Shown here: in pieces, positions 1 through 64,000 of the stretch
Layout: every line of letters begins with the position of its first letter
Position numbering within the stretch: the first letter of the stretch is position 1
NCBI RefSeq assembly: GCF_040218225.1
Contig: NZ_JAVJQO010000008.1
Span: 434,001 to 498,000 of the forward strand
Direction of reading: 5' to 3'
Length of the DNA stretch: 64,000 nucleotides
Origin: Gracilimonas sp.
Lineage (GTDB): Bacteria; Bacteroidota; Rhodothermia; Balneolales; Balneolaceae
The notes under the pieces: generated by a model
Seen by the model: the letters and a program-made list of their open reading frames with translations, nothing else
Database searches by the model: none
What the model was told of the DNA's origin: nothing
Made by a program: the position numbers and the translations under genes

Positions 1-618
1 CTTATTCAAGCTACACAAACTCCGGCTGTGCTGGTAAATGCCTCTCATCCCTCTTACAATTATTTTATGCTTAATGACTACCAGGGAGGATATCTGGCGG
101 GTGAGCATTTGGTTAAGCAAGGGTTTGAGGAGATAGGAATGATTACCAGTGTCATCGAGTCAAGAGCTTCACTGCAGCGAATACAGGGATTTAAAGATGC
201 ACTGAAGAATTATAAGATGAAAATTGACAACGCTCTGTTTATAAGCGGAGATTCTACCAAACATGGTGGATTTACCGAAGAGTCTGGCTTTGAAGCCATC
301 TATAAATTTGATAAGCTCGGCCGATTTCCAGAGGCTATTTTCTGTTCCAATGACACGCAGGCTGTTGGTGCTATTTATGCGCTTTCAAAACTTGGCATGA
401 AAGTGCCTGATGATATTGCCATCATGGGATACGACAACATTAAGTTGAGTAAGTATCTGGAGCTCACCACCATCGATCAGAAGATGTATACTATCGGTGT
501 GCAGGCTACAAAACGTCTTGCCGAAATTATCACCAAACCCAATGATGAATTGTATCAAACCACCATAAATCCGGTGCTGGTACAGCGAGGTTCAACAGAA
601 AATAAAAAAGCTAAATAA
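1..618 (+). CDS. LacI/GalR-family transcriptional regulator, 3' part
   Basis: The reading frame is open from the first base, so the gene starts outside the window. About 205 residues are visible, all from the periplasmic-binding-protein-like effector domain; the DNA-binding helix-turn-helix would lie upstream. Family features are the GYLAGEHLVKQG segment, the AIFCSNDTQAVGAIYALSKLG segment and the IMGYDNIKLSKYLELTTIDQ segment near the C-terminus, which form the sugar-binding fold and dimer surface. The ligand cannot be told from this part. It stops 4 bases before purC, so the two may be co-transcribed, but a link to purine control is only inference. Confidence 0.88.
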   Translation, partial: LIQATQTPAVLVNASHPSYNYFMLNDYQGGYLAGEHLVKQGFEEIGMITSVIESRASLQRIQGFKDALKNYKMKIDNALFISGDSTKHGGFTEESGFEAIYKFDKLGRFPEAIFCSNDTQAVGAIYALSKLGMKVPDDIAIMGYDNIKLSKYLELTTIDQKMYTIGVQATKRLAEIITKPNDELYQTTINPVLVQRGSTENKKAK

Positions 619-622
619 GAAG

Positions 623-1576
623 TTGAGTTCTGATTTTTCTACCCGCGAAGCGCTTGATAACTGCATTACGGAAACCAATATAAGCGGACTTCCTGCACCC
701 TATAAAGGTAAAGTCCGGGAAGTATATCAGCTTGATAATGATAAGTTAGGAATTGTTGTTACTGACCGCATCTCTGCCTTTGATTATATCATGAAGCAGG
801 CGATTCCTTTTAAAGGGCAAATCCTGAATCAACTTGCTGCTTTTTCGTTTGAAAAAGTGAAAGATATTGTTGCCACTCATGTGATTGATGTTCCCCACCC
901 CAATGTGACTATAGCAAAGAAGTGTGACCCTGTTCCCATTGAAGTAGTTATTCGCGGCTACCTCACCGGACATGCATGGAGGGTTTATAAATCAGGAAAA
1001 CGTGAGCTTTGTGGAGTGAAACTCCCCGAAGGTTTGAAAGAACACGACAAGTTCCCAACCCCTATTCTGACTCCTGCCACAAAGGCTCAGGAAGGCCATG
1101 ATGAGGATATTTCTGAAGAAGAAATTCTTTCCCGGGAAATCGTGGAGCCAGCTTTATGGAATGAAATTAAAAATGCAGCCTTCGCCCTTTTTGAACAGGG
1201 AACCAAAGTTGCCGCCGAACAGGGGCTTATTCTTGTTGACACTAAATATGAGTTTGGATTATATAATGGCGAACTAACTTTGATTGATGAAGTGCACACT
1301 ACCGACTCTTCCCGATATTTTTACCTGCATGGATATGAGGAACGTCAGGCTCAGGATGAAGGCCAGAAACAGTTGTCCAAAGAGTTTTTGCGGGAATGGC
1401 TGATGGAGCATGATTTTCAGGGTCTTGAAGGGCAAACTCTCCCCGATCTCCCGGATGAATTCCGGATGGAGGTATATCGCCGCTATGCCGAATTGTTTGA
1501 AATGCTCACAGGTAAAAAATTTGAACCCACCCTGGAAAAAGACTTCAACAAGACGCTGGAAGGTATCTTAAAATGA
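623..1576 (+). CDS. purC: Phosphoribosylaminoimidazole-succinocarboxamide synthase
   Basis: SAICAR synthase joins aspartate to CAIR with ATP in cytoplasmic purine biosynthesis. The 317-residue protein carries GKVREVY (residues 29-35) and DRISAFD (48-54), the nucleotide-binding signatures of the family, then VIRGYLTGHAWR and DTKYEFG. The length fits the longer PurC form (about 300 residues) rather than the E. coli form (about 237). The start is TTG at 623; there is no in-frame ATG before residue 57, so the TTG is required to keep the GKVREVY motif. The stop overlaps the start of the cupin gene by 4 bases (ATGA), suggesting translational coupling. Confidence 0.95.
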   Translation: MSSDFSTREALDNCITETNISGLPAPYKGKVREVYQLDNDKLGIVVTDRISAFDYIMKQAIPFKGQILNQLAAFSFEKVKDIVATHVIDVPHPNVTIAKKCDPVPIEVVIRGYLTGHAWRVYKSGKRELCGVKLPEGLKEHDKFPTPILTPATKAQEGHDEDISEEEILSREIVEPALWNEIKNAAFALFEQGTKVAAEQGLILVDTKYEFGLYNGELTLIDEVHTTDSSRYFYLHGYEERQAQDEGQKQLSKEFLREWLMEHDFQGLEGQTLPDLPDEFRMEVYRRYAELFEMLTGKKFEPTLEKDFNKTLEGILK

Positions 1577-1944
1577 CTCTTCCGGCTAACTTAGTTAAAA
1601 AATTTAGTCTCTTTGACGAATACTGGACACCAAAAATCGTTGGTGAACTCAATGATCAGTATGTGAAACTGGCTAAACTCAAGGGAGAATTTGTTTGGCA
1701 TAGCCATGAAAATGAAGACGAACTTTTCTACATCGTGAAAGGTGAACTCAACCTGAAGTTTCGTGAAGACAAAGAGGTTATTCTGAAAGAAGGCGAAATG
1801 TACATCGTGCCAGCCGGAGTTGAACACTTCCCAATTGCAGAAAAAGAATGCTGGGTGATGCTGATTGAACCAAAATCAACCCTGCACACCGGTTCAACCC
1901 AGGCAGAAGGAACCGTGGCTATTGAAGATCAGCAGTGGATTTAG
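1573..1944 (+). CDS. Cupin-domain protein
   Basis: A 123-residue single-domain cupin. The first cupin motif shows His43, His45 and Glu50 within WHSHENEDELFYIVKG and the second shows His85 in AGVEHFP, giving the usual 3-His/1-Glu metal site. The fold is a small cytoplasmic beta-barrel; the substrate cannot be inferred. Its ATG overlaps the purC stop, so it is read with purC. Such small cupins act as isomerases, dioxygenases or sugar/metabolite binders, and no choice among these is supported here. Confidence 0.85.
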   Translation: MTLPANLVKKFSLFDEYWTPKIVGELNDQYVKLAKLKGEFVWHSHENEDELFYIVKGELNLKFREDKEVILKEGEMYIVPAGVEHFPIAEKECWVMLIEPKSTLHTGSTQAEGTVAIEDQQWI

Positions 1945-1957
1945 ACATCGCACTCGC

Positions 1958-2467
1958 ATGGACGATCAAATACATTTTCGCAGCATTCGCCCTCGAATAA
2001 AGGTACAAACATCTCTAAGCCCGGACGACATTAACCAACGAATCAGAGCTTTATTGAGTTCTGAAAAAGCTACCTGTGAAGGACAAACCATCAAGGGCTT
2101 CGCCACTATTTATCCACCACAAAAAGATCAGCATTTTTGGTCACCTCAATTAACCATTACCGTTGATGAGCTTGAAGAAGGAACTTTAGTAAGGGGTTTA
2201 TATGGGCCGAAACCATCGGTATGGACCATGTTCGTATTCTTCTACTCCGCCATCGGTTTCGCTACCATGATCATTCTGATGGTCGGACTTTCCCTCTGGT
2301 CGCTCGGTAACCCCGCCGATATTCTTTGGTTTGTGCCGGGATTAATTATTTTGTTATTGAGCCTTTATTTGGTTGCGTATTCCGGACAGAAACTGGGTCA
2401 CAAACAAATGGGAATCCTTCACCGGTTTATTGAAGAGTGTCTGGAGGTAAAAATTGAAGGCCATTGA
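1958..2467 (+). CDS. Small two-helix membrane protein, function unknown
   Basis: A 169-residue protein, unrecognised. The N-terminal half (about residues 1-85) is soluble and contains FRSIRPRIKVQTSLSP; it is followed by two hydrophobic segments around residues 87-112 and 118-140, then a short basic and acidic tail. I chose ATG 1958 because it falls 13 bases after the cupin stop; an in-frame ATG at 1865 would overlap the cupin gene by 80 bases. The gene probably belongs to the purC transcription unit. Likely an inner-membrane protein with a cytoplasmic N-terminal domain. Confidence 0.65.
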   Translation: MDDQIHFRSIRPRIKVQTSLSPDDINQRIRALLSSEKATCEGQTIKGFATIYPPQKDQHFWSPQLTITVDELEEGTLVRGLYGPKPSVWTMFVFFYSAIGFATMIILMVGLSLWSLGNPADILWFVPGLIILLLSLYLVAYSGQKLGHKQMGILHRFIEECLEVKIEGH

Positions 2468-2488
2468 TAATTTTTTAATGAGTGTCCT

Positions 2489-2935
2489 ATGAATAAAATT
2501 CTTCTGTTAATCTTTTCACTGACTTTTGCCATTTCATGCTCCAATGGAAATGATGAAAAGGTATTTGAAGTAATGGCATGCACTGATCGTGAAGCTCCGG
2601 TTGAATTCATTAAAGCAACCGAAAAACCCATTTTTTCGAATGGAGAATTCATAAAGGAAAATGCCGGAGAATACCCAGAAATGGCCCGGAGAGCTGAAAT
2701 TGAAGGGACTGTTGAAATTATATTCCAGATAACAGCAACTGGAGAAGCTCAGGATGTTTACATATCAAAAGGGATTGGCGGGGGTGCAGATGAGACCTCT
2801 TTACGGGCTGTTCAGAATTCTCAATTCATACCAGCAACCTTTAAAAATGAGCCCTTGTGCACAAATACAAAAGCTCAGGCTTTATTTAACCTGGACAATC
2901 CTGAGAATGTGATACTTACTTTAGACACCAATTAA
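2489..2935 (+). CDS. Lipoprotein with a TonB C-terminal domain
   Basis: A 148-residue protein with a lipoprotein signal peptide (hydrophobic segment ending AISC, predicted lipidated Cys17). Residues about 60-130 match the TonB C-terminal fold: YPEMARRAEIEGTVEIIFQI, then a Gly-rich turn and SLRAVQNSQFIPA. In true TonB this domain contacts TonB-box receptors, but TonB is anchored by an N-terminal helix and has a Pro-rich spacer, both missing here. This is therefore a TonB-like domain on a lipid anchor, more like the periplasmic TonB-domain proteins common in Bacteroidota. It ends overlapping the convergent metF stop by 4 bases. Confidence 0.8.
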   Translation: MNKILLLIFSLTFAISCSNGNDEKVFEVMACTDREAPVEFIKATEKPIFSNGEFIKENAGEYPEMARRAEIEGTVEIIFQITATGEAQDVYISKGIGGGADETSLRAVQNSQFIPATFKNEPLCTNTKAQALFNLDNPENVILTLDTN

Positions 2936-3888
2936 AACAACTCCTTAGCCACCTCATACACCGAAGCAGATTTCCCCATTGAATAATAGTGCAGGCTTGG
3001 CACTCCAAATTCCATCAGCTCCTTAGACTGCTGAATAGTCCACTCGATTCCAACCTGTATCACCTCTTCCCTGTTCTTGCATTCTTCAACCGCTTTAGAA
3101 AGCTCCATGGGTAAGTCTACATGAAAAAGCTGAGGCAAAATAGTTAGCTGTTTTTGGGATGTAATGGGTTTCAATCCGGGAATAATAGGCAGTGTAATCC
3201 CGGCTTCCCGGCATTTCTTTACAAAATCAAAATAGCACTGATTGTCAAAGAACATCTGAGTAACAATATAGTCGCCACCGATATCCTGTTTCAGCTTCAG
3301 ATATTTTAAATCCGTTTGCATATTGGGAGCCGCAAAATGTTTTTCCGGGTAACCGGCCACACCGATGCAGAAATCGGATGGCTTGGCATTTTCAAGTTCT
3401 TCATCCAGATAAATACCATTATTCAAATCCACAACCTGCTCGATAAGCTCTGATGCATAGGCATGACCGTCGGGCTCTGGAACAAACTCACGCTCTGGTT
3501 TCCGTGTATCTCCCTGAATGAGTAGTACATTGTCGATGCCTAGAAAATTCAGGTCAATTAAAGCATTCTCGGTATCTTCTTTGGTGAATCCACCACAAAT
3601 GATGTGTGGTACAGCATCTACCTTATAATGATTTTGAATGGCCGCACAGATGCCCACCGTACCTGGACGTTTACGTACCGTTTTGCGCTCCAGAAGACCG
3701 TTTTCACGCTTCTTGTACACAAACTCTTCCCGATGGTAGGTTACATCCACAAATGGGGGATTAAACTCCATCAATGGATCCATATGATCAAATAAAGACC
3801 GGATATTCTGACCTTTAAGTGGCGGTAAAACTTCAAATGAGAATAGTGTATCACCATTCGCTTTTTCAATATGTTCAGTTACTTTCAT
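2932..3888 (-). CDS. metF: 5,10-methylenetetrahydrofolate reductase
   Basis: A 318-residue flavoenzyme that reduces methylene-THF to methyl-THF, the methyl donor for methionine synthase. Family features are [11 protein letters not shown] at the N-terminus (catalytic Glu), LLIQGD in the middle, [10 protein letters not shown], and the [18 protein letters not shown] and PIIPGLKPI segments toward the C-terminus. The start overlaps the metH stop by 4 bases (ATGA), placing it third in the riboswitch-controlled methionine operon. The product is the direct methyl source for its upstream neighbour, so the grouping is functionally consistent. Confidence 0.96.
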
Positions 3889-6584
3889 TCCTTAGCTGGC
3901 TCGTAGTCTAAAATTGGAGAAAGCCATTTTTCGACTTCCTTTTTCGTAGATGATTTTCTTTGTGCGTAATCAATAACCTGATCTTCCCCGAGATTCCCTA
4001 CCCTGAAATACCTTGATTGAGGATGAGAGAAATAAATTCCACTCACTGAGGAAGCAGGATACATGGCAAATGATTCAGTGAGCTTGATCTCAGCATTGTT
4101 CTCAACTTCAAGCAAATCAAATAAAATGCGTTTTTCAGTATGATCAGGGCAGGCTGGATAACCAGGTGCAGGCCGGATTCCGGAATACGCCTCGGCAATC
4201 AATTCCTCATTACTGAAGTTCTCTTCGTCCGAATAGCCCCAGAACTCCTTTCTAACCCTTTCATGCATCCGTTCAGCAAAAGCCTCTGCAAGCCGATCGG
4301 CCACGGCTTTCACCAAAATAATATTATAGTCGTCATTTACTTTCTTGTATTCATCAATGATCGCTTCAATGCCCAATCCAGCAGTAACAGCAAAAAATCC
4401 TATGTAATCTGTAATTCCGGTTTCCTGTGGTGCGATATAATCTGACAAACACGAATTAGGCTGACCTGACCTCTTCTTGGTCTGCTGCCTTAAAAAGTGA
4501 AATCCGGTAAGTTCTTTGGATTGATTATCACCTTCATAAATCTTTATATCATCTCCGTAACTATTTGCAGAATAAAAGCCTATGGCAGCCTTTGCTTTCA
4601 GTAAATTTTGCTCAACAATACGATCAATAAGCTCCTGAGCATCATCAAATAAAGACTGAGCCTGCTCTCCCACTTCCTCATCTTCCAAAATATCCGGATA
4701 CTTTCCGGTCAGCATCCAGGTTCTGAAAAAAGGCGACCAGTCGATGTAATTTCTAAGTTCCGAAATCGGATAATCTTCAAAAGTCTTTGTTCCTAAAAAT
4801 GATGGTTTGGGTGGCTTATACCCTTCCCAATCTATTTCTGTTTTATTGGCTTTCGCTTCTTCATAACTCAAAAGCTCTTTTTGATTTTGCCGGCTTTCGT
4901 GCTGTTTGCGAAGCTCTTCGTACTCTTTCTTCACTTCCAGCCGAACACCATCTTTTCGCTGTTTACTAATCACATCACCGGCTATGGAAACAGCCCGTGA
5001 TGCGTCCAGCACATGAATAATGGAGCCATCGTACTCCGGATCAATTTTGACAGCTGTGTGAAGGCGTGAGGTCGTTGCTCCACCAATCAGCAGAGGCAGT
5101 TCCATCTTTCTCTTCTTCATTTCACGCGCAACGTGAATCATTTCATCGAGGGATGGTGTGATCAACCCGCTTAGACCAATAGCATCTACGTTATGCTTTT
5201 CAGCTTCATCAAGAATTTTATCGGCTGGCACCATTACCCCAAGATCAACCACATTGTAATTATTACAGGCTAATACCACGCTCACAATGTTTTTTCCAAT
5301 ATCATGTACATCCCCTTTTACCGTAGCGAGTAAAACTTTGGGCTGCTCACTGGTATCTTTGTTTTTCGCTTTTTCTTCTTCCAGGTATGGAGTAAGATAA
5401 GCCACGGCTTGTTTCATTACCCGGGCACTTTTAACCACCTGGGGCAGAAACATCTTCCCGGCTCCAAATAGATCGCCCACTATATTCATCCCGTCCATGA
5501 GCGGACCTTCAATAACTTCCAGCGGACTTCCATATTTTTGCCGGGCCTCTTCCGCATCCTCTTCTACATGATCATTAATTCCTTTTACCAATGAATGGCT
5601 TAGCCGCTCCTCCACTGGTTTTTTACGCCACTCGTCGTCAGTCTTCTTTTTGGTTGTTGAAGATTCGCCTTTGTACTCTTCAGCTATTTCCAGCAATCGT
5701 TCTGTAGCATCATCCCTTCGATCAAAAAGTACATCCTCTACTCTTTCCAACAGATCTTCGGGAATATCATCATACACTTCCAATTGAGTTGGGTTGACGA
5801 TTCCCATATCCATTCCGTGCTGAATACCGTGATATAGAAAAGCGGAGTGAATGGCCTCACGAACGCGATTATTCCCCCTGAAAGAGAAAGAAACGTTACT
5901 TACACCACCAATCACATGAGCTCCGGGAAGGTTCTCACGTATCCATTTAGCGGCATGAAAAAAATCAAGTGCGTTGCGACGATGCTCATCCATCCCGGTT
6001 GCTACCGGAAAGATATTAGGATCTAAAATTATGTCAGATGAGTCAAAGCCCACTTCTTTGGTGAGTAGTTTGTAGGCACGATCACAAATCTCCTTTCGCC
6101 TTGGCAGTGTATCAGCCTGACCTTCTTCATCAAAAGCCATGCATATAACTGCTGCTCCAAACCGACGAATAGTTTTAGCACGTCGCAGAAACTCCTCCTC
6201 GCCATCCTTGAGGCTGATGGAATTCACGACTCCTTTTCCCTGAATACATTTGAGTCCCGCCAGGATCACTTCCCACTTTGAGGAATCAACCATAATGGGA
6301 ATTTTTGCGATATCAGGATCGGAGGCGATGAGATTGAGGAAGTTAGTCATTTCCTTAGCACTATCCAGCATTCCTTCGTCCATGTTGACGTCCAGAATCT
6401 GCGCCCCGCCCTGCACCTGATCCAGCGCTACTTTCAGTGCATTATCATATTCTTTATTCTTTATGTAATTCAGGAAAGTTCTTGAACCCGTTACATTTGT
6501 ACGCTCTCCTACGTTTACAAAATTTGAATCCTTTGTAATAACAAGAGGCTCAAGCCCACTTAACTGTAGAGGTAGTGATTGCAT
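3885..6584 (-). CDS. metH: B12-dependent methionine synthase, pterin/cobalamin/reactivation part
   Basis: This 899-residue protein carries three of the four MetH modules: pterin-binding domain (about 10-290, with [13 protein letters not shown] and [13 protein letters not shown]), cobalamin cap plus Rossmann domain (about 320-560, GDVHDIGKN with the cobalt-ligating His427, and [11 protein letters not shown]), and the AdoMet-dependent reactivation domain (about 600-899, [12 protein letters not shown]). The homocysteine-binding module is missing here and lies on the separate gene upstream. It moves a methyl group from methyl-THF through cob(I)alamin to homocysteine. A split of this kind is known in Bacteroidota. 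The start is ATG at 6584. Confidence 0.96.
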
Positions 6585-6591
6585 ATTTAAT

Positions 6592-6728
6592 CGCAGAACG
6601 CGCAGAGTTGCGCAAAGGTTAAAGGGTTAACTGTAAGGCTGTTTTCGAGTGATTGATTCATTCTCTGTTCAATTTTACCAAAGATCTTCATATTCAATTC
6701 ACGACTCCGCGAGCTTTGCGTCTTTGCG
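6592..6728. repeat. Inverted repeat between the metH halves
   Basis: Left arm 6592-6618 (CGCAGAACGCGCAGAGTTGC then GCAAAGG) and right arm 6708-6728 (CGCGAGCTTTGCGTCTTTGC then G) are imperfect inverted copies of the CGCAAAGACGCAAAG type of degenerate repeat often seen between genes in this bacterial group. About 90 bases separate them. The right arm lies inside the homocysteine-domain gene and encodes its last residues (KDAKLAES is within or next to it) up to the stop at 6699-6701. Confidence 0.6.
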
Positions 6729-7715
6729 TTTAAGAATTCGAGGTTCATAATTCCGGGACAATTCGGCCATTTTTGAAATATGCGCGGGAGTAGTCCCGCA
6801 ACACCCACCGAGAATATTCACCAGATTATCTTCAAGATATTTTTCCACTTCTTTACCCATAAGCTCTGGTCCCTGATCATATTCCCCAAACTCATTTGGT
6901 AGTCCGGCATTGGGATAAGCACTAACATAGAAATCAGACTTATCTGCCAGATTTTGGAGGTATGGCTGTAACTGCTTCGCTCCCAGCGCACAATTGAAAC
7001 CTACACTTAGGATGGGTGCATGAGATACGGAAATTAAAAAAGCCTCCACGGTTTGACCTGAAAGCGTTCTTCCGGAGGCATCGGTAATCGTACCTGAAAC
7101 CATGATGGGTAGTTCCTCACCGCGCTCATCAAAAAGCTCCTGTATGGCAAAAAGAGCGGCTTTAGCGTTCAGTGTATCGAAAATGGTTTCTACAAGCAGT
7201 AAATCCGCTCCGCCATCCATCAATCCTTTAGCTTGTTCTTTATAAGCTTCTGCCAGTTCATCGAAGGTAACAGCCCGATAGCCCGGATCGGTAACTTCTG
7301 GCGATATAGAAGCTGTCTTGTTTGTTGGCCCCATCGAACCTGCTACAAATCGTGGCTTATCCGGGTTTTGTTTGGTGAACTTGTCGGTAGCTTTTTTGGC
7401 AATCTCGGCTGACTTCAGATTCAACTCATAAACAACATGCTCCAGGTTATAATCGGCCTGGGCGATACGGGTTCCGCTGAAGGTATTGGTTTCCACGATA
7501 TCAGCTCCGGCTTCGAGGTATTCTTCATGTATAGCCTGAATGATATCGGGCCGGGTCAGACTTAGTAAATCATTATTCCCTTTAAGATCATCAGTATGAT
7601 CTTTGAACTGCTCACCCCTGAAATCAGCTTCTTCTAGCTTATAACGCTGAATCATGGTGCCCATGGCGCCATCAAGAATCAGAATTCGATCTTGTAATGC
7701 TTGTTTTATATTCAC
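6699..7715 (-). CDS. Methionine synthase homocysteine-binding subunit
   Basis: A 338-residue homocysteine S-methyltransferase domain, equal to the N-terminal module of MetH. Zinc ligands are visible: Cys242 in [11 protein letters not shown] and Cys305/Cys306 in [24 protein letters not shown] at residues 12-24 is the family N-terminal signature. It binds and activates homocysteine for methylation by the cobalamin subunit encoded next. The start is GTG 7715; an in-frame TAA lies 6 codons upstream. The last residues come from a repeat arm rather than from conserved family sequence, so the natural C-terminus was probably altered by repeat insertion. It could also be annotated as metH N-terminal part. 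Confidence 0.92.
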
Positions 7716-7749
7716 TCTTTCGATGTTGGATTAGCTTAAGCAGAAAGAG
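7715..7749 (-). promoter_or_regulatory. Possible expression platform: hairpin covering the start region
   Basis: On the minus strand CUCUUUC (7749-7743) can pair with GAAAGAG (7721-7715), a 7-bp helix whose 3' strand touches the GTG start codon and includes the only purine-rich stretch before it. No U-tailed terminator was seen between the aptamer and the start, so control of translation initiation is the simplest reading. This is inference from base pairing only. Confidence 0.4.
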
Positions 7750-7767
7750 CGGAGAGTGATTAGCTCG

Positions 7768-7875
7768 CTTATCTTCCTCAGCATACGTATAGCTGAGTGG
7801 GATTTGGCACCTGCCCCTTTTCAGAAGTGGTTGCCAAGACGTCATCGGGCCCATCCCTCGGTCTTTCTTTATAAG
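7768..7875 (-). promoter_or_regulatory. SAM-I (S-box) riboswitch
   Basis: Read on the minus strand the element runs from CTTATAAAGAAAGACCGAGG through GGGCCCGATGA, TTGGCAACC, AGGTGCCAAATCCC, the P4-type hairpin CUCAGC...GCUGAG, to GAAGATAAG. The outer helix P1 is CUUAU with AUAAG. These are the conserved SAM-I core elements in the right order and spacing. It lies about 50 bases upstream of the methionine synthase operon, whose expression would fall when S-adenosylmethionine is plentiful. Confidence 0.94.
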
Positions 7876-8051
7876 CATTCAATAAATTCGAGTTGAATAT
7901 AATAGTCTTTGGGGCGCAGAACAAGCCTCGAAATAGCCCATAATGAATATCCATTATCCATATACTCAACTTGGATATTCAATATTCCGTTTTGGAAATC
8001 AGACAATTTGAAGATCCTTCGAGTGTATTCGGAGGATGAAAATTACGAAAC
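7876..8051. other. Intergenic region upstream of the riboswitch
   Basis: Between the Omp85-like gene and the methionine operon (7716-8051 in total) there is no gene. The part beyond the riboswitch should hold the operon promoter; no convincing promoter match was picked. It also contains a 10-bp inverted repeat, TGAATATCCA at 7944-7953 and TGGATATTCA at 7972-7981, with no T-run, so it is not a typical terminator. Confidence 0.5.
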
Positions 8052-9713
8052 CTACAACTCCGTCCTTATCCCAAAATGTACCTTCCCATTACCTATGGAT
8101 TCTTCTGGTGAAATCGCATAGGTAAATTTCAATCGGCCGATTTGAGTTTGGTAGCTGAGGCCAAATCCTGTGGAGAATAAATAATCTGTGATTCGAAAAT
8201 CGTTGCTCATCTCGGTTAACAATTTCGGCCGTTGATAACCTCCCACTGCACCAAAACCAAACAAGTAAGACTGCCGGTTGAGTAAGAATCGGTATTCCAC
8301 ATCTCCCCAAAGCATCGTTCCCGCACGGAACTGTTGTTCGGCATAGCCCCGAAAGGAATTGGCTCCCCCGAATCGGGTTAAGTCGTTGGTAGTTATTTTC
8401 TCTGATTCCAGCAAAAACCCATGTAAAGAGGTAGCAATCACGCTTTTCTCAAAAATGGGGATGTAATTCCGGACAGTTAATTCGAGTATGTTCTGAGTGA
8501 AGGAGCTGCTGGAATCTTCTGACAGATCTTTATTTGCGATACCAAGCATTAACCGAACAGAACTTCCCGAAGTGGGCACATCGTAACGATCGAGATTGGT
8601 GTATTCAAAACCGAGTCGGGCCGTTCGCTTTTGTCCGTCTGGTTCTATGACCACAGGCAAATTATTTCCGGAAGTCGTACTCTGGAATCCCACTCCACCC
8701 ATTAGTTTAAATCCCGCCCCCATCAGATAATATCCATCCAGTTCAAAATCCCGGGATTGATAGGTGGTATCGTTTTGGTACAGCTGGAATCCCGCTGAAA
8801 CTCCCACTGGAATATTCCCGATCCAATCCTGTGAAGCTCCCAGGTTGAGCTGACTCGTTTCCGGCCGTAAGCGCTGGTAGCGGAAATCAAAGCCATTGCC
8901 CTGGGTAAGCACATTCCACAGCGAAAGTTCTGCATCACCTACAATTTGCCCGTTCCCGGCAGCATCCGGCACATATCCGATTAATCCATCAAACTGATTC
9001 AATGAGCGCTCTTCCATCTGAAAAATAATGACAGGCTCTCCATTTCGAAGATAGATTTGAGCCGGTTCAACAGCATTAAATAATCCGCTTGAGTTAAGGT
9101 TTGAACGCAAATATCTGAGATAATCAGGTGTAATAACTCTGGAAGAATTGTATCTGGAGATTTTTCTCAGATAATCCTGTGAGTTAACTTTCGCACCAGA
9201 AAAGTAGATTTCAGACTGTTCAATTCTAGCACCTGTTTCAATTACTACCTCAGCCTCAACTGTACAGCTAACAGAATCCGGCTTTAGCGAAATAATGGAA
9301 GCTTCTGCAAAAGGAAAGCCCTGATCCTGCAGCTGATAAATGAGTTCTGCAATCTCTGTTCTTAGAGCCTGATTTGAAAATGGAATTTCGGATTGATTAA
9401 CAACCGAAGAATCCAGCTCACCCGCATATGTGACTTGTATTTCATTCAATTCAAATTCACAGTTTCGGTTGATAAACGCTTTATTTCCCTGAATACGATC
9501 AACGGAAGCGTTTAAGTATCCTTCTGCCGACAACCACCGAATCAGGATTTGTTCAACTGAGTTTTGACTTTGTATAAGTTGTGCCTGCACAGAATCGGGA
9601 AGCTGGATTTGTTTTCCACCTTCAAATACACGGAAATCCATAGATGAATTTTGGGCAAAAGCCAGCAAGGGCAAACAGATCAGTAAAGAGAAGAAACCAG
9701 CTTTCGATAACAT
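8052..9713 (-). CDS. Omp85/BamA-like outer-membrane protein
   Basis: A 553-residue protein with a signal peptide (LLICLPLLAFAQ, cleavage near residue 21). Residues about 25-240 look like POTRA-type repeats (for example YLRKISRYNSSRVITPDYLR), and the rest has alternating aromatic beta-strands ending FGIRTEL, as in Omp85 barrels; GGANSFRGYAEQQFRAG resembles the conserved loop-6 RGY region. Probably inserts or exports proteins at the outer membrane. BamA is usually larger (about 800 residues, five POTRAs), so this is an accessory family member (TamA- or patatin-barrel-like). No TamB-like gene is adjacent. Confidence 0.8.
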   Translation of the reverse strand: MLSKAGFFSLLICLPLLAFAQNSSMDFRVFEGGKQIQLPDSVQAQLIQSQNSVEQILIRWLSAEGYLNASVDRIQGNKAFINRNCEFELNEIQVTYAGELDSSVVNQSEIPFSNQALRTEIAELIYQLQDQGFPFAEASIISLKPDSVSCTVEAEVVIETGARIEQSEIYFSGAKVNSQDYLRKISRYNSSRVITPDYLRYLRSNLNSSGLFNAVEPAQIYLRNGEPVIIFQMEERSLNQFDGLIGYVPDAAGNGQIVGDAELSLWNVLTQGNGFDFRYQRLRPETSQLNLGASQDWIGNIPVGVSAGFQLYQNDTTYQSRDFELDGYYLMGAGFKLMGGVGFQSTTSGNNLPVVIEPDGQKRTARLGFEYTNLDRYDVPTSGSSVRLMLGIANKDLSEDSSSSFTQNILELTVRNYIPIFEKSVIATSLHGFLLESEKITTNDLTRFGGANSFRGYAEQQFRAGTMLWGDVEYRFLLNRQSYLFGFGAVGGYQRPKLLTEMSNDFRITDYLFSTGFGLSYQTQIGRLKFTYAISPEESIGNGKVHFGIRTEL

Positions 9714-9751
9714 GTCCCAAATCTACATTCTTTTTAAAACTTGTGCAGGGA

Positions 9752-9790
9752 ATAGAATAGAACACGGATGAAACGGATTGAGCCGATAAT
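9752..9790. repeat. Short ACACGGAT-type repeat remnant
   Basis: The stretch GAATAGAACACGGATGAAAC followed by GGATTGAGCCGAT resembles dispersed intergenic repeats built on ACACGGAT/ACGGATT seen in related genomes. Only one partial copy is visible here, so the call rests on recall of the motif and not on repetition within the window. Confidence 0.25.
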
Positions 9791-9868
9791 CACTGAAAAA
9801 GAAGTCCTGTTTATTCGGCCTTAGAGGTTTTGAGACTGAGAATCAGAACTGGTTAAAATGAAATGTCA

Positions 9869-10300
9869 CTAAAAGGAGTAGTACTTAAATTCTTCAATAC
9901 CACAATTTAAATTTAGAGAGTCGGTATCTGTAATAAAGCCATTCTCCAGAATTTGTATATCTGGCTTTTCAAGCTGTACAATGAATGCTTCATGCACGTT
10001 CGGTGCCATACAGCGGGTTACACCAATCGGAAACCATGCTTGTTGTGGATGAAAATTACTTTTTATTAGCTCTTCCAAAATAGAACCAGCTCCTTCTTCC
10101 CACTTATTCATCGTGGAATCATAACGAACAAGGAAATAGACATCTTCTGAAGCATATATATCGACAGGAATATCTTGTGCACTGACAATTACCGGCTCAG
10201 GAACTTCAAGCGTTTGATCTTTAGTAATCAAATCACAAGCTGAAAAAAATACTAGGATTACAACGAGAATTCCCGTGTTTGGATATATTGAAAACCTCAT
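9869..10300 (-). CDS. Putative lipoprotein, function unknown
   Basis: A 143-residue protein with a lipoprotein signal: hydrophobic segment ILVVILVF followed by lipobox FSAC (lipidated Cys22). The mature part is acidic and contains three further cysteines (in TRCMAP, and near the C-terminus in LNCGIEE), which could form a disulfide in the periplasm. No known domain is recognised. It is transcribed in the same direction as the downstream Omp85-like gene, 155 bases apart, and the two could be related in the envelope, but nothing more is shown. Confidence 0.65.
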   Translation of the reverse strand: MRFSIYPNTGILVVILVFFSACDLITKDQTLEVPEPVIVSAQDIPVDIYASEDVYFLVRYDSTMNKWEEGAGSILEELIKSNFHPQQAWFPIGVTRCMAPNVHEAFIVQLEKPDIQILENGFITDTDSLNLNCGIEEFKYYSF

Positions 10301-10445
10301 GCAACCTCTTCTCTAAGTTATTTTTAAGGGTTCTCTTAGAATGTATCAAAACCTATCTGCTAAATAAAATAGAATAGACTATTACAAAAATCTCTTGAAG
10401 CATCGGGTACACAACCGAAGAGGTTCAACCCTTCACAAAAAAAGC

Positions 10446-11297
10446 CTACTGAATAATTTCCTTTACAAAATTAGGCAGAGCAAATGCTCCCTGATGAACG
10501 GCTTTATTGTAGTATTTAAGTTCATTCCCAAAACTGCTCAGTCCCTCTTCTACTCTAGTCAATACATCCTCAGCCTGTACTTTAATTCCTTTGGATGCAT
10601 AAGCAAAAGACCACATTCCTGCCGGATATAACGGTATGTAGCCCAAATACATATCAGATTCAGTAAATACATCATTTAAAGCATCAAATACCTGTTTCAT
10701 ACTCTTGTGATAGTCTGCCACCCAGGGAGATTCCGTTTGAGCCGAAAGCACTCCATCCTCCTTTAGTGCATCAAAACAATATTGAAAAAATTCCTTCTCG
10801 AATAATCCTTCAGCCGGACCAACAGGATCTGACCCATCTATTATCACAACATCGTACTTGGCCCTGGCTGCTTTTACAAAAGCGATGCCATCTTCAAACA
10901 ACACATTTAAGCGAGCGTCACCCCATGCCCCAACTCCCGGAAAGAATTCTTTGGACGCACGAACCACAGCTTCATCAATCTCCACCAAATCCAGATGCTT
11001 TACGGATGGGTGCCTGAGCACTTCCCGGGCCGTTCCTCCATCTCCACCACCAATAATGAGCACTTTCTCCGGGTTCGGATGGGCAAACATAACCGGATGA
11101 GCCACCATTTCATGATACACAAACTCATCTTTTTGAGAAAGCATCACCATCCCATCGATGGTCATCAGGTTCCCCCAGGTATCCGTTTCATAGACTTCCA
11201 CTAACTGATAGTCCGTCTGTTCAGAAAATAACAGTTTCTCCAGACCAATGGTTAAGCCAGTTTTCTCGTGATAAAATTCATTGAATTGGATGGGCAT
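10446..11297 (-). CDS. speE: Spermidine synthase
   Basis: A 283-residue aminopropyltransferase. It transfers the aminopropyl group of decarboxylated AdoMet to putrescine, making spermidine. Diagnostic parts are the AdoMet-type motif GGGDGGTAREVLRH (about residues 79-92), LVEIDEAVV, and the catalytic IIDGSDPVGPAEGLF segment (Asp near 155). The length is typical. It is 92 bases downstream of the AdoMet decarboxylase gene on the same strand, whose product supplies its substrate, and is divergent from the arginine decarboxylase/agmatinase operon that supplies putrescine. The start is ATG at 11297. Confidence 0.95.
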   Translation of the reverse strand: MPIQFNEFYHEKTGLTIGLEKLLFSEQTDYQLVEVYETDTWGNLMTIDGMVMLSQKDEFVYHEMVAHPVMFAHPNPEKVLIIGGGDGGTAREVLRHPSVKHLDLVEIDEAVVRASKEFFPGVGAWGDARLNVLFEDGIAFVKAARAKYDVVIIDGSDPVGPAEGLFEKEFFQYCFDALKEDGVLSAQTESPWVADYHKSMKQVFDALNDVFTESDMYLGYIPLYPAGMWSFAYASKGIKVQAEDVLTRVEEGLSSFGNELKYYNKAVHQGAFALPNFVKEIIQ

Positions 11298-11389
11298 GGT
11301 GGTATTAATCGTTTTTCATTATTCGGTAAAACGTTATCCATAAAACGAATAACGCTGAACTAATTCCTCGAGATATATCTATGTGTCAG

Positions 11390-11794
11390 TCAATTCTCCT
11401 GAACATTCACCGTAGGCTTGAAGAGTAATTTTTCGCCCTGTGGTACTTTAAATAAACCACGTTTCATTTCCATACTGCTCACATTTTGAGAGCCAAATGC
11501 TTCTTTAAGATACTCTTGTATTATCCATGGGTCGATAGTATCACCACAGGTGAATATATCTACAGCTGCATAGTTATACTCAGGCCATGTATGGATGGCT
11601 ACATGAGACTCTGCAATCACTACCATACCGCTTACTCCATAAGGACTGAATTTGTGGAAGTTGTGCGAAATGATAGTTGCCCGGGCAGCTTTGGTTGCGC
11701 TGAGCATCGCTTCTTCGATGTATTCTACATCATTAATTTTTGCGCTTTCACAATCATAAAATTCTACTAAAATCTGTCGGCCAAGTGCTTCCAA
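11390..11794 (-). CDS. speD: S-adenosylmethionine decarboxylase proenzyme
   Basis: A 134-residue prokaryotic class 1B AdoMet decarboxylase (also called speH). The proenzyme self-cleaves between Glu62 and Ser63 in AESHVAIHTWPE to form the pyruvoyl cofactor; His68 and Cys83 (IFTCG), needed for processing and catalysis, are both present at the positions known from the Thermotoga enzyme. The start is TTG 11794, since an in-frame TAA lies two codons upstream and the family N-terminus (M..LGR...EFYDC) begins here. It feeds decarboxylated AdoMet to SpeE encoded downstream. Confidence 0.94.
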   Translation of the reverse strand: MEALGRQILVEFYDCESAKINDVEYIEEAMLSATKAARATIISHNFHKFSPYGVSGMVVIAESHVAIHTWPEYNYAAVDIFTCGDTIDPWIIQEYLKEAFGSQNVSSMEMKRGLFKVPQGEKLLFKPTVNVQEN

Positions 11795-12093
11795 TCTTTA
11801 TACAGGTCTGAAATTAAAAGTACAGTGAATGTGCTTCTTAACTAAAAGCGAAAATGTATTTCTTGGCTTGATGAAAGCCGATGATACTTTCTTTTTTAAA
11901 AGCAGAAATAAAGATACATATTTTTAAAGAAAATCAATGTTATGCTCTTTTAAATGTTTTATAAAACTCTCATCAACCCTTATTAACAAATTGTCAAAAC
12001 CCATAATCAGGGTTAAAAATAATAGTGAATTATATTTTATATTAGTCGCCCCTTTGATTTACATTATTCCGTTTTTAAACCCCTTATTATTTA
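11795..12093. promoter_or_regulatory. Divergent AT-rich intergenic region of the polyamine operons
   Basis: A 299-base AT-rich gap separates the minus-strand speD-speE genes from the plus-strand arginine decarboxylase operon, so promoters for both must lie here. I see no riboswitch, no strong terminator and no clear operator. Assignment of exact promoter boxes would be guesswork. Confidence 0.5.
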
Positions 12094-13500
12094 ATGAAGA
12101 ATAACTATTACGAATTAATCGATCAGACGTATCACTTCCCTCAGAATGGTTTTAACCTGGTTGATGGTACGCTAAATTTCAATAATGTAGACCTTAAACA
12201 CCTTATTGATAAATACGGCACCCCCTTTAAGCTTGCCTATCTTCCAAAAATCAGAGAGAAAATTCAACAATCCCGCACATACTTCAATAAAGCGATAGCT
12301 GAAAACAACTACTCTGGTAAATACGAATTTTGTTATTGCACCAAATGCTGTCACTTCAATCATGTGGTTAGAACCGCTCTTAAAGAGAATGTGTCTCTGG
12401 AAACATCTTCAGCTTTTGACATTGATCTGATTGACAACCTGTACAAAAAGGGTGTTTTTTCTCAGGATAAAACTATTGTCCATAATGGATACAAAACGGA
12501 TGATTACATCAAAAAAATTGGACGGCTGAATAAAGAAGGTTTTCGGAATTCAATCTGTGTACTGGATAACGCCCGGGAACTGGATAAGATTATGGCTTTG
12601 GATCTGGATCAGCCCATCAAAATTGGATTACGGATTTCTATTGAGGAAGATCCGCAGGCATCATATTACACCTCCAGGCTGGGTATTAATAAGCGTGAAA
12701 TCCTGGATTTTGTAAAAGAAAGAATTGTAGGAAATGATCAGGTTGAACTGGTAATGGTCCACTTCTTTGTGGATTCGGGTGTAAGCGATAATATGTATTA
12801 CTGGAATGAATTCAAGAAAGCTCTAACCCAGTTTACCAAGATTAAAAAAATTGCTCCTTCTGTTAATGCTTTGAATATCGGCGGCGGATTCCCAATCCAG
12901 AACAGCCTGAGCTTTGAGTTTGATTATGAGTATATAACCGGCGAAATCGTAAGAAATATTCAGGAAGCCTGTAAAGACGAAAATGTTGAAGAGCCTGATA
13001 TCTATACTGAATTCGGAAAATATACCGTTGGGGAAAGCGGAGCCGTCATCTTCCAGGTGCTGGAGCAGAAGCAGCAAAACGATGCCGAGCTTTGGTATTT
13101 GGTTGATAACAGCCTGATGAACACCATCCCTGATGCCTGGTCGATCAATGAAAAATTCATTCTCCTCCCCCTCAATAAATGGCAGAATCAGTATAAACGG
13201 GTAAATATTGGCGGAATCAGCTGTGATCATTCTGATTACTATAATTCAGAAGAGCTCAATCAACAGGTTCTTTTGCCTACTTATTCGGATGACGATGACG
13301 AACCTCTCTACATTGGTTTTTTCCACACGGGCGCTTATCAGGATTCCATCAGCGGATACGGTGGAATCAAACACTGCCTTATCCCTTCTCCCAAACACAT
13401 CGTGGTAGATAAGGACGAGAACGGCAATCTTTTCGATTATGTTTACCGGGGCGAACAAACTGTTGACAATATGCTTAACATACTGGGTTACAATGACTAA
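12094..13500 (+). CDS. speA: Arginine decarboxylase, PLP fold III (Bacteroidetes type)
   Basis: A 468-residue decarboxylase of the alanine-racemase-like fold. The PLP lysine is Lys84 in CYCTKCCHF, a variant typical of the Bacteroidetes arginine decarboxylase; ETSSAFDIDLI and the Gly-rich phosphate loop NIGGGFPIQ follow. The C-terminal barrel contains ISCDHSDYYN and GFFHTGAYQDS, where the second-subunit active-site residues lie. It converts arginine to agmatine. The next gene, agmatinase, overlaps it by 8 bases and would convert agmatine to putrescine, which supports arginine over other diamino acids as the substrate. It is shorter than E. coli SpeA (about 650 residues). Confidence 0.88.
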   Translation: MKNNYYELIDQTYHFPQNGFNLVDGTLNFNNVDLKHLIDKYGTPFKLAYLPKIREKIQQSRTYFNKAIAENNYSGKYEFCYCTKCCHFNHVVRTALKENVSLETSSAFDIDLIDNLYKKGVFSQDKTIVHNGYKTDDYIKKIGRLNKEGFRNSICVLDNARELDKIMALDLDQPIKIGLRISIEEDPQASYYTSRLGINKREILDFVKERIVGNDQVELVMVHFFVDSGVSDNMYYWNEFKKALTQFTKIKKIAPSVNALNIGGGFPIQNSLSFEFDYEYITGEIVRNIQEACKDENVEEPDIYTEFGKYTVGESGAVIFQVLEQKQQNDAELWYLVDNSLMNTIPDAWSINEKFILLPLNKWQNQYKRVNIGGISCDHSDYYNSEELNQQVLLPTYSDDDDEPLYIGFFHTGAYQDSISGYGGIKHCLIPSPKHIVVDKDENGNLFDYVYRGEQTVDNMLNILGYND

Positions 13501-14353
13501 ATTGAATCAACTATTTGCAGGTATAGAGGGAAGTCACAATGAATTTGAGCAAGCCAGGGTCTTGCTTCAGTCTGTTCCCTACGATGGAACCAGTACCTGG
13601 GGAAAAGGTGCCGACCAAGGCTTTGAGGCTTTTCTGGATGCCGCAGAGAACATGGAGATCTATGACATTGAAACCGATAGTGAGGTGTACAAACAAGGCG
13701 TTCATATTATAGACCCCATCCTCGAAGATGCTTCACCTGAAGCTATGTTTGAAGCCGTATATAAAAGCACAAAAGAACTTCTGAAAAAGGATAAATTTCT
13801 CACTTTCTTTGGTGGTGAGCACTCTATTAGTATTGGCATTATCAAGGCTTTTTATGAAGCCCATCCGGATATCACCATCCTTCAGCTGGATGCTCATACC
13901 GATCTCCGCCCTGAGTATCACGGCTCACCATACAATCACGCCTGTGCGGTCTATGATGCCTCTCAAAACGCAAACCTTATACAGGTAGGTATCCGAAGTA
14001 TGGATTCCGGAGAACTTGAATACCTTGACCGCAATAAATGTTATTTTGCAGAAGATATGTATGGCCAAACGGATTGGATGGATGATTCCCTGAGTAAAAT
14101 TACCGACAAGGTGTATATCACACTTGATCTGGATGTCTTTGACCCTTCAATTATGCCTGCGACCGGAACCCCAGAGCCGGGCGGGATGAACTGGAATACA
14201 ATGATTAAATACTTGAAGAAAGTATTTCAGCAAAAGAATGTGCTCGGCTTTGATATTGTTGAACTCGCCCCAATTGAAGGATTTTCTGCACCTCAATTTT
14301 TGGCTGCCAAACTTTACTATAAAATGCTAAGCTATAAATTTGCTAACTCATGA
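13493..14353 (+). CDS. speB: Agmatinase (ureohydrolase family)
   Basis: A 286-residue binuclear manganese hydrolase. Metal ligands are visible: His110 (GGEHSI), Asp133, His135 and Asp137 (DAHTD), Asp212 and Asp214 (TLDLDVFDP). GTPEPGG is also conserved. I chose ATG 13493, which overlaps the decarboxylase stop by 8 bases; a longer in-frame ATG at 13439 would sit inside that gene and adds no family sequence. Arginase or formiminoglutamase activity cannot be excluded from sequence alone, but position after arginine decarboxylase favours cleavage of agmatine to putrescine and urea. Confidence 0.9.
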   Translation: MTKLNQLFAGIEGSHNEFEQARVLLQSVPYDGTSTWGKGADQGFEAFLDAAENMEIYDIETDSEVYKQGVHIIDPILEDASPEAMFEAVYKSTKELLKKDKFLTFFGGEHSISIGIIKAFYEAHPDITILQLDAHTDLRPEYHGSPYNHACAVYDASQNANLIQVGIRSMDSGELEYLDRNKCYFAEDMYGQTDWMDDSLSKITDKVYITLDLDVFDPSIMPATGTPEPGGMNWNTMIKYLKKVFQQKNVLGFDIVELAPIEGFSAPQFLAAKLYYKMLSYKFANS

Positions 14354-15324
14354 GTAATAAAGGACCTGTTTCAGAATTTTTAACCCATCATTTCCGACAC
14401 TTTAACGCTGCTACTGTTGTTGATGCTGCCAAAGCCTACGAAAAACAGCTTGATTCGGGAGCAAAAATGATGATCACTCTTGCCGGAGCCATGAGTTCAG
14501 GTGAGTTAGGATTATCACTGGCAGAGATGATACGGGAGGATAAGGTTCATATTATTACTTGTACCGGAGCCAACCTGGAAGAGGATGTGTTCAATCTCGT
14601 GGCCCATAATTATTACAAACGAATTCCGAATTACAGGGATTTGAGCCCACAGGACGAGCAAGATCTCCTCGATCAGCATTTCAACCGCGTAACAGATACC
14701 TGTATACCGGAAGAAGAAGCCATGCGGCGAATTGAAGATCACCTGGTTAAACGCTGGGTAAAAGCCACCGAAGAAGGGAATCGACATTTCCCTCACGAAT
14801 ACTTCTTTGATCTGCTCTTGAGTGGCGATCTGGAAGATGACTACCAGATTGATCCAAAAGATTCCTGGTTAATGGCAGCGGCAGAAAAAAATATCCCTGT
14901 TATTGTTCCGGGCTGGGAAGATTCAACCTGTGGTAATTTCTTTGCCTCCCATTGTATTGAGGGCCGCACAAAGCCAAACGCGATGAAGTCAGGAATTGAA
15001 TACATGATATATCTGTCTGATTGGTATTTGAATAACTCAGACAGCGGAGTTGGCTTTTTCCAGATTGGCGGCGGAATTGCCGGGGATTTCCCAATATGCG
15101 TAGTGCCAATGATTGAGCAGGACCTTGGGAAGGAAGATGTACCTCTTTGGTCTTATTTCTGTCAAATTAGCGATTCCACAACCAGCTATGGTTCATACTC
15201 AGGCGCTGTTCCCAATGAAAAGATAACCTGGGGCAAACTTGGAATAGACACTCCAAAGTTCATAATTGAATCTGATGCTACTATTGTAGCTCCGCTTATT
15301 TTTGCTTATCTGTTGGGTTGGTAA
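14350..15324 (+). CDS. Deoxyhypusine-synthase-like protein, probable polyamine (homospermidine) synthase
   Basis: A 324-residue member of the deoxyhypusine synthase family. ITLAGAMSSGELG, CTGANLEEDVFNL and FFQIGGGIAGDFP are NAD/spermidine-site segments, and Lys296 in TWGKLG matches the lysine that forms the aminobutyl-enzyme intermediate in the eukaryotic enzyme. Bacteria have no eIF5A, so the acceptor is probably a free amine: transfer to putrescine would give homospermidine. It overlaps the agmatinase stop by 4 bases (ATGA), making it the third gene of a putrescine-forming operon. Family membership is clear; the product is inference. Confidence 0.85.
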   Translation: MSNKGPVSEFLTHHFRHFNAATVVDAAKAYEKQLDSGAKMMITLAGAMSSGELGLSLAEMIREDKVHIITCTGANLEEDVFNLVAHNYYKRIPNYRDLSPQDEQDLLDQHFNRVTDTCIPEEEAMRRIEDHLVKRWVKATEEGNRHFPHEYFFDLLLSGDLEDDYQIDPKDSWLMAAAEKNIPVIVPGWEDSTCGNFFASHCIEGRTKPNAMKSGIEYMIYLSDWYLNNSDSGVGFFQIGGGIAGDFPICVVPMIEQDLGKEDVPLWSYFCQISDSTTSYGSYSGAVPNEKITWGKLGIDTPKFIIESDATIVAPLIFAYLLGW

Positions 15325-15348
15325 CCTGCTAATTAATCATCTTACTGC

Positions 15349-17331
15349 GTGGCTATTACTGATAAAAAAATCTCTGCAGAAACAGCACTGTACATCTACA
15401 AAAACCTAATGCTCCCCCGGCGCATTGAAGAACGAATGTTGATGCTGCTTCGGCAGAATAAAATCAGCAAGTGGTTTTCGGGGATTGGTCAGGAGGCGGT
15501 TGGAGTTGGAGTCTCCCTCTCTTCTGAACCGGAAGATTATATTCTGCCCATGCATCGAAACCTGGGGGTATTCACGGCTCGGAATGTGCCCTTCTACCCT
15601 CTTTTTTGCCAGTTGTTTGGGAAAGCTGATGGTTTTACCGAGGGGCGCGATCGGTCCTTTCACTTTGGTATTCCCGAACACAAGATTATCGGGATGATCT
15701 CTCATCTTGCTGCTATGATGCCCGTAGCTGACGGACTTGCGTTGGCGATGAAAATGCGGGAAGAAAAAGCCGTTGCATTTTCTTTTTGTGGGGATGGAGC
15801 TACAAGTGAAGGAGATTTTCATGAGGCCTTGAACCTGGCTGCCGTTTGGAAGTTGCCGGTCGTTTTTATTATTGAGAATAATGGCTATGGACTATCAACA
15901 CCTACATCAGAGCAATTTGCATGCGAGCATTTATCAGATCGTGCCAAAGGTTATGGGATGCATGGCTTCAATATTGATGGGAACAATATTTTTGAAGTTA
16001 TGGACACCGTTGGCAAAGCCAGAGAACTCGCTTTAAAAGGTGAACCGGTTCTCATCGAGGCCAAAACATTCCGCATGCGTGGCCATGAAGAAGCTTCTGG
16101 TACTCATTATGTACCGGATGTATTATTTGAAAACTGGGCTGAAAAAGATCCGATTCACCGGTTCGAACGGTATATAGAATCCGAAGGTTTATTTACTCAG
16201 GATGAGTTGGAAAAGGTCACAAAAGAAATAGATGCATCCTTTAAAAAGGATCTTAATAAGGCTTTAGCAGCAGCAGACCCCGTTTTTGACGAAGAACGTG
16301 AACTTGAAAGAGTGTATGCCTCGCAACCAGAGAATCTCCCTCCTCATAAAGATGGCGTTACTTACGAACACCGATTTGTAGACGCTATACAAGCCTCATT
16401 ACGGCAAGCTTTTGAAGAAGACAGCAAGTTCCTCATTATGGGACAAGACATTGCAGAGTATGGAGGTGTTTTTAAAATCACGGAAGGCTTTTTAGAGCAA
16501 TTTGGCCATCAAAGAGTCAGGAATACCCCAATTATTGAATCCGGGGCTTTGGGAGCAGCCATGGGTTTGGCTTTGGAAGGATTTAAGCCCGTTGTAGAAA
16601 TGCAGTTTGCTGATTTCATTTCCTGTGGATTTAACCAGATCGTCAACAACATTGCGAAAACCCGTTACAGGTGGTCTCCTCCCCTTAATATCACGATTCG
16701 CGCACCTCATGGAGGTGGTGTTGGAGCCGGGCCCTATCATTCCCAATCGGTTGAAGGTTGGTTTATGCAAATTCCCGGCTTAAAAGTAGTGGTACCAGGA
16801 ACAGTTGAGGATGCCATGAATTTGATGTACAGCTCCCTTCATGATCCAAATCCGGTGTTATTTTTTGAGCATAAAAAGCTATATAGAAGTCTGAAAGACA
16901 ATATTTCTGACAAAGCAAATTATGAGCCTCTGGGAAAAGCAAAAGTCAGAAGAGAGGGTTCCGATGCCACCATCATCACCTATGGAATGGGAGTTCAGTG
17001 GGCTCTTTCCGCTGCTGAATCATATGACAAAAAAGGAACCTCACTGGAAGTTTTGGATCTGAGAACGCTTCTTCCTCTTGATAAAGAGTCTATCAGACAA
17101 ACGGTTCAGAAAACCGGTAAAGCGTTGCTGTTACAGGAACCTACTCTGACACTTGGGCCCTTAAGCGAAATTTCAGCTATCATTTCTGAGGAGTGCTTTG
17201 AATGGCTCGATGCTCCGGTTCTGCGCTGTGCTTCCCTGGATATGCCTATTCCTCACGACAAAGGGCTTGAAGAAGGATTTATGGCTGATTCAAAGCTGGA
17301 GAAAATGCTTAACAAACTCATTGACTACTAA
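15349..17331 (+). CDS. 2-oxoacid dehydrogenase E1, alpha-beta fusion
   Basis: A 660-residue thiamine-diphosphate enzyme that joins E1 alpha (about residues 1-320) and E1 beta (about 340-660), usually two proteins. The TPP motif runs from GDG (148-150) to NN (177-178); MRGHEEASGTH is the alpha phosphorylation-loop region. The beta half has GQDIAEYGGVFKITEGF and HGGGVGAGPYHSQS. It would decarboxylate a branched-chain 2-oxoacid (or pyruvate) and hand the acyl group to a lipoyl E2 encoded elsewhere. The fused arrangement is common in Bacteroidota. The start is GTG 15349, 24 bases after the preceding stop. Confidence 0.9.
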   Translation: MAITDKKISAETALYIYKNLMLPRRIEERMLMLLRQNKISKWFSGIGQEAVGVGVSLSSEPEDYILPMHRNLGVFTARNVPFYPLFCQLFGKADGFTEGRDRSFHFGIPEHKIIGMISHLAAMMPVADGLALAMKMREEKAVAFSFCGDGATSEGDFHEALNLAAVWKLPVVFIIENNGYGLSTPTSEQFACEHLSDRAKGYGMHGFNIDGNNIFEVMDTVGKARELALKGEPVLIEAKTFRMRGHEEASGTHYVPDVLFENWAEKDPIHRFERYIESEGLFTQDELEKVTKEIDASFKKDLNKALAAADPVFDEERELERVYASQPENLPPHKDGVTYEHRFVDAIQASLRQAFEEDSKFLIMGQDIAEYGGVFKITEGFLEQFGHQRVRNTPIIESGALGAAMGLALEGFKPVVEMQFADFISCGFNQIVNNIAKTRYRWSPPLNITIRAPHGGGVGAGPYHSQSVEGWFMQIPGLKVVVPGTVEDAMNLMYSSLHDPNPVLFFEHKKLYRSLKDNISDKANYEPLGKAKVRREGSDATIITYGMGVQWALSAAESYDKKGTSLEVLDLRTLLPLDKESIRQTVQKTGKALLLQEPTLTLGPLSEISAIISEECFEWLDAPVLRCASLDMPIPHDKGLEEGFMADSKLEKMLNKLIDY

Positions 17332-17347
17332 CTTATGATCTATAAGT

Positions 17348-17830
17348 ATGGAAAATGCAAAGAGTATAGACCGATTAAATTACAGCTGGAATATTTTCCT
17401 TCATCAACAGGAACTCATAAAGTTAGCGGATAATAAAATCCGGTATTTGTTTTTAGTGAGCAGTGTGGCTGCCACTTTTATTCTTACCGAATTCAAAGCA
17501 CTCGAAACGATTAACATCCCGGAGTTTCTATTTATGGGTTCTTTTGTGCTATTTCTGGCTTTCGCCTCTCTGACTATAAAGCCGAGAAAAACTCACTCAG
17601 GCGGACAGGGAACTTCAAAACTGATCTATCATAAAGACATCATTTCAAGACCAGACAGAAAAACCTACGCCAACGAATTTCTTGAAGCCTCTGATGAAGA
17701 GTTGCAGGGCGACCTTCTCCATCAGATTTATGAGATTTCTGCTATCGCCAATAAGAAATACCGGTACTATAATTATTCTTTTTATACCCTTTGTGTACAA
17801 ATCGTACTCTTCTTTGTCGTGCTTATTTAG
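17348..17830 (+). CDS. Membrane protein resembling Pycsar TM effectors (DUF5706-like)
   Basis: A 160-residue protein. An N-terminal amphipathic helix with ADNKIRYLF leads into two membrane segments (about 31-47 and 57-75), a short IKPRK stretch, a soluble helical part (LQGDLLHQIYEISAIANKKY) and a C-terminal membrane segment (about 141-160). This layout matches PycTM/DUF5706 proteins, membrane effectors of cCMP/cUMP-based phage defence, as I recall the family. No nucleotide cyclase is next to it; it follows the E1 gene by 16 bases and its stop overlaps the convergent transporter gene. The family assignment is from pattern only. Confidence 0.55.
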   Translation: MENAKSIDRLNYSWNIFLHQQELIKLADNKIRYLFLVSSVAATFILTEFKALETINIPEFLFMGSFVLFLAFASLTIKPRKTHSGGQGTSKLIYHKDIISRPDRKTYANEFLEASDEELQGDLLHQIYEISAIANKKYRYYNYSFYTLCVQIVLFFVVLI

Positions 17831-18731
17831 AGCCCCCTTCAGCCTCAATAAATACTCGTTTCACTCTGGTGTAAGTTCTTTTTATCTCTGCAGATAATTC
17901 AGCAGTAGCGGATTCAACCTCATCAGAGTTCAAAACCGAAACGAAATCCGCGTTTATAGTAACCAGAATATATTGCGGCCCCATATGTAGGGTGAGCACT
18001 TCTTTCACCATTTGAATAGACTTCATTCCATTACCCATCTTTTGAATCCCCTCAATGATTTCAAGGTCAGCACTCTCCCCGATGAGTAATCCCTTGGTTT
18101 CATGAGCAAGCCATATAGCGGTTCCACCTAAAATCACTCCGATAATAATAGAGGCAATTCCATCGAAAATGAGGATTCCCGTTACCTGGCTCAGAAAAAC
18201 TCCAATGAAAGCAACAACCAAGCCGAGCATGGCCGCAGAATCTTCAAACAAAACCACAAAAGTAGTTGGATCTTTTTCTTTGCGAACGGCTTCGAAATAA
18301 CTCCGATCGCCCTTGGTCTTGTTGAACTCCTTCCAGGCAAAGTACCAGGCAAAAGCTTCAAAGATCATAGCCAGCCCAAGCACGATATAATTTACCATGG
18401 GGCTAGAGATTTCATGGGGATCGGATAAGCTGTGAATCCCTTCATAAATAGAAATTCCTGAACCTACCGCAAAAATCATAATGGCCACCACAAAACTCCA
18501 GAAATAAACTTCCTTGCCATGGCCAAATGGAAATTCAGCATCTGCTGGCTTTTTGGCTTTTTTCAAACCCATAAGTAACAAAACCTGATTACCTGTATCT
18601 ACCACCGAGTGTATGCCTTCCGACATCATTGCCGAACTGCCTGTAATTACAGCAGCAACAAATTTAGTGATTGAAATGAGTCCGTTACCAATAAGAGCAG
18701 CATATATTACTTTTTTCGATCCTGAGGCCAA
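17823..18731 (-). CDS. Cation diffusion facilitator transporter
   Basis: A 302-residue inner-membrane metal exporter with about six membrane segments and a C-terminal cytoplasmic domain. MSEGIHSVVDTGNQ in the second helix contains the His/Asp metal-site pair, and FPFGHGKEVYFWS is the family signature in the following loop; FEDSAAMLGLVVAF is the fifth-helix counterpart. Zinc, iron or manganese efflux in exchange for protons is likely, but the metal cannot be told. The start is TTG 18731. It overlaps the preceding convergent gene by 8 bases. Confidence 0.9.
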   Translation of the reverse strand: MASGSKKVIYAALIGNGLISITKFVAAVITGSSAMMSEGIHSVVDTGNQVLLLMGLKKAKKPADAEFPFGHGKEVYFWSFVVAIMIFAVGSGISIYEGIHSLSDPHEISSPMVNYIVLGLAMIFEAFAWYFAWKEFNKTKGDRSYFEAVRKEKDPTTFVVLFEDSAAMLGLVVAFIGVFLSQVTGILIFDGIASIIIGVILGGTAIWLAHETKGLLIGESADLEIIEGIQKMGNGMKSIQMVKEVLTLHMGPQYILVTINADFVSVLNSDEVESATAELSAEIKRTYTRVKRVFIEAEGGSK

Positions 18732-18807
18732 GAGATTTTTATTTGATGAATGTTCGAATCAAAGAAAAGCGATTCTCAACAGACATGCATCCATCAATTT
18801 GGGAAAC

Positions 18808-20544
18808 TTACCCTCTAACCAGAACCGGATAAGTAAAGGGATTTCCTAAATACGGCTGTTTGGATAACATATATCCCGGATTCACAAAAACATTGAATCG
18901 CACGCTATCTTGCTCAGGAGCCGGAAAGGTTACTACATAACTCGTATGATCTTTATGATCTTCCTTATGTGTGGTTATTTCGGTGTTTGATGGGCGGGTA
19001 AAGTGTTCAAAAAAGGAAGTGATTGTGCGAACTTTGATATCTGAAATTCCTTTTCGGGAAAATGGAGTTAGATAAAAGTGATCGCCTCTGGCAGTGTCTG
19101 AGTTGGCAAGATCCCAGCGAATGATTAAGTCTTCCGGTTGTAACCATACTTCCGGAGGGGTTTTGTATTGAGTAACGATCATTACCCATTCATTTTTGGA
19201 ATGACCCTCATCCACATCTAAAGTTGCTGTCCACTTGTCCCCTTCTTGACGAATAGAAAACCGGGCATTTTCCCATTTCTTCTCATATCCTGAGGTTATG
19301 TCAGGTAAACTTCTGTCCGTCTTCAGAAGCTCATCCAGATCAGCCCGGGTTTTGGAAATAAAAGGTTCGATCTCAGCCACAAAATGCTGAACATAGTCAT
19401 TGCCAGAAAACATTGGGGCTTTTAGTTGCTCAAGGTGATATTGCAAAGAGTCCAGAGTTTCATATAACCGATCTGCATCCAGTTGTTTTCCCGGAGTATA
19501 GACCGGAGTAAATTCATTATCCGTCCATCCATAATCGGAATATGTTTTCACGACTGGCATTATATGAGCTAAGGCTTTTTCTCCCGCTAAACTTGTCACA
19601 GCCTCATGCAAAGCGGTATCTGGTTCATATCCTGCAGGATCTTTTCCATAGTCAGCTACCGTATATAATGGAATCATGCTTGAATATGGGCGGTCCATTG
19701 GATTAGCGATGATGCCTTCGGCTACTTTTGGTAAGTTTGGACTCCTTCCTCTCAAAGGCCCGAGAATGGGACGCCAACCCTCAAAATCATTCACAGGAAA
19801 ATTATCCCAGATAAGAGGCTTACGCTGGATGAGTCTCTTCCAATCCCGGGTTTCAGCTTCCGTTATCTTTGCTATGGCTACATCTTCTCCGGTCCAGAAT
19901 AAGGAAATCTCCTGAGGAATGGTCTCTCCCAATTCTTGAATATAATCCCTGTTACCCCATGCAGAAGTATAAGTAGTTGGGCATACCACAAACTCGATAT
20001 TCTGCTCTTTTAGTTTATCCCAAAGGCGATTGATCAGATCGGCATGAGCAGCAGCCAGGTTCTCATACTGTTCTTTATCTGCTGCATGTCTCAGGTCCTC
20101 AGGAACATCATCCAAAAAAAGAGCAAAATGCTCTACACCAAGCCCGACCATAGCCTGTAATTTATTATTCAAAGCGGCAAAATCAGCAGAATCGGAATAG
20201 ACAATATCCAGACCCGGACTAATCGCAAAAAATACGTCTACTCCCGACTGCTTGCTCACTGAGATTAATTCACTAAACTCCTCAAGCTTTTCTCCGGCAT
20301 ATGGCTCACGCCATTTGGCGCGATGGTATGGATCGTCCTTCGGAGCGTAAAAATAGGTGTCCATACCAACCTCTCCCATAAAGCTTACCATGTCTAGTCG
20401 TGCTTCGTGAGTCCAGGGAGTTCCATAAAAGCCTTCCACTACCCCGATCTTCTCAAAGCGCTGATCTGTTTTGGAACATGAAATCATTAGAAACACACTG
20501 AGAAAAAGTATAAAGCTTACACGGAGAGAAAAAGTAGTATGCAT
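18808..20544 (-). CDS. GH84 beta-N-acetylglucosaminidase lipoprotein
   Basis: A 578-residue lipoprotein (lipobox MISC, lipidated Cys23). The catalytic domain begins at IGVVEGFYGTPWTHEAR, the hallmark of family GH84 (O-GlcNAcase/NagH), and the catalytic aspartate pair is Asp145-Asp146 in ALFLDDVPEDL; FYAPKDDPYHRAKWR and WDNFPVNDFEG line the substrate pocket. It would remove terminal N-acetylglucosamine by substrate-assisted catalysis at the cell envelope, in glycan or peptidoglycan scavenging. The C-terminal 150 residues look like a beta-sandwich. The gene stands alone with no PUL-type neighbours. Confidence 0.92.
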   Translation of the reverse strand: MHTTFSLRVSFILFLSVFLMISCSKTDQRFEKIGVVEGFYGTPWTHEARLDMVSFMGEVGMDTYFYAPKDDPYHRAKWREPYAGEKLEEFSELISVSKQSGVDVFFAISPGLDIVYSDSADFAALNNKLQAMVGLGVEHFALFLDDVPEDLRHAADKEQYENLAAAHADLINRLWDKLKEQNIEFVVCPTTYTSAWGNRDYIQELGETIPQEISLFWTGEDVAIAKITEAETRDWKRLIQRKPLIWDNFPVNDFEGWRPILGPLRGRSPNLPKVAEGIIANPMDRPYSSMIPLYTVADYGKDPAGYEPDTALHEAVTSLAGEKALAHIMPVVKTYSDYGWTDNEFTPVYTPGKQLDADRLYETLDSLQYHLEQLKAPMFSGNDYVQHFVAEIEPFISKTRADLDELLKTDRSLPDITSGYEKKWENARFSIRQEGDKWTATLDVDEGHSKNEWVMIVTQYKTPPEVWLQPEDLIIRWDLANSDTARGDHFYLTPFSRKGISDIKVRTITSFFEHFTRPSNTEITTHKEDHKDHTSYVVTFPAPEQDSVRFNVFVNPGYMLSKQPYLGNPFTYPVLVRG

Positions 20545-20895
20545 ATTTAAAAACGATTAAGGAATAAGAATATCTATTCCCTGAATGCTAAGAAAAAAAT
20601 ATGTTAACTGCCTGATCTACAAGAGATTGAATCTGCTGTTTCAAATTCACTAAACATGGAGGAAGTGCAAAAAATCATTTAGTAAATATGTCAGACTCAA
20701 ATTTGAACAGACAAGAAACAGATATCTGTGATGAGTGACCCGATATCTGCTATAGCTTCAAATTTTATTTGTTTAATGTACTCTAAAAGCAAACGGAGAA
20801 AAGCATCCAATGGCTAACATGTGGTGTCTACTTATACCAACACAGTAGTATAAAGACTATGTAATGATTTGAGAGCTGACTTAATTAAATAGCTC
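20545..20895. other. Intergenic region, no gene found
   Basis: A 351-base AT-rich gap upstream of the GH84 gene and downstream of the small anti-sigma candidate. It must contain the GH84 promoter. The only structure I see is the 8-bp stem TGAGAGCT/AGCTCTCA at 20870-20898, touching the stop codon of the small gene; on the minus strand no T-run follows it, so it is not a clear terminator. Confidence 0.5.
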
Positions 20896-21132
20896 TCAGC
20901 TAATTTTTTTCATCAGTTTTTCCATGAAATCATCATTGGCTTTAATCTCACGAAACTGGTCTAACAACTTTTTTCCTTCTTTCGCAGAAAATGCCAGCTC
21001 ACGGAGATCATCGTCGTGAACCAGCACTTCTTCGAAAGACTCTCTCTCAACCGAGCCCATTTCATCATCAACAAAGTCGACAATGAAATCTTCGATTACC
21101 GGATGGTATTCTTTATCTAAAAAATTATTCAT
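20896..21132 (-). CDS. Small putative anti-sigma factor, no zinc ligands
   Basis: A 78-residue, strongly acidic, all-helical protein. The segment FVDDEMGSVERESFEEVL resembles the helix of anti-sigma N-terminal domains (pattern LDGEL...ER..FE.HL), but the Cys/His zinc ligands of the ZAS type are absent and there is no membrane segment. It follows the ECF sigma gene by 43 bases on the same strand, the usual place for its antagonist. Cytoplasmic binding to that sigma factor is therefore the best guess. Homology is faint and the protein is otherwise unknown. Confidence 0.55.
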   Translation of the reverse strand: MNNFLDKEYHPVIEDFIVDFVDDEMGSVERESFEEVLVHDDDLRELAFSAKEGKKLLDQFREIKANDDFMEKLMKKIS

Positions 21133-21175
21133 AAGGGGAGTTTGCTAAATGAGTCTTCACTCCCCTTTAATTTAA

Positions 21176-21790
21176 TTAAGCCGCATATGTTCCCAGTTGC
21201 ACATAATCTTTTATAAGTGCCTGGATTTGAGCTCTTCCGCGGTTAATTCTGGATTTAACAGTTCCCATTGGGATATCTGTAATGTCAGAGATCTCTTCGT
21301 AAGAAAGCTGCTGCAGATCTCTTAGAATTATAACTTCCCGAAAGTCTTCAGGTAATTCCATTAGAGCTTTTTCCAGCTGCTCCATGCACAGTTTTTCATG
21401 AAGAGCATCATCCTGAAGGATATTAGCATCCTCCAGGAGAAGCTCTCGATCATCGGGGTCAGACTCATCTTTATGAATTGACACCTTGTACATTCGTTGT
21501 TTCTTCTTATACAAACTCTTGGCAAGGTTTAGCGCAATGGTATACATCCATGTCGAAAATTTCGCGATGCGCTCGTAAGAATGCTTGCTCTTATGAACAC
21601 GGAGAAATGTCTCTTGCACCAGATCTTCACAGTCCTGATGATTATGCGTGTAGCGATACAGAAAATTATGGAGGCGATCCTGATACCGATATACTAATTC
21701 ATTAAAAGCCAGTTCTTTTCCATTTTGGAAATACTCCATTAAATCTTCGTCGTCATAGTTCTTAACTGATGTCGCTTGAAACGCTTTCAT
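21176..21790 (-). CDS. ECF-type RNA polymerase sigma factor
   Basis: A 204-residue sigma-70 family protein. Region 2 includes ELVYRYQDRLHNFLYRYT and DLVQETFLRVHKS, with FSTWMYTIALNLAKS as the promoter-melting helix; region 4 is LPEDFREVIILRD...LSYEEISDITDIPMGTVKSRINRGR, the -35-binding helix-turn-helix. It directs RNA polymerase to a specific regulon. I prefer ATG 21790, preceded by GGAG at good spacing; a TTG at 21805 in frame would add MWSLI and overlaps that ribosome-binding site. The adjacent small gene is a candidate antagonist. Confidence 0.93.
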   Translation of the reverse strand: MKAFQATSVKNYDDEDLMEYFQNGKELAFNELVYRYQDRLHNFLYRYTHNHQDCEDLVQETFLRVHKSKHSYERIAKFSTWMYTIALNLAKSLYKKKQRMYKVSIHKDESDPDDRELLLEDANILQDDALHEKLCMEQLEKALMELPEDFREVIILRDLQQLSYEEISDITDIPMGTVKSRINRGRAQIQALIKDYVQLGTYAA

Positions 21791-21840
21791 TATTAAACTC
21801 CACAATTTTAGTTTCGATTCTCACTAAGCGCGAATCGATA

Positions 21841-22908
21841 CTACCCGATGATTCGCTTGACCAGGAAGAATAAAATCGAAGTGGAGTCTAATGTGCTGAA
21901 CCCTTTTATGGAGCGATCTGCATCCAGCAAGGCTTCAAATATCCGGGGCATATCGCCGTAGCGAAAAGCTGAGGCATCATCCCAGAGTTTGTTAAAGTAC
22001 CAGCTGCTGCCGATGCCTAACTCGCTCTGGATCTGATTTTTAGCAAACCCCTTTTCGGAGAGCCTCAAAATCTGCCAGATATTTACGAACACACTGTTAA
22101 AGAACCCCACGAGACGGATTAATTCTCCCGTGTCTGATTTAGTGTGTTGCAACATCTGTTCCGAGATATATAGTGATTGTTCCAGATTTCGCTTAACAAT
22201 GGCCTCTTTGAGCTCTATGGCCGTAAATTCGCGATATGAACCAATTATTTTTTTTACATCGGCTTCTGAAACGGTATCAGAAGTGTCCACAAAAGTGCAC
22301 ACTTTATCTATTTCTGTGGACAGTAACTGCAAATTATTGCCCACAAACTGAGACAACAGCTGGGCTGCTGCCGGCTCAATTTCTTTGGAGTGATGGCTTC
22401 GAACCCAGTCAATCACCCAATCGGGTATCAGGTAATCAGCCATACGTTCAAATTCATGAAATCCTACATTCTTCGCTTTCTTTACAACCTTTCCAATGTT
22501 GGTATTTCCAGCAGGCTTCTTGGTATCAAAGCAAACCAAAAGCGTGGAGGGATTTGGATTTTCGATGTAGGAAATAAAATCATTTATATGCCCGGCCGGT
22601 GAATCATCTTCACTCCCGCCCTTACTTAACTGAAGGAAGTTCCGGATAATCAAAACTCTCCTTTCAGCCATCATGGGAAAGCTCCGCGCAATGGATAGGG
22701 CTTGAGCCGGAGTGACTTCCTGGCCATATAAAAGATCAAAGTTAAAGTCTTTTTGATCAGGGGGAATAATTTTAGAAAACCGTTCCAACAGTTGATCCAG
22801 GTAGAAATCCTCTTCTCCAAAAAGATAATAGATGGGCTTTAGGTTGCCGGAGTTTACTTCTCCAACAACCTGCTGATAAATCTGGTTACTGTTTGGTTTT
22901 CGTGCCAT
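21841..22908 (-). CDS. holA: DNA polymerase III delta subunit
   Basis: A 355-residue clamp-loader subunit. It opens the beta sliding clamp during loading onto primed DNA. PIYYLFGEEDFYLDQLLERF near the N-terminus is the family signature, followed by RVLIIRNFLQLSK, a central lid, and the C-terminal collar domain (LIRLVGFFNSVFVNIWQILRLSE). The start is placed at ATG 22908 (MARKPNS), which gives the family length (about 340 residues); an in-frame upstream start at 22986 would add 26 non-conserved residues. The gene is divergent from the small membrane gene at 22991. Confidence 0.9.
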   Translation of the reverse strand: MARKPNSNQIYQQVVGEVNSGNLKPIYYLFGEEDFYLDQLLERFSKIIPPDQKDFNFDLLYGQEVTPAQALSIARSFPMMAERRVLIIRNFLQLSKGGSEDDSPAGHINDFISYIENPNPSTLLVCFDTKKPAGNTNIGKVVKKAKNVGFHEFERMADYLIPDWVIDWVRSHHSKEIEPAAAQLLSQFVGNNLQLLSTEIDKVCTFVDTSDTVSEADVKKIIGSYREFTAIELKEAIVKRNLEQSLYISEQMLQHTKSDTGELIRLVGFFNSVFVNIWQILRLSEKGFAKNQIQSELGIGSSWYFNKLWDDASAFRYGDMPRIFEALLDADRSIKGFSTLDSTSILFFLVKRIIG

Positions 22909-22990
22909 CGGTGGCAAAGATAAGGAAACAGCAGACGAATGAAATGAGAAAGTTTGAAGAATTAGAACTACTTTCTCAAAAATCATAATT

Positions 22991-23371
22991 ATGGAAAAGA
23001 TTGCTAAATACTTTCTGATTCTCAGCGGTGCAGTTTTGTTAACCTATGCACTCACCTTTTTATTCAGCCCCACTACCCTGGGTGAAATTGTTGGGTTCAC
23101 TCATCACAGCCCTAATACGCTGGTGGAGGTCACTGCTTTTTATGGTGGACTGGAATTTGGAATGGCGGTCTTTTTTATCTGGAGCGGCTTAGATAAAGAT
23201 CGGTTTCAACTTGCATTGACGGCCTACACTTTTATTTTTCTTTCTGCAGGAATTGCGCGCTTCATAGGAATCCTCCTTTATGGATTTGAAGATCCAAGTC
23301 AGCCTATAGTAACGGGAGTTGAAATTATATTCTCATTATTTGCTTGGTGGCTGAAGGGAAAGTTAGAATAA
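22991..23371 (+). CDS. Four-helix membrane protein, DUF4345-like
   Basis: A 126-residue hydrophobic protein with four predicted membrane helices (about 8-26, 45-65, 73-95 and 103-121). AFYGGLEFGMAVFFIWSG and the final LFAWWLKGK resemble the DUF4345 family, whose function is unknown. It stands between holA (divergent) and the bactofilin gene, 45 bases upstream of the latter's likely start, so it may share a transcript with the bactofilins. No catalytic residues are evident. Confidence 0.6.
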   Translation: MEKIAKYFLILSGAVLLTYALTFLFSPTTLGEIVGFTHHSPNTLVEVTAFYGGLEFGMAVFFIWSGLDKDRFQLALTAYTFIFLSAGIARFIGILLYGFEDPSQPIVTGVEIIFSLFAWWLKGKLE

Positions 23372-23416
23372 AAATATCGGGAACTTTTGGAATTCAGCAT
23401 AGTAGCAAACAATACT

Positions 23417-23884
23417 ATGCTTAAGAGAAAATCTACTCCCGTGAAAAATTCATCAAACACTAACTCTAATTCCCGAAGCTCCAACGCTCCTTCTATTACC
23501 TATATAACTCAGTCCACTATAATAAAAGCGGATATGTTTTGTGAAGACGATGTTCGTATCGCAGGTACTGTGGAAGGTGAGATCGAGTCCAAAAAGAAAG
23601 TGATGCTTACCGAGTCAGGTAAAGTGAAAGGTACTATACATTCTCCTGAAGCTGATATTTCCGGAAAAGTAACCGGAGATGTAAAAGCCGCCAAGTCGCT
23701 CGTTTTACGTTCATCAGCTATAGTAGACGGAAAGATATTTACTAAAAAACTCACGATAGAAAATGGTGCACAGGTAAAAGGCTCCTTCCAGGTTGGCCCT
23801 AATGTATCTATTTCAAGCAACGATTCCGGGCCTGTTCACAAGTCAAATTCTGATGAGAAAAATAAGACCGATAAAGACTCTTAG
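23417..23884 (+). CDS. Bactofilin A
   Basis: A 155-residue bactofilin. After a disordered Ser/Asn-rich N-terminal tail (about 1-28), the right-handed beta-helix spans about 30-140 with the hexapeptide-like turns IAGTVEGEIESKKKV, TESGKVKGTIHSP and ISGKVTGDVKAAKSL. Bactofilins polymerise without nucleotide into filaments that shape cells and localise wall enzymes. The charged Ser/Lys-rich C-terminal tail is disordered. ATG 23417 was chosen; a TTG at 23387 in frame would add ten residues. It is followed 90 bases later by a second, longer bactofilin on the same strand. Confidence 0.9.
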   Translation: MLKRKSTPVKNSSNTNSNSRSSNAPSITYITQSTIIKADMFCEDDVRIAGTVEGEIESKKKVMLTESGKVKGTIHSPEADISGKVTGDVKAAKSLVLRSSAIVDGKIFTKKLTIENGAQVKGSFQVGPNVSISSNDSGPVHKSNSDEKNKTDKDS

Positions 23885-23974
23885 ATCTAAGATATTTTTT
23901 TATTTTCGATATAAATAAATTGATCTGTATTCGATATTTTAAGGCTTTCACTAAGGATAAAGAATAGGTATCGC

Positions 23975-24961
23975 GTGGACGAACTCAATAAGGCAGAGTC
24001 AGTAACTAATATCACGAAGGGCACACAGATTACCGCCAATATCGAAACAGAATCTGATATTCGCGTAGCTGGAATAATAGATGGCGATATTAAAGCTGAG
24101 AAAAAACTTATATTAACTGAGTCAGGAAGAATTACCGGATCTGTTATTGCGCAAGAAGCAATACTTGAGGGAAGGTTTACCGGTGAGCTTAGAATCAGAG
24201 ATCAGATTACTGTCAGAGCAACAGCTAATATTGACGGCTTTATCTTTTCAAAGAAGATCACTGTAGATGAAAATGCAGAAGTAATAGGCATCGTTAGTGT
24301 TGGCCCTGATGTAGATGTACTCAATGCCAAGCTTACTAAAAATCCAAAACGCCCTGAGATTGAACAAGCTATTGAAAAGGCTAAAGAAGCCATTTCCAGC
24401 GATGGACCTGAGCAAAAGGAATCAACTGCGGCTGCCTCCCCTTTCGATCAGTCTGCCAAACAAGCTCAAACACGATTTATCGGTAATGTATTGACAGGAA
24501 TACCTTCTTCAGCTGTGGATGAGAATAAAGCTGAGGAACTCAAAGCAGCCTGTGAAAGTTTCATGAATGAACTAGGCTTCGAGCTGGAAATTTTTGATGA
24601 ACCGGTTTTTGATTCCTTCTATCAGAAGCTGACTTATGTGCGTAAAAGTACCGACTCGGAAGAGGATATTCAGAAATTATACCAGAAAGGAAAAGAAAGT
24701 CTGGAAACGGCCCTTCTGAATAAGGGAAACACTGAAGGCAGCTCTCAACTACAGCAGGCTGCTGATGCCTTGGTGCACCTATTTAAGCAGTTCGATGAGT
24801 TTGCGGTCGTTCTTGGAAATATTGTTCTTGTCCAACATATAGAAGACGATGTTCAAAGTATTGCTGTAGAAATTTTACCCGAGCAACTGGAAACAGATCT
24901 TAGAAAAAATCCTGAGTCTGTTACCGATCCTGCCCGGGTCTATTCTTACGTGGGGAATTAA
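23975..24961 (+). CDS. Bactofilin B with an extra C-terminal domain
   Basis: A 328-residue protein. Residues about 10-115 form a bactofilin beta-helix ([50 protein letters not shown]). The following linker (about 120-175) is charged and probably disordered, then a helical acidic domain of about 150 residues ([57 protein letters not shown]) that I do not recognise. Ordinary bactofilins end soon after the helix. The start is GTG 23975. The stop overlaps the convergent asnS stop by 4 bases. The extra domain may recruit a partner to the filament. Confidence 0.85.
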
Positions 24962-26451
24962 GGCTTAAGACGTCCCATCATTCTTGGGAATGGTATAGTC
25001 TCACGGACATGAGATAAGCCACACAGCCACGCTACCGTCCGCTCTAAACCAAGACCATAGCCAGAGTGAGGAACAGATCCAAAACGGCGTAAATCCAAAT
25101 ACCACTCGAATACCTCTTTATCCAGCCCTTCTTCCTTGATCCGCTCTTCCATCACTTCGAGATCGTCCTCACGCTGACTTCCGCCAATGATTTCACCATA
25201 CCCTTCCGGAGCTAACACATCCATTCCAAGAGCAAGCTTGTTGGTTTCATCCCGCTTCATATAAAATGCTTTGATTTCAGCAGGCCAGTGCGTAACAATT
25301 AAGGGTACATCGTATTGCATCATGAGAACCGTTTCATCACTGCCTCCAAGGTCGTTGCCCCATTCAAAATTACGGGCCGACTCTTTCCAGCTCGGGATGT
25401 TTCGAAGGTCTTCTTCGATCTGATCAATGCGGGCTGATATTTCCTTAATTCTCTGATCAATTTGAGCTTTGCGCCATTTTTTGGCAGAGCCATGTTCTTT
25501 CTTGATCTCTTCCCATTCTTTTTCAAGATCAATCTGTTCCTGTCGTCTTGACTCAGCCATTTCATCCAGCATTTCAGCTGTTTCATCACTTTTAAGCATT
25601 TTTACTGCGTCATCGTACGTCATTCTTTCAAAAGGCTCAGAAGCCGTTTTTTCCAAAGAAGTTGTATCCCTTTCCAGAATCTCCAGCTCATCTTTTCTCT
25701 TTTCAAGCACAGTAGAGACAATGGCTTTAATCATATTCTCTGCCAGATCCATATTCATGTCCAGATCGTAATAAGCCATTTCCGGTTCAATCATCCAGAA
25801 TTCAGTTAAATGGCGACGAGTTTTGGATTTCTCTGCCCGGAACGTTGGACCGAAGGTATAAATCAATCCGTGAGCCATCGCCATGGCTTCCCCATAAAGC
25901 TGACCGGTTTGTGCCAGATAAGCCTTTTCTTCGAAATAATCCGTTTCGAATAGGGTTGTACTACCCTCTGCAGCGTTGCCAGTAAAAATAGGTGAATCCA
26001 TCTGCACAAAACCTTTTTCCTGGAAAAAAGTGTGAATGGCATAAATAATTTCATTTCGAACCCGCATAGCTGCCCACTGCTTCTGGCTTCGCAACCAGAG
26101 GTGACGATTGTTCATCAGAAACTCAACGCCATGTTCTTTGGGTGTAATTGGATAGTTTTCCGCTACCTGATGCACTTTCACATCAGAGATATGAATTTCG
26201 TGCCCGCCAATACTCCGTTCATCCGCTTTTACGGTTCCGGTCACTTCCAGCGAACTTTCCTGCTTCAGTGAAGTTGCGGCTTCCCACACCTCTTCTGAAA
26301 CATCATCCTTGGCAACCACGCATTGAGTGAGACCAGTCCCATCTCTCATTTCAATAAAAACAAGGCTTCCGCTGCTGCGGAAATTATATACCCAGCCTTT
26401 TAAGGTTACTTCTTTATCAACGTGGTCTGCGAGTTTGTTGATGTAAGTCAT
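24958..26451 (-). CDS. asnS: Asparaginyl-tRNA synthetase
   Basis: A 497-residue class IIb synthetase that charges tRNA-Asn. An N-terminal OB-fold anticodon domain (about 1-105; [21 protein letters not shown]) precedes the catalytic core with motif 2 ([25 protein letters not shown] region) and motif 3 ([14 protein letters not shown]). A charged coiled-coil-like insertion of about 80 residues lies in the middle (about 275-350; [20 protein letters not shown]), longer than in E. coli AsnS (466 residues). [23 protein letters not shown] confirms the Asn/Asp class. The start is ATG 26451. Confidence 0.95.
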
Positions 26452-26496
26452 TTTATAATGAAAAATTATGAATTAGGAATTTTGAATTTCGTAAAG

Positions 26497-27747
26497 TTAC
26501 TCTTCAGGAAGTAAAATGGCTTCCATGAAGTCATCTTCGTTAAAGAAGTCCTGAACAAATCGCTGGATTTCTTCTGCTGTAACCGAGTCGATGTTTTCGA
26601 CGAGTTCATCCAAAGTAACAAAGCGACCGAAATATAGTTCGCTCTTAGCCAATCGCGTCATACGGTTACTGGTACTTTCCTGAGACAGAAGCAGTTTTCC
26701 TTTAAGTTGTGATTTAGCTTCGGCCAGCTCTTTCTCCGGAACCTGCTCGTCCTGCATTTGTTTGAGTTCTTTTTTGATCAGCTCACGAACGTGGTCTACA
26801 TATTCCTTATCGGTTCCCACATATATGCCCCATAGTCCTGTATCGGTATAGGATTGATTGAAGGTTTGGATTGAATAACAATACCCATACTTCTCCCGAA
26901 CGTTCTGATGCAGTCTGGAGCTCATACCGCCGCCCAGAACGGTGTTCGCCAGCAAAAGCAGGTACTTATCATCGTGATCAAAGTTCAACCCTCTGCGACC
27001 ATAAATAAAGTGGGTTTGTTCAATAGCTTTTGTGAGGTTTACATTTTCGGGCTTGAATTCAGGAAGAGGTTGTTCTGATTCTTCGGTGTCTTTTGCTTCC
27101 AGCTTATTGAAATATGATGCTACCAGTTCCACAACTTTATCATGCTCCACATTTCCAGCTACCGAAACGAGCAGATTTCCGGGATAGTATCGCTCCTTCA
27201 TGTAGTCATACAGATCCTGTCGGGAAAAATCTGACACCGTTTCTTCAAATCCCAAAACAGGACGACCCAATTCATGCCCTGCAAATATTTTTGAGTTGAA
27301 CTCTTCGAACAGGTAATCATCAGGAGAATCCCGATACATCTTCATCTCCTCGATTACTACTTTCTTTTCCTTTTCGATTTCTTCTTCCGGGAATGACGGA
27401 TGAAGCACCATATCAGAAAGTACATCCAGTGCCCTGTCGAGCTGAGTATTCAAGCAGCGTGAGTAGTAGCAAGTATATTCAGATGAGGTAAAGGCATTCA
27501 GATATCCACCAACCGATTCCATACTCAGAGCAATGTCGAAAGAGGAACGCTTATCGGTTCCCTTAAACAACATATGTTCCAGGAAATGAGTGATTCCAGC
27601 CTGTTTGGCTGTTTCATGCCTTCCTCCTGTTTTCACCCAAATACCCACTGAAACGCTTTTAACAGACTCGATTTTTTCAGTTACAATCCGAAGTCCGTTT
27701 GGCAGCGTGCTCTTTGTTACAAAATCAATTTCTTTCACGTTTTCCAT
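26497..27747 (-). CDS. M16-family zinc protease
   Basis: A 416-residue processing-peptidase-like protein. The inverted zinc motif HFLEH occupies residues 54-58 (His54, Glu57, His58), with the third ligand Glu in KKVVIEEMKMYRDSP. The second half holds the non-catalytic M16 repeat (LGGGMSSRLHQNVREKYGYCYSI). No signal peptide is seen, so a cytoplasmic or locally associated role in peptide turnover is likely, as for the PqqL/YmxG group. It lies downstream of pnp on the same strand, the same order as pnp-ymxG in Bacillus, which supports that orthology. Confidence 0.92.
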   Translation of the reverse strand: MENVKEIDFVTKSTLPNGLRIVTEKIESVKSVSVGIWVKTGGRHETAKQAGITHFLEHMLFKGTDKRSSFDIALSMESVGGYLNAFTSSEYTCYYSRCLNTQLDRALDVLSDMVLHPSFPEEEIEKEKKVVIEEMKMYRDSPDDYLFEEFNSKIFAGHELGRPVLGFEETVSDFSRQDLYDYMKERYYPGNLLVSVAGNVEHDKVVELVASYFNKLEAKDTEESEQPLPEFKPENVNLTKAIEQTHFIYGRRGLNFDHDDKYLLLLANTVLGGGMSSRLHQNVREKYGYCYSIQTFNQSYTDTGLWGIYVGTDKEYVDHVRELIKKELKQMQDEQVPEKELAEAKSQLKGKLLLSQESTSNRMTRLAKSELYFGRFVTLDELVENIDSVTAEEIQRFVQDFFNEDDFMEAILLPEE

Positions 27748-27773
27748 TTTTGTGAATTACAACTTTTCAGATA

Positions 27774-27841
27774 GTCCCGGGAGATCGCCACGTCGTTTAA
27801 GAGTTTGGTACGTTCTTATTCTTGGGCTCCTCGCGATGACA
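27774..27841. repeat. REP-like GTCATCGCGAGGAGC...GACGTGGCGATCTC element
   Basis: Read on the minus strand, the stretch starts TGTCATCGCGAGGAGCCC and ends CGACGTGGCGATCTCCCGGG, a known style of dispersed intergenic palindrome (GTCATTGCGAGGAGC/GACGTGGCAATCTC) found in many environmental genomes. GCGAGGAG and the CGATCTCC-type end can partly pair. Only one copy is visible in this window. It sits between pnp's terminator and the M16 gene. Confidence 0.55.
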
Positions 27842-27853
27842 GTTTTAAAACAT

Positions 27854-27889
27854 AAAAAAGCTCCGCATATATCGTTTTACATGCGGAGC
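27854..27889 (-). terminator. Rho-independent terminator of pnp
   Basis: On the minus strand the 9-bp stem GCTCCGCAT/ATGCGGAGC (27889-27881 with 27868-27860) with a 12-base loop is followed directly by a run of T (27859-27854). It lies 28 bases past the pnp stop. Confidence 0.9.
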
Positions 27890-27917
27890 AAATATAATGA
27901 GGTTTATTGGCAAAGAC

Positions 27918-30032
27918 TTACTCTTCTTCGTCGTTAGCCAACAATACTTTTCTAGACAGACGAAGCTTATTGCCTGGCTCAATTTTGAGCAGCTTCACTT
28001 CAATTTCATCACCCACACTCATGTAATTACTTACGTCTTTTACATGCTTGTGGTCAATTTCGGAAATATGAAGTAATCCGTCACGTCCGGGAGCGATTTC
28101 CACAAAAGCACCGAAGTCTTTAATCGTCTTAACGGTTCCTTTGTAAATTTCCCCTTCTTCAAGCTGACCAGTAATAGCTTTGATGCGAGCCTGAGCATCT
28201 TCTGCTTTATCCAGGCTATCAGCTGAGATGGTGATTTTTCCTTTGCCAGTTTCATCATCCTCTTCAATCCAGATTTCTGTATCTGTTTCTTTCTGCAGAG
28301 TTTGAATCACTTTACCGCCAGGTCCAATCACGGCACCAATCATATCACCGTCAATGGTCATATTGATAAATTGTGGTGCAAATTCAGATAGGGTTTCGCT
28401 TGGAGCTGAAATAGTTTCAGCCATTTTGCCAAGGATATGCATACGCCCTGTATGAGCCTGCTTCAGTGCTTCTTCCATCACTTCGAAAGAAATACCTTTC
28501 ACCTTCATGTCCATCTGGCAAGCTGTAATACCATCAGCGGTACCAGCAGTTTTAAAGTCCATGTCTCCCATGAAATCTTCTTCGCCACGAATATCAGAAA
28601 GTACAACTGAATTATTCTCTCCAACAATCATACCCATTGCAATACCAGCAACCGGCTTCTTGAGAGGTACACCAGCACTCATAAGCGCCATTGAACCACC
28701 GCAAACAGAAGCCATAGAAGATGACCCGTTAGATTCTGTTATATCAGAAATAACACGGATTACATATCCAAAGTCATCAAATGATGGCATCATCATTCTT
28801 AATGAACGCTCGGCAAGGTGACCATGACCAATCTCACGACGCCCGGGACCTCTTAAAAATCCAGCTTCACCTACTGAATATGGAGGGAAGTTGTAGTGTA
28901 AATAAAATTTCTTCTCTTCTTCGTCGAAAAGGGTATCTACTGCCTGTGCATCTTTTTTGGTACCTAATGTAACTGATACCAATGCCTGTGTTTCGCCACG
29001 GGTGAAGATCGCTGATCCGTGTGTTCTGGCAAGGTAGTTGACCTGAGTCCAGATATCGCGGATGTCTTCAGGAGCACGACCGTCGATGCGGCGTTTTTTC
29101 TCCAGAATCATGTTGCGAAGCTCTTCTTTCTCAACAGTACTCAGAATATCCTTAACGATATCCATTTCCTCTTCAAATTCCTCTTCCAGTTCAGCAATAA
29201 CGCTGTCTTTTGCTTCCTGAAGCTTGGCAGAATATTCTTCTTTGCCAAGTCCGATATTAACTACTTCCTTGATTTTGTCGGTAGCTAATTCACGGACTTT
29301 ATTCTCAATTTCTTCAGGATTTGATTCCGGAGTGAAGTCTCTTTTCTCGCGTCCATACTCTTCGCGAAGCTCTTCCTGAAACTCACAAAGGGTGATAATT
29401 GAAGCATGAGCGGCTTTAATAGCACCTAACATCTCATCTTCTGAGATTTCATCCATTTCTCCTTCCATCATCAGCACGGAGTCGGCAGTTCCACCAACTA
29501 TCATGTCGATATCACTTTCTTTTAATTCAGAAAGTGTGGGGTTGATAACAAACTCACCGTCAACGCGGCCTACACGAACTTCAGCCATCGGTCCGTCAAA
29601 TGGAACGTCTGAGATGTGCAGAGCTGCTGAAGCACCAAATCCACCTAATACATCCCCGTCATTTTCTCCGTCTGAAGAAACAACACTTGAGATGATTTGA
29701 GTTTCACATAAATATCCTTTTGGGAACAGAGGACGTAAACTACGGTCGATCAGTCGACTCGCTAAAACTTCTTTTTCAGAAGGACGTCCTTCACGTTTCA
29801 TAAAACCACCGGGGAAACGTCCACCGGCTGAAAAACTTTCTCTGTGGTCAACAACTAATGGGAAAAAATTCTGTCCCGGTTTTGGTTCTTTAGCACTTAC
29901 GGCGGTACAAAGTACCTGGGTATCACCCATTCGAACCACTACAGCGCCATCGGCTTGCTTGGCAATCCGGCCTGTTTCTATTGAAAGCACCTTACCCGGT
30001 GCAAATTCTACACTTCTTATTTCTTCTTTCAT
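27918..30032 (-). CDS. pnp: Polyribonucleotide nucleotidyltransferase
   Basis: A 704-residue 3'-5' exoribonuclease that uses phosphate to degrade RNA. Two RNase-PH-like cores are joined by a helical domain: first core about 1-215 (VVRMGDTQVLCTAVSAK), second about 305-540 (GRAPEDIRDIW, RGETQALVSVTLG, and catalytic DFMGDMDFKTAGT). The C-terminus carries a KH domain (AVIGPGGKVIQTLQ) and an S1 domain (GEIYKGTVKTIKDFGAFVEI). Length and order are standard. The gene follows rpsO on the same strand, the conserved rpsO-pnp pair, with a terminator-like hairpin between them. Confidence 0.97.
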   Translation of the reverse strand: MKEEIRSVEFAPGKVLSIETGRIAKQADGAVVVRMGDTQVLCTAVSAKEPKPGQNFFPLVVDHRESFSAGGRFPGGFMKREGRPSEKEVLASRLIDRSLRPLFPKGYLCETQIISSVVSSDGENDGDVLGGFGASAALHISDVPFDGPMAEVRVGRVDGEFVINPTLSELKESDIDMIVGGTADSVLMMEGEMDEISEDEMLGAIKAAHASIITLCEFQEELREEYGREKRDFTPESNPEEIENKVRELATDKIKEVVNIGLGKEEYSAKLQEAKDSVIAELEEEFEEEMDIVKDILSTVEKEELRNMILEKKRRIDGRAPEDIRDIWTQVNYLARTHGSAIFTRGETQALVSVTLGTKKDAQAVDTLFDEEEKKFYLHYNFPPYSVGEAGFLRGPGRREIGHGHLAERSLRMMMPSFDDFGYVIRVISDITESNGSSSMASVCGGSMALMSAGVPLKKPVAGIAMGMIVGENNSVVLSDIRGEEDFMGDMDFKTAGTADGITACQMDMKVKGISFEVMEEALKQAHTGRMHILGKMAETISAPSETLSEFAPQFINMTIDGDMIGAVIGPGGKVIQTLQKETDTEIWIEEDDETGKGKITISADSLDKAEDAQARIKAITGQLEEGEIYKGTVKTIKDFGAFVEIAPGRDGLLHISEIDHKHVKDVSNYMSVGDEIEVKLLKIEPGNKLRLSRKVLLANDEEE

Positions 30033-30105
30033 TTGTCTTCTTTGTCTTTATTGATTTGCGAAATCCCGCCAACATCAGATAAGAAAATAACGGCAGGATA
30101 AATTG

Positions 30106-30132
30106 AAAAAGGCTCCACAACGGAGCCTTTTA
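30106..30132 (-). terminator. Terminator between rpsO and pnp
   Basis: A symmetric hairpin AAAAAGGCTCC-ACAAC-GGAGCCTTTT gives, on the minus strand, a GC-rich 6-bp core with a T-run (30110-30106), right after the rpsO stop. Partial read-through could still feed pnp. Confidence 0.85.
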
Positions 30133-30145
30133 TACGAATATAAAC

Positions 30146-30415
30146 TTACTTACGGATACCGAGTTCTTTGATAAGTTCTCTGTACTTCTCGATATCGTTT
30201 TTCATGAGGTAGTTCAACAACCTTCTTCTTTTACCTACCATCTTCAACAATCCTCTTCGTGATGCGTGATCCAGTTGATTATCTTTCAGGTGGTCAGTCA
30301 GGTCATTAATTCTTTTGGTAAGAAGGGCAACTTGTCCTTCGGTGGAACCCGTATCGGTTTCACTGTTTCCAAACTTCTTAAAGATTTCTTTCTTTTCTTC
30401 TGCGGTTATGCTCAT
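30146..30415 (-). CDS. rpsO: 30S ribosomal protein S15
   Basis: An 89-residue ribosomal protein that binds 16S rRNA helices 20-22 early in small-subunit assembly. The sequence shows the standard S15 four-helix pattern: [44 protein letters not shown] and the C-terminal RYRELI-type end ([14 protein letters not shown]). The length is exactly that of the family. It is upstream of pnp, as in most bacteria. The start is ATG 30415. Confidence 0.98.
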
Positions 30416-30438
30416 TGCAATGGTTTAATTAGTACTTA

Positions 30439-30454
30439 TATAAATCGATTTATA
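30439..30454. promoter_or_regulatory. Perfect 16-bp palindrome upstream of rpsO
   Basis: TATAAATCGATTTATA is a perfect palindrome 24 bases before the rpsO start. The rest of the gap up to 30741 (about 300 bases) is AT-rich and shows no gene; it must hold the rpsO promoter and that of the amidohydrolase gene on the other strand. An operator or mRNA hairpin is possible, but so is chance in AT-rich sequence. Confidence 0.3.
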
Positions 30455-30741
30455 GTTTTGAAAGATAGGGGTTTTTGTTGAAATGGACAATATTTGGATG
30501 TATGAATTTTGGCCTTTGAATGTAGGAATTATCATCCTGCCCTATTTATTAATTGAGCATCTTTAAAAACTTTCTACTCAGAAGAAAAAATGTGGTTCAT
30601 ATAAAGTATAACTGCCCTCATCTTATTGCTTTGATATTTATTTCGCTTTCTTCATTTTAATCTGTTGTTAAAAAAAATTCGTGGATGGTGTTTCTGACAT
30701 GGTTAAGAAAATACATTTTAATAATTCGGGAAAGCAGGACA

Positions 30742-32097
30742 ATGAAAAAGACAATAGCTACTATAGCACTTCTACTATTTACTACTCTTTTTAATGGCGT
30801 GATTTCTCAAACAAGTTCAGGGGAATCTTTTGCGATAACGAATGCCACAATAATTGATGTTCAGCGTTCTCAACAAATTGAAAACAGAACAATACTTATT
30901 GAGAACGGCATAATTAAATCAATTCTGCATAGTGATTCTGTGAGTTTAGAATGGATTGAACGAATAATTGACGTAAATGGAAGCTACATCATCCCGGGCT
31001 TAATTGATTCCCACGTACACCTTTTCAGACCAAAGAATCGCAATGATATTTTATCGGAATTGCTTTTGTCAGGGGTTACTGCTGTGCGTGATATGGGTGG
31101 AGATGCAAGAATGTACCAATCACTGAATCAGGAAATCAGCAAGGGAAATCTAATTGGTCCGGATATATATTACTCAGCAAATGTATTTGGCCCAACTTTC
31201 TTAAAAGATCCCAGAACTAAATTCGCTGCAATGGGTTTTGAGCCGGGTTCAGCTCCCTGGATGCGGCTGATTACTGAAGAAACTGATTTAACAAGAGTAG
31301 TTATCGATGCCAAGGAAGCCGGAGTAACCGGGCTGAAGGTCTATTCAAACGTTAATCCTGAATTATTATTAAATCTAAGTGAAATCTCCCGTGAAAACGG
31401 GTTAAAAATTTGGAGTCATTCCAGCATATTTCCCAGCCGGCCTTCTGACGCTGTTAAAGCCCATGTAGATGTACTGTCCCATAGTATAGGAATGATTTTT
31501 GAATTGGAAGAAAATATGCCTGTCTCCTTCAATGATGCAATTCGGGAATCTGTACCTCTTCAAGACTATAAAAACACCGATGCTACAGCCTCTGAGTTTG
31601 TGTCCTTGTTCAAAGAAATGAAATCAAGAAACTTGATCTTTGAGCCGACACTTTCAACCTGGGAAACGCAAGAACCTACACAGGTGGCTGAAACCAGTTC
31701 GGAGAATCGAAAAGAGAATCCGACTAAACATCTGTCAAGTGCTGCAAGCAGCCTCGACCCGAAAGCACTTAACGATTGGGCATACAGAATTACAAAAGCA
31801 GCTTATCAAAATGGAGTTACAATAGCTGCGGGCACCGATTTCAACCTAAATATTAAATGGGTACAGGATGAAATCATCCTGCTTACAAAATCCGGCTTGT
31901 CAAATATAGATGCAATTAAAGCTGCAACATTGAATAATGCTAGGGCGATTGGAATTGAACATACTCATGGCTCTATAGCCGTTGGAAAAACAGCTAACCT
32001 TGTTGTTCTATCTGATAATCCCTTAGAAAACATTGAACATATCAGAACTGTGGTCTCTGTATTTAAAAATGGCAAAGAATATAGAAAGACTCAGTAA
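30742..32097 (+). CDS. Exported amidohydrolase
   Basis: A 451-residue metal-dependent hydrolase of the imidazolonepropionase/prolidase-like group, with a signal peptide (residues 1-21, ending NGVISQ). Metal-binding motifs are DSHVHLF after the ...YIIPGL strand, the probable carboxylated Lys in GLKVYSN, WSHSSIFP, VLSHSIG and AAGTDFN (catalytic Asp). These enzymes hydrolyse cyclic amides or dipeptides in the periplasm. ATG 30742 was chosen; an in-frame ATG at 30685 adds 19 residues ahead of the signal peptide. The substrate is unknown. Confidence 0.85.
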   Translation: MKKTIATIALLLFTTLFNGVISQTSSGESFAITNATIIDVQRSQQIENRTILIENGIIKSILHSDSVSLEWIERIIDVNGSYIIPGLIDSHVHLFRPKNRNDILSELLLSGVTAVRDMGGDARMYQSLNQEISKGNLIGPDIYYSANVFGPTFLKDPRTKFAAMGFEPGSAPWMRLITEETDLTRVVIDAKEAGVTGLKVYSNVNPELLLNLSEISRENGLKIWSHSSIFPSRPSDAVKAHVDVLSHSIGMIFELEENMPVSFNDAIRESVPLQDYKNTDATASEFVSLFKEMKSRNLIFEPTLSTWETQEPTQVAETSSENRKENPTKHLSSAASSLDPKALNDWAYRITKAAYQNGVTIAAGTDFNLNIKWVQDEIILLTKSGLSNIDAIKAATLNNARAIGIEHTHGSIAVGKTANLVVLSDNPLENIEHIRTVVSVFKNGKEYRKTQ

Positions 32098-32167
32098 ACC
32101 GGACTGTATTCTATAGTCTTCAAAGATTTAAACTCATCATCCAAAATCATTTCACAAGCCAAGGCTA

Positions 32168-32689
32168 TTAAAATAACTGGTACTGTGGTGGTGTAATCCC
32201 GTTCATTCTTAAATAGATCGTCGTTTGCCCTTTATGATGAGTATTGTGCTCTATAGCTTTGCTCACCCAACCCATTCTGGTTACCTCAAACTGTCCTCTC
32301 TGGACTATTTCGGTGACTTTTTCCGGATCGATTTCTTTGATGCTGTTTATGGCAAAGTCATAACTTTCAGTTACAATTCTTTGAACTTCAGCTTTTGTGT
32401 GATAGGCTTCCGTTGCCTCCAGGTTTTCACCTTGAAAGATTGGAGTGGCACCGGTTCCATTTGAAGATAATCCGATGAGTCCCTGGGCAAGGTGCAGGTA
32501 CTGCTCTGCAAATGTGCGAACGTCATCGCTGGGTTGAAAATCGAATTTATCGGCGGGCATTGCTTCTATGTAGGCAAGTGACATGGTTTTATTTCTTTCC
32601 ATATCAGCGGCAAGTTCATCAATAATGAATTGTTGAGAGAAGGCTGTGGAAGACAGACTTAGAAAAAGAATCGTAATTAGTAATCGCAT
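32168..32689 (-). CDS. Exported DinB-like protein
   Basis: A 173-residue four-helix-bundle protein of the DinB/YfiT superfamily with a signal peptide (LLITILFLSLSSTAFSQQ, cleaved near residue 18). The likely metal triad is the His in EQYLHLAQG plus the two histidines in IEHNTHHKGQTTIYLRMNG, the DinB HxxxH-type end. DinB proteins are usually cytoplasmic thiol-dependent enzymes; periplasmic versions are common in Bacteroidota. ATG 32689 was chosen over an in-frame upstream start at 32749 because the signal peptide then begins at residue 1. Confidence 0.82.
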   Translation of the reverse strand: MRLLITILFLSLSSTAFSQQFIIDELAADMERNKTMSLAYIEAMPADKFDFQPSDDVRTFAEQYLHLAQGLIGLSSNGTGATPIFQGENLEATEAYHTKAEVQRIVTESYDFAINSIKEIDPEKVTEIVQRGQFEVTRMGWVSKAIEHNTHHKGQTTIYLRMNGITPPQYQLF

Positions 32690-32776
32690 GGGAGTAAGGT
32701 TAGTTTTAGATTTCCCTGATAATACAACTCTGAAAACAAGGTTAACCAAAATCTACGGAACTGACCAGAATTAGAT

Positions 32777-33709
32777 TCAGTCTGATAAAATTTGCAGTGC
32801 CGTACTTTTATCTGATCCCAACTGTAATTTAAGCTCTTCTATCCCTGAAAACTTCTTCTCATCCCGAATGCGATCAATGAACCGGACTTGTATAGTATCT
32901 CCGTAAATCTCCCGGTCGAAATCAAAGATATTTACTTCCAGCGTTCTTTGGTCTTCTCCAAAAGTTGGCCGAACACCGATATTCATCATTCCGCCAAACC
33001 ACTCATCTGCTACCCTGACTTTGACTGCATATACCCCATTCCTGGGAATCACTTTATTCTCGTGTTCCGGCTTAAGGTTTGCTGTTGGATACCCAATGGT
33101 CCGGCCTCTTTCATCACCGTGCATCACTATTCCGTTTAATAAATAATGACGGTTAAGGTATTCTGCTGCTTGTTTTACATCACCTTCTTCAGCCAGTGTA
33201 TTACGAATTACCGTACTACTAATAGTTACCTCTCCCATTTCTTGCTTAGATACAACATAGGTTTCAAAACCGAGTTCCTGCCCCAATTCCTTAAGTGTAT
33301 CAATGGTCCCCTTTCTATCGCGTCCAAAGTGGTGATCATACCCGATTACAAATTCTGAAACGCCTACTTTTTGATGAATGATATCCCGAACAAACTCTTC
33401 TGAGGTAAGAAGTGAAAAATCACGGTCAAAAGGAATAACCAGCAATATATCTACTCCAAGATCTTCAAGGATCTCGGCTCTTTCCTTGAGAGTGGTTAGC
33501 AGCTTGATTCCACCTTTACCGGGGTTTATAATCTCTCTTGGATGTGGATCAAAGGTAACAACCACGCTTCTTGCATCACGATCATTAGCTTTTTTTACAA
33601 CCGTTTCCATCAATGCCCTGTGCCCCTGATGAACACCGTCAAAAGTGCCTACCGTAACTACCGTGTTTGGATTACGAGCAATATTTTTCAGTTCAATTAA
33701 CTCTGCCAT
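32777..33709 (-). CDS. ribF: Bifunctional riboflavin kinase/FMN adenylyltransferase
   Basis: A 310-residue enzyme making FMN and then FAD. The adenylyltransferase half (about 1-170) has TVGTFDGVHQGHRALM and the VGYDHHFGRDRKG motif; the kinase half (about 185-310) has GRTIGYPTANL, GVYAVKV and FGEDQRTLEVNIFDFD. It overlaps truB by 13 bases and is the last gene of the rimP-nusA-infB operon, a frequent arrangement of truB-ribF in bacteria. The start is ATG 33709. Confidence 0.96.
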   Translation of the reverse strand: MAELIELKNIARNPNTVVTVGTFDGVHQGHRALMETVVKKANDRDARSVVVTFDPHPREIINPGKGGIKLLTTLKERAEILEDLGVDILLVIPFDRDFSLLTSEEFVRDIIHQKVGVSEFVIGYDHHFGRDRKGTIDTLKELGQELGFETYVVSKQEMGEVTISSTVIRNTLAEEGDVKQAAEYLNRHYLLNGIVMHGDERGRTIGYPTANLKPEHENKVIPRNGVYAVKVRVADEWFGGMMNIGVRPTFGEDQRTLEVNIFDFDREIYGDTIQVRFIDRIRDEKKFSGIEELKLQLGSDKSTALQILSD

Positions 33710-34440
33710 ATTTCTTTTAATTGATCACCCATTTCGTGAGGTGATAGTGCATCTTCCACTAAATAATCTCCAATTGCTGTTCGTTCCAGTCCACTAAGAA
33801 ATGCTTTGGATTCAAGAGATTCACCCAAATCTCGTGCCAATGAGCGGATATAAGTCCCTTTGCTGCATTTTATTCTTAATACCAGTTTGGGAGGTTCAAA
33901 GCTCAAAATCTCATGTTCATGAAAGGTAACTTGTCGGGGAAGCCGAACCACCTCTTCTCCTTTTCTTGCTAACTCATATAGTTTTTTCCCACCATATTTA
34001 AGTGCAGAATACATGGGCGGAATTTGCTCTACTGTTCCAGTAAACTCTTGTTCCAGTACCTTCTCGATCTTCTCTTTTGTGATATGATCCCAATCAGCTT
34101 CTTCCGTTACTTCTCCTTCCGCATCATAAGTAGAAGTCGCTTTACCAAAGGTAATTTCACCGGTATAAACTTTAGGCAGGTCCTGAATCATTGAAATAGA
34201 CTTCGTTGCTTTCCCACAACACAGGATCAGCATTCCGGTTGCCAGAGGATCGAGTGTTCCGGCATGTCCTACCTTCTTTACCCTGATGCGTTTTCTTAGA
34301 AACTTAACTACATCAAAACTGGACCATTCAAGCGGTTTGTTGATCAGGAAAATTGCACCATCCGGGAGATGTGTATCCTTATCCGGCAAGTTGTTTTTAC
34401 CGTATACCGGGATTTCATCCAAAGGAAGGGCTCGGGCCAT
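33697..34440 (-). CDS. truB: tRNA pseudouridine-55 synthase
   Basis: A 247-residue enzyme that converts U55 of the tRNA T-loop to pseudouridine. The catalytic Asp is in GHAGTLDPLATGMLILC, and PLEWSSFDVVKFLRK plus SKGTYIRSLARDLG are also family segments. The C-terminal PUA-type extension of E. coli TruB (314 residues) is mostly missing, as in many shorter TruB proteins. It starts 3 bases after the rbfA stop and overlaps ribF, so all are read as one unit. Confidence 0.95.
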   Translation of the reverse strand: MARALPLDEIPVYGKNNLPDKDTHLPDGAIFLINKPLEWSSFDVVKFLRKRIRVKKVGHAGTLDPLATGMLILCCGKATKSISMIQDLPKVYTGEITFGKATSTYDAEGEVTEEADWDHITKEKIEKVLEQEFTGTVEQIPPMYSALKYGGKKLYELARKGEEVVRLPRQVTFHEHEILSFEPPKLVLRIKCSKGTYIRSLARDLGESLESKAFLSGLERTAIGDYLVEDALSPHEMGDQLKEIWQS

Positions 34441-34443
34441 TAT

Positions 34444-34818
34444 CTAGTCTTCACTGGGTGAGTCAGGATCTTCTTCAGGAATATCAACCTTCTTAAGTAA
34501 TTGCTCCATCTTGTTGACGTACTCAGCAGTATCGTCTTCATAAAAATGAAGTTCAGGAATTTTTCGAACCTGATTTTTTATTTTTGAAGCAAGATCATAC
34601 CGAATCTCATCAATATGATCATCAATAAATTCATAAACCGGCTTATCATCGCGACCTGGAGAAAATACACTTAGGTATACTTTAGCGATGGAAAGGTCGT
34701 CCGTCATAACCACATTGGTAACGGTAACAAAGGTGCCACTTGGCTGATAAGATCGTTGAATGATTTGGCCGAGATCTCTTTTGATAACCGCGGCCAATCT
34801 TTCTGGTCTGAAACCCAT
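34444..34818 (-). CDS. rbfA: Ribosome-binding factor A
   Basis: A 124-residue assembly factor for the 30S subunit, with a type II KH fold. Family segments are RPERLAAVIKRDLGQIIQR at the N-terminus, VVMTDDLSIAKVYLSVF, and KIRKIPEL-type sequence (QVRKIPELHFYEDD). It helps maturation of the 16S rRNA 5' end. It lies between infB (46 bases upstream) and truB (3 bases downstream), the classic infB-rbfA-truB order. The C-terminal acidic tail is short. Confidence 0.95.
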   Translation of the reverse strand: MGFRPERLAAVIKRDLGQIIQRSYQPSGTFVTVTNVVMTDDLSIAKVYLSVFSPGRDDKPVYEFIDDHIDEIRYDLASKIKNQVRKIPELHFYEDDTAEYVNKMEQLLKKVDIPEEDPDSPSED

Positions 34819-34864
34819 AATCAGGTAAGTATAAAATTAGACTTCTGGTTCTGTCAGATATTGA

Positions 34865-37684
34865 TTATCCGGCAGAATCTTCAAGAGTACGCTTCTGCTC
34901 AGTAATCTTGTAACTCTCAATCTGATCGCCAACCTTGATGTCGTTATATCCCTGGATACTGATACCACACTCGTATCCCGAGGTTACTTCTTTCACATCA
35001 TCTTTGAATCGCTTGAGAGCATCAATTTCGCCGTCGTAAATCACAACACCGTCTCGAACAAGTCGGATTGGGTTATTTCGCTCAATCTTGCCTTCGGTTA
35101 CATAACAACCGGCGATGGTACCTACTTTAGATACTTTGAAGATTTCACGAACATCCACAGTACCCATCATTTGCTCTTTAATTTCAGGTGATAATAATCC
35201 CTCAAGGGCATCACGAACTTCATCAACAGCATCATAAATAACGCTGAATAGTCGAATATCAATTTCTTCCGACTCAGCAAGTTTACGGGCACTTGTTGTT
35301 GGACGAACCTGGAAACCAATGATAATGGCATCGGATGCTGAAGCCAGCAGTACATCGGATTCTGAAATAGCTCCTGCTCCGGTATGGATAATGTTTACAG
35401 CAACTTCATCGGTACTCAATTTCTGGAGTGAACCGGAAAGCGCCTCAATAGAACCATCCACATCAGCTTTAATAATAATATTCAGTTCAGAAACCTCACC
35501 AAGAGCGAGTCGACGTGAAATATCGTCAAGCGTCATATGCTTGGTTGTACGCATGGCTTGCTCGCGGCGGATTTGCATTCGCTCGTTAGCAACTTCCTTG
35601 GCAAGCTTCTCATCTTCAGCTGCTACAAGTTTATCTCCGGCTTGTGGCATATCATCAAAGCCCATAAGCTGTACCGGCGTTGATGGGCCTGCTTCTTTGA
35701 CGCGCTGACCGCGGTCATTTTCCATGGCTCGTACACGTCCAAAGCAAGGGCCAGCTACAAATGGGTCTCCAACTTTAAGCGTACCGCCCTGAACAAGGAT
35801 ATTGGATACAATACCTTTTCCTTTATCCAGGCGGGCTTCGAGTACAACACCATCTGCTCGTCGGTTCGGATTAGCCTTAAGTTCAAGTAGCTCTGCTTCA
35901 ATAAGTACTTTCTCAAGCAGGTCTTCAATTCCTTGTCCGGTATGAGCCGAAACTTCAGCATACTGAACGTTACCGCCATATTCCTCAACAATTACATCAT
36001 GCTCAGAAAGCTGGGTCTTAATTTTATCAGGATTCACACCTTCTTTATCCATCTTGTTGATGGCAACTACAATAGGTACGCCTGCTGCTTTAGCGTGATT
36101 AATCGCCTCTATGGTTTGCGGCATCACGGAATCATCAGCAGCAACTACCAGAATCACAATATCAGTAGCCTGTGCACCACGAGAACGCATAGCTGTAAAG
36201 GCTTCGTGACCGGGAGTATCCAGGAAGGTAATCTCATTTTCATTATGCACTACCTGATACGCACCAACGTGCTGGGTAATACCACCAGCCTCACCTGCTG
36301 CTACTTTCTCTTCACGGATATAATCAAGCAATGATGTTTTACCGTGATCAACGTGACCCATTACGGTTATAATCGGTGCGCGTGGTTTAAGATCTTCTTC
36401 TGCATCTTCCGGAATGGTAAGGTCTTCGTCCATCTCTTCAGCTTCAATGAACTTCACTTCTTTACCGTATTCTTCAGCCACCAATTCGATAGTACCGGCA
36501 TCCAGTCGCTGATTAATCGTTATCATCAACCCGATAGACATGCAAACTGAAATAATATCGTTCACACCAACTCCAAGCAGATCTGCTAATTCATTCGCTG
36601 TAATAAACTCGGTTGTCTCAATAATATCAGATTCGAGTTCTTCGAGTTCCGCCTGCTTTTGCAGTTCCTCCTCACGTTCCTCTTTACGTTCCCGACGACG
36701 TTTCTGACGCTTACTACCCACCGTTTTAGAAGACTGCATCTTCTTCATGGTTTCGCGCATCATCTTGTCTACATCTGTTTCGTCAATTTCAGTCTTTTTC
36801 TTTCTCTTCTTACGAGTTTTCTTAGACTTATTATCTGAGTCAGATTTTGAACTTGAACTTGAACTTGAGCTTGAGCTGGAAGAATCATCGTCTTTACGAT
36901 CCTTACGCCGTTTCCTCTTCTTACGAGGTTTTCGTTCGGTAGTAAATGACGCTTTACCTAATACTTTAGTTCCTTTTAGCTTACCGGCAGAGCCACGTAT
37001 AACATCTTCATCTTCTTCATCGTCGCTGCTTTCTTTAGCTTCAGCCTGTTCCTCTTCTTCGTCTTGGTCTTCGTCGTCCTCTTCAGCTTCTTCATCTTCC
37101 TCTGCTTCGGCTGCTTTCTTAGCTTTTTCAGCTTCTTCTTTCTCTTTCTTAGCCTTGGCTTCTTCCTCAGCCTTTTTCCTGGCCTCTTCTTCCTTCTTCT
37201 TAGCTTCAGCTTCTTCTTTCTCTTTCTTAGCCTTCGCTTCAGCTTCTGCCTTTTTCTTGGCAGCTTTTTCTTCGGCTTCTTTGTCAGCCTCATCTTCTTC
37301 AACTTCATCGATAGGCTCTAAATCCAGATCATCTGAATCCCCATCGTCTTCAGGCTCCAGGCCTTCTGTCTCATCTTCTGGTTCAAGGCCAACTTCATCT
37401 TCTATAGGCTCCAAAACGTTTTCCAGGGTAACGCTGTCGTTACGCTGGTTCATCATCTGGCTTCGGCGGCTCTCATATTCTTCACGGGCTTTTTCGTGAT
37501 CTGCACTCTTTGCCCGGTCTTCGCCATATACTTCATCCAGCGCCTCATACATTTCGGGCGTTATTTTGAAGTTAGGACGATTGGCTACGTCAAAACCATC
37601 TTCACTTAAAGTATCTACAATGCTTTGTGTAGACACATTAAACTCGGATGCTACTTTAAATAATGGTTTGGGTCTTTTAGACAT
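34865..37684 (-). CDS. infB: Translation initiation factor IF-2
   Basis: A 939-residue GTPase that brings fMet-tRNA to the 30S subunit. The N-terminal IF2N fold ([22 protein letters not shown] region) is followed by a very charged linker (about 70-340) with Glu/Lys/Ala repeats and a poly-Ser run. A second IF2N-like part ([20 protein letters not shown]) precedes the G domain ([27 protein letters not shown]), then EF-Tu-like domain II and the C2 fMet-tRNA domain. Linker length varies much between species. It sits between nusA and rbfA in the conserved operon. Confidence 0.97.
36848..36885. repeat. Hexanucleotide tandem repeat in infB
   Basis: TTGAAC/TTGAGC units occur in tandem (reading GAACTTGAACTTGAACTTGA and on), encoding part of the poly-Ser run of the IF-2 linker on the minus strand. 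The unit length of 6 keeps the frame, so copy-number change would alter only linker length. Confidence 0.7.
37127..37234. repeat. 30-bp direct repeat in the infB linker
   Basis: The same 30 bases, starting TTCAGCTTCTTCTTTCTCTT, occur at 37127-37156 and 37205-37234, 78 bases apart (26 codons). They encode the repeated AKKEKEEAE part of the charged linker, which looks like an in-frame duplication. Confidence 0.75.
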
Positions 37685-37741
37685 ATAGAATATTTGAATG
37701 TGAGCTTGTTAAACTAAGAATTTTTAAATGGAATTGCCGAC

Positions 37742-38998
37742 TTAAGCCTCGTCTTCGAATTCGTAGGCAATTACACTCATAATCTTCTCAGCAAGCTCGG
37801 GATCTATTTCTTCGTTCGTTCTGCTTACTAATTCATCTGCATCTAGTTCTAGTACTGCGCGTGCAGTGTCGCAGCCGATGTCGTGAAGCATTTGGATTAC
37901 ATCCGCACCGAAATCTACTTCAAATTCATCGATGTCGATATCATCTTCAGCTTCTACTTCACGATAAACATCGATTTCCACTTCAGCCAGCTTGGAAGCA
38001 AGGCGAATATTTACACCTCCCTTACCAATGGCTTTGGATACTTCATCAGCAGGAACCAATACATTGGCGTGCTTGGCTTCTTCGTTCAATTCAACCTTTA
38101 ATACTTCTGCAGGCTGAAGTGCACGTTTGATAAACTCAATTTTATCTGGGGTGAAGTTAATTACATCAATATTCTCATTTTGCAGCTCGCGTACGATGGC
38201 ATGAATTCGAATTCCCTTCATACCTACGCAGGCTCCTACCGGGTCAACACGTTCATCGTGTGAGAGAACCGCAACTTTGGAACGATCGCCCGGAGCACGT
38301 GCAATGCGCACCAATTCAATAATACCGTCAAATACTTCCGGTATCTCATTTTCAAATAGTCGCTCTAAAAATAACTCTGATGTTCTCGAGATTATAACCG
38401 TTGGGTTCCCGTTACGCATATGAACTCCCGTAACAACAGCACGGATGGTATCCCCTTTGCGATAACGATCTTTGTAAATCTGTTCACTTTTCGGAAGCAA
38501 CAGTTCAACACCATTATGGTTTACAAGAATGTCTTTGTTATGACGTACCTGATATACATCCCCGAGAATAATCTCTCCTACGCGGTCGGTGTAATCTTCA
38601 TAAATGTTATCTTTTTCAATCTCCCGGATGCGCTGAGCCAACTGCTGTCGAGCCATGGTAACTGCCCTTCTTCCAAAGTCAGTAATTTGTATTTCCTGAG
38701 CTAACTCATCATATAATTCAATATCAGGATCTACTTTTTGAGCATCTTCCAGTGTAATTTCAGCTACTTCGTCTGTCAGCTCGTCAGCAGGAACTACTTC
38801 CTGAACGTGCAAAATCTGTATTTCTCCCCGGTCTGCATTCAGGATTACCTCAAATGCATCGTCTGACTCATATTTTTTGCGAATCATAGTGCGAAAAACA
38901 TCTTCCAGAATAGAAAGAAGCATATCGCGGTCAATGCCTTTCTCGTGTGCAATTTCGGCAAACGAGGAGATAATCTGTTTTGATAATTCGTTTTGCAT
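37742..38998 (-). CDS. nusA: Transcription termination/antitermination factor NusA
   Basis: A 418-residue RNA-polymerase-binding factor. The N-terminal domain (about 1-125) contacts polymerase; S1 (about 135-200, VGEIILGDVYQVRHNKDILV), KH1 (GACVGMKGIRIHAIVRELQ) and KH2 (VSKAIGKGGVNIRLASKLA) bind RNA; a short helix-hairpin-helix end (IGCDTARAVLELDADEL) closes the protein. The two C-terminal acidic repeats of E. coli NusA (495 residues) are absent, the usual state outside Proteobacteria. It lies 12 bases after rimP and 57 before infB. Confidence 0.96.
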   Translation of the reverse strand: MQNELSKQIISSFAEIAHEKGIDRDMLLSILEDVFRTMIRKKYESDDAFEVILNADRGEIQILHVQEVVPADELTDEVAEITLEDAQKVDPDIELYDELAQEIQITDFGRRAVTMARQQLAQRIREIEKDNIYEDYTDRVGEIILGDVYQVRHNKDILVNHNGVELLLPKSEQIYKDRYRKGDTIRAVVTGVHMRNGNPTVIISRTSELFLERLFENEIPEVFDGIIELVRIARAPGDRSKVAVLSHDERVDPVGACVGMKGIRIHAIVRELQNENIDVINFTPDKIEFIKRALQPAEVLKVELNEEAKHANVLVPADEVSKAIGKGGVNIRLASKLAEVEIDVYREVEAEDDIDIDEFEVDFGADVIQMLHDIGCDTARAVLELDADELVSRTNEEIDPELAEKIMSVIAYEFEDEA

Positions 38999-39010
38999 CA
39001 GTATAGCTTA

Positions 39011-39475
39011 TTAAATTACGGGGATTATTTTGGTTTCAACGATGTTTTCAAACGGAATCTGAGTTTCTTTTTCCTCTTCGTCCGTTATAGCAACTACTTC
39101 GTCTTCAATGCCGGTGATGACTCCTTCAATTTTTTTATACTCACCGTCTGTACTTTTGAATTTGATAGTGGCAACACGACCTTCATTTTTTTTGTATTGC
39201 CTTTTGTCGCTAAGCGGACGGCTCAATCCGGGTGAAGACACATTCAGACGATATTTTTTATCAAAAAGCTCATGAGCTTCAATCAAAAAACCGAGTTCAC
39301 GACTTATTTCAGAGCAATGATCAACATTGACTCCGCCTTCTTCAGTGTCCAATAAAACCCAAACTTCAGTCTGGCCAGAATGTGTTTTTAATTCCACATC
39401 TACCACAAATAAATTGTGCTCTTCTGTAAGAGGAGCTGCTAAGTCCTTAATATTTTGGATGATATCTAATTGCAT
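39011..39475 (-). CDS. rimP: Ribosome maturation factor RimP
   Basis: A 154-residue 30S assembly factor. The N-terminal domain ends in the family motif DHCSEISRELGFLIE and VSSPGLSRPLSDKRQYKKNEG, and a small Sm-like beta domain follows (VITGIEDEVVAITDEEEKETQIPFENI). ATG 39475 was chosen; a TTG 21 bases upstream in frame would start inside the T-run of the leader hairpin. It is the first gene of the rimP-nusA-infB-rbfA-truB-ribF operon, an arrangement conserved across bacteria. Confidence 0.94.
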   Translation of the reverse strand: MQLDIIQNIKDLAAPLTEEHNLFVVDVELKTHSGQTEVWVLLDTEEGGVNVDHCSEISRELGFLIEAHELFDKKYRLNVSSPGLSRPLSDKRQYKKNEGRVATIKFKSTDGEYKKIEGVITGIEDEVVAITDEEEKETQIPFENIVETKIIPVI

Positions 39476-39494
39476 TTCTATCAAATTCTGAAAC

Positions 39495-39525
39495 AAAAAA
39501 AAGCGAGTGCCTTGCGACGCTCACT
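39495..39525 (-). terminator. Terminator-like hairpin in the rimP-nusA-infB leader
   Basis: On the minus strand AGUGAGCG-UCGCAAGG-CACUCGCU forms an 8-position stem (one mismatch, one G-U) followed by eight U (39502-39495), only 20 bases before the rimP start. No gene lies upstream on that strand until well past 39682, so the hairpin would be inside the operon's own leader and act as an attenuator. Confidence 0.6.
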
Positions 39526-39682
39526 GCTTTCCAAAGGTAGCTCTATTTCGTCTAAATTTCAATGAAACAAAACGATTGAAGATAGATTCATTTTTGGATT
39601 AAGTCTTTTTGGAGTTAATTTCCTGACTGCCTGAAAAAATAAACTCAGCAAAGTACATCTTCCAACACGACATTTACTATTC

Positions 39683-40174
39683 ATGAAATATCCATTCCGA
39701 GCATACTATTTCCGCCTGTTCCTTTGTTCTATTATGTTTTTTTCATGTTCACAGAAAAGCTCTGATGAAAAGAACCCTACTACCAACAAGGGACGTCAGC
39801 TTGATCTAGTTAAAGAGGTTAAATTCTTAACTGCCGATGGCAAAGAAATATCTACGGTAAGTGTAGCACTTGCAGATGAACCTGAAGAGCGCAATCAGGG
39901 GCTTATGGATGTAAAAGAAATGGCTTCTGATGCCGGCATGCTCTTTATTTTCCCTGATGAGCAGCCCCGCAGTTTTTATATGGCTAACACCCCTTTACCC
40001 CTGGATATCATTTTTGTGAATGCGGACAGCACTATTGTAAGAATTCATCACAACACCACTCCTTTTAACAGTGAACAACTTCCCTCCGATAAACCTGCAA
40101 AATTTGTAGTAGAAACCAATGCTGGTTATTGTATCTCAAATGATATTCAGGAAGGAATGAGAATTCGCTTCTAA
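39683..40174 (+). CDS. DUF192 lipoprotein
   Basis: A 163-residue protein with a lipoprotein signal (FFSC, lipidated Cys23). Residues about 55-163 match the DUF192 beta-barrel: EERNQGLMDVKEM, GMLFIFPDEQPRSFYMANT, LPLDIIFVNADSTI and VVETNAGYC. The family is widespread and of unknown function, thought to sit in the envelope. The gene is divergent from the rimP operon and convergent with the next small gene, 7 bases apart. Confidence 0.88.
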   Translation: MKYPFRAYYFRLFLCSIMFFSCSQKSSDEKNPTTNKGRQLDLVKEVKFLTADGKEISTVSVALADEPEERNQGLMDVKEMASDAGMLFIFPDEQPRSFYMANTPLPLDIIFVNADSTIVRIHHNTTPFNSEQLPSDKPAKFVVETNAGYCISNDIQEGMRIRF

Positions 40175-40181
40175 AGCCGGC

Positions 40182-40475
40182 TTATTCTTTTTCAAACAAG
40201 CGCTCGTATCCATGATATGGTCGCAGGGGAATCAGTTCAAAAGAAATCAGCCCTTTTTGAACCAAAGGCAGCGCCGATAGTTTCTCTTGGGCTTCCTCTA
40301 CATCTTTACATTCCAGGATAAGCACAGCTTCCGGTTTATCAGCCCGGAAATACATTTCCCTGATTACCCCTTCTTTGTACAATTCCCAACCTTGTCGTGC
40401 TTCATCCCGCAGATGAGGAACAAAGTCTCTCTTCGACAATCCCGAGGATTCTTTTTGGATAGCTATAATTCTCAT
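40182..40475 (-). CDS. Small dimeric alpha-beta barrel protein (muconolactone-isomerase/YciI-like)
   Basis: A 97-residue cytoplasmic protein whose pattern (MRIIAIQKESS start, EGVIREMYFRADKPEAVLIL, VEEAQEKLSALPLVQKGLISFELIPL) fits the ferredoxin-like dimeric barrel of the muconolactone isomerase/YciI group. No catalytic residue can be named. It follows fbp on the same strand by 52 bases and may be co-transcribed. Its function is unknown. Confidence 0.65.
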   Translation of the reverse strand: MRIIAIQKESSGLSKRDFVPHLRDEARQGWELYKEGVIREMYFRADKPEAVLILECKDVEEAQEKLSALPLVQKGLISFELIPLRPYHGYERLFEKE

Positions 40476-40527
40476 CGAGTTTATTTTGATTACAAATCAA
40501 TCAGAAGAAAAGAAATCAGCTGTTTAT

Positions 40528-41553
40528 CTACTGTTCAACAGCTGCGTACTCCTCCAGGAAATCCATCACTGTCTGCACATTCTGTTTTGAACCAATATAA
40601 ATCGGTGTTTGCTGGTGAATGGATTCAGGTTGTAATTCCATAATGCGCGTATGCCCATCAGTAGCCATACCGCCTGCTTGTTCAATAATGAAACTAAGCG
40701 GATTACATTCGTACATCAGTCGCAGTTTACCATTTGGATACCTTTTGCTGTGCGGATAGATAAAGATTCCACCCTTCACCAACGTTCGGTGAATATCAGC
40801 TACCATAGAACCTATATACCTTGCCGAATACGGACGATTAGTTTCAGGATCTTCCTCCTGACAGTATTTTATGTATTTTTTAAGCCCTAAATCCCATGAA
40901 TTATAGCTGCCTTCATTGATACTATAAATAGGACCGTGTTCCGGCATTTTCAGTCCGCGATCACTAAGAATAAACTCCCCGATACTTGGATCGAGGGTGA
41001 AAATGGAGACTCCTAAACCGGTTGTATATGCTAAAATGGTACTGGAACCATATAACACATATCCAGCAGCTACCTGACGGACGCCGGGCTGCAGGGCATC
41101 TTCTTCACGAACGGCTGGATCAAAACGGGGCTCTTTCATATAAACTGAAAAAATACTCCCTATAGATACATTAACATCAATGTTGGATGAACCATCTAGT
41201 GGATCCAAATAAACGATATATTTTCCACCCTTACTCCCCAATTTTACAACCCCGTCATTTTCTTCTGAAATAACCATGCAGGTGATCAAAGACCTGTCGA
41301 GTGCTGAAATAAGCTGCTGATCTGCGAAAAGATCCAGTTTCTTTACAGACTCTCCATGAATATTTGTTGACCCGTCGTACCCGAGAATATTGGTAATTCC
41401 TGCTTTATTGACTTCGCGGGAAATAATCTTGGCTGCCAGACCTATATCTCTTAGTAATTGCGAAAGTTCTCCTGTTGCCCCTGGAAACCTGTTTTGTGAT
41501 TGAATGATGTATTCTTCTAAGGTTACCAATCTTGATTCTTTAGTACTCACCAT
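40528..41553 (-). CDS. fbp: Fructose-1,6-bisphosphatase, class I
   Basis: A 341-residue gluconeogenic phosphatase. The metal site appears in VISEENDG and the hallmark YLDPLDGSSNIDVNVSIGSI; NRPYSARYIGSMVADIHRTL and GKLRLMYECNPLSFIIEQAGG bind the sugar phosphate. The length is typical (about 335). It removes the 1-phosphate from fructose-1,6-bisphosphate. ATG 41553 gives the family N-terminus (TLEEYIIQSQNRFPGATGEL). It is the only sugar-metabolism gene in this part of the window. Confidence 0.96.
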   Translation of the reverse strand: MVSTKESRLVTLEEYIIQSQNRFPGATGELSQLLRDIGLAAKIISREVNKAGITNILGYDGSTNIHGESVKKLDLFADQQLISALDRSLITCMVISEENDGVVKLGSKGGKYIVYLDPLDGSSNIDVNVSIGSIFSVYMKEPRFDPAVREEDALQPGVRQVAAGYVLYGSSTILAYTTGLGVSIFTLDPSIGEFILSDRGLKMPEHGPIYSINEGSYNSWDLGLKKYIKYCQEEDPETNRPYSARYIGSMVADIHRTLVKGGIFIYPHSKRYPNGKLRLMYECNPLSFIIEQAGGMATDGHTRIMELQPESIHQQTPIYIGSKQNVQTVMDFLEEYAAVEQ

Positions 41554-41634
41554 GATCTATTATGTGTTTGGAAGCGCTTTTCTGGAAGATAAGGATGTTT
41601 TCAAGAAAAAATCTTCTGCTTTTTAAAATTCTAA

Positions 41635-42231
41635 TTAGTCCATCATTTTGATCTTTTTGTAAATCTCTCTCGCTTTATCCTTTAACTCATTGATCGTACC
41701 ATCATTCAAAACTACAAAATCAGCAAGATGAGTTAACGATTCAAAATCGGGCTGTTTGGTCATTCTGTTCTGTATCTCTTTTACTGAGGCTTGATCCCGT
41801 TCTGAAGTTCTCTCAATTCGTTTATCTTCATCGGCCGTCACAATGATAACATAGTCCAATTCTTTTGACCGCCCGTTTTTCAACAAAATGGCTGCCTCTT
41901 TAGCAAAGATTTCAAGCCCGGCTTTTTCTTTTTCTTCAGCCAGTTCTGCTGCCCGTTTCCAGAGTACAGGATGGACCAATTCGTTTAATTCTTCGACCCT
42001 GCCCTTCTCAAATGCTTCTTGTGCAAGGTATTTTCGGTTTAGGTCATTTTTTGAATCATATGCTTCTTTTCCGAAAGTCCTGGTGATCTTTTTCCGAAGC
42101 TCTTCATCTTCCTGCATCAGTTTTTTAGCAAAGTCATCCGCATAAAGTACAAAAGCCCCGAGCTTTTCCCACTCTTTACAAAAAGTGGTTTTACCTGAAC
42201 CGATTCCTCCGGTGATGCCAACTCTAATCAT
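41635..42231 (-). CDS. coaE: Dephospho-CoA kinase
   Basis: A 198-residue P-loop kinase performing the last step of coenzyme A synthesis. The Walker A motif GITGGIGSGKTT is at residues 5-16, DDFAKKLMQ follows at about 32, and LIHPLV-type sequence appears as LNELVHPVLW; RTSERDQASVKEIQNRM is the lid. ATG 42231 lies 3 bases after the nadB stop; an upstream in-frame start at 42348 would overlap nadB heavily and is rejected. Confidence 0.94.
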   Translation of the reverse strand: MIRVGITGGIGSGKTTFCKEWEKLGAFVLYADDFAKKLMQEDEELRKKITRTFGKEAYDSKNDLNRKYLAQEAFEKGRVEELNELVHPVLWKRAAELAEEKEKAGLEIFAKEAAILLKNGRSKELDYVIIVTADEDKRIERTSERDQASVKEIQNRMTKQPDFESLTHLADFVVLNDGTINELKDKAREIYKKIKMMD

Positions 42232-42233
42232 GT

Positions 42234-43817
42234 CTAAATCACTGTGGTTATTTTCTGTTCGGAGGTTTCCGGATAGTCGGTTGTATAATGCAGGCCACGG
42301 CTTTCTTTGCGTTGCATAGCTGATCTCACAATCAGATAACCTACACAAACCAGGTTTCGTAGTTCACACAAGGGTACACTTACTTTGGTTCGGTGATAAA
42401 AGTCTTCTGTTTCCTTATAAAGCAATTCAGTCCGGCGAGCGGCTCTTTCAAGCCTTAGGTCGCTACGTACAATGCCCACATAATTCCACATCACCTGCCG
42501 TAGTTCCTGTCTGTTATGAGAAACCAGCACCCACTCTTCGGTATTGGCAGTACCGCTTTCATCCCATTCCGGGATATCCTCATTAAAATCCAGCTCTTTA
42601 AAAAATTGAACCGAACGTTGAAAGGCACGATCAGCAAAAACAAGTGACTCCAACAGACTATTCGAAGCCAGACGGTTTGCCCCATGCAGACCTGTACAAG
42701 CTGTTTCACCACAGGCAAATAATCGGTCTATTGTGGTTTGTCCATCCAAATCTGTGGCTACACCGCCACAGGTATAATGAGTTGCAGGAACTACAGGAAT
42801 CTGATCTTTCGTAATATCAATGCCGAATTTAAGACAAGTATCATAAATCGTTGGAAACTCTTCTTTGACTTCCTCAGCATTTAAATACATTACGTCGAGA
42901 AATACGTGGTCATCTCCCCTCTTTTTAAGCTGATCATCGATAGCGCGTGCTACTATATCACGGGGAGCTAATTCTTTGCGCTTATCGTACTTCTCCATAA
43001 AAGCCTCCCCGGCTGAGTTCCGTAGTATTCCTCCAAAACCACGTACAGCCTCGGAAATAAGAAATGAACCAGCTTCAGGAATAGCCAAGCTAGTAGGATG
43101 AAACTGAACAAACTCCATATTCTCGATCCGGGCTTTAGCCCGATAAGCCATTGCAATGCCATCTCCCGTGGCTACAGGTGGATTGGTTGTATGAAGATAA
43201 ACTTCTCCTGCTCCTCCTGATGCCAAAATGGTGACCTTAGCAAGCATCCGTTTAACCTGATCAGCTTTTTCATCTAATACATAAGCCCCGAAACAATGGA
43301 TCTTGTCCAGGGTTTTAACTTTTTGTCCCAGATGGTGCTCCGTCAAAAGCTCCATCGCAAAATGGTGCTCAAAAATCTCAATATTTGGATGGTTCCGAGC
43401 CTGATTAACCATAACCGAGGCTATCTCAAAGCCGGTAGCATCAGCTGCATGCACAATACGATTTTCAGAGTGACCTCCTTCCCGGCCTAAATCAAGCTCT
43501 CCATTCTTATGGGTGAACTGTACACCGTAATCGATTAATTCCTGAATAAGTCGTGGTCCTTCCTTGACAACCAGCTCTACAGCTTCCTGATTACATAACC
43601 CTGCACCTGCATCCAATGTATCTGAAATATGCTTTTCGAAAGAATCATGTTTGTTGAGGACTCCGGCAATACCACCCTGGGCATAGGCGGTGTTAGCCTC
43701 CATCATTTCTTTCTTGGTTACTATTGCTACGGTTCCGTGTTCAGCTGCCTTCAGCGCGAAGGTGAGCCCGGCAATACCACTGCCAATCACGAGGAAATCG
43801 TAGCTAAACTTCGGCAT
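42234..43817 (-). CDS. nadB: L-aspartate oxidase
   Basis: A 527-residue flavoenzyme that oxidises aspartate to iminoaspartate, the first step of NAD synthesis. The FAD-binding motif [19 protein letters not shown] is at residues 11-29; [28 protein letters not shown] and the succinate-dehydrogenase-like RGFGGILRN contribute the active site; [38 protein letters not shown] is the C-terminal FAD segment (given in part by position, about 360-395). No nadA or nadC is adjacent. It overlaps prfB by 14 bases. Confidence 0.95.
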
Positions 43818-44914
43818 CCTGTAAGAGATAAGCTTTTATGAATTCGTCCAGATCGCCATCCATCACCCCACTTACATCACTGGTTTCGTAGTTAGTGCGG
43901 TGATCTTTTACGCGTTGGTCATCAAAAACATAGCTGCGGATTTGTGATCCCCATTCATTTTTGCTTTTAGAGCCTTCCAGCTTGGCCTTTTCTGCTTCCT
44001 GAATCTCTTTTTCAAGCTCATATATTCGTGACTTTAACAGTACCATGGCTTTTTCACGGTTCTGAAGCTGAGAACGCTCCTGTTGACACTCAGCCACCAC
44101 ACGTTCGATTCTTCCGTCAGAAAGTTCCCCTTCCCACACTAACCGAACTCCTGTTTCTACCTTATTAACATTCTGACCACCAGCACCACTTGAGTGAAAA
44201 CGCTGCAGCTCAACATCACTTTCGTTGATATTGACTTCAATCGTATCATCAATCAGGGGAGCTACAAAAACTGAGCAGAAGGAAGTATGCCGGCGGGCAT
44301 TGCTATCAAATGGAGAAACACGAACAAGGCGGTGTACACCACTTTCGGCTTTTAAAAACCCATAGGCATTATCGCCCTGCACCTCGATAGTTGCACTCTT
44401 AAGTCCGGCAACATCGCCATCCTGATAATCGACCACGGAAACTTTGAAGCCTGCTTTATCAGCCCAGCGGGTATACATGCGGTATAGCATTTCGCCCCAA
44501 TCCTGACTTTCAGTTCCACCGGCACCAGGATTGAATGTCACAATCGCATCGCGGTGGTCATCGGGGCCGCTCAGCATATTTTTGAGCTCCATCGCCTCCA
44601 GGGCTTTTTCGAGCTTTTTGTACTCAGCTTTGATATCGTCCTCAACATCCTCACCCATTTCCTGGAACTCAAGGTATACATTGATGCTTTCCCGGAGATC
44701 ATTCAGGTTATCCCAGCCTTCAACCAAACTCTTTTCATGATTTAGCTTTTTCATAACGGCCTGAGCTTTATCAGGGTCGTTCCAGAAGTTTGGATCCTGG
44801 GTTTGTTCAGTAAGTTCTATTATTCGGACTTTTCTTTTTTCGTAGTCAAAGATACCCCCTGAGCGCGTCCACTCGCTCGTAGAGTTCATTTAGGTGATCT
44901 GTATTTATTGCCAT
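43804..44914 (-). CDS. prfB: Peptide chain release factor 2, made by programmed +1 frameshift
   Basis: RF2 recognises UGA and UAA stops. A short first frame begins at ATG 44914 ([20 protein letters not shown] then YL, 22 codons) and ends at an in-frame UGA (44848-44846); a +1 slip at CUU-UGA-C leads into [15 protein letters not shown] and the remaining 347 residues, 369 in total. The GGQ motif for peptide release is in [10 protein letters not shown]. Start codons in the long frame (44889) give an N-terminus unlike RF2, which confirms that the frameshift is needed. RF2 thereby controls its own level. Confidence 0.96.
44845..44860 (-). promoter_or_regulatory. prfB: prfB programmed frameshift site
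   Basis: On the minus strand AGGGGG-TAT-CTT-TGA-C: an internal Shine-Dalgarno-like AGGGGG three bases before the slippery CUU, then the UGA read by RF2 itself and the following C that makes it weak. This is the canonical autoregulatory site. Confidence 0.97.
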
Positions 44915-44931
44915 CTGTGTAATTGAATTTT

Positions 44932-45201
44932 TTATTTACCGCCTTTAGTAAGCAGCGCGCCAATCAATAGCCCGGCTACAAAGGCAATACCCAGTCCCTG
45001 TTCAGGGTGCGCTCGCACATATCTTCGGGCATTTCGATACTCATGCTTAAGTTCTCGTTCCAGACCGTCCCGCTCATACTTCAGACGATCCAGTAATACA
45101 TCGTATGTTTCTTCTGCTTTATTTTGAAGAGCCTCAGTTGTATCATAAATAGTCTCTTCGATATCTCTTTTGGTCTTTGAATTTTTCTTTGATGCAGCCA
45201 T
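44932..45201 (-). CDS. DUF883/ElaB-like membrane-anchored protein
   Basis: An 89-residue protein with a charged helical N-terminal part (ETIYDTTEALQNKAEETYDV and LERELKHEYRNARRYVRAHP) and one C-terminal membrane segment (GIAFVAGLLIGALLTKGGK). This matches the ElaB/YqjD/DUF883 layout, inner-membrane proteins that in E. coli bind ribosomes in stationary phase. ATG 45201 was chosen; an in-frame start at 45246 would add 15 residues. It precedes prfB by 17 bases on the same strand. Confidence 0.8.
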   Translation of the reverse strand: MAASKKNSKTKRDIEETIYDTTEALQNKAEETYDVLLDRLKYERDGLERELKHEYRNARRYVRAHPEQGLGIAFVAGLLIGALLTKGGK

Positions 45202-45362
45202 AATATTACCTCTTTTGTTTATCAGAAAATACAAATTCGAATGCAAAATATTAGTGTGATTTACTTGCTAAATAAATCATTTATTAAGAATAAACAGCCT
45301 TAATTTTCACTTGTTCCATTCAGGTTAAAACATCAAATATTTTTATAAAACAGAGAGGTAAT

Positions 45363-47138
45363 TCAACCTGTTACAAGCTGATCTTTGTATTGAAGTTCGT
45401 ACAGTTTTTTATAAATACCCTTCTCTTGAAGAATAAGCTCCTGGTGGCTGCCAGACTCACGGATTTCACCTTTGTGCATTACTAAAATTCGGTCAGCATG
45501 CTGGATGGTTGAAAGTCGATGAGCAACAACTATGGAGGTTCTTCCTTCCATCATCAGTTTGCTCGACTCTGTTACCAAAGCTTCTGTTTCGGAATCCACA
45601 CTAGAAGTCGCTTCATCCAATATCAGGATTTCAGGATTGTAAACGAGTGCCCGAACAAAGCAAATCAATTGCCGCTGCCCCATCGACAAAGATGCTCCTC
45701 TTTCCTGAAGAACATAATCATACGTATCGGGCAGTTTTTCGATGAATCGATGGGCTTCTACCTTATGCGCAGCTCCAATCACTTGCTCTTTGGTTATTCC
45801 AGGATGACCCAAAGTAATATTATCAAAAATGGATCCCGAAAATAGCGCATTGTCTTGTAAAACCAGACCAAAATGAGACCGCAAATCATGGAGTGTCAAA
45901 TCCCTGATATCGACTCCATCCAGTTTTATACTGCCTTCCTGAATATCATAGAACCTCATCAGAAGGTTAATAATAGTGGTTTTTCCAGCCCCTGTAGCTC
46001 CTACAAGAGCAATATCATCTCCGGGTTCAGCTACAAATGAAATGTCTTTGAGAATCCATTCTTCATCTTCGTTGTATTTAAACCAAACGTTTTCAAATTC
46101 AATTTTGCCCTGTGGGTTTTCAATCTGCTTCGGGTTATCCGTCTCTTTTACTTTAGTTTCTGTATCCAGCACACTGAATATCCGTTCTGATGAAGCCAGT
46201 GCCGATTGAAGCGTATTAAACTTTTCAGACAATCCCTGAATAGGGCGGAAAAACTGACGGGCGTACTGAATAAAAGCAACCAACACCCCAAAGGTCACGC
46301 CATCCATCAGTGCTCTTGCACCGCCATACCAAACAATCAGTGCCATAGCCAAACTGGCGGTTACTTCAACAATGGGCCAAAAAATAGCAAAGTAGAAAAT
46401 AGTTTCGATGTAGGCGTCACGATGACCTGCATTTATTTTCTTAAACTTCTCTTGCTGCTTCTCCTCCCGGTTGAAAAGCTGAACCACATCCATCCCGTTA
46501 ATGTGTTCCTGAACAAAGGAATTCAGCTGAGCGATTTTGTCCCGGACTTCTAAAAAAGTAACGCGAACCTTGGCCTTGAACCAGAAAGTGGCATAGAATA
46601 GAATGGGAAGAACTGTGAGGGTAACCAGTGTTAGCTCCCAATTCATACTAAACATAAAGTAGAGAATAAAAATGATCCGGAACATATCCCCGATTATCGT
46701 AACCACCCCATCTGATAAAAGCTCACTTAAGGCTTCGATATCACTTGTGGTTCGGGTGATTAAACGCCCAATCGGATTTTTATCAAAGAACTGAACGTTT
46801 AGTGTCTGGATCTTTTTGAAAACCGTATTACGGAGGGAATAAAGAGAATTTTGGCCAAACCAGCGGGTCAGGTAGGTATTGAATACCAATAATATAAACT
46901 CACCAAGCAAGGCCCCTGCCAGTAAGGTGATAATCCACCATAAACCTTCAAAATCATCCGTAGCGATGTATTCATCAACGGCAATTTGGGTAAGCTTAGG
47001 GCGTATAGTCCCCAGGTAGGAAGCCGAAAGTGTAAGCCCTATTGCAAGTAGTACATACCCTCGATAGGGTTTTAGAAAAAAATAAAGCCGCCGAATCAGA
47101 GTGGTATCGACGGCTTCAGAGTTTGATTTGTTGCTCAA
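45363..47138 (-). CDS. ABC exporter half-transporter, canonical ATP site
   Basis: A 591-residue fusion of a six-helix membrane domain (about 1-325) and an ATPase domain (about 345-585). The ATPase shows Walker A GATGAGKTT, signature LSMGQRQL, Walker B LILDEATSSVD with the catalytic Glu, and the H-loop VAHRLST. Together with the other half-transporter at 48489-50282 it probably forms a heterodimer, because that partner has a degenerate Walker B. The exported substrate is unknown (lipid or drug). The start is TTG 47138, 12 bases after the rnz stop. Confidence 0.93.
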   Translation of the reverse strand: MSNKSNSEAVDTTLIRRLYFFLKPYRGYVLLAIGLTLSASYLGTIRPKLTQIAVDEYIATDDFEGLWWIITLLAGALLGEFILLVFNTYLTRWFGQNSLYSLRNTVFKKIQTLNVQFFDKNPIGRLITRTTSDIEALSELLSDGVVTIIGDMFRIIFILYFMFSMNWELTLVTLTVLPILFYATFWFKAKVRVTFLEVRDKIAQLNSFVQEHINGMDVVQLFNREEKQQEKFKKINAGHRDAYIETIFYFAIFWPIVEVTASLAMALIVWYGGARALMDGVTFGVLVAFIQYARQFFRPIQGLSEKFNTLQSALASSERIFSVLDTETKVKETDNPKQIENPQGKIEFENVWFKYNEDEEWILKDISFVAEPGDDIALVGATGAGKTTIINLLMRFYDIQEGSIKLDGVDIRDLTLHDLRSHFGLVLQDNALFSGSIFDNITLGHPGITKEQVIGAAHKVEAHRFIEKLPDTYDYVLQERGASLSMGQRQLICFVRALVYNPEILILDEATSSVDSETEALVTESSKLMMEGRTSIVVAHRLSTIQHADRILVMHKGEIRESGSHQELILQEKGIYKKLYELQYKDQLVTG

Positions 47139-47150
47139 AACTTATCTTAA

Positions 47151-48416
47151 TTAAAATCTGTCAAAGTCATCATAGGAAGATCTTGGAGTGATCTTCCGCC
47201 TTGAGTTTGAGTCAGAGTCATCTTTTTTATCTTTAATATTTGCGCTGTACGTGCTGCTACCATATGTCTTGCGCTTATAATTACTGCCACTACCAGAACG
47301 ATTTGAGCTGCTGCTTCGGTTCCCGCGGGAACTACTTTTACTGCGGCTGGAACTTCCGCCTTTTCGGCTTCTGAAGTTTTTCTTTCCTCCGCCCTTGCTG
47401 CTCTTTCGTCCTTTGTAGTTTTTACTTCCTCCACTACCTCCAGATTTTTTATTCAGCTCATTGAGCTCAACTTTTGGAGTTATGATACCACGCTCATGTG
47501 TTGGGTCAGTGAAAATAGGTCTTAATTCATTTGCCAGCCATGCCGGATAAAATCCATCACGCGCCTCTTGCAGTAAGTCGTGTGCATTGGTATACCGGGC
47601 TGAGAAATGCCCAATAACAAGCAGTTTAGTTTGAGCCTCAGTAGCCACACGTGCTGCATCAGCTGTTGAAGAATGGCCGGTTTCACTGGCTTTATCATTT
47701 AAGTCCTTACCAAAAGTTGCCTCGTGATAAAGAATGTTGGTGTTCATTGCCAGCTTCACCGCATTGGGAGTATATTCGGTATCGGTAACATATGCGAAAC
47801 TATCTCCCGGCCGGGGATGTCCTACGATATCGTGTGACTTTACAACCGTTCCGTCATCAAGCGTGACATCTTCTCCATCTTTAAGAGCTTTGTATTGCTC
47901 ATCTTTTGAGATGCCCATTTTTTCCGCTTTTTCAGCATCAACTTTGCCCGGACGATCTTTTTCCTGGAACCGGAAACCGACGCAAAACTTTGTATGTTTT
48001 AATGGACGAGCTTCCACATAATACTCGTCAGCATCAAATACGCGGTCTACTTCAATATCTTCCTCAATTTCATGAAAGTTGATTTCATAAACCGGATCGA
48101 TTTCCGAGAATTTAAGATTCCATTCTACATATTCTTTTATGCCTTTTGGTCCAACAATAGTCAGGGGCTTATCCCGGCGTTGAAGTTGCAGGGTTGCCAA
48201 TAAGCCAAGCAAGCCTGAAAAGTGATCAACATCAAAATGTGAAATAAAAATGGCTTCTATTTTCGAACGCTTTATTCCTGCCTGTAACATGCGCATTTGA
48301 GCATTTTCACCGCAATCGAAAAGGAATACACTTCCTTCTCTCCATAAAGCTACTGAGGGTAAGTGTCTGACGGCTGTTGGGGTTGCCGAAGCTACTCCTA
48401 AAGGTACTACAATCAT
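47151..48416 (-). CDS. rnz: Ribonuclease Z with a basic C-terminal tail
   Basis: A 421-residue metallo-beta-lactamase fold endonuclease that trims tRNA 3' ends. Family parts are FLFDCGENAQMRMLQAGI, ISHFDVDHFSGLLGLL, ETGHSSTADAA and GHFSARY. The usual HxHxDH metal motif here reads H60-F-D62-V-D64-H65: the second His is Asp. From about residue 320 a tail rich in Ser, Gly, Lys and Arg has been added, probably disordered and RNA-binding. ATG 48416 is preceded by GGGAG; a start at 48470 is possible. It lies between the two ABC half-transporters. Confidence 0.88.
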   Translation of the reverse strand: MIVVPLGVASATPTAVRHLPSVALWREGSVFLFDCGENAQMRMLQAGIKRSKIEAIFISHFDVDHFSGLLGLLATLQLQRRDKPLTIVGPKGIKEYVEWNLKFSEIDPVYEINFHEIEEDIEVDRVFDADEYYVEARPLKHTKFCVGFRFQEKDRPGKVDAEKAEKMGISKDEQYKALKDGEDVTLDDGTVVKSHDIVGHPRPGDSFAYVTDTEYTPNAVKLAMNTNILYHEATFGKDLNDKASETGHSSTADAARVATEAQTKLLVIGHFSARYTNAHDLLQEARDGFYPAWLANELRPIFTDPTHERGIITPKVELNELNKKSGGSGGSKNYKGRKSSKGGGKKNFRSRKGGSSSRSKSSSRGNRSSSSNRSGSGSNYKRKTYGSSTYSANIKDKKDDSDSNSRRKITPRSSYDDFDRF

Positions 48417-48488
48417 TTTTCTGATCTCCCGTAATGTATGTTTCTTTAGTGGGGCGTTGCTTTCATACAATTGGCCCCGTTTGATTAT

Positions 48489-50282
48489 TTATATTTCTGC
48501 CAATTCTTGTTCTAGTATTTGCTTGTTGTACATGGCGGTATACCTGCCATCTTTAGCCAACAATTCTTCATGGGTGCCTTTTTCTACTATTTGTCCTTCT
48601 TCAATGTAATAGATTTTATCTGCATCTTTAATAGTAGAAATCCGATGGCTAATCATGATGGTTGTACGTCCGCTTAACTCTTGCCTGAGGTGTCTTAAAA
48701 TTGCGTCCTCTGTTTTTGTATCTACTGCACTCAGCGAATCATCAAAAATTAAAATTCTGGGGTCTTTAATCAGTGCTCTTGCTATCGCTGTCCTTTGCTT
48801 TTGACCACCTGACAATGTGATACCCCTCTCGCCAAGCATAGTCTTAAATTTTTTCTCAAAATCCAAAATATTCTCTTTTACCTGCGCTTTTTCTGCAGCA
48901 GTTTCAATCTGGCTTTCTGATGCGTTATCTACCCCAAAGGCGATATTTTCTCCAATGGTATCAGAAAATAAAAATGTTTCCTGAGGAACAAAACCGATAG
49001 CTTCTCTTAAACGACCCAGCGACCAGTTTTTTATGTTAACACCATCCAGCTTTATTTCTCCTTCTGTTGGATCAAAAAGGCGGGGTATGAGCTGGACAAG
49101 ACTTGTTTTTCCTGAACCGGTTCGTCCAACAATAGCAATATTTTCTCCGGGCTTGATGTCAAAACTGATATTCTGAAGCACCATCTCTTCTGTATCAGGA
49201 TATTTAAATCCTACATTTTTAAACTCAATATGCCCTTCAACCGCCTGATCTATTTGCTCTTCTGAGTTTTTGATTTCAACTGGCTCATTCATTAATTCTT
49301 CAATACGGTTCCATGATGCCAAAGAGCGCTGAAAACGATTTGTTGTATATCCTAAAGCTGCAACCGGCCAAATCAGATAGGCCACATATATCAAAAATTC
49401 GGCGATGTTACCAACGGTGATGGTTCCTGCTATAACCATCTCTCCACCCTTCCAAATTACAATCAACAATGAAATCCCAATCAGAAAGTTTAAAGCCGGA
49501 TGAAACATAGACTCGATCATGTCCAGACGAAGCTTTTTCTTGCGATAGTTTTCACTTTCTACCTCAAACAGCTTTTGTTCGTTGTCTATGCGATTATATG
49601 CCTTAATAAGTCTTATAGCAGAGAAGGTCTCCTTCGCACGTCCCGCTAATGAAGAATACTGTTCCTGAATGATGGTCGAATGAGTGTGGATAAAGCCGGT
49701 AATCCAGTAAGCAAAAATTGAGATTAGAGGAAGTGGAATCAATGCCCATAGAGTAAGTGCTGGATTCACTAAAAACATCATGGTTAACACAAAACCAGCT
49801 CTTGTAATGGTGTTGATACTGTACATAATAACCGGTCCGTAGTAGTCACGAACTTTCCCCACATCTTCAGTAGCACGTACATAGGTTTCTCCGGAAGAAT
49901 TCTCTGCAAAATAGCGCTGGGGAAGCTTCATAAGCTTTTCAACAATATCATTGCGGATATCGAACTCTACTCTTCTGGAAGTGACAATCAGTGTTTGCCG
50001 GGTTGCAAAAAGGAGGACTCCGTACATCACCACGGCTCCAATCAGGATTAGCGAATTCGTGGCTAAAAGCTTTGAAGCTTCAGTGGTGAAGAGAGTTTGG
50101 ATGATACTTGAAGGCACATCAAAACCCTGCTCTCCCATTCTTTCAACCTCATCCATGGTTTGCCGGATGAGCACAGGAATCCACACAAGGAATGCATTTG
50201 ATGCAGTCAGAAAGAGGGCACCCAGTATCATCGTGCCCTTGTACTTTTCCAGGTACTTGTTAAGTTGCTTTATAGCACCCAA
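48489..50282 (-). CDS. ABC exporter half-transporter, degenerate ATP site
   Basis: A 597-residue membrane-ATPase fusion. The membrane domain (about 1-325) has six helices; the ATPase has Walker A GRTGSGKTS, signature LSGGQKQR, but Walker B IFDDSLSAVD, where Asp replaces the catalytic Glu. That substitution marks the inactive-site partner in heterodimeric exporters such as the YheI-type proteins. The canonical partner is the gene at 45363-47138, separated by rnz. The start is TTG 50282. The transported compound is unknown. Confidence 0.92.
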   Translation of the reverse strand: MGAIKQLNKYLEKYKGTMILGALFLTASNAFLVWIPVLIRQTMDEVERMGEQGFDVPSSIIQTLFTTEASKLLATNSLILIGAVVMYGVLLFATRQTLIVTSRRVEFDIRNDIVEKLMKLPQRYFAENSSGETYVRATEDVGKVRDYYGPVIMYSINTITRAGFVLTMMFLVNPALTLWALIPLPLISIFAYWITGFIHTHSTIIQEQYSSLAGRAKETFSAIRLIKAYNRIDNEQKLFEVESENYRKKKLRLDMIESMFHPALNFLIGISLLIVIWKGGEMVIAGTITVGNIAEFLIYVAYLIWPVAALGYTTNRFQRSLASWNRIEELMNEPVEIKNSEEQIDQAVEGHIEFKNVGFKYPDTEEMVLQNISFDIKPGENIAIVGRTGSGKTSLVQLIPRLFDPTEGEIKLDGVNIKNWSLGRLREAIGFVPQETFLFSDTIGENIAFGVDNASESQIETAAEKAQVKENILDFEKKFKTMLGERGITLSGGQKQRTAIARALIKDPRILIFDDSLSAVDTKTEDAILRHLRQELSGRTTIMISHRISTIKDADKIYYIEEGQIVEKGTHEELLAKDGRYTAMYNKQILEQELAEI

Positions 50283-50317
50283 ACCTTATCCGGTTTAATG
50301 GCTTTAAATTTGATTTT

Positions 50318-51349
50318 TTAGTCAGCGTATTGTTTAACCCAGTGTTTTCCGAGCTTCAATCCTGAAAGGTATGCCGATTCAACGGTGTTACCATTCATAT
50401 AAGCACCAACCAAAGCTAATGGTGTGTCGTTTCCTTTTATTTCCATAAAATCATGTGGAAGTGGATTTATTGCCCGGCTGTATCTCCAGAAATGTAGTTG
50501 TTTCCAATCAGCAAGTGCAGCCCACCCGCCTAAAACTTCGGTCAGGCGTTCTGTAATTAATTCTTCAACAGCTTCCCGATTGCTGTGAATATGTTGTTTC
50601 GCAAATTCTGAAGTCGTGTGAACCACCAACGTTTTCACACTACCTTCTGTCCTCTTTGTATTTTCATTGGAGATGAACTCAATAATATCATCATCACAAT
50701 CCAGAGCATTCCATTCCGGCATATCTGCATTTTCAAAGCCGGCCAATAACGCAAATTGCGATTCATATTCCACTTCATCGATTTCACGTACCAGCTTCAA
50801 TGTCTCAATTTCGTCTATGGTTGTATTCAGCAAAGCATAAGCCTGGCGTGCAGGAGCTGATATGATAACGGCATCAGCACTCTCTGTGAGAGCTGTTGGA
50901 AAGTTTAGCATCCAACTTTTCTTTTTGCGCCGATTTTCACCGATATGAGTCAGGCCGCCCACTTTTTCATTGAGACGTATATCTAAATTTCGACCCAGAT
51001 ATTTTCCAATGGTATTCATCCCTTTTGGAGCGTAGTAGTATGGTGATTCATTTTCTCTAAAAGTGATTTTACCATTCGAGTTTCGATTAGCAAACTTGCC
51101 TTCCCAGGTTGTAATAATCTCTTTACCCGCAAGTTCGCTGATTAGTTTTTTGAACTCAGGAGCTTCTGCTGTAAAGAACGAAACGCCATGATCAAGCTTT
51201 TGGGTATTTTTATTACCCGCATATCGTGTCGCCAGCCTTCCTCCGTAGCCACCACTTTTCTCGTACACTACTACTTCATGCCCGGCATTTGCTAATTCTC
51301 GTCCGGCTGTTAATCCCGAGATTCCCGCTCCTATAACCGCAATCTTCAT
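50318..51349 (-). CDS. FAD-dependent amine-oxidase-like (renalase-like) protein
   Basis: A 343-residue flavoprotein. KIAVIGAGISGLTAGRELANAGHE is the N-terminal FAD-binding Rossmann motif (GAGISG at residues 7-12); GYGGRLATRY is typical of the renalase-like group, and the C-terminal NALVG-type end appears as PLALVGAYMNGNTVESAYLSGLKLG. It would oxidise a small amine or nicotinamide-derived compound in the cytoplasm. Substrate is unknown. It shares direction with the ABC and AtuA genes but has gaps of 35 and 60 bases, so an operon is possible. Confidence 0.82.
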   Translation of the reverse strand: MKIAVIGAGISGLTAGRELANAGHEVVVYEKSGGYGGRLATRYAGNKNTQKLDHGVSFFTAEAPEFKKLISELAGKEIITTWEGKFANRNSNGKITFRENESPYYYAPKGMNTIGKYLGRNLDIRLNEKVGGLTHIGENRRKKKSWMLNFPTALTESADAVIISAPARQAYALLNTTIDEIETLKLVREIDEVEYESQFALLAGFENADMPEWNALDCDDDIIEFISNENTKRTEGSVKTLVVHTTSEFAKQHIHSNREAVEELITERLTEVLGGWAALADWKQLHFWRYSRAINPLPHDFMEIKGNDTPLALVGAYMNGNTVESAYLSGLKLGKHWVKQYAD

Positions 51350-51409
51350 TTCTTATCTTTTTTAACTCTTACACAAAAACTATCAGTTTTGTGTTTTGAT
51401 GATGATTAA

Positions 51410-52780
51410 TTATTCAATTTCAAATATGGTGACTTTAGGGCTCACCGCTTTCTTATCCAGCAAAGCTGGCCAATAAGCCACTACGTCACTTGCTTTGGGG
51501 CGGCCACCGGCAAAACCAGTTACACCACTTGGTCCTGTTAAGATAAGGGGTGCAATTTCCATCCCAAAGCGATTTAAATCATTTTTGCTTTTCCCTGAAA
51601 CAGAAACCCGCATTTGTATCTCATCAAATTCTGTGTTGAGAGCTTCATCCGTTACCGGGGCTTCTGAGTTTCCGTTATAGCCAATGTACTCTTTATTGAA
51701 CTCATTGAATTTCAACCCAAGTGCTTCTGCCCTTTTTTCTAAAATATCTGCACCTTTTACTGCTTTTTTCAGGGCATCCGGCCAACTGTATACCAAAGTT
51801 GATGAAAGCTTAAAGCCGTCATTATAGCTGGCAGAAACTTTATATGTAGGTGTATCAGGCCGTCCTTTAATTCCAGTGACTTTAACCCGGTTCTTTTCGG
51901 TCTCTTCTACTTTGACAGAAGTAAAATCAGCAATTACATCCGGCGTAATATATTCAGCCGGATCTCCGATCTCATAAAGCAGCTGCTCCTTAACCGTCAT
52001 CTCACTTACCAAACCACCCGTATTTTCGTGTTTGGTCACATAGAAGTCACCATTTGGATAGGCTTCAATAATGGGGAAACCGATATCAATAAAATCTTCG
52101 ACTTTCTCCCAATCGGTGAAATTTCCTCCTGATACCTGTGCTCCACATTCGATGATATGACCAGCAATAGTGCCCACGGCCATTTTGTCAAAATCATCAG
52201 CTTTCCACCCAAATTCATAAATCATTGGCGCCAAAGTAAGACCGGTGTCTGTAACACGTCCTGTGATGATCACATCGGCTCCGGCTTCAAGAGCTGTTAC
52301 AATAGGCTGGCATCCGAAATAGACATTGGCGCTTAGCAGGTCATCCTTAATCTCTGAAATTGGCCGGCCATCATCCATATTCTTTAATTGATGACCATCT
52401 GCGATCAGTTCATCAATGTTGCTGAGAATATCATCTCCATCAACTACGGCTACTTTTAAACCAGTGTAACCTTTCTCTTTGGCCACTTTCAGAATTTCAT
52501 CTTTACAAGCAATTGGGTTTACACCGCCGGCATTGCTGATTACTTTTATCCCGTCATTTTTAATTTCCGGAAGCACTTGCTCAACCACATTCACAAAATC
52601 GCGTGCGTATCCCCATTCAGCATTTCTCATGCGTTGTTTTTGCATGATAGACATGGTTACTTCAGCCAGGTAATCCATCACCAAATAATCAATGGGGCCT
52701 TTTTTAGCCTGATTCACGGGTGCGTTTGGCAGGTCACCCCAAAAGCCTTGTCCCGATGCGATTCGAATAAATTCTTTCAT
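51410..52780 (-). CDS. AtuA-family (DUF1446) protein
   Basis: A 456-residue protein of the DUF1446/AtuA family, named for a gene needed for acyclic terpene use in Pseudomonas. Markers are IASGQGFWGDLPNAPV at the N-terminus, DYLAEVTMSIM, ISNAGGVNP, ADVIITGRVTDTGLTLAPM and CGAQVSGGNFTDW. The family's biochemical role is not settled; terpenoid or branched-chain acyl-CoA metabolism is suggested by relatives. No carboxylase subunit genes, which often accompany it, are in the window. The start is ATG 52780. Confidence 0.88.
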   Translation of the reverse strand: MKEFIRIASGQGFWGDLPNAPVNQAKKGPIDYLVMDYLAEVTMSIMQKQRMRNAEWGYARDFVNVVEQVLPEIKNDGIKVISNAGGVNPIACKDEILKVAKEKGYTGLKVAVVDGDDILSNIDELIADGHQLKNMDDGRPISEIKDDLLSANVYFGCQPIVTALEAGADVIITGRVTDTGLTLAPMIYEFGWKADDFDKMAVGTIAGHIIECGAQVSGGNFTDWEKVEDFIDIGFPIIEAYPNGDFYVTKHENTGGLVSEMTVKEQLLYEIGDPAEYITPDVIADFTSVKVEETEKNRVKVTGIKGRPDTPTYKVSASYNDGFKLSSTLVYSWPDALKKAVKGADILEKRAEALGLKFNEFNKEYIGYNGNSEAPVTDEALNTEFDEIQMRVSVSGKSKNDLNRFGMEIAPLILTGPSGVTGFAGGRPKASDVVAYWPALLDKKAVSPKVTIFEIE

Positions 52781-52847
52781 AAAAAGCTGCGTGATTAGTA
52801 CATCTGAAATTCGCGCTGAATATCGGGATATTTTTACTGCATGTGAA

Positions 52848-52883
52848 ATAAAAAAGCTCCGTCTTTATCAAAAGGCGGAGCTT
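52848..52883 (-). terminator. Terminator downstream of the response-regulator gene
   Basis: On the minus strand AAGCTCCG/CGGAGCTT forms an 8-bp stem (52883-52876 with 52861-52854) followed by a run of T (through 52848). It separates the two-component genes from the AtuA unit. Confidence 0.88.
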
Positions 52884-52990
52884 CATTGTTTTAGGTTAGT
52901 TTAGTCTGGAAGGACTAACTGTTTGCAAACTAAGCATCAAGAGTCAAAGATTAACCGCATGACAATGTGGTTTTAGCAAAATACGTGTAA

Positions 52991-53629
52991 TTAATCCGGA
53001 TCAGGGCTGATAATACGCCGGGTAATCCCTTTGGCAATTGCTTCGGAGCGAGAGTGTACTTCCAGCTTTTGATAAATATTCCGGATGTGATGCCGGACTC
53101 CATCTACCGATAAAAATATTTTTTTACCAATAGCTGCATAAGAACGACCTGTTGCCAGTTCTTTAAGAATTTCAATTTCCCGTTCGGATAGTTCTTCTTC
53201 CAGGTCGGCTGCTTTCTGGAAAGTAGCAATTACTTTGCGGGCAATGTTTGGAGTGATTGGTGACCCGCCTTCATGGGCATCACGGATTGCATGCACCATT
53301 TCATCGGGTGTAACTTTTTTCATCAGGTACCCAACCGCCCCTGCTTTCAGGGCATCAAAAATGTGGTCATCATCATCATGTACGGTAGCCATGATAATAT
53401 TCACATCAGGATGATTTTCTCGCATGTATTTTACGCCCTCTATTCCTGTCATCCCGGGCAGGCCAATATCCATGATTACCAAATCCACTTTGTTTATTGC
53501 ATCCGACTCAAAGGCCTCTTCACAGGACCCAAAACTTCCGATTACGGTTAAATCCCTTTCATGATCGATAAAGGTTTCCCACCCTTCTCTCATGTATTCG
53601 TTGTCTTCAATAATTCCAACTTTTATCAC
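52991..53629 (-). CDS. NarL/LuxR-family response regulator
   Basis: A 212-residue regulator. The receiver domain (about 1-120) has the phospho-acceptor Asp54 in VIMDIGLPG, with the acidic pocket IIEDN near residue 8 and the Lys in YLMKKVTP. The DNA-binding domain (about 145-205) is a LuxR helix-turn-helix (LSEREIEILKELATGRSYAA, LSVDGVRHHIRNIYQKL). The start is GTG 53629. It follows the histidine kinase gene by 92 bases and should be its partner. A second close relative is at the right edge of the window. Confidence 0.94.
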   Translation of the reverse strand: MIKVGIIEDNEYMREGWETFIDHERDLTVIGSFGSCEEAFESDAINKVDLVIMDIGLPGMTGIEGVKYMRENHPDVNIIMATVHDDDDHIFDALKAGAVGYLMKKVTPDEMVHAIRDAHEGGSPITPNIARKVIATFQKAADLEEELSEREIEILKELATGRSYAAIGKKIFLSVDGVRHHIRNIYQKLEVHSRSEAIAKGITRRIISPDPD

Positions 53630-53721
53630 GATAAGCCTTTGTTACTTTGTAAGATATTTCTTGTAATAAATATAAAACGTTCCGTCTCAAAACCCACTAC
53701 ATGCTTATGTGGTATTAAAAA

Positions 53722-56565
53722 CTAAAGAGGAACTTTGAGCATCCAGCGGGTGCCAAAACCTTCGGATGTCTTGAGTGAAATATTGGCATTGAGTTGTTCA
53801 GCACGCTTGTGAATATTTACTAACCCGTTCCCCTTTCTTACTATATCCACATCCATACCTTCACCATTATCCTGTATTACCAGTTTTAAGTCACCATCTT
53901 CATACTTCATAATCACATCAAGCTGAGTGGCTTTTGAGTGCCGAACGGCATTAGTCACCATTTCTTTAAAAATTAACCACAGATGCTGTCTAAGTTGCAT
54001 ATCAAGCTTACCGGGTATAAACTCATCAATCTTGAGGCTGTACTCTATTTCTTTACTTTCCAGTAGGTCTGAAGCAAAACGCCTGCATTTAGAGAGGAAA
54101 TTCTGCCAATCATCATGCTCAGGATTAATAGCCCAAACGATATCCGTAATTTTCTCTTTTGCATCCCCCGCACTATTGGCAATTAAATCTACAAACCGGC
54201 TTTTATCTTCTTTCAGGCGATCGCTTTTTATGGCCTCCGCAAAATAGCTGATGCTGCTAAGCGTTGCACTGACTTCATCATGCAGGTCGCTGGCAATATT
54301 ATTCCGGATGCGCTGTACCCGCAAAATCTGGTTAATCCTGATTTTGTATACTGCATATAGAATACTTGAAATCACGATTGTATAAAGTATATATGCCCAC
54401 CAGGTTCGATACCATGGGGGTAAAACCTGGAATGAAAACGAATCCATTTGTCCGGCAACATTATATACATTTTTGCTCCTTACCAAAAAGGTGTACTGCC
54501 CTTCCGGTATATTGGTATAATCCTTCTGGGTTTCTGAAGTCCAATTACTCCATTCTTTGTCAAACCCCTCTAATTTAACCTGATAAGAATTATGCTCAGG
54601 ACTAACATAACTGGCTGCAGCGTAATTAAAACGAACTTCATTATTGGCATAAGAAAGTGAAATAGGATTTTTAAGATCTCCATAGCCTCCGTAGATCAGC
54701 GAATCATTTTTTACCAATACCTGGCTTATGTTTGTTTTAAACCTGGTATCTGTATTCTGTACTGAATTCTCATCTTCTCTATAGACATAGACTGCACCAA
54801 CTCCACCAAACCATATCTGATTGTCAAAACATTTTATTTCAAAAATACTTTCATCAAGACCAATAAGTTGAAAAGGTGTCTCATACGTTCTCCATATGCC
54901 ACTTTCGAAGATTGCTTTTTTTACTTTTCTGTTATTTCTAACCCATATTACATTATCCGAACACTTCTCAAATATCGATACCTGCGTTTCTGAGACAGCC
55001 CTGTCATTAAATTTGTTATCACGTTCAAAAGAATTCGTTTGTTGGTCATAAAACATCAACCCTGATGCCGTTCCTAAGTATAGTCTTTGATCTATTACCT
55101 TTAGAAATTCAGGGGTATTTTCAGCCTCTAAATTGTATTGTTCAATGACTTTATTTCCATCATATTTTAAAACAATTCCCCTTCCATCCAATAGCCACAT
55201 ATAATTCTGAAAAACAGCGACATCGCTTACTGATAGGTCAGCAAAAATAATTTCTTCAGATTCTTGTATATCAGAGAAACTGATAATCCCTTTTGTCTTT
55301 ATAAAAAAAAGCTCAGAATCACCTGATACTCTAAACTTCAGAACCTCATCTATATCTGTTTCACTGAGCACATTACCCTCATAAAAGTGGACACCCTCAG
55401 GAGTTGCCAGGTATAGCTTATTATCATGAACCTGCATGTCGTATATTCTGGAGAATCTCTCCTCTGCTTTTAACAAGGCTTGCTTGGTATCAAAAACAAA
55501 AAGTCCTTCTGTAGAACCTATATAGAAACGGTCGTTATACTTTTCGATAGAGGTTACCGAACCTGAAAAAGACAGCCTATCGTCAATTTGAACCAGACCA
55601 TTGTTCGAAACTACTTTGTTTATTGCACCTTCCAAGCCCGCCCAAAGTGTGTTTTCCGTATCGTAGAAAACTTCATAGGCAATATTTGTACTCAACCCAT
55701 TGTTTGAATTTATTTGAGAATAGATATTGGCTTCATCATCTAAAATCAGAATACCACCTGAGAGTGATGCTACTGTGTAACTTGAATCTTGACCTGACTT
55801 CTTTGCAGATCGATAAGGATTGCTGGTAATTATTCTTTGATACTGTTCTGCACGGGTGCTTTGAAAGCTTCCATTTTTATAAAAGCTAACGCCTTTTCCT
55901 CTCGACAAAAAGTGATATTCTCCCCCGGTTTTCTCTAAGATATAAGGCAAGTCGTCTGAAAAAAAAGAACCGCCGGGCAGTAAGGATAATTCTTTTTCCC
56001 TGACCTCAACCATCCCTGCACCTTCTTTAAAAGTAACCAGTGTGTCCTTAAAAATATGAAGCCTTCTCAATCGGCTATCCGATTCAATAGCCGTTAAAGA
56101 ATCCCCGGCAAACCGGAATACAAAAGAATTACTTTGAAAATAAATCGCATCCTTATACTCTATGATATCCCAAACTTCACCTATATCAGTATTGGCATCA
56201 TTCTCAAATAGGGAAACAAGTTTTATTCTATTGAGTGAATCCGGTTTAATAACACCAAAATCATTCTCTCCACCATAATAGACACTTCCCTCTGAGGACA
56301 AAAATAGAGTTCTGATTACGTAATTTACCGGGGGATGTAAAAACTCCCACTTCACCCCATCGTATTTCAAAAGACCGGATGAATTTCCAAAAAGCATAAT
56401 GCCATTGGTATCCTGACTTATGGCCCAAATCTGTTTGCTGCCGGTATAATCAGGGATTTCTACATTTTTTACTGAGGGAAACCCCTGCCCAAAACCAAAA
56501 ACAGGAATGAGTGCAAAAACTAAGTAAAGAAGGCATTTACTTGCCTTGCGATTATCCAAATCCAT
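53722..56565 (-). CDS. Propeller-type sensor histidine kinase
   Basis: A 948-residue sensor. A signal peptide (LLYLVFALIPVFGFGQ) is followed by a large periplasmic seven-bladed-propeller-like region (about 25-620) and a Y_Y_Y domain (SPEHNSYQVKLEGFDKEWSNW). One membrane helix (about 722-742) leads to a HisKA_3 dimerisation domain with His763 in SDLHDEVSATLSS, and an HATPase domain (MVTNAVRHSKATQ, QDNGEGMD). It phosphorylates the NarL-type regulator encoded next. ATG 56565 was chosen; it overlaps the upstream gene by 14 bases, while an in-frame start at 56613 would overlap by 62. The ligand is unknown. Confidence 0.93.
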   Translation of the reverse strand: MDLDNRKASKCLLYLVFALIPVFGFGQGFPSVKNVEIPDYTGSKQIWAISQDTNGIMLFGNSSGLLKYDGVKWEFLHPPVNYVIRTLFLSSEGSVYYGGENDFGVIKPDSLNRIKLVSLFENDANTDIGEVWDIIEYKDAIYFQSNSFVFRFAGDSLTAIESDSRLRRLHIFKDTLVTFKEGAGMVEVREKELSLLPGGSFFSDDLPYILEKTGGEYHFLSRGKGVSFYKNGSFQSTRAEQYQRIITSNPYRSAKKSGQDSSYTVASLSGGILILDDEANIYSQINSNNGLSTNIAYEVFYDTENTLWAGLEGAINKVVSNNGLVQIDDRLSFSGSVTSIEKYNDRFYIGSTEGLFVFDTKQALLKAEERFSRIYDMQVHDNKLYLATPEGVHFYEGNVLSETDIDEVLKFRVSGDSELFFIKTKGIISFSDIQESEEIIFADLSVSDVAVFQNYMWLLDGRGIVLKYDGNKVIEQYNLEAENTPEFLKVIDQRLYLGTASGLMFYDQQTNSFERDNKFNDRAVSETQVSIFEKCSDNVIWVRNNRKVKKAIFESGIWRTYETPFQLIGLDESIFEIKCFDNQIWFGGVGAVYVYREDENSVQNTDTRFKTNISQVLVKNDSLIYGGYGDLKNPISLSYANNEVRFNYAAASYVSPEHNSYQVKLEGFDKEWSNWTSETQKDYTNIPEGQYTFLVRSKNVYNVAGQMDSFSFQVLPPWYRTWWAYILYTIVISSILYAVYKIRINQILRVQRIRNNIASDLHDEVSATLSSISYFAEAIKSDRLKEDKSRFVDLIANSAGDAKEKITDIVWAINPEHDDWQNFLSKCRRFASDLLESKEIEYSLKIDEFIPGKLDMQLRQHLWLIFKEMVTNAVRHSKATQLDVIMKYEDGDLKLVIQDNGEGMDVDIVRKGNGLVNIHKRAEQLNANISLKTSEGFGTRWMLKVPL

Positions 56566-56998
56566 CCGGATGCTTAACTTGCGGATCCACGTGCTCATCA
56601 GGGCCAATACCATCGAAAGGAGATTTTTTAAAGTGAATAATCATGCGATATCCGCTACTGAATTTCACAGTCTCTATGTGATGGATCTTTTCTTTAAATG
56701 TAGAGCCAAGGCCAACCTGAATACCTTCTATATTCTGCCCCATGGAATTTAATTTAGATGGTATTCCATCCGTATCTATAATCAATTTATATTCTTCTTT
56801 TGGGCTTGCTTCTCCCACAGAATCATAGGAAATACTACCACCGCTTGCTGGTATTCTTGACTCTCTTTCACTGGGAGCAGATCCTTTTAATTTGCCTATT
56901 CCGTTTCGCCTTGCGGCACCCACTTTATGGTAAACATCAATAGGTATATTTAAGTAATTATAGAATTCGGGTACCTTTTCGGTTTTCTTCTTCGCCAT
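56552..56998 (-). CDS. Unknown 148-residue protein upstream of the sensor kinase
   Basis: Not recognised. The protein is basic at the N-terminus (MAKKKTEKVPEF), has a polar middle rich in Ser and Gly (GSAPSERESRIPASGGSISY) and a C-terminal half of alternating strands (YKLIIDTDGIPSKLN, GYRMIIHFKKSPF). There is no signal peptide or membrane helix, so it should be cytoplasmic. Its last codons overlap the kinase start by 14 bases, so the two are translated together, which suggests a part in the same signalling pathway. The start is ATG 56998. Confidence 0.65.
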   Translation of the reverse strand: MAKKKTEKVPEFYNYLNIPIDVYHKVGAARRNGIGKLKGSAPSERESRIPASGGSISYDSVGEASPKEEYKLIIDTDGIPSKLNSMGQNIEGIQVGLGSTFKEKIHHIETVKFSSGYRMIIHFKKSPFDGIGPDEHVDPQVKHPDGFG

Positions 56999-57384
56999 AA
57001 GTCTGGATTATTTAAAAATTAAGTAAACAAGAGTTAATGAATTTTTATTTAAGCTACACTACATATATATGTCGTTTCGAATTAAGCTTTAAAAACTCAA
57101 TAAATCAAGAATTTAGAATGTTCACTATTGAAATCTCTTTGTAAAACTGCTACTGATGAATATTTTTTTGGCGATACAATTATAATTTGATTCATAAGAT
57201 TAAGATTAAGACATTAGCCGGATAATTTTGTAAACCACATATTAAGGTGGTGAGCAAATAGTATTTTTTCGGTACATATAAAACATCAAATCTAATCTGC
57301 ATAAAGAGAGCGAAAAAAAGTGGGTACGCTCATCTCGATCGATTAGGGGTTCTAAATAAAAAATAAACAACACAAGGGGATAAC
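56999..57384. promoter_or_regulatory. Divergent intergenic region upstream of the giant secreted protein
   Basis: A 386-base AT-rich gap between the minus-strand sensor unit and the plus-strand 57385 gene; promoters for both must be here. A clear ribosome-binding site, AAGGGG, lies 7 bases before ATG 57385 on the plus strand. I found no gene, terminator or riboswitch in the rest. Confidence 0.5.
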
Positions 57385-60300
57385 ATGAGATCCAGATTTC
57401 TACCATTTCTGTATGCTATTGGTATATTCATTTTGGGAAGCGGGACTGCTTTAGCCCAGGATGGAGTATTTACAGATACATTTATTACACCCAGTTCAAA
57501 TACCGTTATTGGAACTTCCAATATCACTTTTGAGCTGGAAATTGATCCTAACACCTTAACAGATAGTTTAGATTACATTGAAATAGATGTATTTGCACAA
57601 GGTGATACGGCTAACTTTGTACAACTTCTGCTAATAGGTACAGCAGGCAATTCAGGCGTTCAAGAAATTGATGCTGATGAGTCGTTTGTACAAAGTGGAA
57701 CAAACATCGTAACCACCTACGAAGGAACGTTCGCTCCCAATGCATCTAACTACTATACAATCCGGGCCCGGGGCTATACCGATGATGACGGAGCCGGAGC
57801 AGGTGTAGCTGTTTCTTTAAACGGTGAAGTTTATGTTGATGTATATGTAGACATAGATGCACCAGTTCTTGCTGCTTATGGGTTAGATAATTATTCCGGA
57901 GCAAGTGAGCCACGTATAGGCGGAGACACGCTAAGAGTTAATATTCAGGATGATTTCATTGATGTTTCAAATGACGACTTCATTCTTGATCTGGCTGTTT
58001 TTGAAAATGGTACTATTGATACCACCTTTCATTTAACCGGATCTATCACTGATTTCTTCAATGATGGAACACTTATCGATACTACTCGAAATGATTCTCT
58101 TGACTATGATTTTACATTCCTTGTAGATCTTACTGAGTATGTGCCTCAATCTGCGATTAATGTGGACATTGATCTGGATGTGACTGACGGTGCCGGAAAT
58201 ACTTCCGCTCAAAGTCAAACCATTTTGGTTAATGACAATACAAACCCAACCGTAGATTTGCTTACCATTGATGGGGCATCTCCTGCTGCTGATGTCATTC
58301 CCAATGCAAATACAGGGATCAATACCTTAGTTTATGATGTGCGTGATACGTACCTGAGTTCAGACAGTTTAAGAGACGATTATAATTTAGACCTGACATT
58401 GTTCGGAGACTTATTTTCCGGAACTATCGAAGAACATGAGGATGCCGGACGCCTTACCGTACAAGGTGATACCCTGTTTATCTTCAATGTGAATCTAAAG
58501 CCATATACTCAAAGTAATGGCAATATTACCCTGGAAGTCACTGATGCTGCCGGAAACAGCGGTTCTGATACCGACAACATAGACATCATCGACTTCAATA
58601 CTGATGAGTATTATCTGATGCAACCTTATCCGCATACTGCGTTTAATGACGATCTGACCGTTCAACTCACCCCGAATAAAGAAGGTGAATACACCGGAGC
58701 TACTATTCAGCTTTCATCCGATCCAAATTTTGGTGTTGGTAATATCGATACCACCTACACCCTGGATGATGCCGTATTAAACGGTGTATTCGATACTCCA
58801 GCCAGCCTCGGCTTAACTGATGGCGGCATGTATTACGTTCGGGCTGTAGTTTCTGATGCGGACGGCTCTACCTTCAACACAAGAGCTAACCCTGTATTCT
58901 ATGATACAACTGCACCATCTCTGACTATTGCTCTGCTTGATGCAATTAACTTTGGTGGAACAGACTACATTACAGGTGACAACACCAGAGTTCAGTTCAA
59001 CTCTACTGATGATGACTTGAACGCTTTGGATGTAGATGTACAACGTGTACTTATTGACACTACCACTAACTTCTTCAATACTGCGACTCTTACTGAATAT
59101 CCTTTTCGATTCGCTTTTGACTCAGAAGATTATGATGGAGATTTAACAGACGAATTATTTGATGGAACTGTTGTATTCCGTGTTATCTCTACGGATAATC
59201 TGGGTAATAACAGCATGCCAATGTACTTCCCTGTTAATATTGATAACGTATCTGCTGATTACATCCTTTCGGCTGTAAATGGAATCGATGTTCTGGCAGA
59301 CAACCCTGTTGGGAACTACCCTCCGATTAATGCAGGTGGTGTGTTGACGCTCGAGTTTACTCATTACGCAGATGACATTGCCGCTGACGGAGCTGAATTC
59401 GAGTTAGACTACGATGGTGATACTATCATTGGAGAAATAACTGCTCAAACTGCAGATACTTATACCGTTGAGTTTGCCATTCCGGATAATGACTCGGATG
59501 TAACCGTAGACTTAACTCCGGGATCTGGTGATATCACTGTGAACTTCACCGATGTATTTGGTAATGAAAATGAAAATTATATTGGTACTCCGGATGTAGG
59601 AAGTATTCAGATTTTCAATAATCAACAACCATGGGTAGCATTGCTCGATGGTTTCGCCAATAATATTGTTCGCGATACACTTGAGCTCGATCTTGACCTG
59701 CAAAGCGACCGTGAATTAGTTGACAGTGTTTCTATTCAATATGGCACCTACAACGAAACAGATACCACTTACACTAATCTGGTTACACTGCCTGTAGATT
59801 CATTGGATATGTCTGGTGATTATACCTATCCGTTTGTCACCACTGATTTAGCTGATGGTGATTATCTGCTTAGAACTGTAACCCATGGTTTTGAATACGA
59901 TCGCTTTGATGGTAATCAGATAACCGTTGCAGATACCTCTTATGCCCTTCGCATTGATAACACTCATAATGGTACCACCGAGCGAGTCGCGATTCTTGAG
60001 CAGCCGGATAATACCCTGCATGGCAGTGAGGATATAACATTATCAGCCGAAAATAATGGCGATGCTTATGGCACCCTTTTCGAAGGTAAGTTTGTTGCCA
60101 CCAACCCAACTGTGGAAGAAAACGCAGACACTACATGGGTGTTAATTGATTCTGTAACTGCAGAAACAACCGATGGCATCTTTACAACAGATGTAGATGA
60201 AGCTACGCTGGAAGCACTCTTCGATATCGATAATGTAGAAGGTATCTTTACTTTCCGGGCTGTGGGTTTTGACTCTGCAGGAATCTATCAGAATATCTCT

Positions 60301-63102
60301 GGTAACATGGATGATCCAATGGCAGTAGCTACTATCGAAGTGTTCTACGACGATATCTCCCCTTCAGGAACTATCACTGTAAATGGTATGTCAATCGAAC
60401 ATCCTTCCTCTCCTGTAAACTCCGATGACTGGGGCAGTCAGGATTTCGAAGATTTCAACGTTTGGAATAGTATGGTAACCATCGGCTTTGAACTGGATGA
60501 AGAAGAAAACGATTTCAACCGAGCCGTTCTTGATATCCGAAGAGGTGCTGCAAGAGAACCTGGCGATTATGATGATTTCCGTTCTTCTCAAGACCAAACC
60601 ATCGCCACACTGTCTGGTGCCGGTGCAACCTATGAACTGGACGTGGATGATTTAGATCCGGGTGCTGTTTATGTACTTACCATGTACCTGATCGATGACT
60701 TTGGAAACCGTTATGAAGCGGGAACAGTTGAATTTACCGCTGTTGGTCCAAGAGCTCACATTACCGGTTTAAGTGACGAGCATGGTGATATTTATGTACA
60801 GGCTACCCCTCATACTCAAACGGCCATTCTGGAAGTTTCTACTGACAGTGGAGCCACTTATGAGCAGGTATCCGTCATTGAGGATGGTGATTTTAGTTAT
60901 TTCACCAGCAATGGATATGATGCCTATAAATATGCCTCTATGAATCTCGAGGACTTCCAGTTGCCACTGGGTAATCTCATGTTCCGGTTAACAGCTGGTG
61001 AACATGAAGAATTGTATGAGTCTGAGCATCAAAACTCGACTACCATCATGATCAATCATTCCGAGAGCTCAGATGTACGAGCTAAAGCCGGTCCTGAGGT
61101 AAGTCAAATGCAGGGCGTCTTCACCCCTATTACCTCTGATGACATTAACCTGTCTCTTTACAGAGCTAAGGGTGAGATCAATGATATCCGTGTGGAAATT
61201 GCTCCGATTAATACAAACGACAATGTGAGTCTGTTCCTTTTAGCTGATCAGAATACATTCTCTACACTAAATGCTCTGGAATGGGCCATCTTCCCAAGAT
61301 GGGCTGATTATGATTATTCAGAATGGTTTGGACTTTCCAGTCCGTTAGAAGCTATTGACGGTAACTATCTTGGATTCAAAGATGAGTCAGATGCCATTCG
61401 CCTTGATGATGATATCGACATTACAGGTGGAGGTAAGTTTTTCGCTTACGTAACCACTGTTCTTCCAAGTGGTGAAACCATCATGACACGTGAGGTTATC
61501 GAAGTTCACCGGGTTGCCGCACAAAACGGTGGTACTGTGACTTCACCAGATGGTAACTTTGTGATTGATATTCAGGAGAATACACTTGACAAAAACACCA
61601 ACCTGATGATTGAAGAAGATCCTTCAAGCTTGTTCTTTACTCACGATAGTGAAGCCCAATATGGTCAGATTGGTACCGCTTACTACCTGAATTCATTTAC
61701 ATCCAATGCTGTGCGCGATGGACGAAGAGTTAACTTCTCAATTGCTTACAACCCAGCAGATATCACAGATCTAAATGAGAATGGCTCAATTGATGATGAA
61801 ATCGAAGCTCTGTGTGTCGGTTTAACCGATCCGGGCGATACAGACATCAGTTTCCAGGGCATTCTCAACAAAGAAATAGATACTGATAATAATATGTTCC
61901 ATTTCACAATGGCAGAATTGCCTACAAGTGCGGTAAGATTTTCACTTGTTCTTGAAGGAGCTGTGACGAATAATCCAGGTTCAATGCGAGTAGTGAATAA
62001 GTCCATAATGGATGGTATGCCTCATGTAAACGAGGAACACGAACTATCAATTACCGTTTCTGATGATAAAGTAAACAGTTTTGATAATTACTGGATCATC
62101 GTTGATGGTTCTATCATTGATGCTGATACTTACCCAGCCGATGGACTCCAAAATGGATGGAAAATAATCGCTGACAATGACATAAAAAACCTTAACCTTA
62201 ATGAAGGTCTTCATACAGTCCGGTTTGTAATAACAAACAACAATGGCAACCGCCTGGATGTCACGTATGAATTCATTGTTGATAAGAAGAAGCCTGTTAT
62301 TTCGCAGGGAATTCAGTTTGTAGATATGATCCAGTCCGGTCATAAAAACACTCTTTCCTTTATCGTAAAAGATGCAATGGCGGGTGATCAAGCAGGATCG
62401 GGGGTTTCATTAGATGAAATCTTCGTCGATGTATATCTGATTGAACCAGACAAGCGATATGGAGCTTATGATACAGCTTCAGGAACATGGCATTACCGTC
62501 AGGATGTATTCAAGCGATACTTTAAACAGTATAGTGAAGGAGATTTCACTCAGGCAGAAGGAAGCCGCAGTGACTCCCTTGGTTTATACTTTGAAGTTGT
62601 GTTTAACCAGGAATTGGAAGTTTCAGGATACGAGTTCGTTGTTCACAACGGTGACTTTGTATTCGATGAAGATTCCCTGAAAACATGCGAAACCGTATGT
62701 CGTGAAGATGATTTCGAAATTGAGAACTATTATGAAAGTGGTATTTCCGATAAAGCTCTCAATCAGGCAAATGCAGTCTCATTCACCGTTGGAATCGATC
62801 CTACCGTGACTTCGAATGAACAGGAAAATATTATTCCGGATGAATTCCATCTGGATCAAAACTATCCGAATCCATTCAACCCAACTACTACTATTCAGTA
62901 CGGCATCCCGGAAGCGAGTGATGTTGTTATGAAAGTTTACAATACGCTGGGGCAGGAAGTAATGACACTGGTTAACGAACGCAAAAGCGCTGGAACATTC
63001 AGAGTACAGTTCGATGCTGCAACATTAGCTAGTGGTATGTATATATACCGTATCGTAGCTGGTGATTTCGTACAAACCAAAAAACTGATGCTTATTAAGT
63101 AA
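57385..63102 (+). CDS. Giant secreted protein with type IX sorting domain
   Basis: A 1905-residue protein, the largest in the window. A signal peptide ([20 protein letters not shown], cleaved near residue 24) is followed by a long array of acidic beta-sandwich-like repeats rich in Asp, Thr and Asn (for example [43 protein letters not shown]), of the bacterial Ig/cadherin-like sort that bind calcium. The last 85 residues are a type IX secretion signal ([38 protein letters not shown]). It is exported across the outer membrane and probably displayed or released. No enzyme domain was recognised. Confidence 0.9.
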
Positions 63103-63135
63103 ATCAGTATTTACTTAAGCTAAGTAGTAACATTT

Positions 63136-63163
63136 AAAAGGCTGCCTTCGGGCAGCCTTTTTT
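63136..63163 (+). terminator. Terminator of the giant secreted protein gene
   Basis: AAAAGGCTGCC-TTCG-GGCAGCCTTTTTT: a strong stem closed by a stable UUCG tetraloop and followed by T-run, 34 bases past the stop at 63102. Confidence 0.95.
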
Positions 63164-63267
63164 ATTATCCACATTGCTGTTATCATCAAAGCTAGATAAC
63201 AGAGAGAGCGGTTTTAAATTATCCGGTTCAATTAGATTGGTTTGTAAGCACGGCATAGCTAAACAAA

Positions 63268-63299
63268 AAAAGGCCTGACTTTTCACAGACAGGCCTTTT
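63268..63299 (-). terminator. Terminator of the right-edge response regulator, possibly bidirectional
   Basis: AAAAGGCCTG/CAGGCCTTTT is a perfect 10-bp stem with a 12-base loop; on the minus strand a T-run follows (through 63265). The gene it ends lies at 63482-64000. The gap 63103-63481 contains nothing else I can support besides this and the preceding terminator. Confidence 0.88.
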
Positions 63300-63481
63300 G
63301 CAGTTCTTTAGGTTAGTAAATCATCAGAAAACTTGATTTGGTAATGTGTACCCCGAAAAACCCAAACCAGTTTTAACTCTGATACATCACTATAATCGTT
63401 ATTTTTTATTCTCTAAACACTGCATATTTATGCAGTATTTCTATAGTTCAGATTAAATAATTAATTGAGCTGAAATTTGAA

Positions 63482-64000
63482 TCAGATAAGTTTATCACGT
63501 AAAGCTTTGGCAACAGCCTCACTTTTATTACTTACCTCAAGCTTGTTATAAATATTGCGAATGTGATAACGCACACCATCAACAGAAAGGAAAACCTCTT
63601 TAGAAATTCCTTTATAAGAACATCCTTCAGCCAGTAATTTTAAAATTGTGATCTCAGAATCCGACAGTTCAATGTCTATATCTTTGGATGCCTGAAAAGA
63701 GTTAATCACTTTCCGGGCGATATTAGGACTCATCGGAGATCCTCCATTGTGAGCAATGTGAACAGCCTCAATTAATTCATCGGGTGATATTTTTTTTGAC
63801 AGGTAACCAATAGCCCCATTTTTAAGGGCCTTAAAAATGCGTTCATCATCATCATGAATGGTCACCATAAGAACAGACAGATCCGGATACTCATCCCGGA
63901 TAATCTTCACCCCTTCGGTTCCATGTATCCCCGGTAATTGTATATCGAGCAAAAGAACATCTGCATTAGCTAATTGTGACTCACCCAGAGCATCTTCACA
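63482..64000 (-). CDS. NarL/LuxR-family response regulator, partial at the window edge
   Basis: The frame stays open to the last base of the window, giving 172 visible residues; the N-terminal about 40 residues lie outside. The receiver has the phospho-acceptor Asp in LLLDIQLPGIHG, and the LuxR helix-turn-helix lies at the C-terminus (LSDSEITILKLLAEGCSYKG, LSVDGVRYHIRNIYNKLEVS). It is closely similar to the regulator at 52991-53629, so they are paralogues. The partner kinase would lie to the right of the window. Confidence 0.93.
   Translation of the reverse strand, partial: CEDALGESQLANADVLLLDIQLPGIHGTEGVKIIRDEYPDLSVLMVTIHDDDERIFKALKNGAIGYLSKKISPDELIEAVHIAHNGGSPMSPNIARKVINSFQASKDIDIELSDSEITILKLLAEGCSYKGISKEVFLSVDGVRYHIRNIYNKLEVSNKSEAVAKALRDKLI

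What the first reader, a model, noticed from the sequence alone, without database searches (positions are those of the whole stretch)
14350..15324. Polyamine operon carries a deoxyhypusine-synthase-like enzyme with the catalytic lysine
Seen: three overlapping genes, arginine decarboxylase, agmatinase and a DHS-family protein with Lys296 in TWGKLG, divergent from speD-speE. Known: eukaryotic DHS moves the aminobutyl group of spermidine to eIF5A; bacteria have no eIF5A. Inference: the protein uses spermidine (from speE) and putrescine (from agmatinase) to make homospermidine, so the two divergent operons could form one pathway with an extra product.
Basis: partly seen in the sequence, partly recalled or inferred. 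Interest (0 to 1): 0.65.

Follow-up and report, generated by a model that had tools for sequence, protein, structure and literature searches.

The report
Deep-branching bacterial homospermidine synthase candidate
A Balneolaceae bacterium carries, beside its spermidine genes, a distant cousin of the human enzyme deoxyhypusine synthase that most likely joins two putrescine molecules into the related polyamine homospermidine, and the same uncharacterised enzyme is widespread in a large bacterial group in which homospermidine is a known cell component.

Summary
In detail: ADC, agmatinase and a DHS-family protein (Lys296) in overlapping genes, divergent from speD-speE. The interpretation needs changing. 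(1) The protein falls far below the cut-offs of the archaeal-type DHS, SpeY-like and caldomycin-synthase-like families and forms its own highly conserved clade ("type C") in Bacteroidota/Balneolota. (2) Type C and spermidine genes are near alternatives: in the window's family a close speE occurs in 2 of 18 type-C genomes against 14 of 19 without it, and in 0 of 28 type-C genomes sampled elsewhere in the phylum. Spermidine is therefore unlikely to be the usual donor. (3) All 18, and 24 of the 28, have a recognisable agmatine-to-putrescine route; 20 of the 46 have only agmatine deiminase plus N-carbamoylputrescine amidohydrolase, which argues against agmatine coupling. Best explanation (inferred, about 0.7): NAD-dependent coupling of two putrescines to homospermidine, in place of spermidine synthesis. 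In the window's genus one locus holds speDE only, both sets, or ADC-agmatinase-DHS only; the window shows the double state. I found no biochemistry for this clade in the open-access library searched. A new variant of a known kind (DHS-like homospermidine synthase).

The parts
14350..15324 (+). DHS-family protein, type C; proposed homospermidine synthase, 324 aa; catalytic Lys296
   Evidence: PF01916 143 bits; fold match to DHS, 8put_A Z 24.9, rmsd 3.8, 283 residues; K296, W294, E290, D191 kept, N196/D246/Y283 at the places of human D243/H288/D316
13493..14353 (+). agmatinase (ORF can be read from 13439; relatives point to 13493); overlaps DHS by 4 bp
   Evidence: TIGR01230 over cut-off; start from relatives
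12094..13500 (+). short SpeA-like decarboxylase, taken as arginine decarboxylase
   Evidence: PF02784; below SpeA cut-offs; ortholog in 18 of 18 type-C and 0 of 19 other Balneolaceae panel genomes
11390..11794 (-). speD, S-adenosylmethionine decarboxylase (spermidine route)
   Evidence: TIGR03330 over cut-off
10446..11297 (-). speE, spermidine synthase
   Evidence: NF002010 and TIGR00417 over cut-off
11795..12093 (.). 299-bp divergent intergenic region between speD and ADC
   Evidence: ORF coordinates, sequence read; no Rfam match in 9800-17500; promoter-like sites no more than in shuffles (19 vs 16.9)
15349..17331 (+). fused pyruvate/2-oxoacid dehydrogenase E1 alpha-beta gene that marks the locus; not part of the pathway
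   Evidence: E1_dh + Transket_pyr + Transketolase_C; next to the swapped genes in G000, G022, G024, G026, G027

Best explanation
The protein is a homospermidine synthase of a separate, uncharacterised branch of the deoxyhypusine-synthase family. Arginine is decarboxylated to agmatine, agmatinase makes putrescine, and the DHS-like enzyme oxidises one putrescine with NAD+, holds its aminobutyl group as an imine on Lys296 with loss of ammonia, passes it to a second putrescine and reduces the product to homospermidine. It normally stands in for spermidine synthesis; this genome is one of the few with both routes. Shown: the genes, the family, the conserved catalytic residues, the phylum-wide conservation, the near-exclusion of speD/speE, the interchangeable putrescine routes. 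Inferred: substrate, product, chemistry.
For: DHS fold and catalytic set: (K296, W294, E290, D191, T72, D309 invariant in 56 of 56). Spermidine not needed: close SpeE in 2 of 18 type-C Balneolaceae vs 14 of 19 without type C, and 0 of 28 other type-C genomes; NspC over cut-off 0 of 65. Putrescine as common point: agmatinase (56-100% identity) in 9 of 18, agmatine deiminase + N-carbamoylputrescine amidohydrolase in the other 9 (2 of 18 have both); other genomes 24 of 28 with a route. In 6 of 6 genomes of one sub-group (G120, G166, G210, G247, G251, G371) the genes run DHS-SpeA-NCPAH-deiminase in a row with no agmatinase. Same locus in one genus in three states. Phenotype: sym-homospermidine is the main polyamine of two Flavobacterium species (27.3 and 20.5 umol/g, spermidine 0.2-0.3; PMC8570120 passages) and stated for all Flavobacteriaceae (PMC3072086 passage); a Flavobacteriaceae species, Confluentibacter citreus (L205), carries type C. 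DHS homologues that make homospermidine from putrescine are established as SpeY (PMC9992855, PMC10407285 passages).
Against: No enzyme of this clade has been assayed as far as I could find. Its clade is separate from SpeY-like and CdmS-like proteins, so function cannot be carried over by homology alone. Asp243, His288 and Asp316 of human DHS are replaced; His288 is a proposed proton acceptor/donor (PMC7226451 passage), and its place is Asp246 here. The modelled active-site loop 277-291 is of low confidence (pLDDT under 50). In 56 of 80 named loci (mostly Chitinophagaceae-like) and 14 of 40 others none of the polyamine genes tested lies in the stretch, some stretches being short. Four type-C genomes (G123, G133, G155, G280) show no clear putrescine route. 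Presence counts are not corrected for relatedness. No polyamine profile of the window's organism was found.
Confidence: 0.7

Rival explanations
1. One reading: the enzyme moves the aminobutyl group of spermidine (from SpeE) to putrescine, giving homospermidine, as plant HSS and as a side reaction of DHS.
For: speD/speE stand divergently next to the operon here and in G026; DHS side reaction of this kind is reported (PMC7780104 passages).
Against: 44 of 46 type-C panel genomes have no close SpeE, 41 of 46 no SpeD at all; three of the five with SpeD (G068, G093, G149) also have a distant SpeE-like hit at 29-37%. 0 of 65 have an over-cut-off NspC. Residues around spermidine in human DHS (D243, H288, D316) are changed.
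Confidence: 0.1
2. Caldomycin-synthase-like: it couples two agmatines to 1,9-bis(guanidino)-5-azanonane, which agmatinase hydrolyses to homospermidine, as in Thermus.
For: ADC and a ureohydrolase gene are in the same operon here; T. thermophilus CdmS plus TtSpeBap works this way (PMC10981699, parts 1-2 of 4 read).
Against: NF002699 score 96.6 vs cut-off 500; separate clade; CdmS Phe204/Leu286 positions are Asn196/Tyr283. 20 of 46 type-C genomes have the deiminase/amidohydrolase route and no agmatinase of 36% identity or more over full length; some of these 20 do have weaker arginase-family hits (e.g. G031, G032 31% near full length; G039, G251 36% over part).
Confidence: 0.1
3. It modifies a protein, e.g. 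the lysine of EF-P, as DHS modifies eIF5A.
For: Same fold and catalytic lysine as DHS; EF-P of the genome has a lysine loop HVKPGKGPA.
Against: The loop KPGKG is read in 22 of 26 EF-P genes, 15 with and 7 without type C (6 without, 1 CdmS-type), one genome with a SpeY-like gene has another loop and 3 were not located: no link with type C. The gene is linked to amine genes, not to EF-P.
Confidence: 0.03
4. It acts on another amine pair (for instance homospermidine or aminopropyl products made by SpeE from homospermidine) and homospermidine is not the main product.
For: Changed pocket residues; type C often lies apart from other polyamine genes.
Against: Putrescine routes in 42 of 46 panel genomes and the four-gene DHS-SpeA-NCPAH-deiminase order.
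Confidence: 0.07

Closest known systems
SpeY, DHS-like homospermidine synthase of cyanobacteria, SAR11 and others (NCBIfam NF001980 'homospermidine biosynthesis protein' is the nearest model by score)
   Same: PF01916, catalytic Lys, gene clusters with agmatine-to-putrescine genes; proposed same reaction
   Different: 110.9 vs cut-off 450 bits; 21-24% identity to the five SpeY-like Bacteroidota proteins; separate clade; Asp246/Tyr283 instead of Asn/Leu. That SpeY as published equals NF001980 is my reading, not tested.
Caldomycin synthase CdmS of Thermus thermophilus (NF002699)
   Same: PF01916, catalytic Lys, ends in homospermidine, linked to arginine decarboxylation
   Different: 96.6 vs 500 bits; clade and pocket differ; agmatinase is dispensable for type-C genomes
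Deoxyhypusine synthase of eukaryotes and archaea
   Same: fold (8put_A Z 24.9; 1dhs Z 24.6), Lys329, Trp327, Glu323, Asp238
   Different: 86.8 vs 304.25 bits (TIGR00321); H288, D243, D316 replaced; no eIF5A-type partner indicated
Plant homospermidine synthase (DHS duplicate)
   Same: product proposed
   Different: uses spermidine as donor (PMC7780104 passages); clade not compared here, no plant sequence was fetched
Alphaproteobacterial homospermidine synthase HSS
   Same: reaction from putrescine
   Different: non-homologous to DHS/SpeY according to PMC9992855 (passage)

Membership tests
PF01916 deoxyhypusine synthase family | score over the Pfam cut-off, near full length | tested here: met
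   143 bits vs 27, profile 11-287 of 288
PF01916 deoxyhypusine synthase family | DHS fold | tested here: met
   AF2 model pLDDT 87.6, pTM 0.87; DHS chains head the list, Z 24.9
SpeY-like (NF001980) | curated score cut-off 450 | tested here: not met
   110.9 bits; controls L131 566.5 and L138 466.7 pass
SpeY-like (NF001980) | homospermidine formed from putrescine | not testable with these tools
   needs enzyme assay
Caldomycin synthase (NF002699) | curated score cut-off 500 | tested here: not met
   96.6 bits; 5 of 8 other Bacteroidota proteins tested pass with 557.9-599.3
Caldomycin synthase (NF002699) | Phe204 and Leu286 of CdmS in place of human Asp243/Asp316 | tested here: not met
   Asn196 and Tyr283, 56 of 56
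Caldomycin synthase (NF002699) | ureohydrolase partner available | tested here: not met
   20 of 46 type-C panel genomes without an agmatinase of 36% or more over full length; the window genome itself has one
Deoxyhypusine synthase sensu stricto (TIGR00321) | curated score cut-off 304.25 | tested here: not met
   86.8 bits
Deoxyhypusine synthase sensu stricto (TIGR00321) | catalytic Lys329 | tested here: met
   K296, 56 of 56
Deoxyhypusine synthase sensu stricto (TIGR00321) | His288 | tested here: not met
   Asp246, 56 of 56
Plant-type homospermidine synthase | descent from plant DHS | not tested
   no plant sequence was compared
Plant-type homospermidine synthase | spermidine available as donor | tested here: not met
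   no SpeD in 41 of 46 type-C panel genomes, no NspC over cut-off; met in the window genome itself

The most novel reading that the evidence does not exclude
Type C is a fourth, independently specialised DHS-family enzyme and the main homospermidine synthase of Bacteroidota/Balneolota, whose presence or absence decides whether a species makes homospermidine or spermidine; the window's genus has been caught in the middle of the swap, with both triamine routes at one locus and possibly a mixed product (aminopropyl-homospermidine) from SpeE acting on homospermidine.
Probability: 0.5. Interest if true: 0.65.

Novelty: new variant of a known kind. Interest (0 to 1): 0.45.

Why it matters
Homospermidine and spermidine are two alternative triamines that have been used to classify Bacteroidota; a 2004 survey of exactly these two in the phylum exists (title seen only in a reference list). 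A clear candidate gene that nearly excludes the spermidine genes turns this into a testable genotype-phenotype rule. The window's genus offers a natural experiment in replacing one essential-type polyamine by another at a single locus. It also shows that 'deoxyhypusine synthase' annotations in this phylum cover at least three separate families.

Tried and rejected
Spermidine donor as the general reaction: tested through SpeD, SpeE and NspC presence; not supported. CdmS-like agmatine coupling: tested through family score, residues and agmatinase presence; not supported. EF-P modification: tested through the loop; no link. RNA element or clear promoter in the divergent region: none found (the sigma-70 scan does not cover Bacteroidota-type promoters).

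Thresholds of mine: agmatinase 56% or more ('ortholog') and 36-40% over full length ('agmatinase-like', 7 genomes); deiminase PF04371 260 bits or more; NCPAH 280 bits or more of TIGR03381, whose own cut-off (410) no panel genome reaches (0 of 65), so that name rests on similarity plus its place beside the deiminase. G021 and G025 have weaker PF04371 hits (216, 179 bits) that I did not count. The sets were transcribed by hand. Rows dropped: of 30 genomes, G354 (gene split over contigs) and G281 (33% partial match) were left out of the panel; the panel holds 18 of 28 type-C and 19 of 64 other Balneolaceae genomes.

Score bands (392 genomes, 298 with a PF01916 match): by a hand count of a listing that is cut short, about 129 genomes lie in the CdmS-like band, 17 in the SpeY-like band, one apart, and the rest, about 150, in or below the type-C band; only those were checked by identity.

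Where type C joins the other families is unresolved: long stem, long-branch warnings in both trees. The second tree joins the Haloferax DHS to the type-C stem, which may be an artefact. A structural match to the AgrE C-terminal part (6lrh, Z 18.0, 212 residues) was noted and not followed. All 10 paper searches gave no listing that describes a characterised DHS homologue from Bacteroidota or Balneolota; this library is open-licence only. Dyadobacter fermentans is reported with spermidine as main polyamine (PMC3035232 passage); I could not check its genome by name.

Full report
What is there. Three overlapping + strand genes, a SpeA-like decarboxylase (12094-13500), agmatinase (to 14353) and a DHS-family protein (14350-15324), face away from speD-speE. 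The DHS protein is the only PF01916 member of the 3.54-Mb genome. The genome's family code f1 is Balneolaceae: two members match named contigs by length, Rhodohalobacter sulfatireducens and Balneola sp. SP292. The agmatinase start is more likely 13493 than 13439.

What family. It scores 143 bits against the general DHS model but far below every specific model: SpeY-like 110.9 of 450, caldomycin synthase 96.6 of 500, DHS TIGR00321 86.8 of 304. Of eight other DHS-family proteins from the phylum, five pass as caldomycin-synthase type, two as SpeY type and one passes neither. The window's relatives form a third kind, here called type C: 67-95% identical among themselves and 21-26% identical to the others. 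Type C is one side of a branch with support 100/100, and 100/98 in a second tree without three long rows; where it joins the others is unresolved. It was found in 28 of 92 Balneolaceae genomes, in 28 of 30 hand-picked phylum genomes as a full-length match, and in at least 594 stretches of named genome contigs, a capped list of which 80 were kept.

Active site. Human Lys329, Trp327, Glu323 and Asp238 correspond to Lys296, Trp294, Glu290 and Asp191, all invariant in 56 of 56 members. Asp243, His288 and Asp316 are replaced by Asn196, Asp246 and Tyr283, also invariant. CdmS-type and SpeY-type proteins have Asn at the His288 place and Leu at the Asp316 place, so type C has its own pocket. The predicted structure (pLDDT 87.6, pTM 0.87) matches DHS structures best (8put_A Z 24.9, rmsd 3.8, 283 residues), but loop 277-291, which holds Glu290 and Tyr283, is modelled with low confidence.

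Which substrate. I used a panel of 65 genomes: 18 Balneolaceae with type C, 19 without, and 28 other type-C genomes. SpeD: 3 of 18, 14 of 19, 2 of 28. Close SpeE (67% or more): 2 of 18, 14 of 19, 0 of 28. The alternative spermidine enzyme NspC is over its cut-off in 0 of 65. So the enzyme normally works in cells without a recognised spermidine route. The short ADC accompanies type C in 18 of 18 and is absent from 19 of 19 without it; elsewhere 13 of 28 have it, and others have a long SpeA. For agmatine to putrescine, 9 of the 18 have agmatinase (2 of these also the deiminase pair) and the other 9 have agmatine deiminase plus an NCPAH-like amidohydrolase. Of the 28, 6 have agmatinase (one of them also the pair), 7 an agmatinase-like protein, 11 only the pair, and 4 no clear route. 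In six genomes the order is DHS-SpeA-NCPAH-deiminase in a row (G120, G166, G210, G247, G251, G371). The common point of both routes is putrescine. This speaks for putrescine + putrescine and against an agmatine-coupling enzyme that needs a ureohydrolase, though several of the 20 agmatinase-less genomes hold weaker arginase-family proteins. These counts are not corrected for relatedness.

The locus as a natural experiment. In the window's genus the same site, marked by a fused dehydrogenase E1 gene and its neighbours, holds speE-speD only (G024, with 138 bp between speD and the E1 gene), speE-speD plus ADC-agmatinase-DHS (G000 the window, G026), or ADC-agmatinase-DHS only (G022, G027). G021, G023 and G025 also have type C without SpeD; their loci were not compared gene by gene. 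The direction of the change was not determined. The window genome also keeps the deiminase/NCPAH pair elsewhere (contig 2), as do G026 and G024, so it may hold two complete triamine pathways.

Phenotype. In the library, sym-homospermidine is the main polyamine of two Flavobacterium species and is stated for all Flavobacteriaceae; Dyadobacter fermentans has mainly spermidine (passages). One named Flavobacteriaceae genome, Confluentibacter citreus, carries type C. I could not match measured and sequenced strains one to one.

Known chemistry. DHS-like SpeY makes homospermidine from putrescine (passages). T. thermophilus CdmS couples two agmatines and a ureohydrolase completes homospermidine (PMC10981699, parts 1-2 of 4 read). 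Plant HSS and the DHS side reaction use spermidine + putrescine (passages). Type C most likely works like SpeY without being shown to be a member of that family.

Limits. Context is uneven: within the stretches seen, 26 of 40 genome loci but only 24 of 80 named loci have one of the tested polyamine genes nearby. EF-P modification found no support (loop KPGKG in 22 of 26, with and without type C). No assay exists here.

Verdict. Observation confirmed; product plausible; proposed donor not supported. The interest lies in a phylum-wide, unassigned DHS-family branch and its near-exclusion of spermidine genes, with the window as a rare double state.

Noticed in passing
window 13439-14353: The agmatinase ORF can be read from 13439, but relatives start at the position of 13493, overlapping ADC by 8 bp.
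   Followed up: yes
L091, L100 (between agmatinase and DHS); L101, L106 (after DHS): A 505-525 aa ORF with a carbon-nitrogen-hydrolase part lies next to type-C DHS in these four loci; role unknown, perhaps a polyamine conjugate or amide enzyme.
   Followed up: partly
genomes G009, G011, G012, G014, G020 (Balneolaceae): These five have neither type-C DHS, SpeD, close SpeE, the short ADC, agmatinase nor deiminase hits: no recognised triamine route.
   Followed up: no
speDE-type Balneolaceae such as G024, G001, G002: They have the deiminase/NCPAH pair but no detectable SpeA-type or short arginine decarboxylase by the window query; their source of agmatine is unknown.
   Followed up: no
L231:3905-4948, L232:3905-4948: Nostoc plasmids carry a DHS-family gene that groups with the caldomycin-synthase type in the tree, beside an aminotransferase (rocD in L232).
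   Followed up: partly
L133:2053-3081: A further DHS-family protein that passes neither the SpeY nor the caldomycin-synthase cut-off and sits apart in the tree, next to a SpeA-like ORF.
   Followed up: no
G068:C65:32476-33696: A 619-aa ORF holds both a SpeD and a distant SpeE match, apparently a fusion, in a type-C genome.
   Followed up: no
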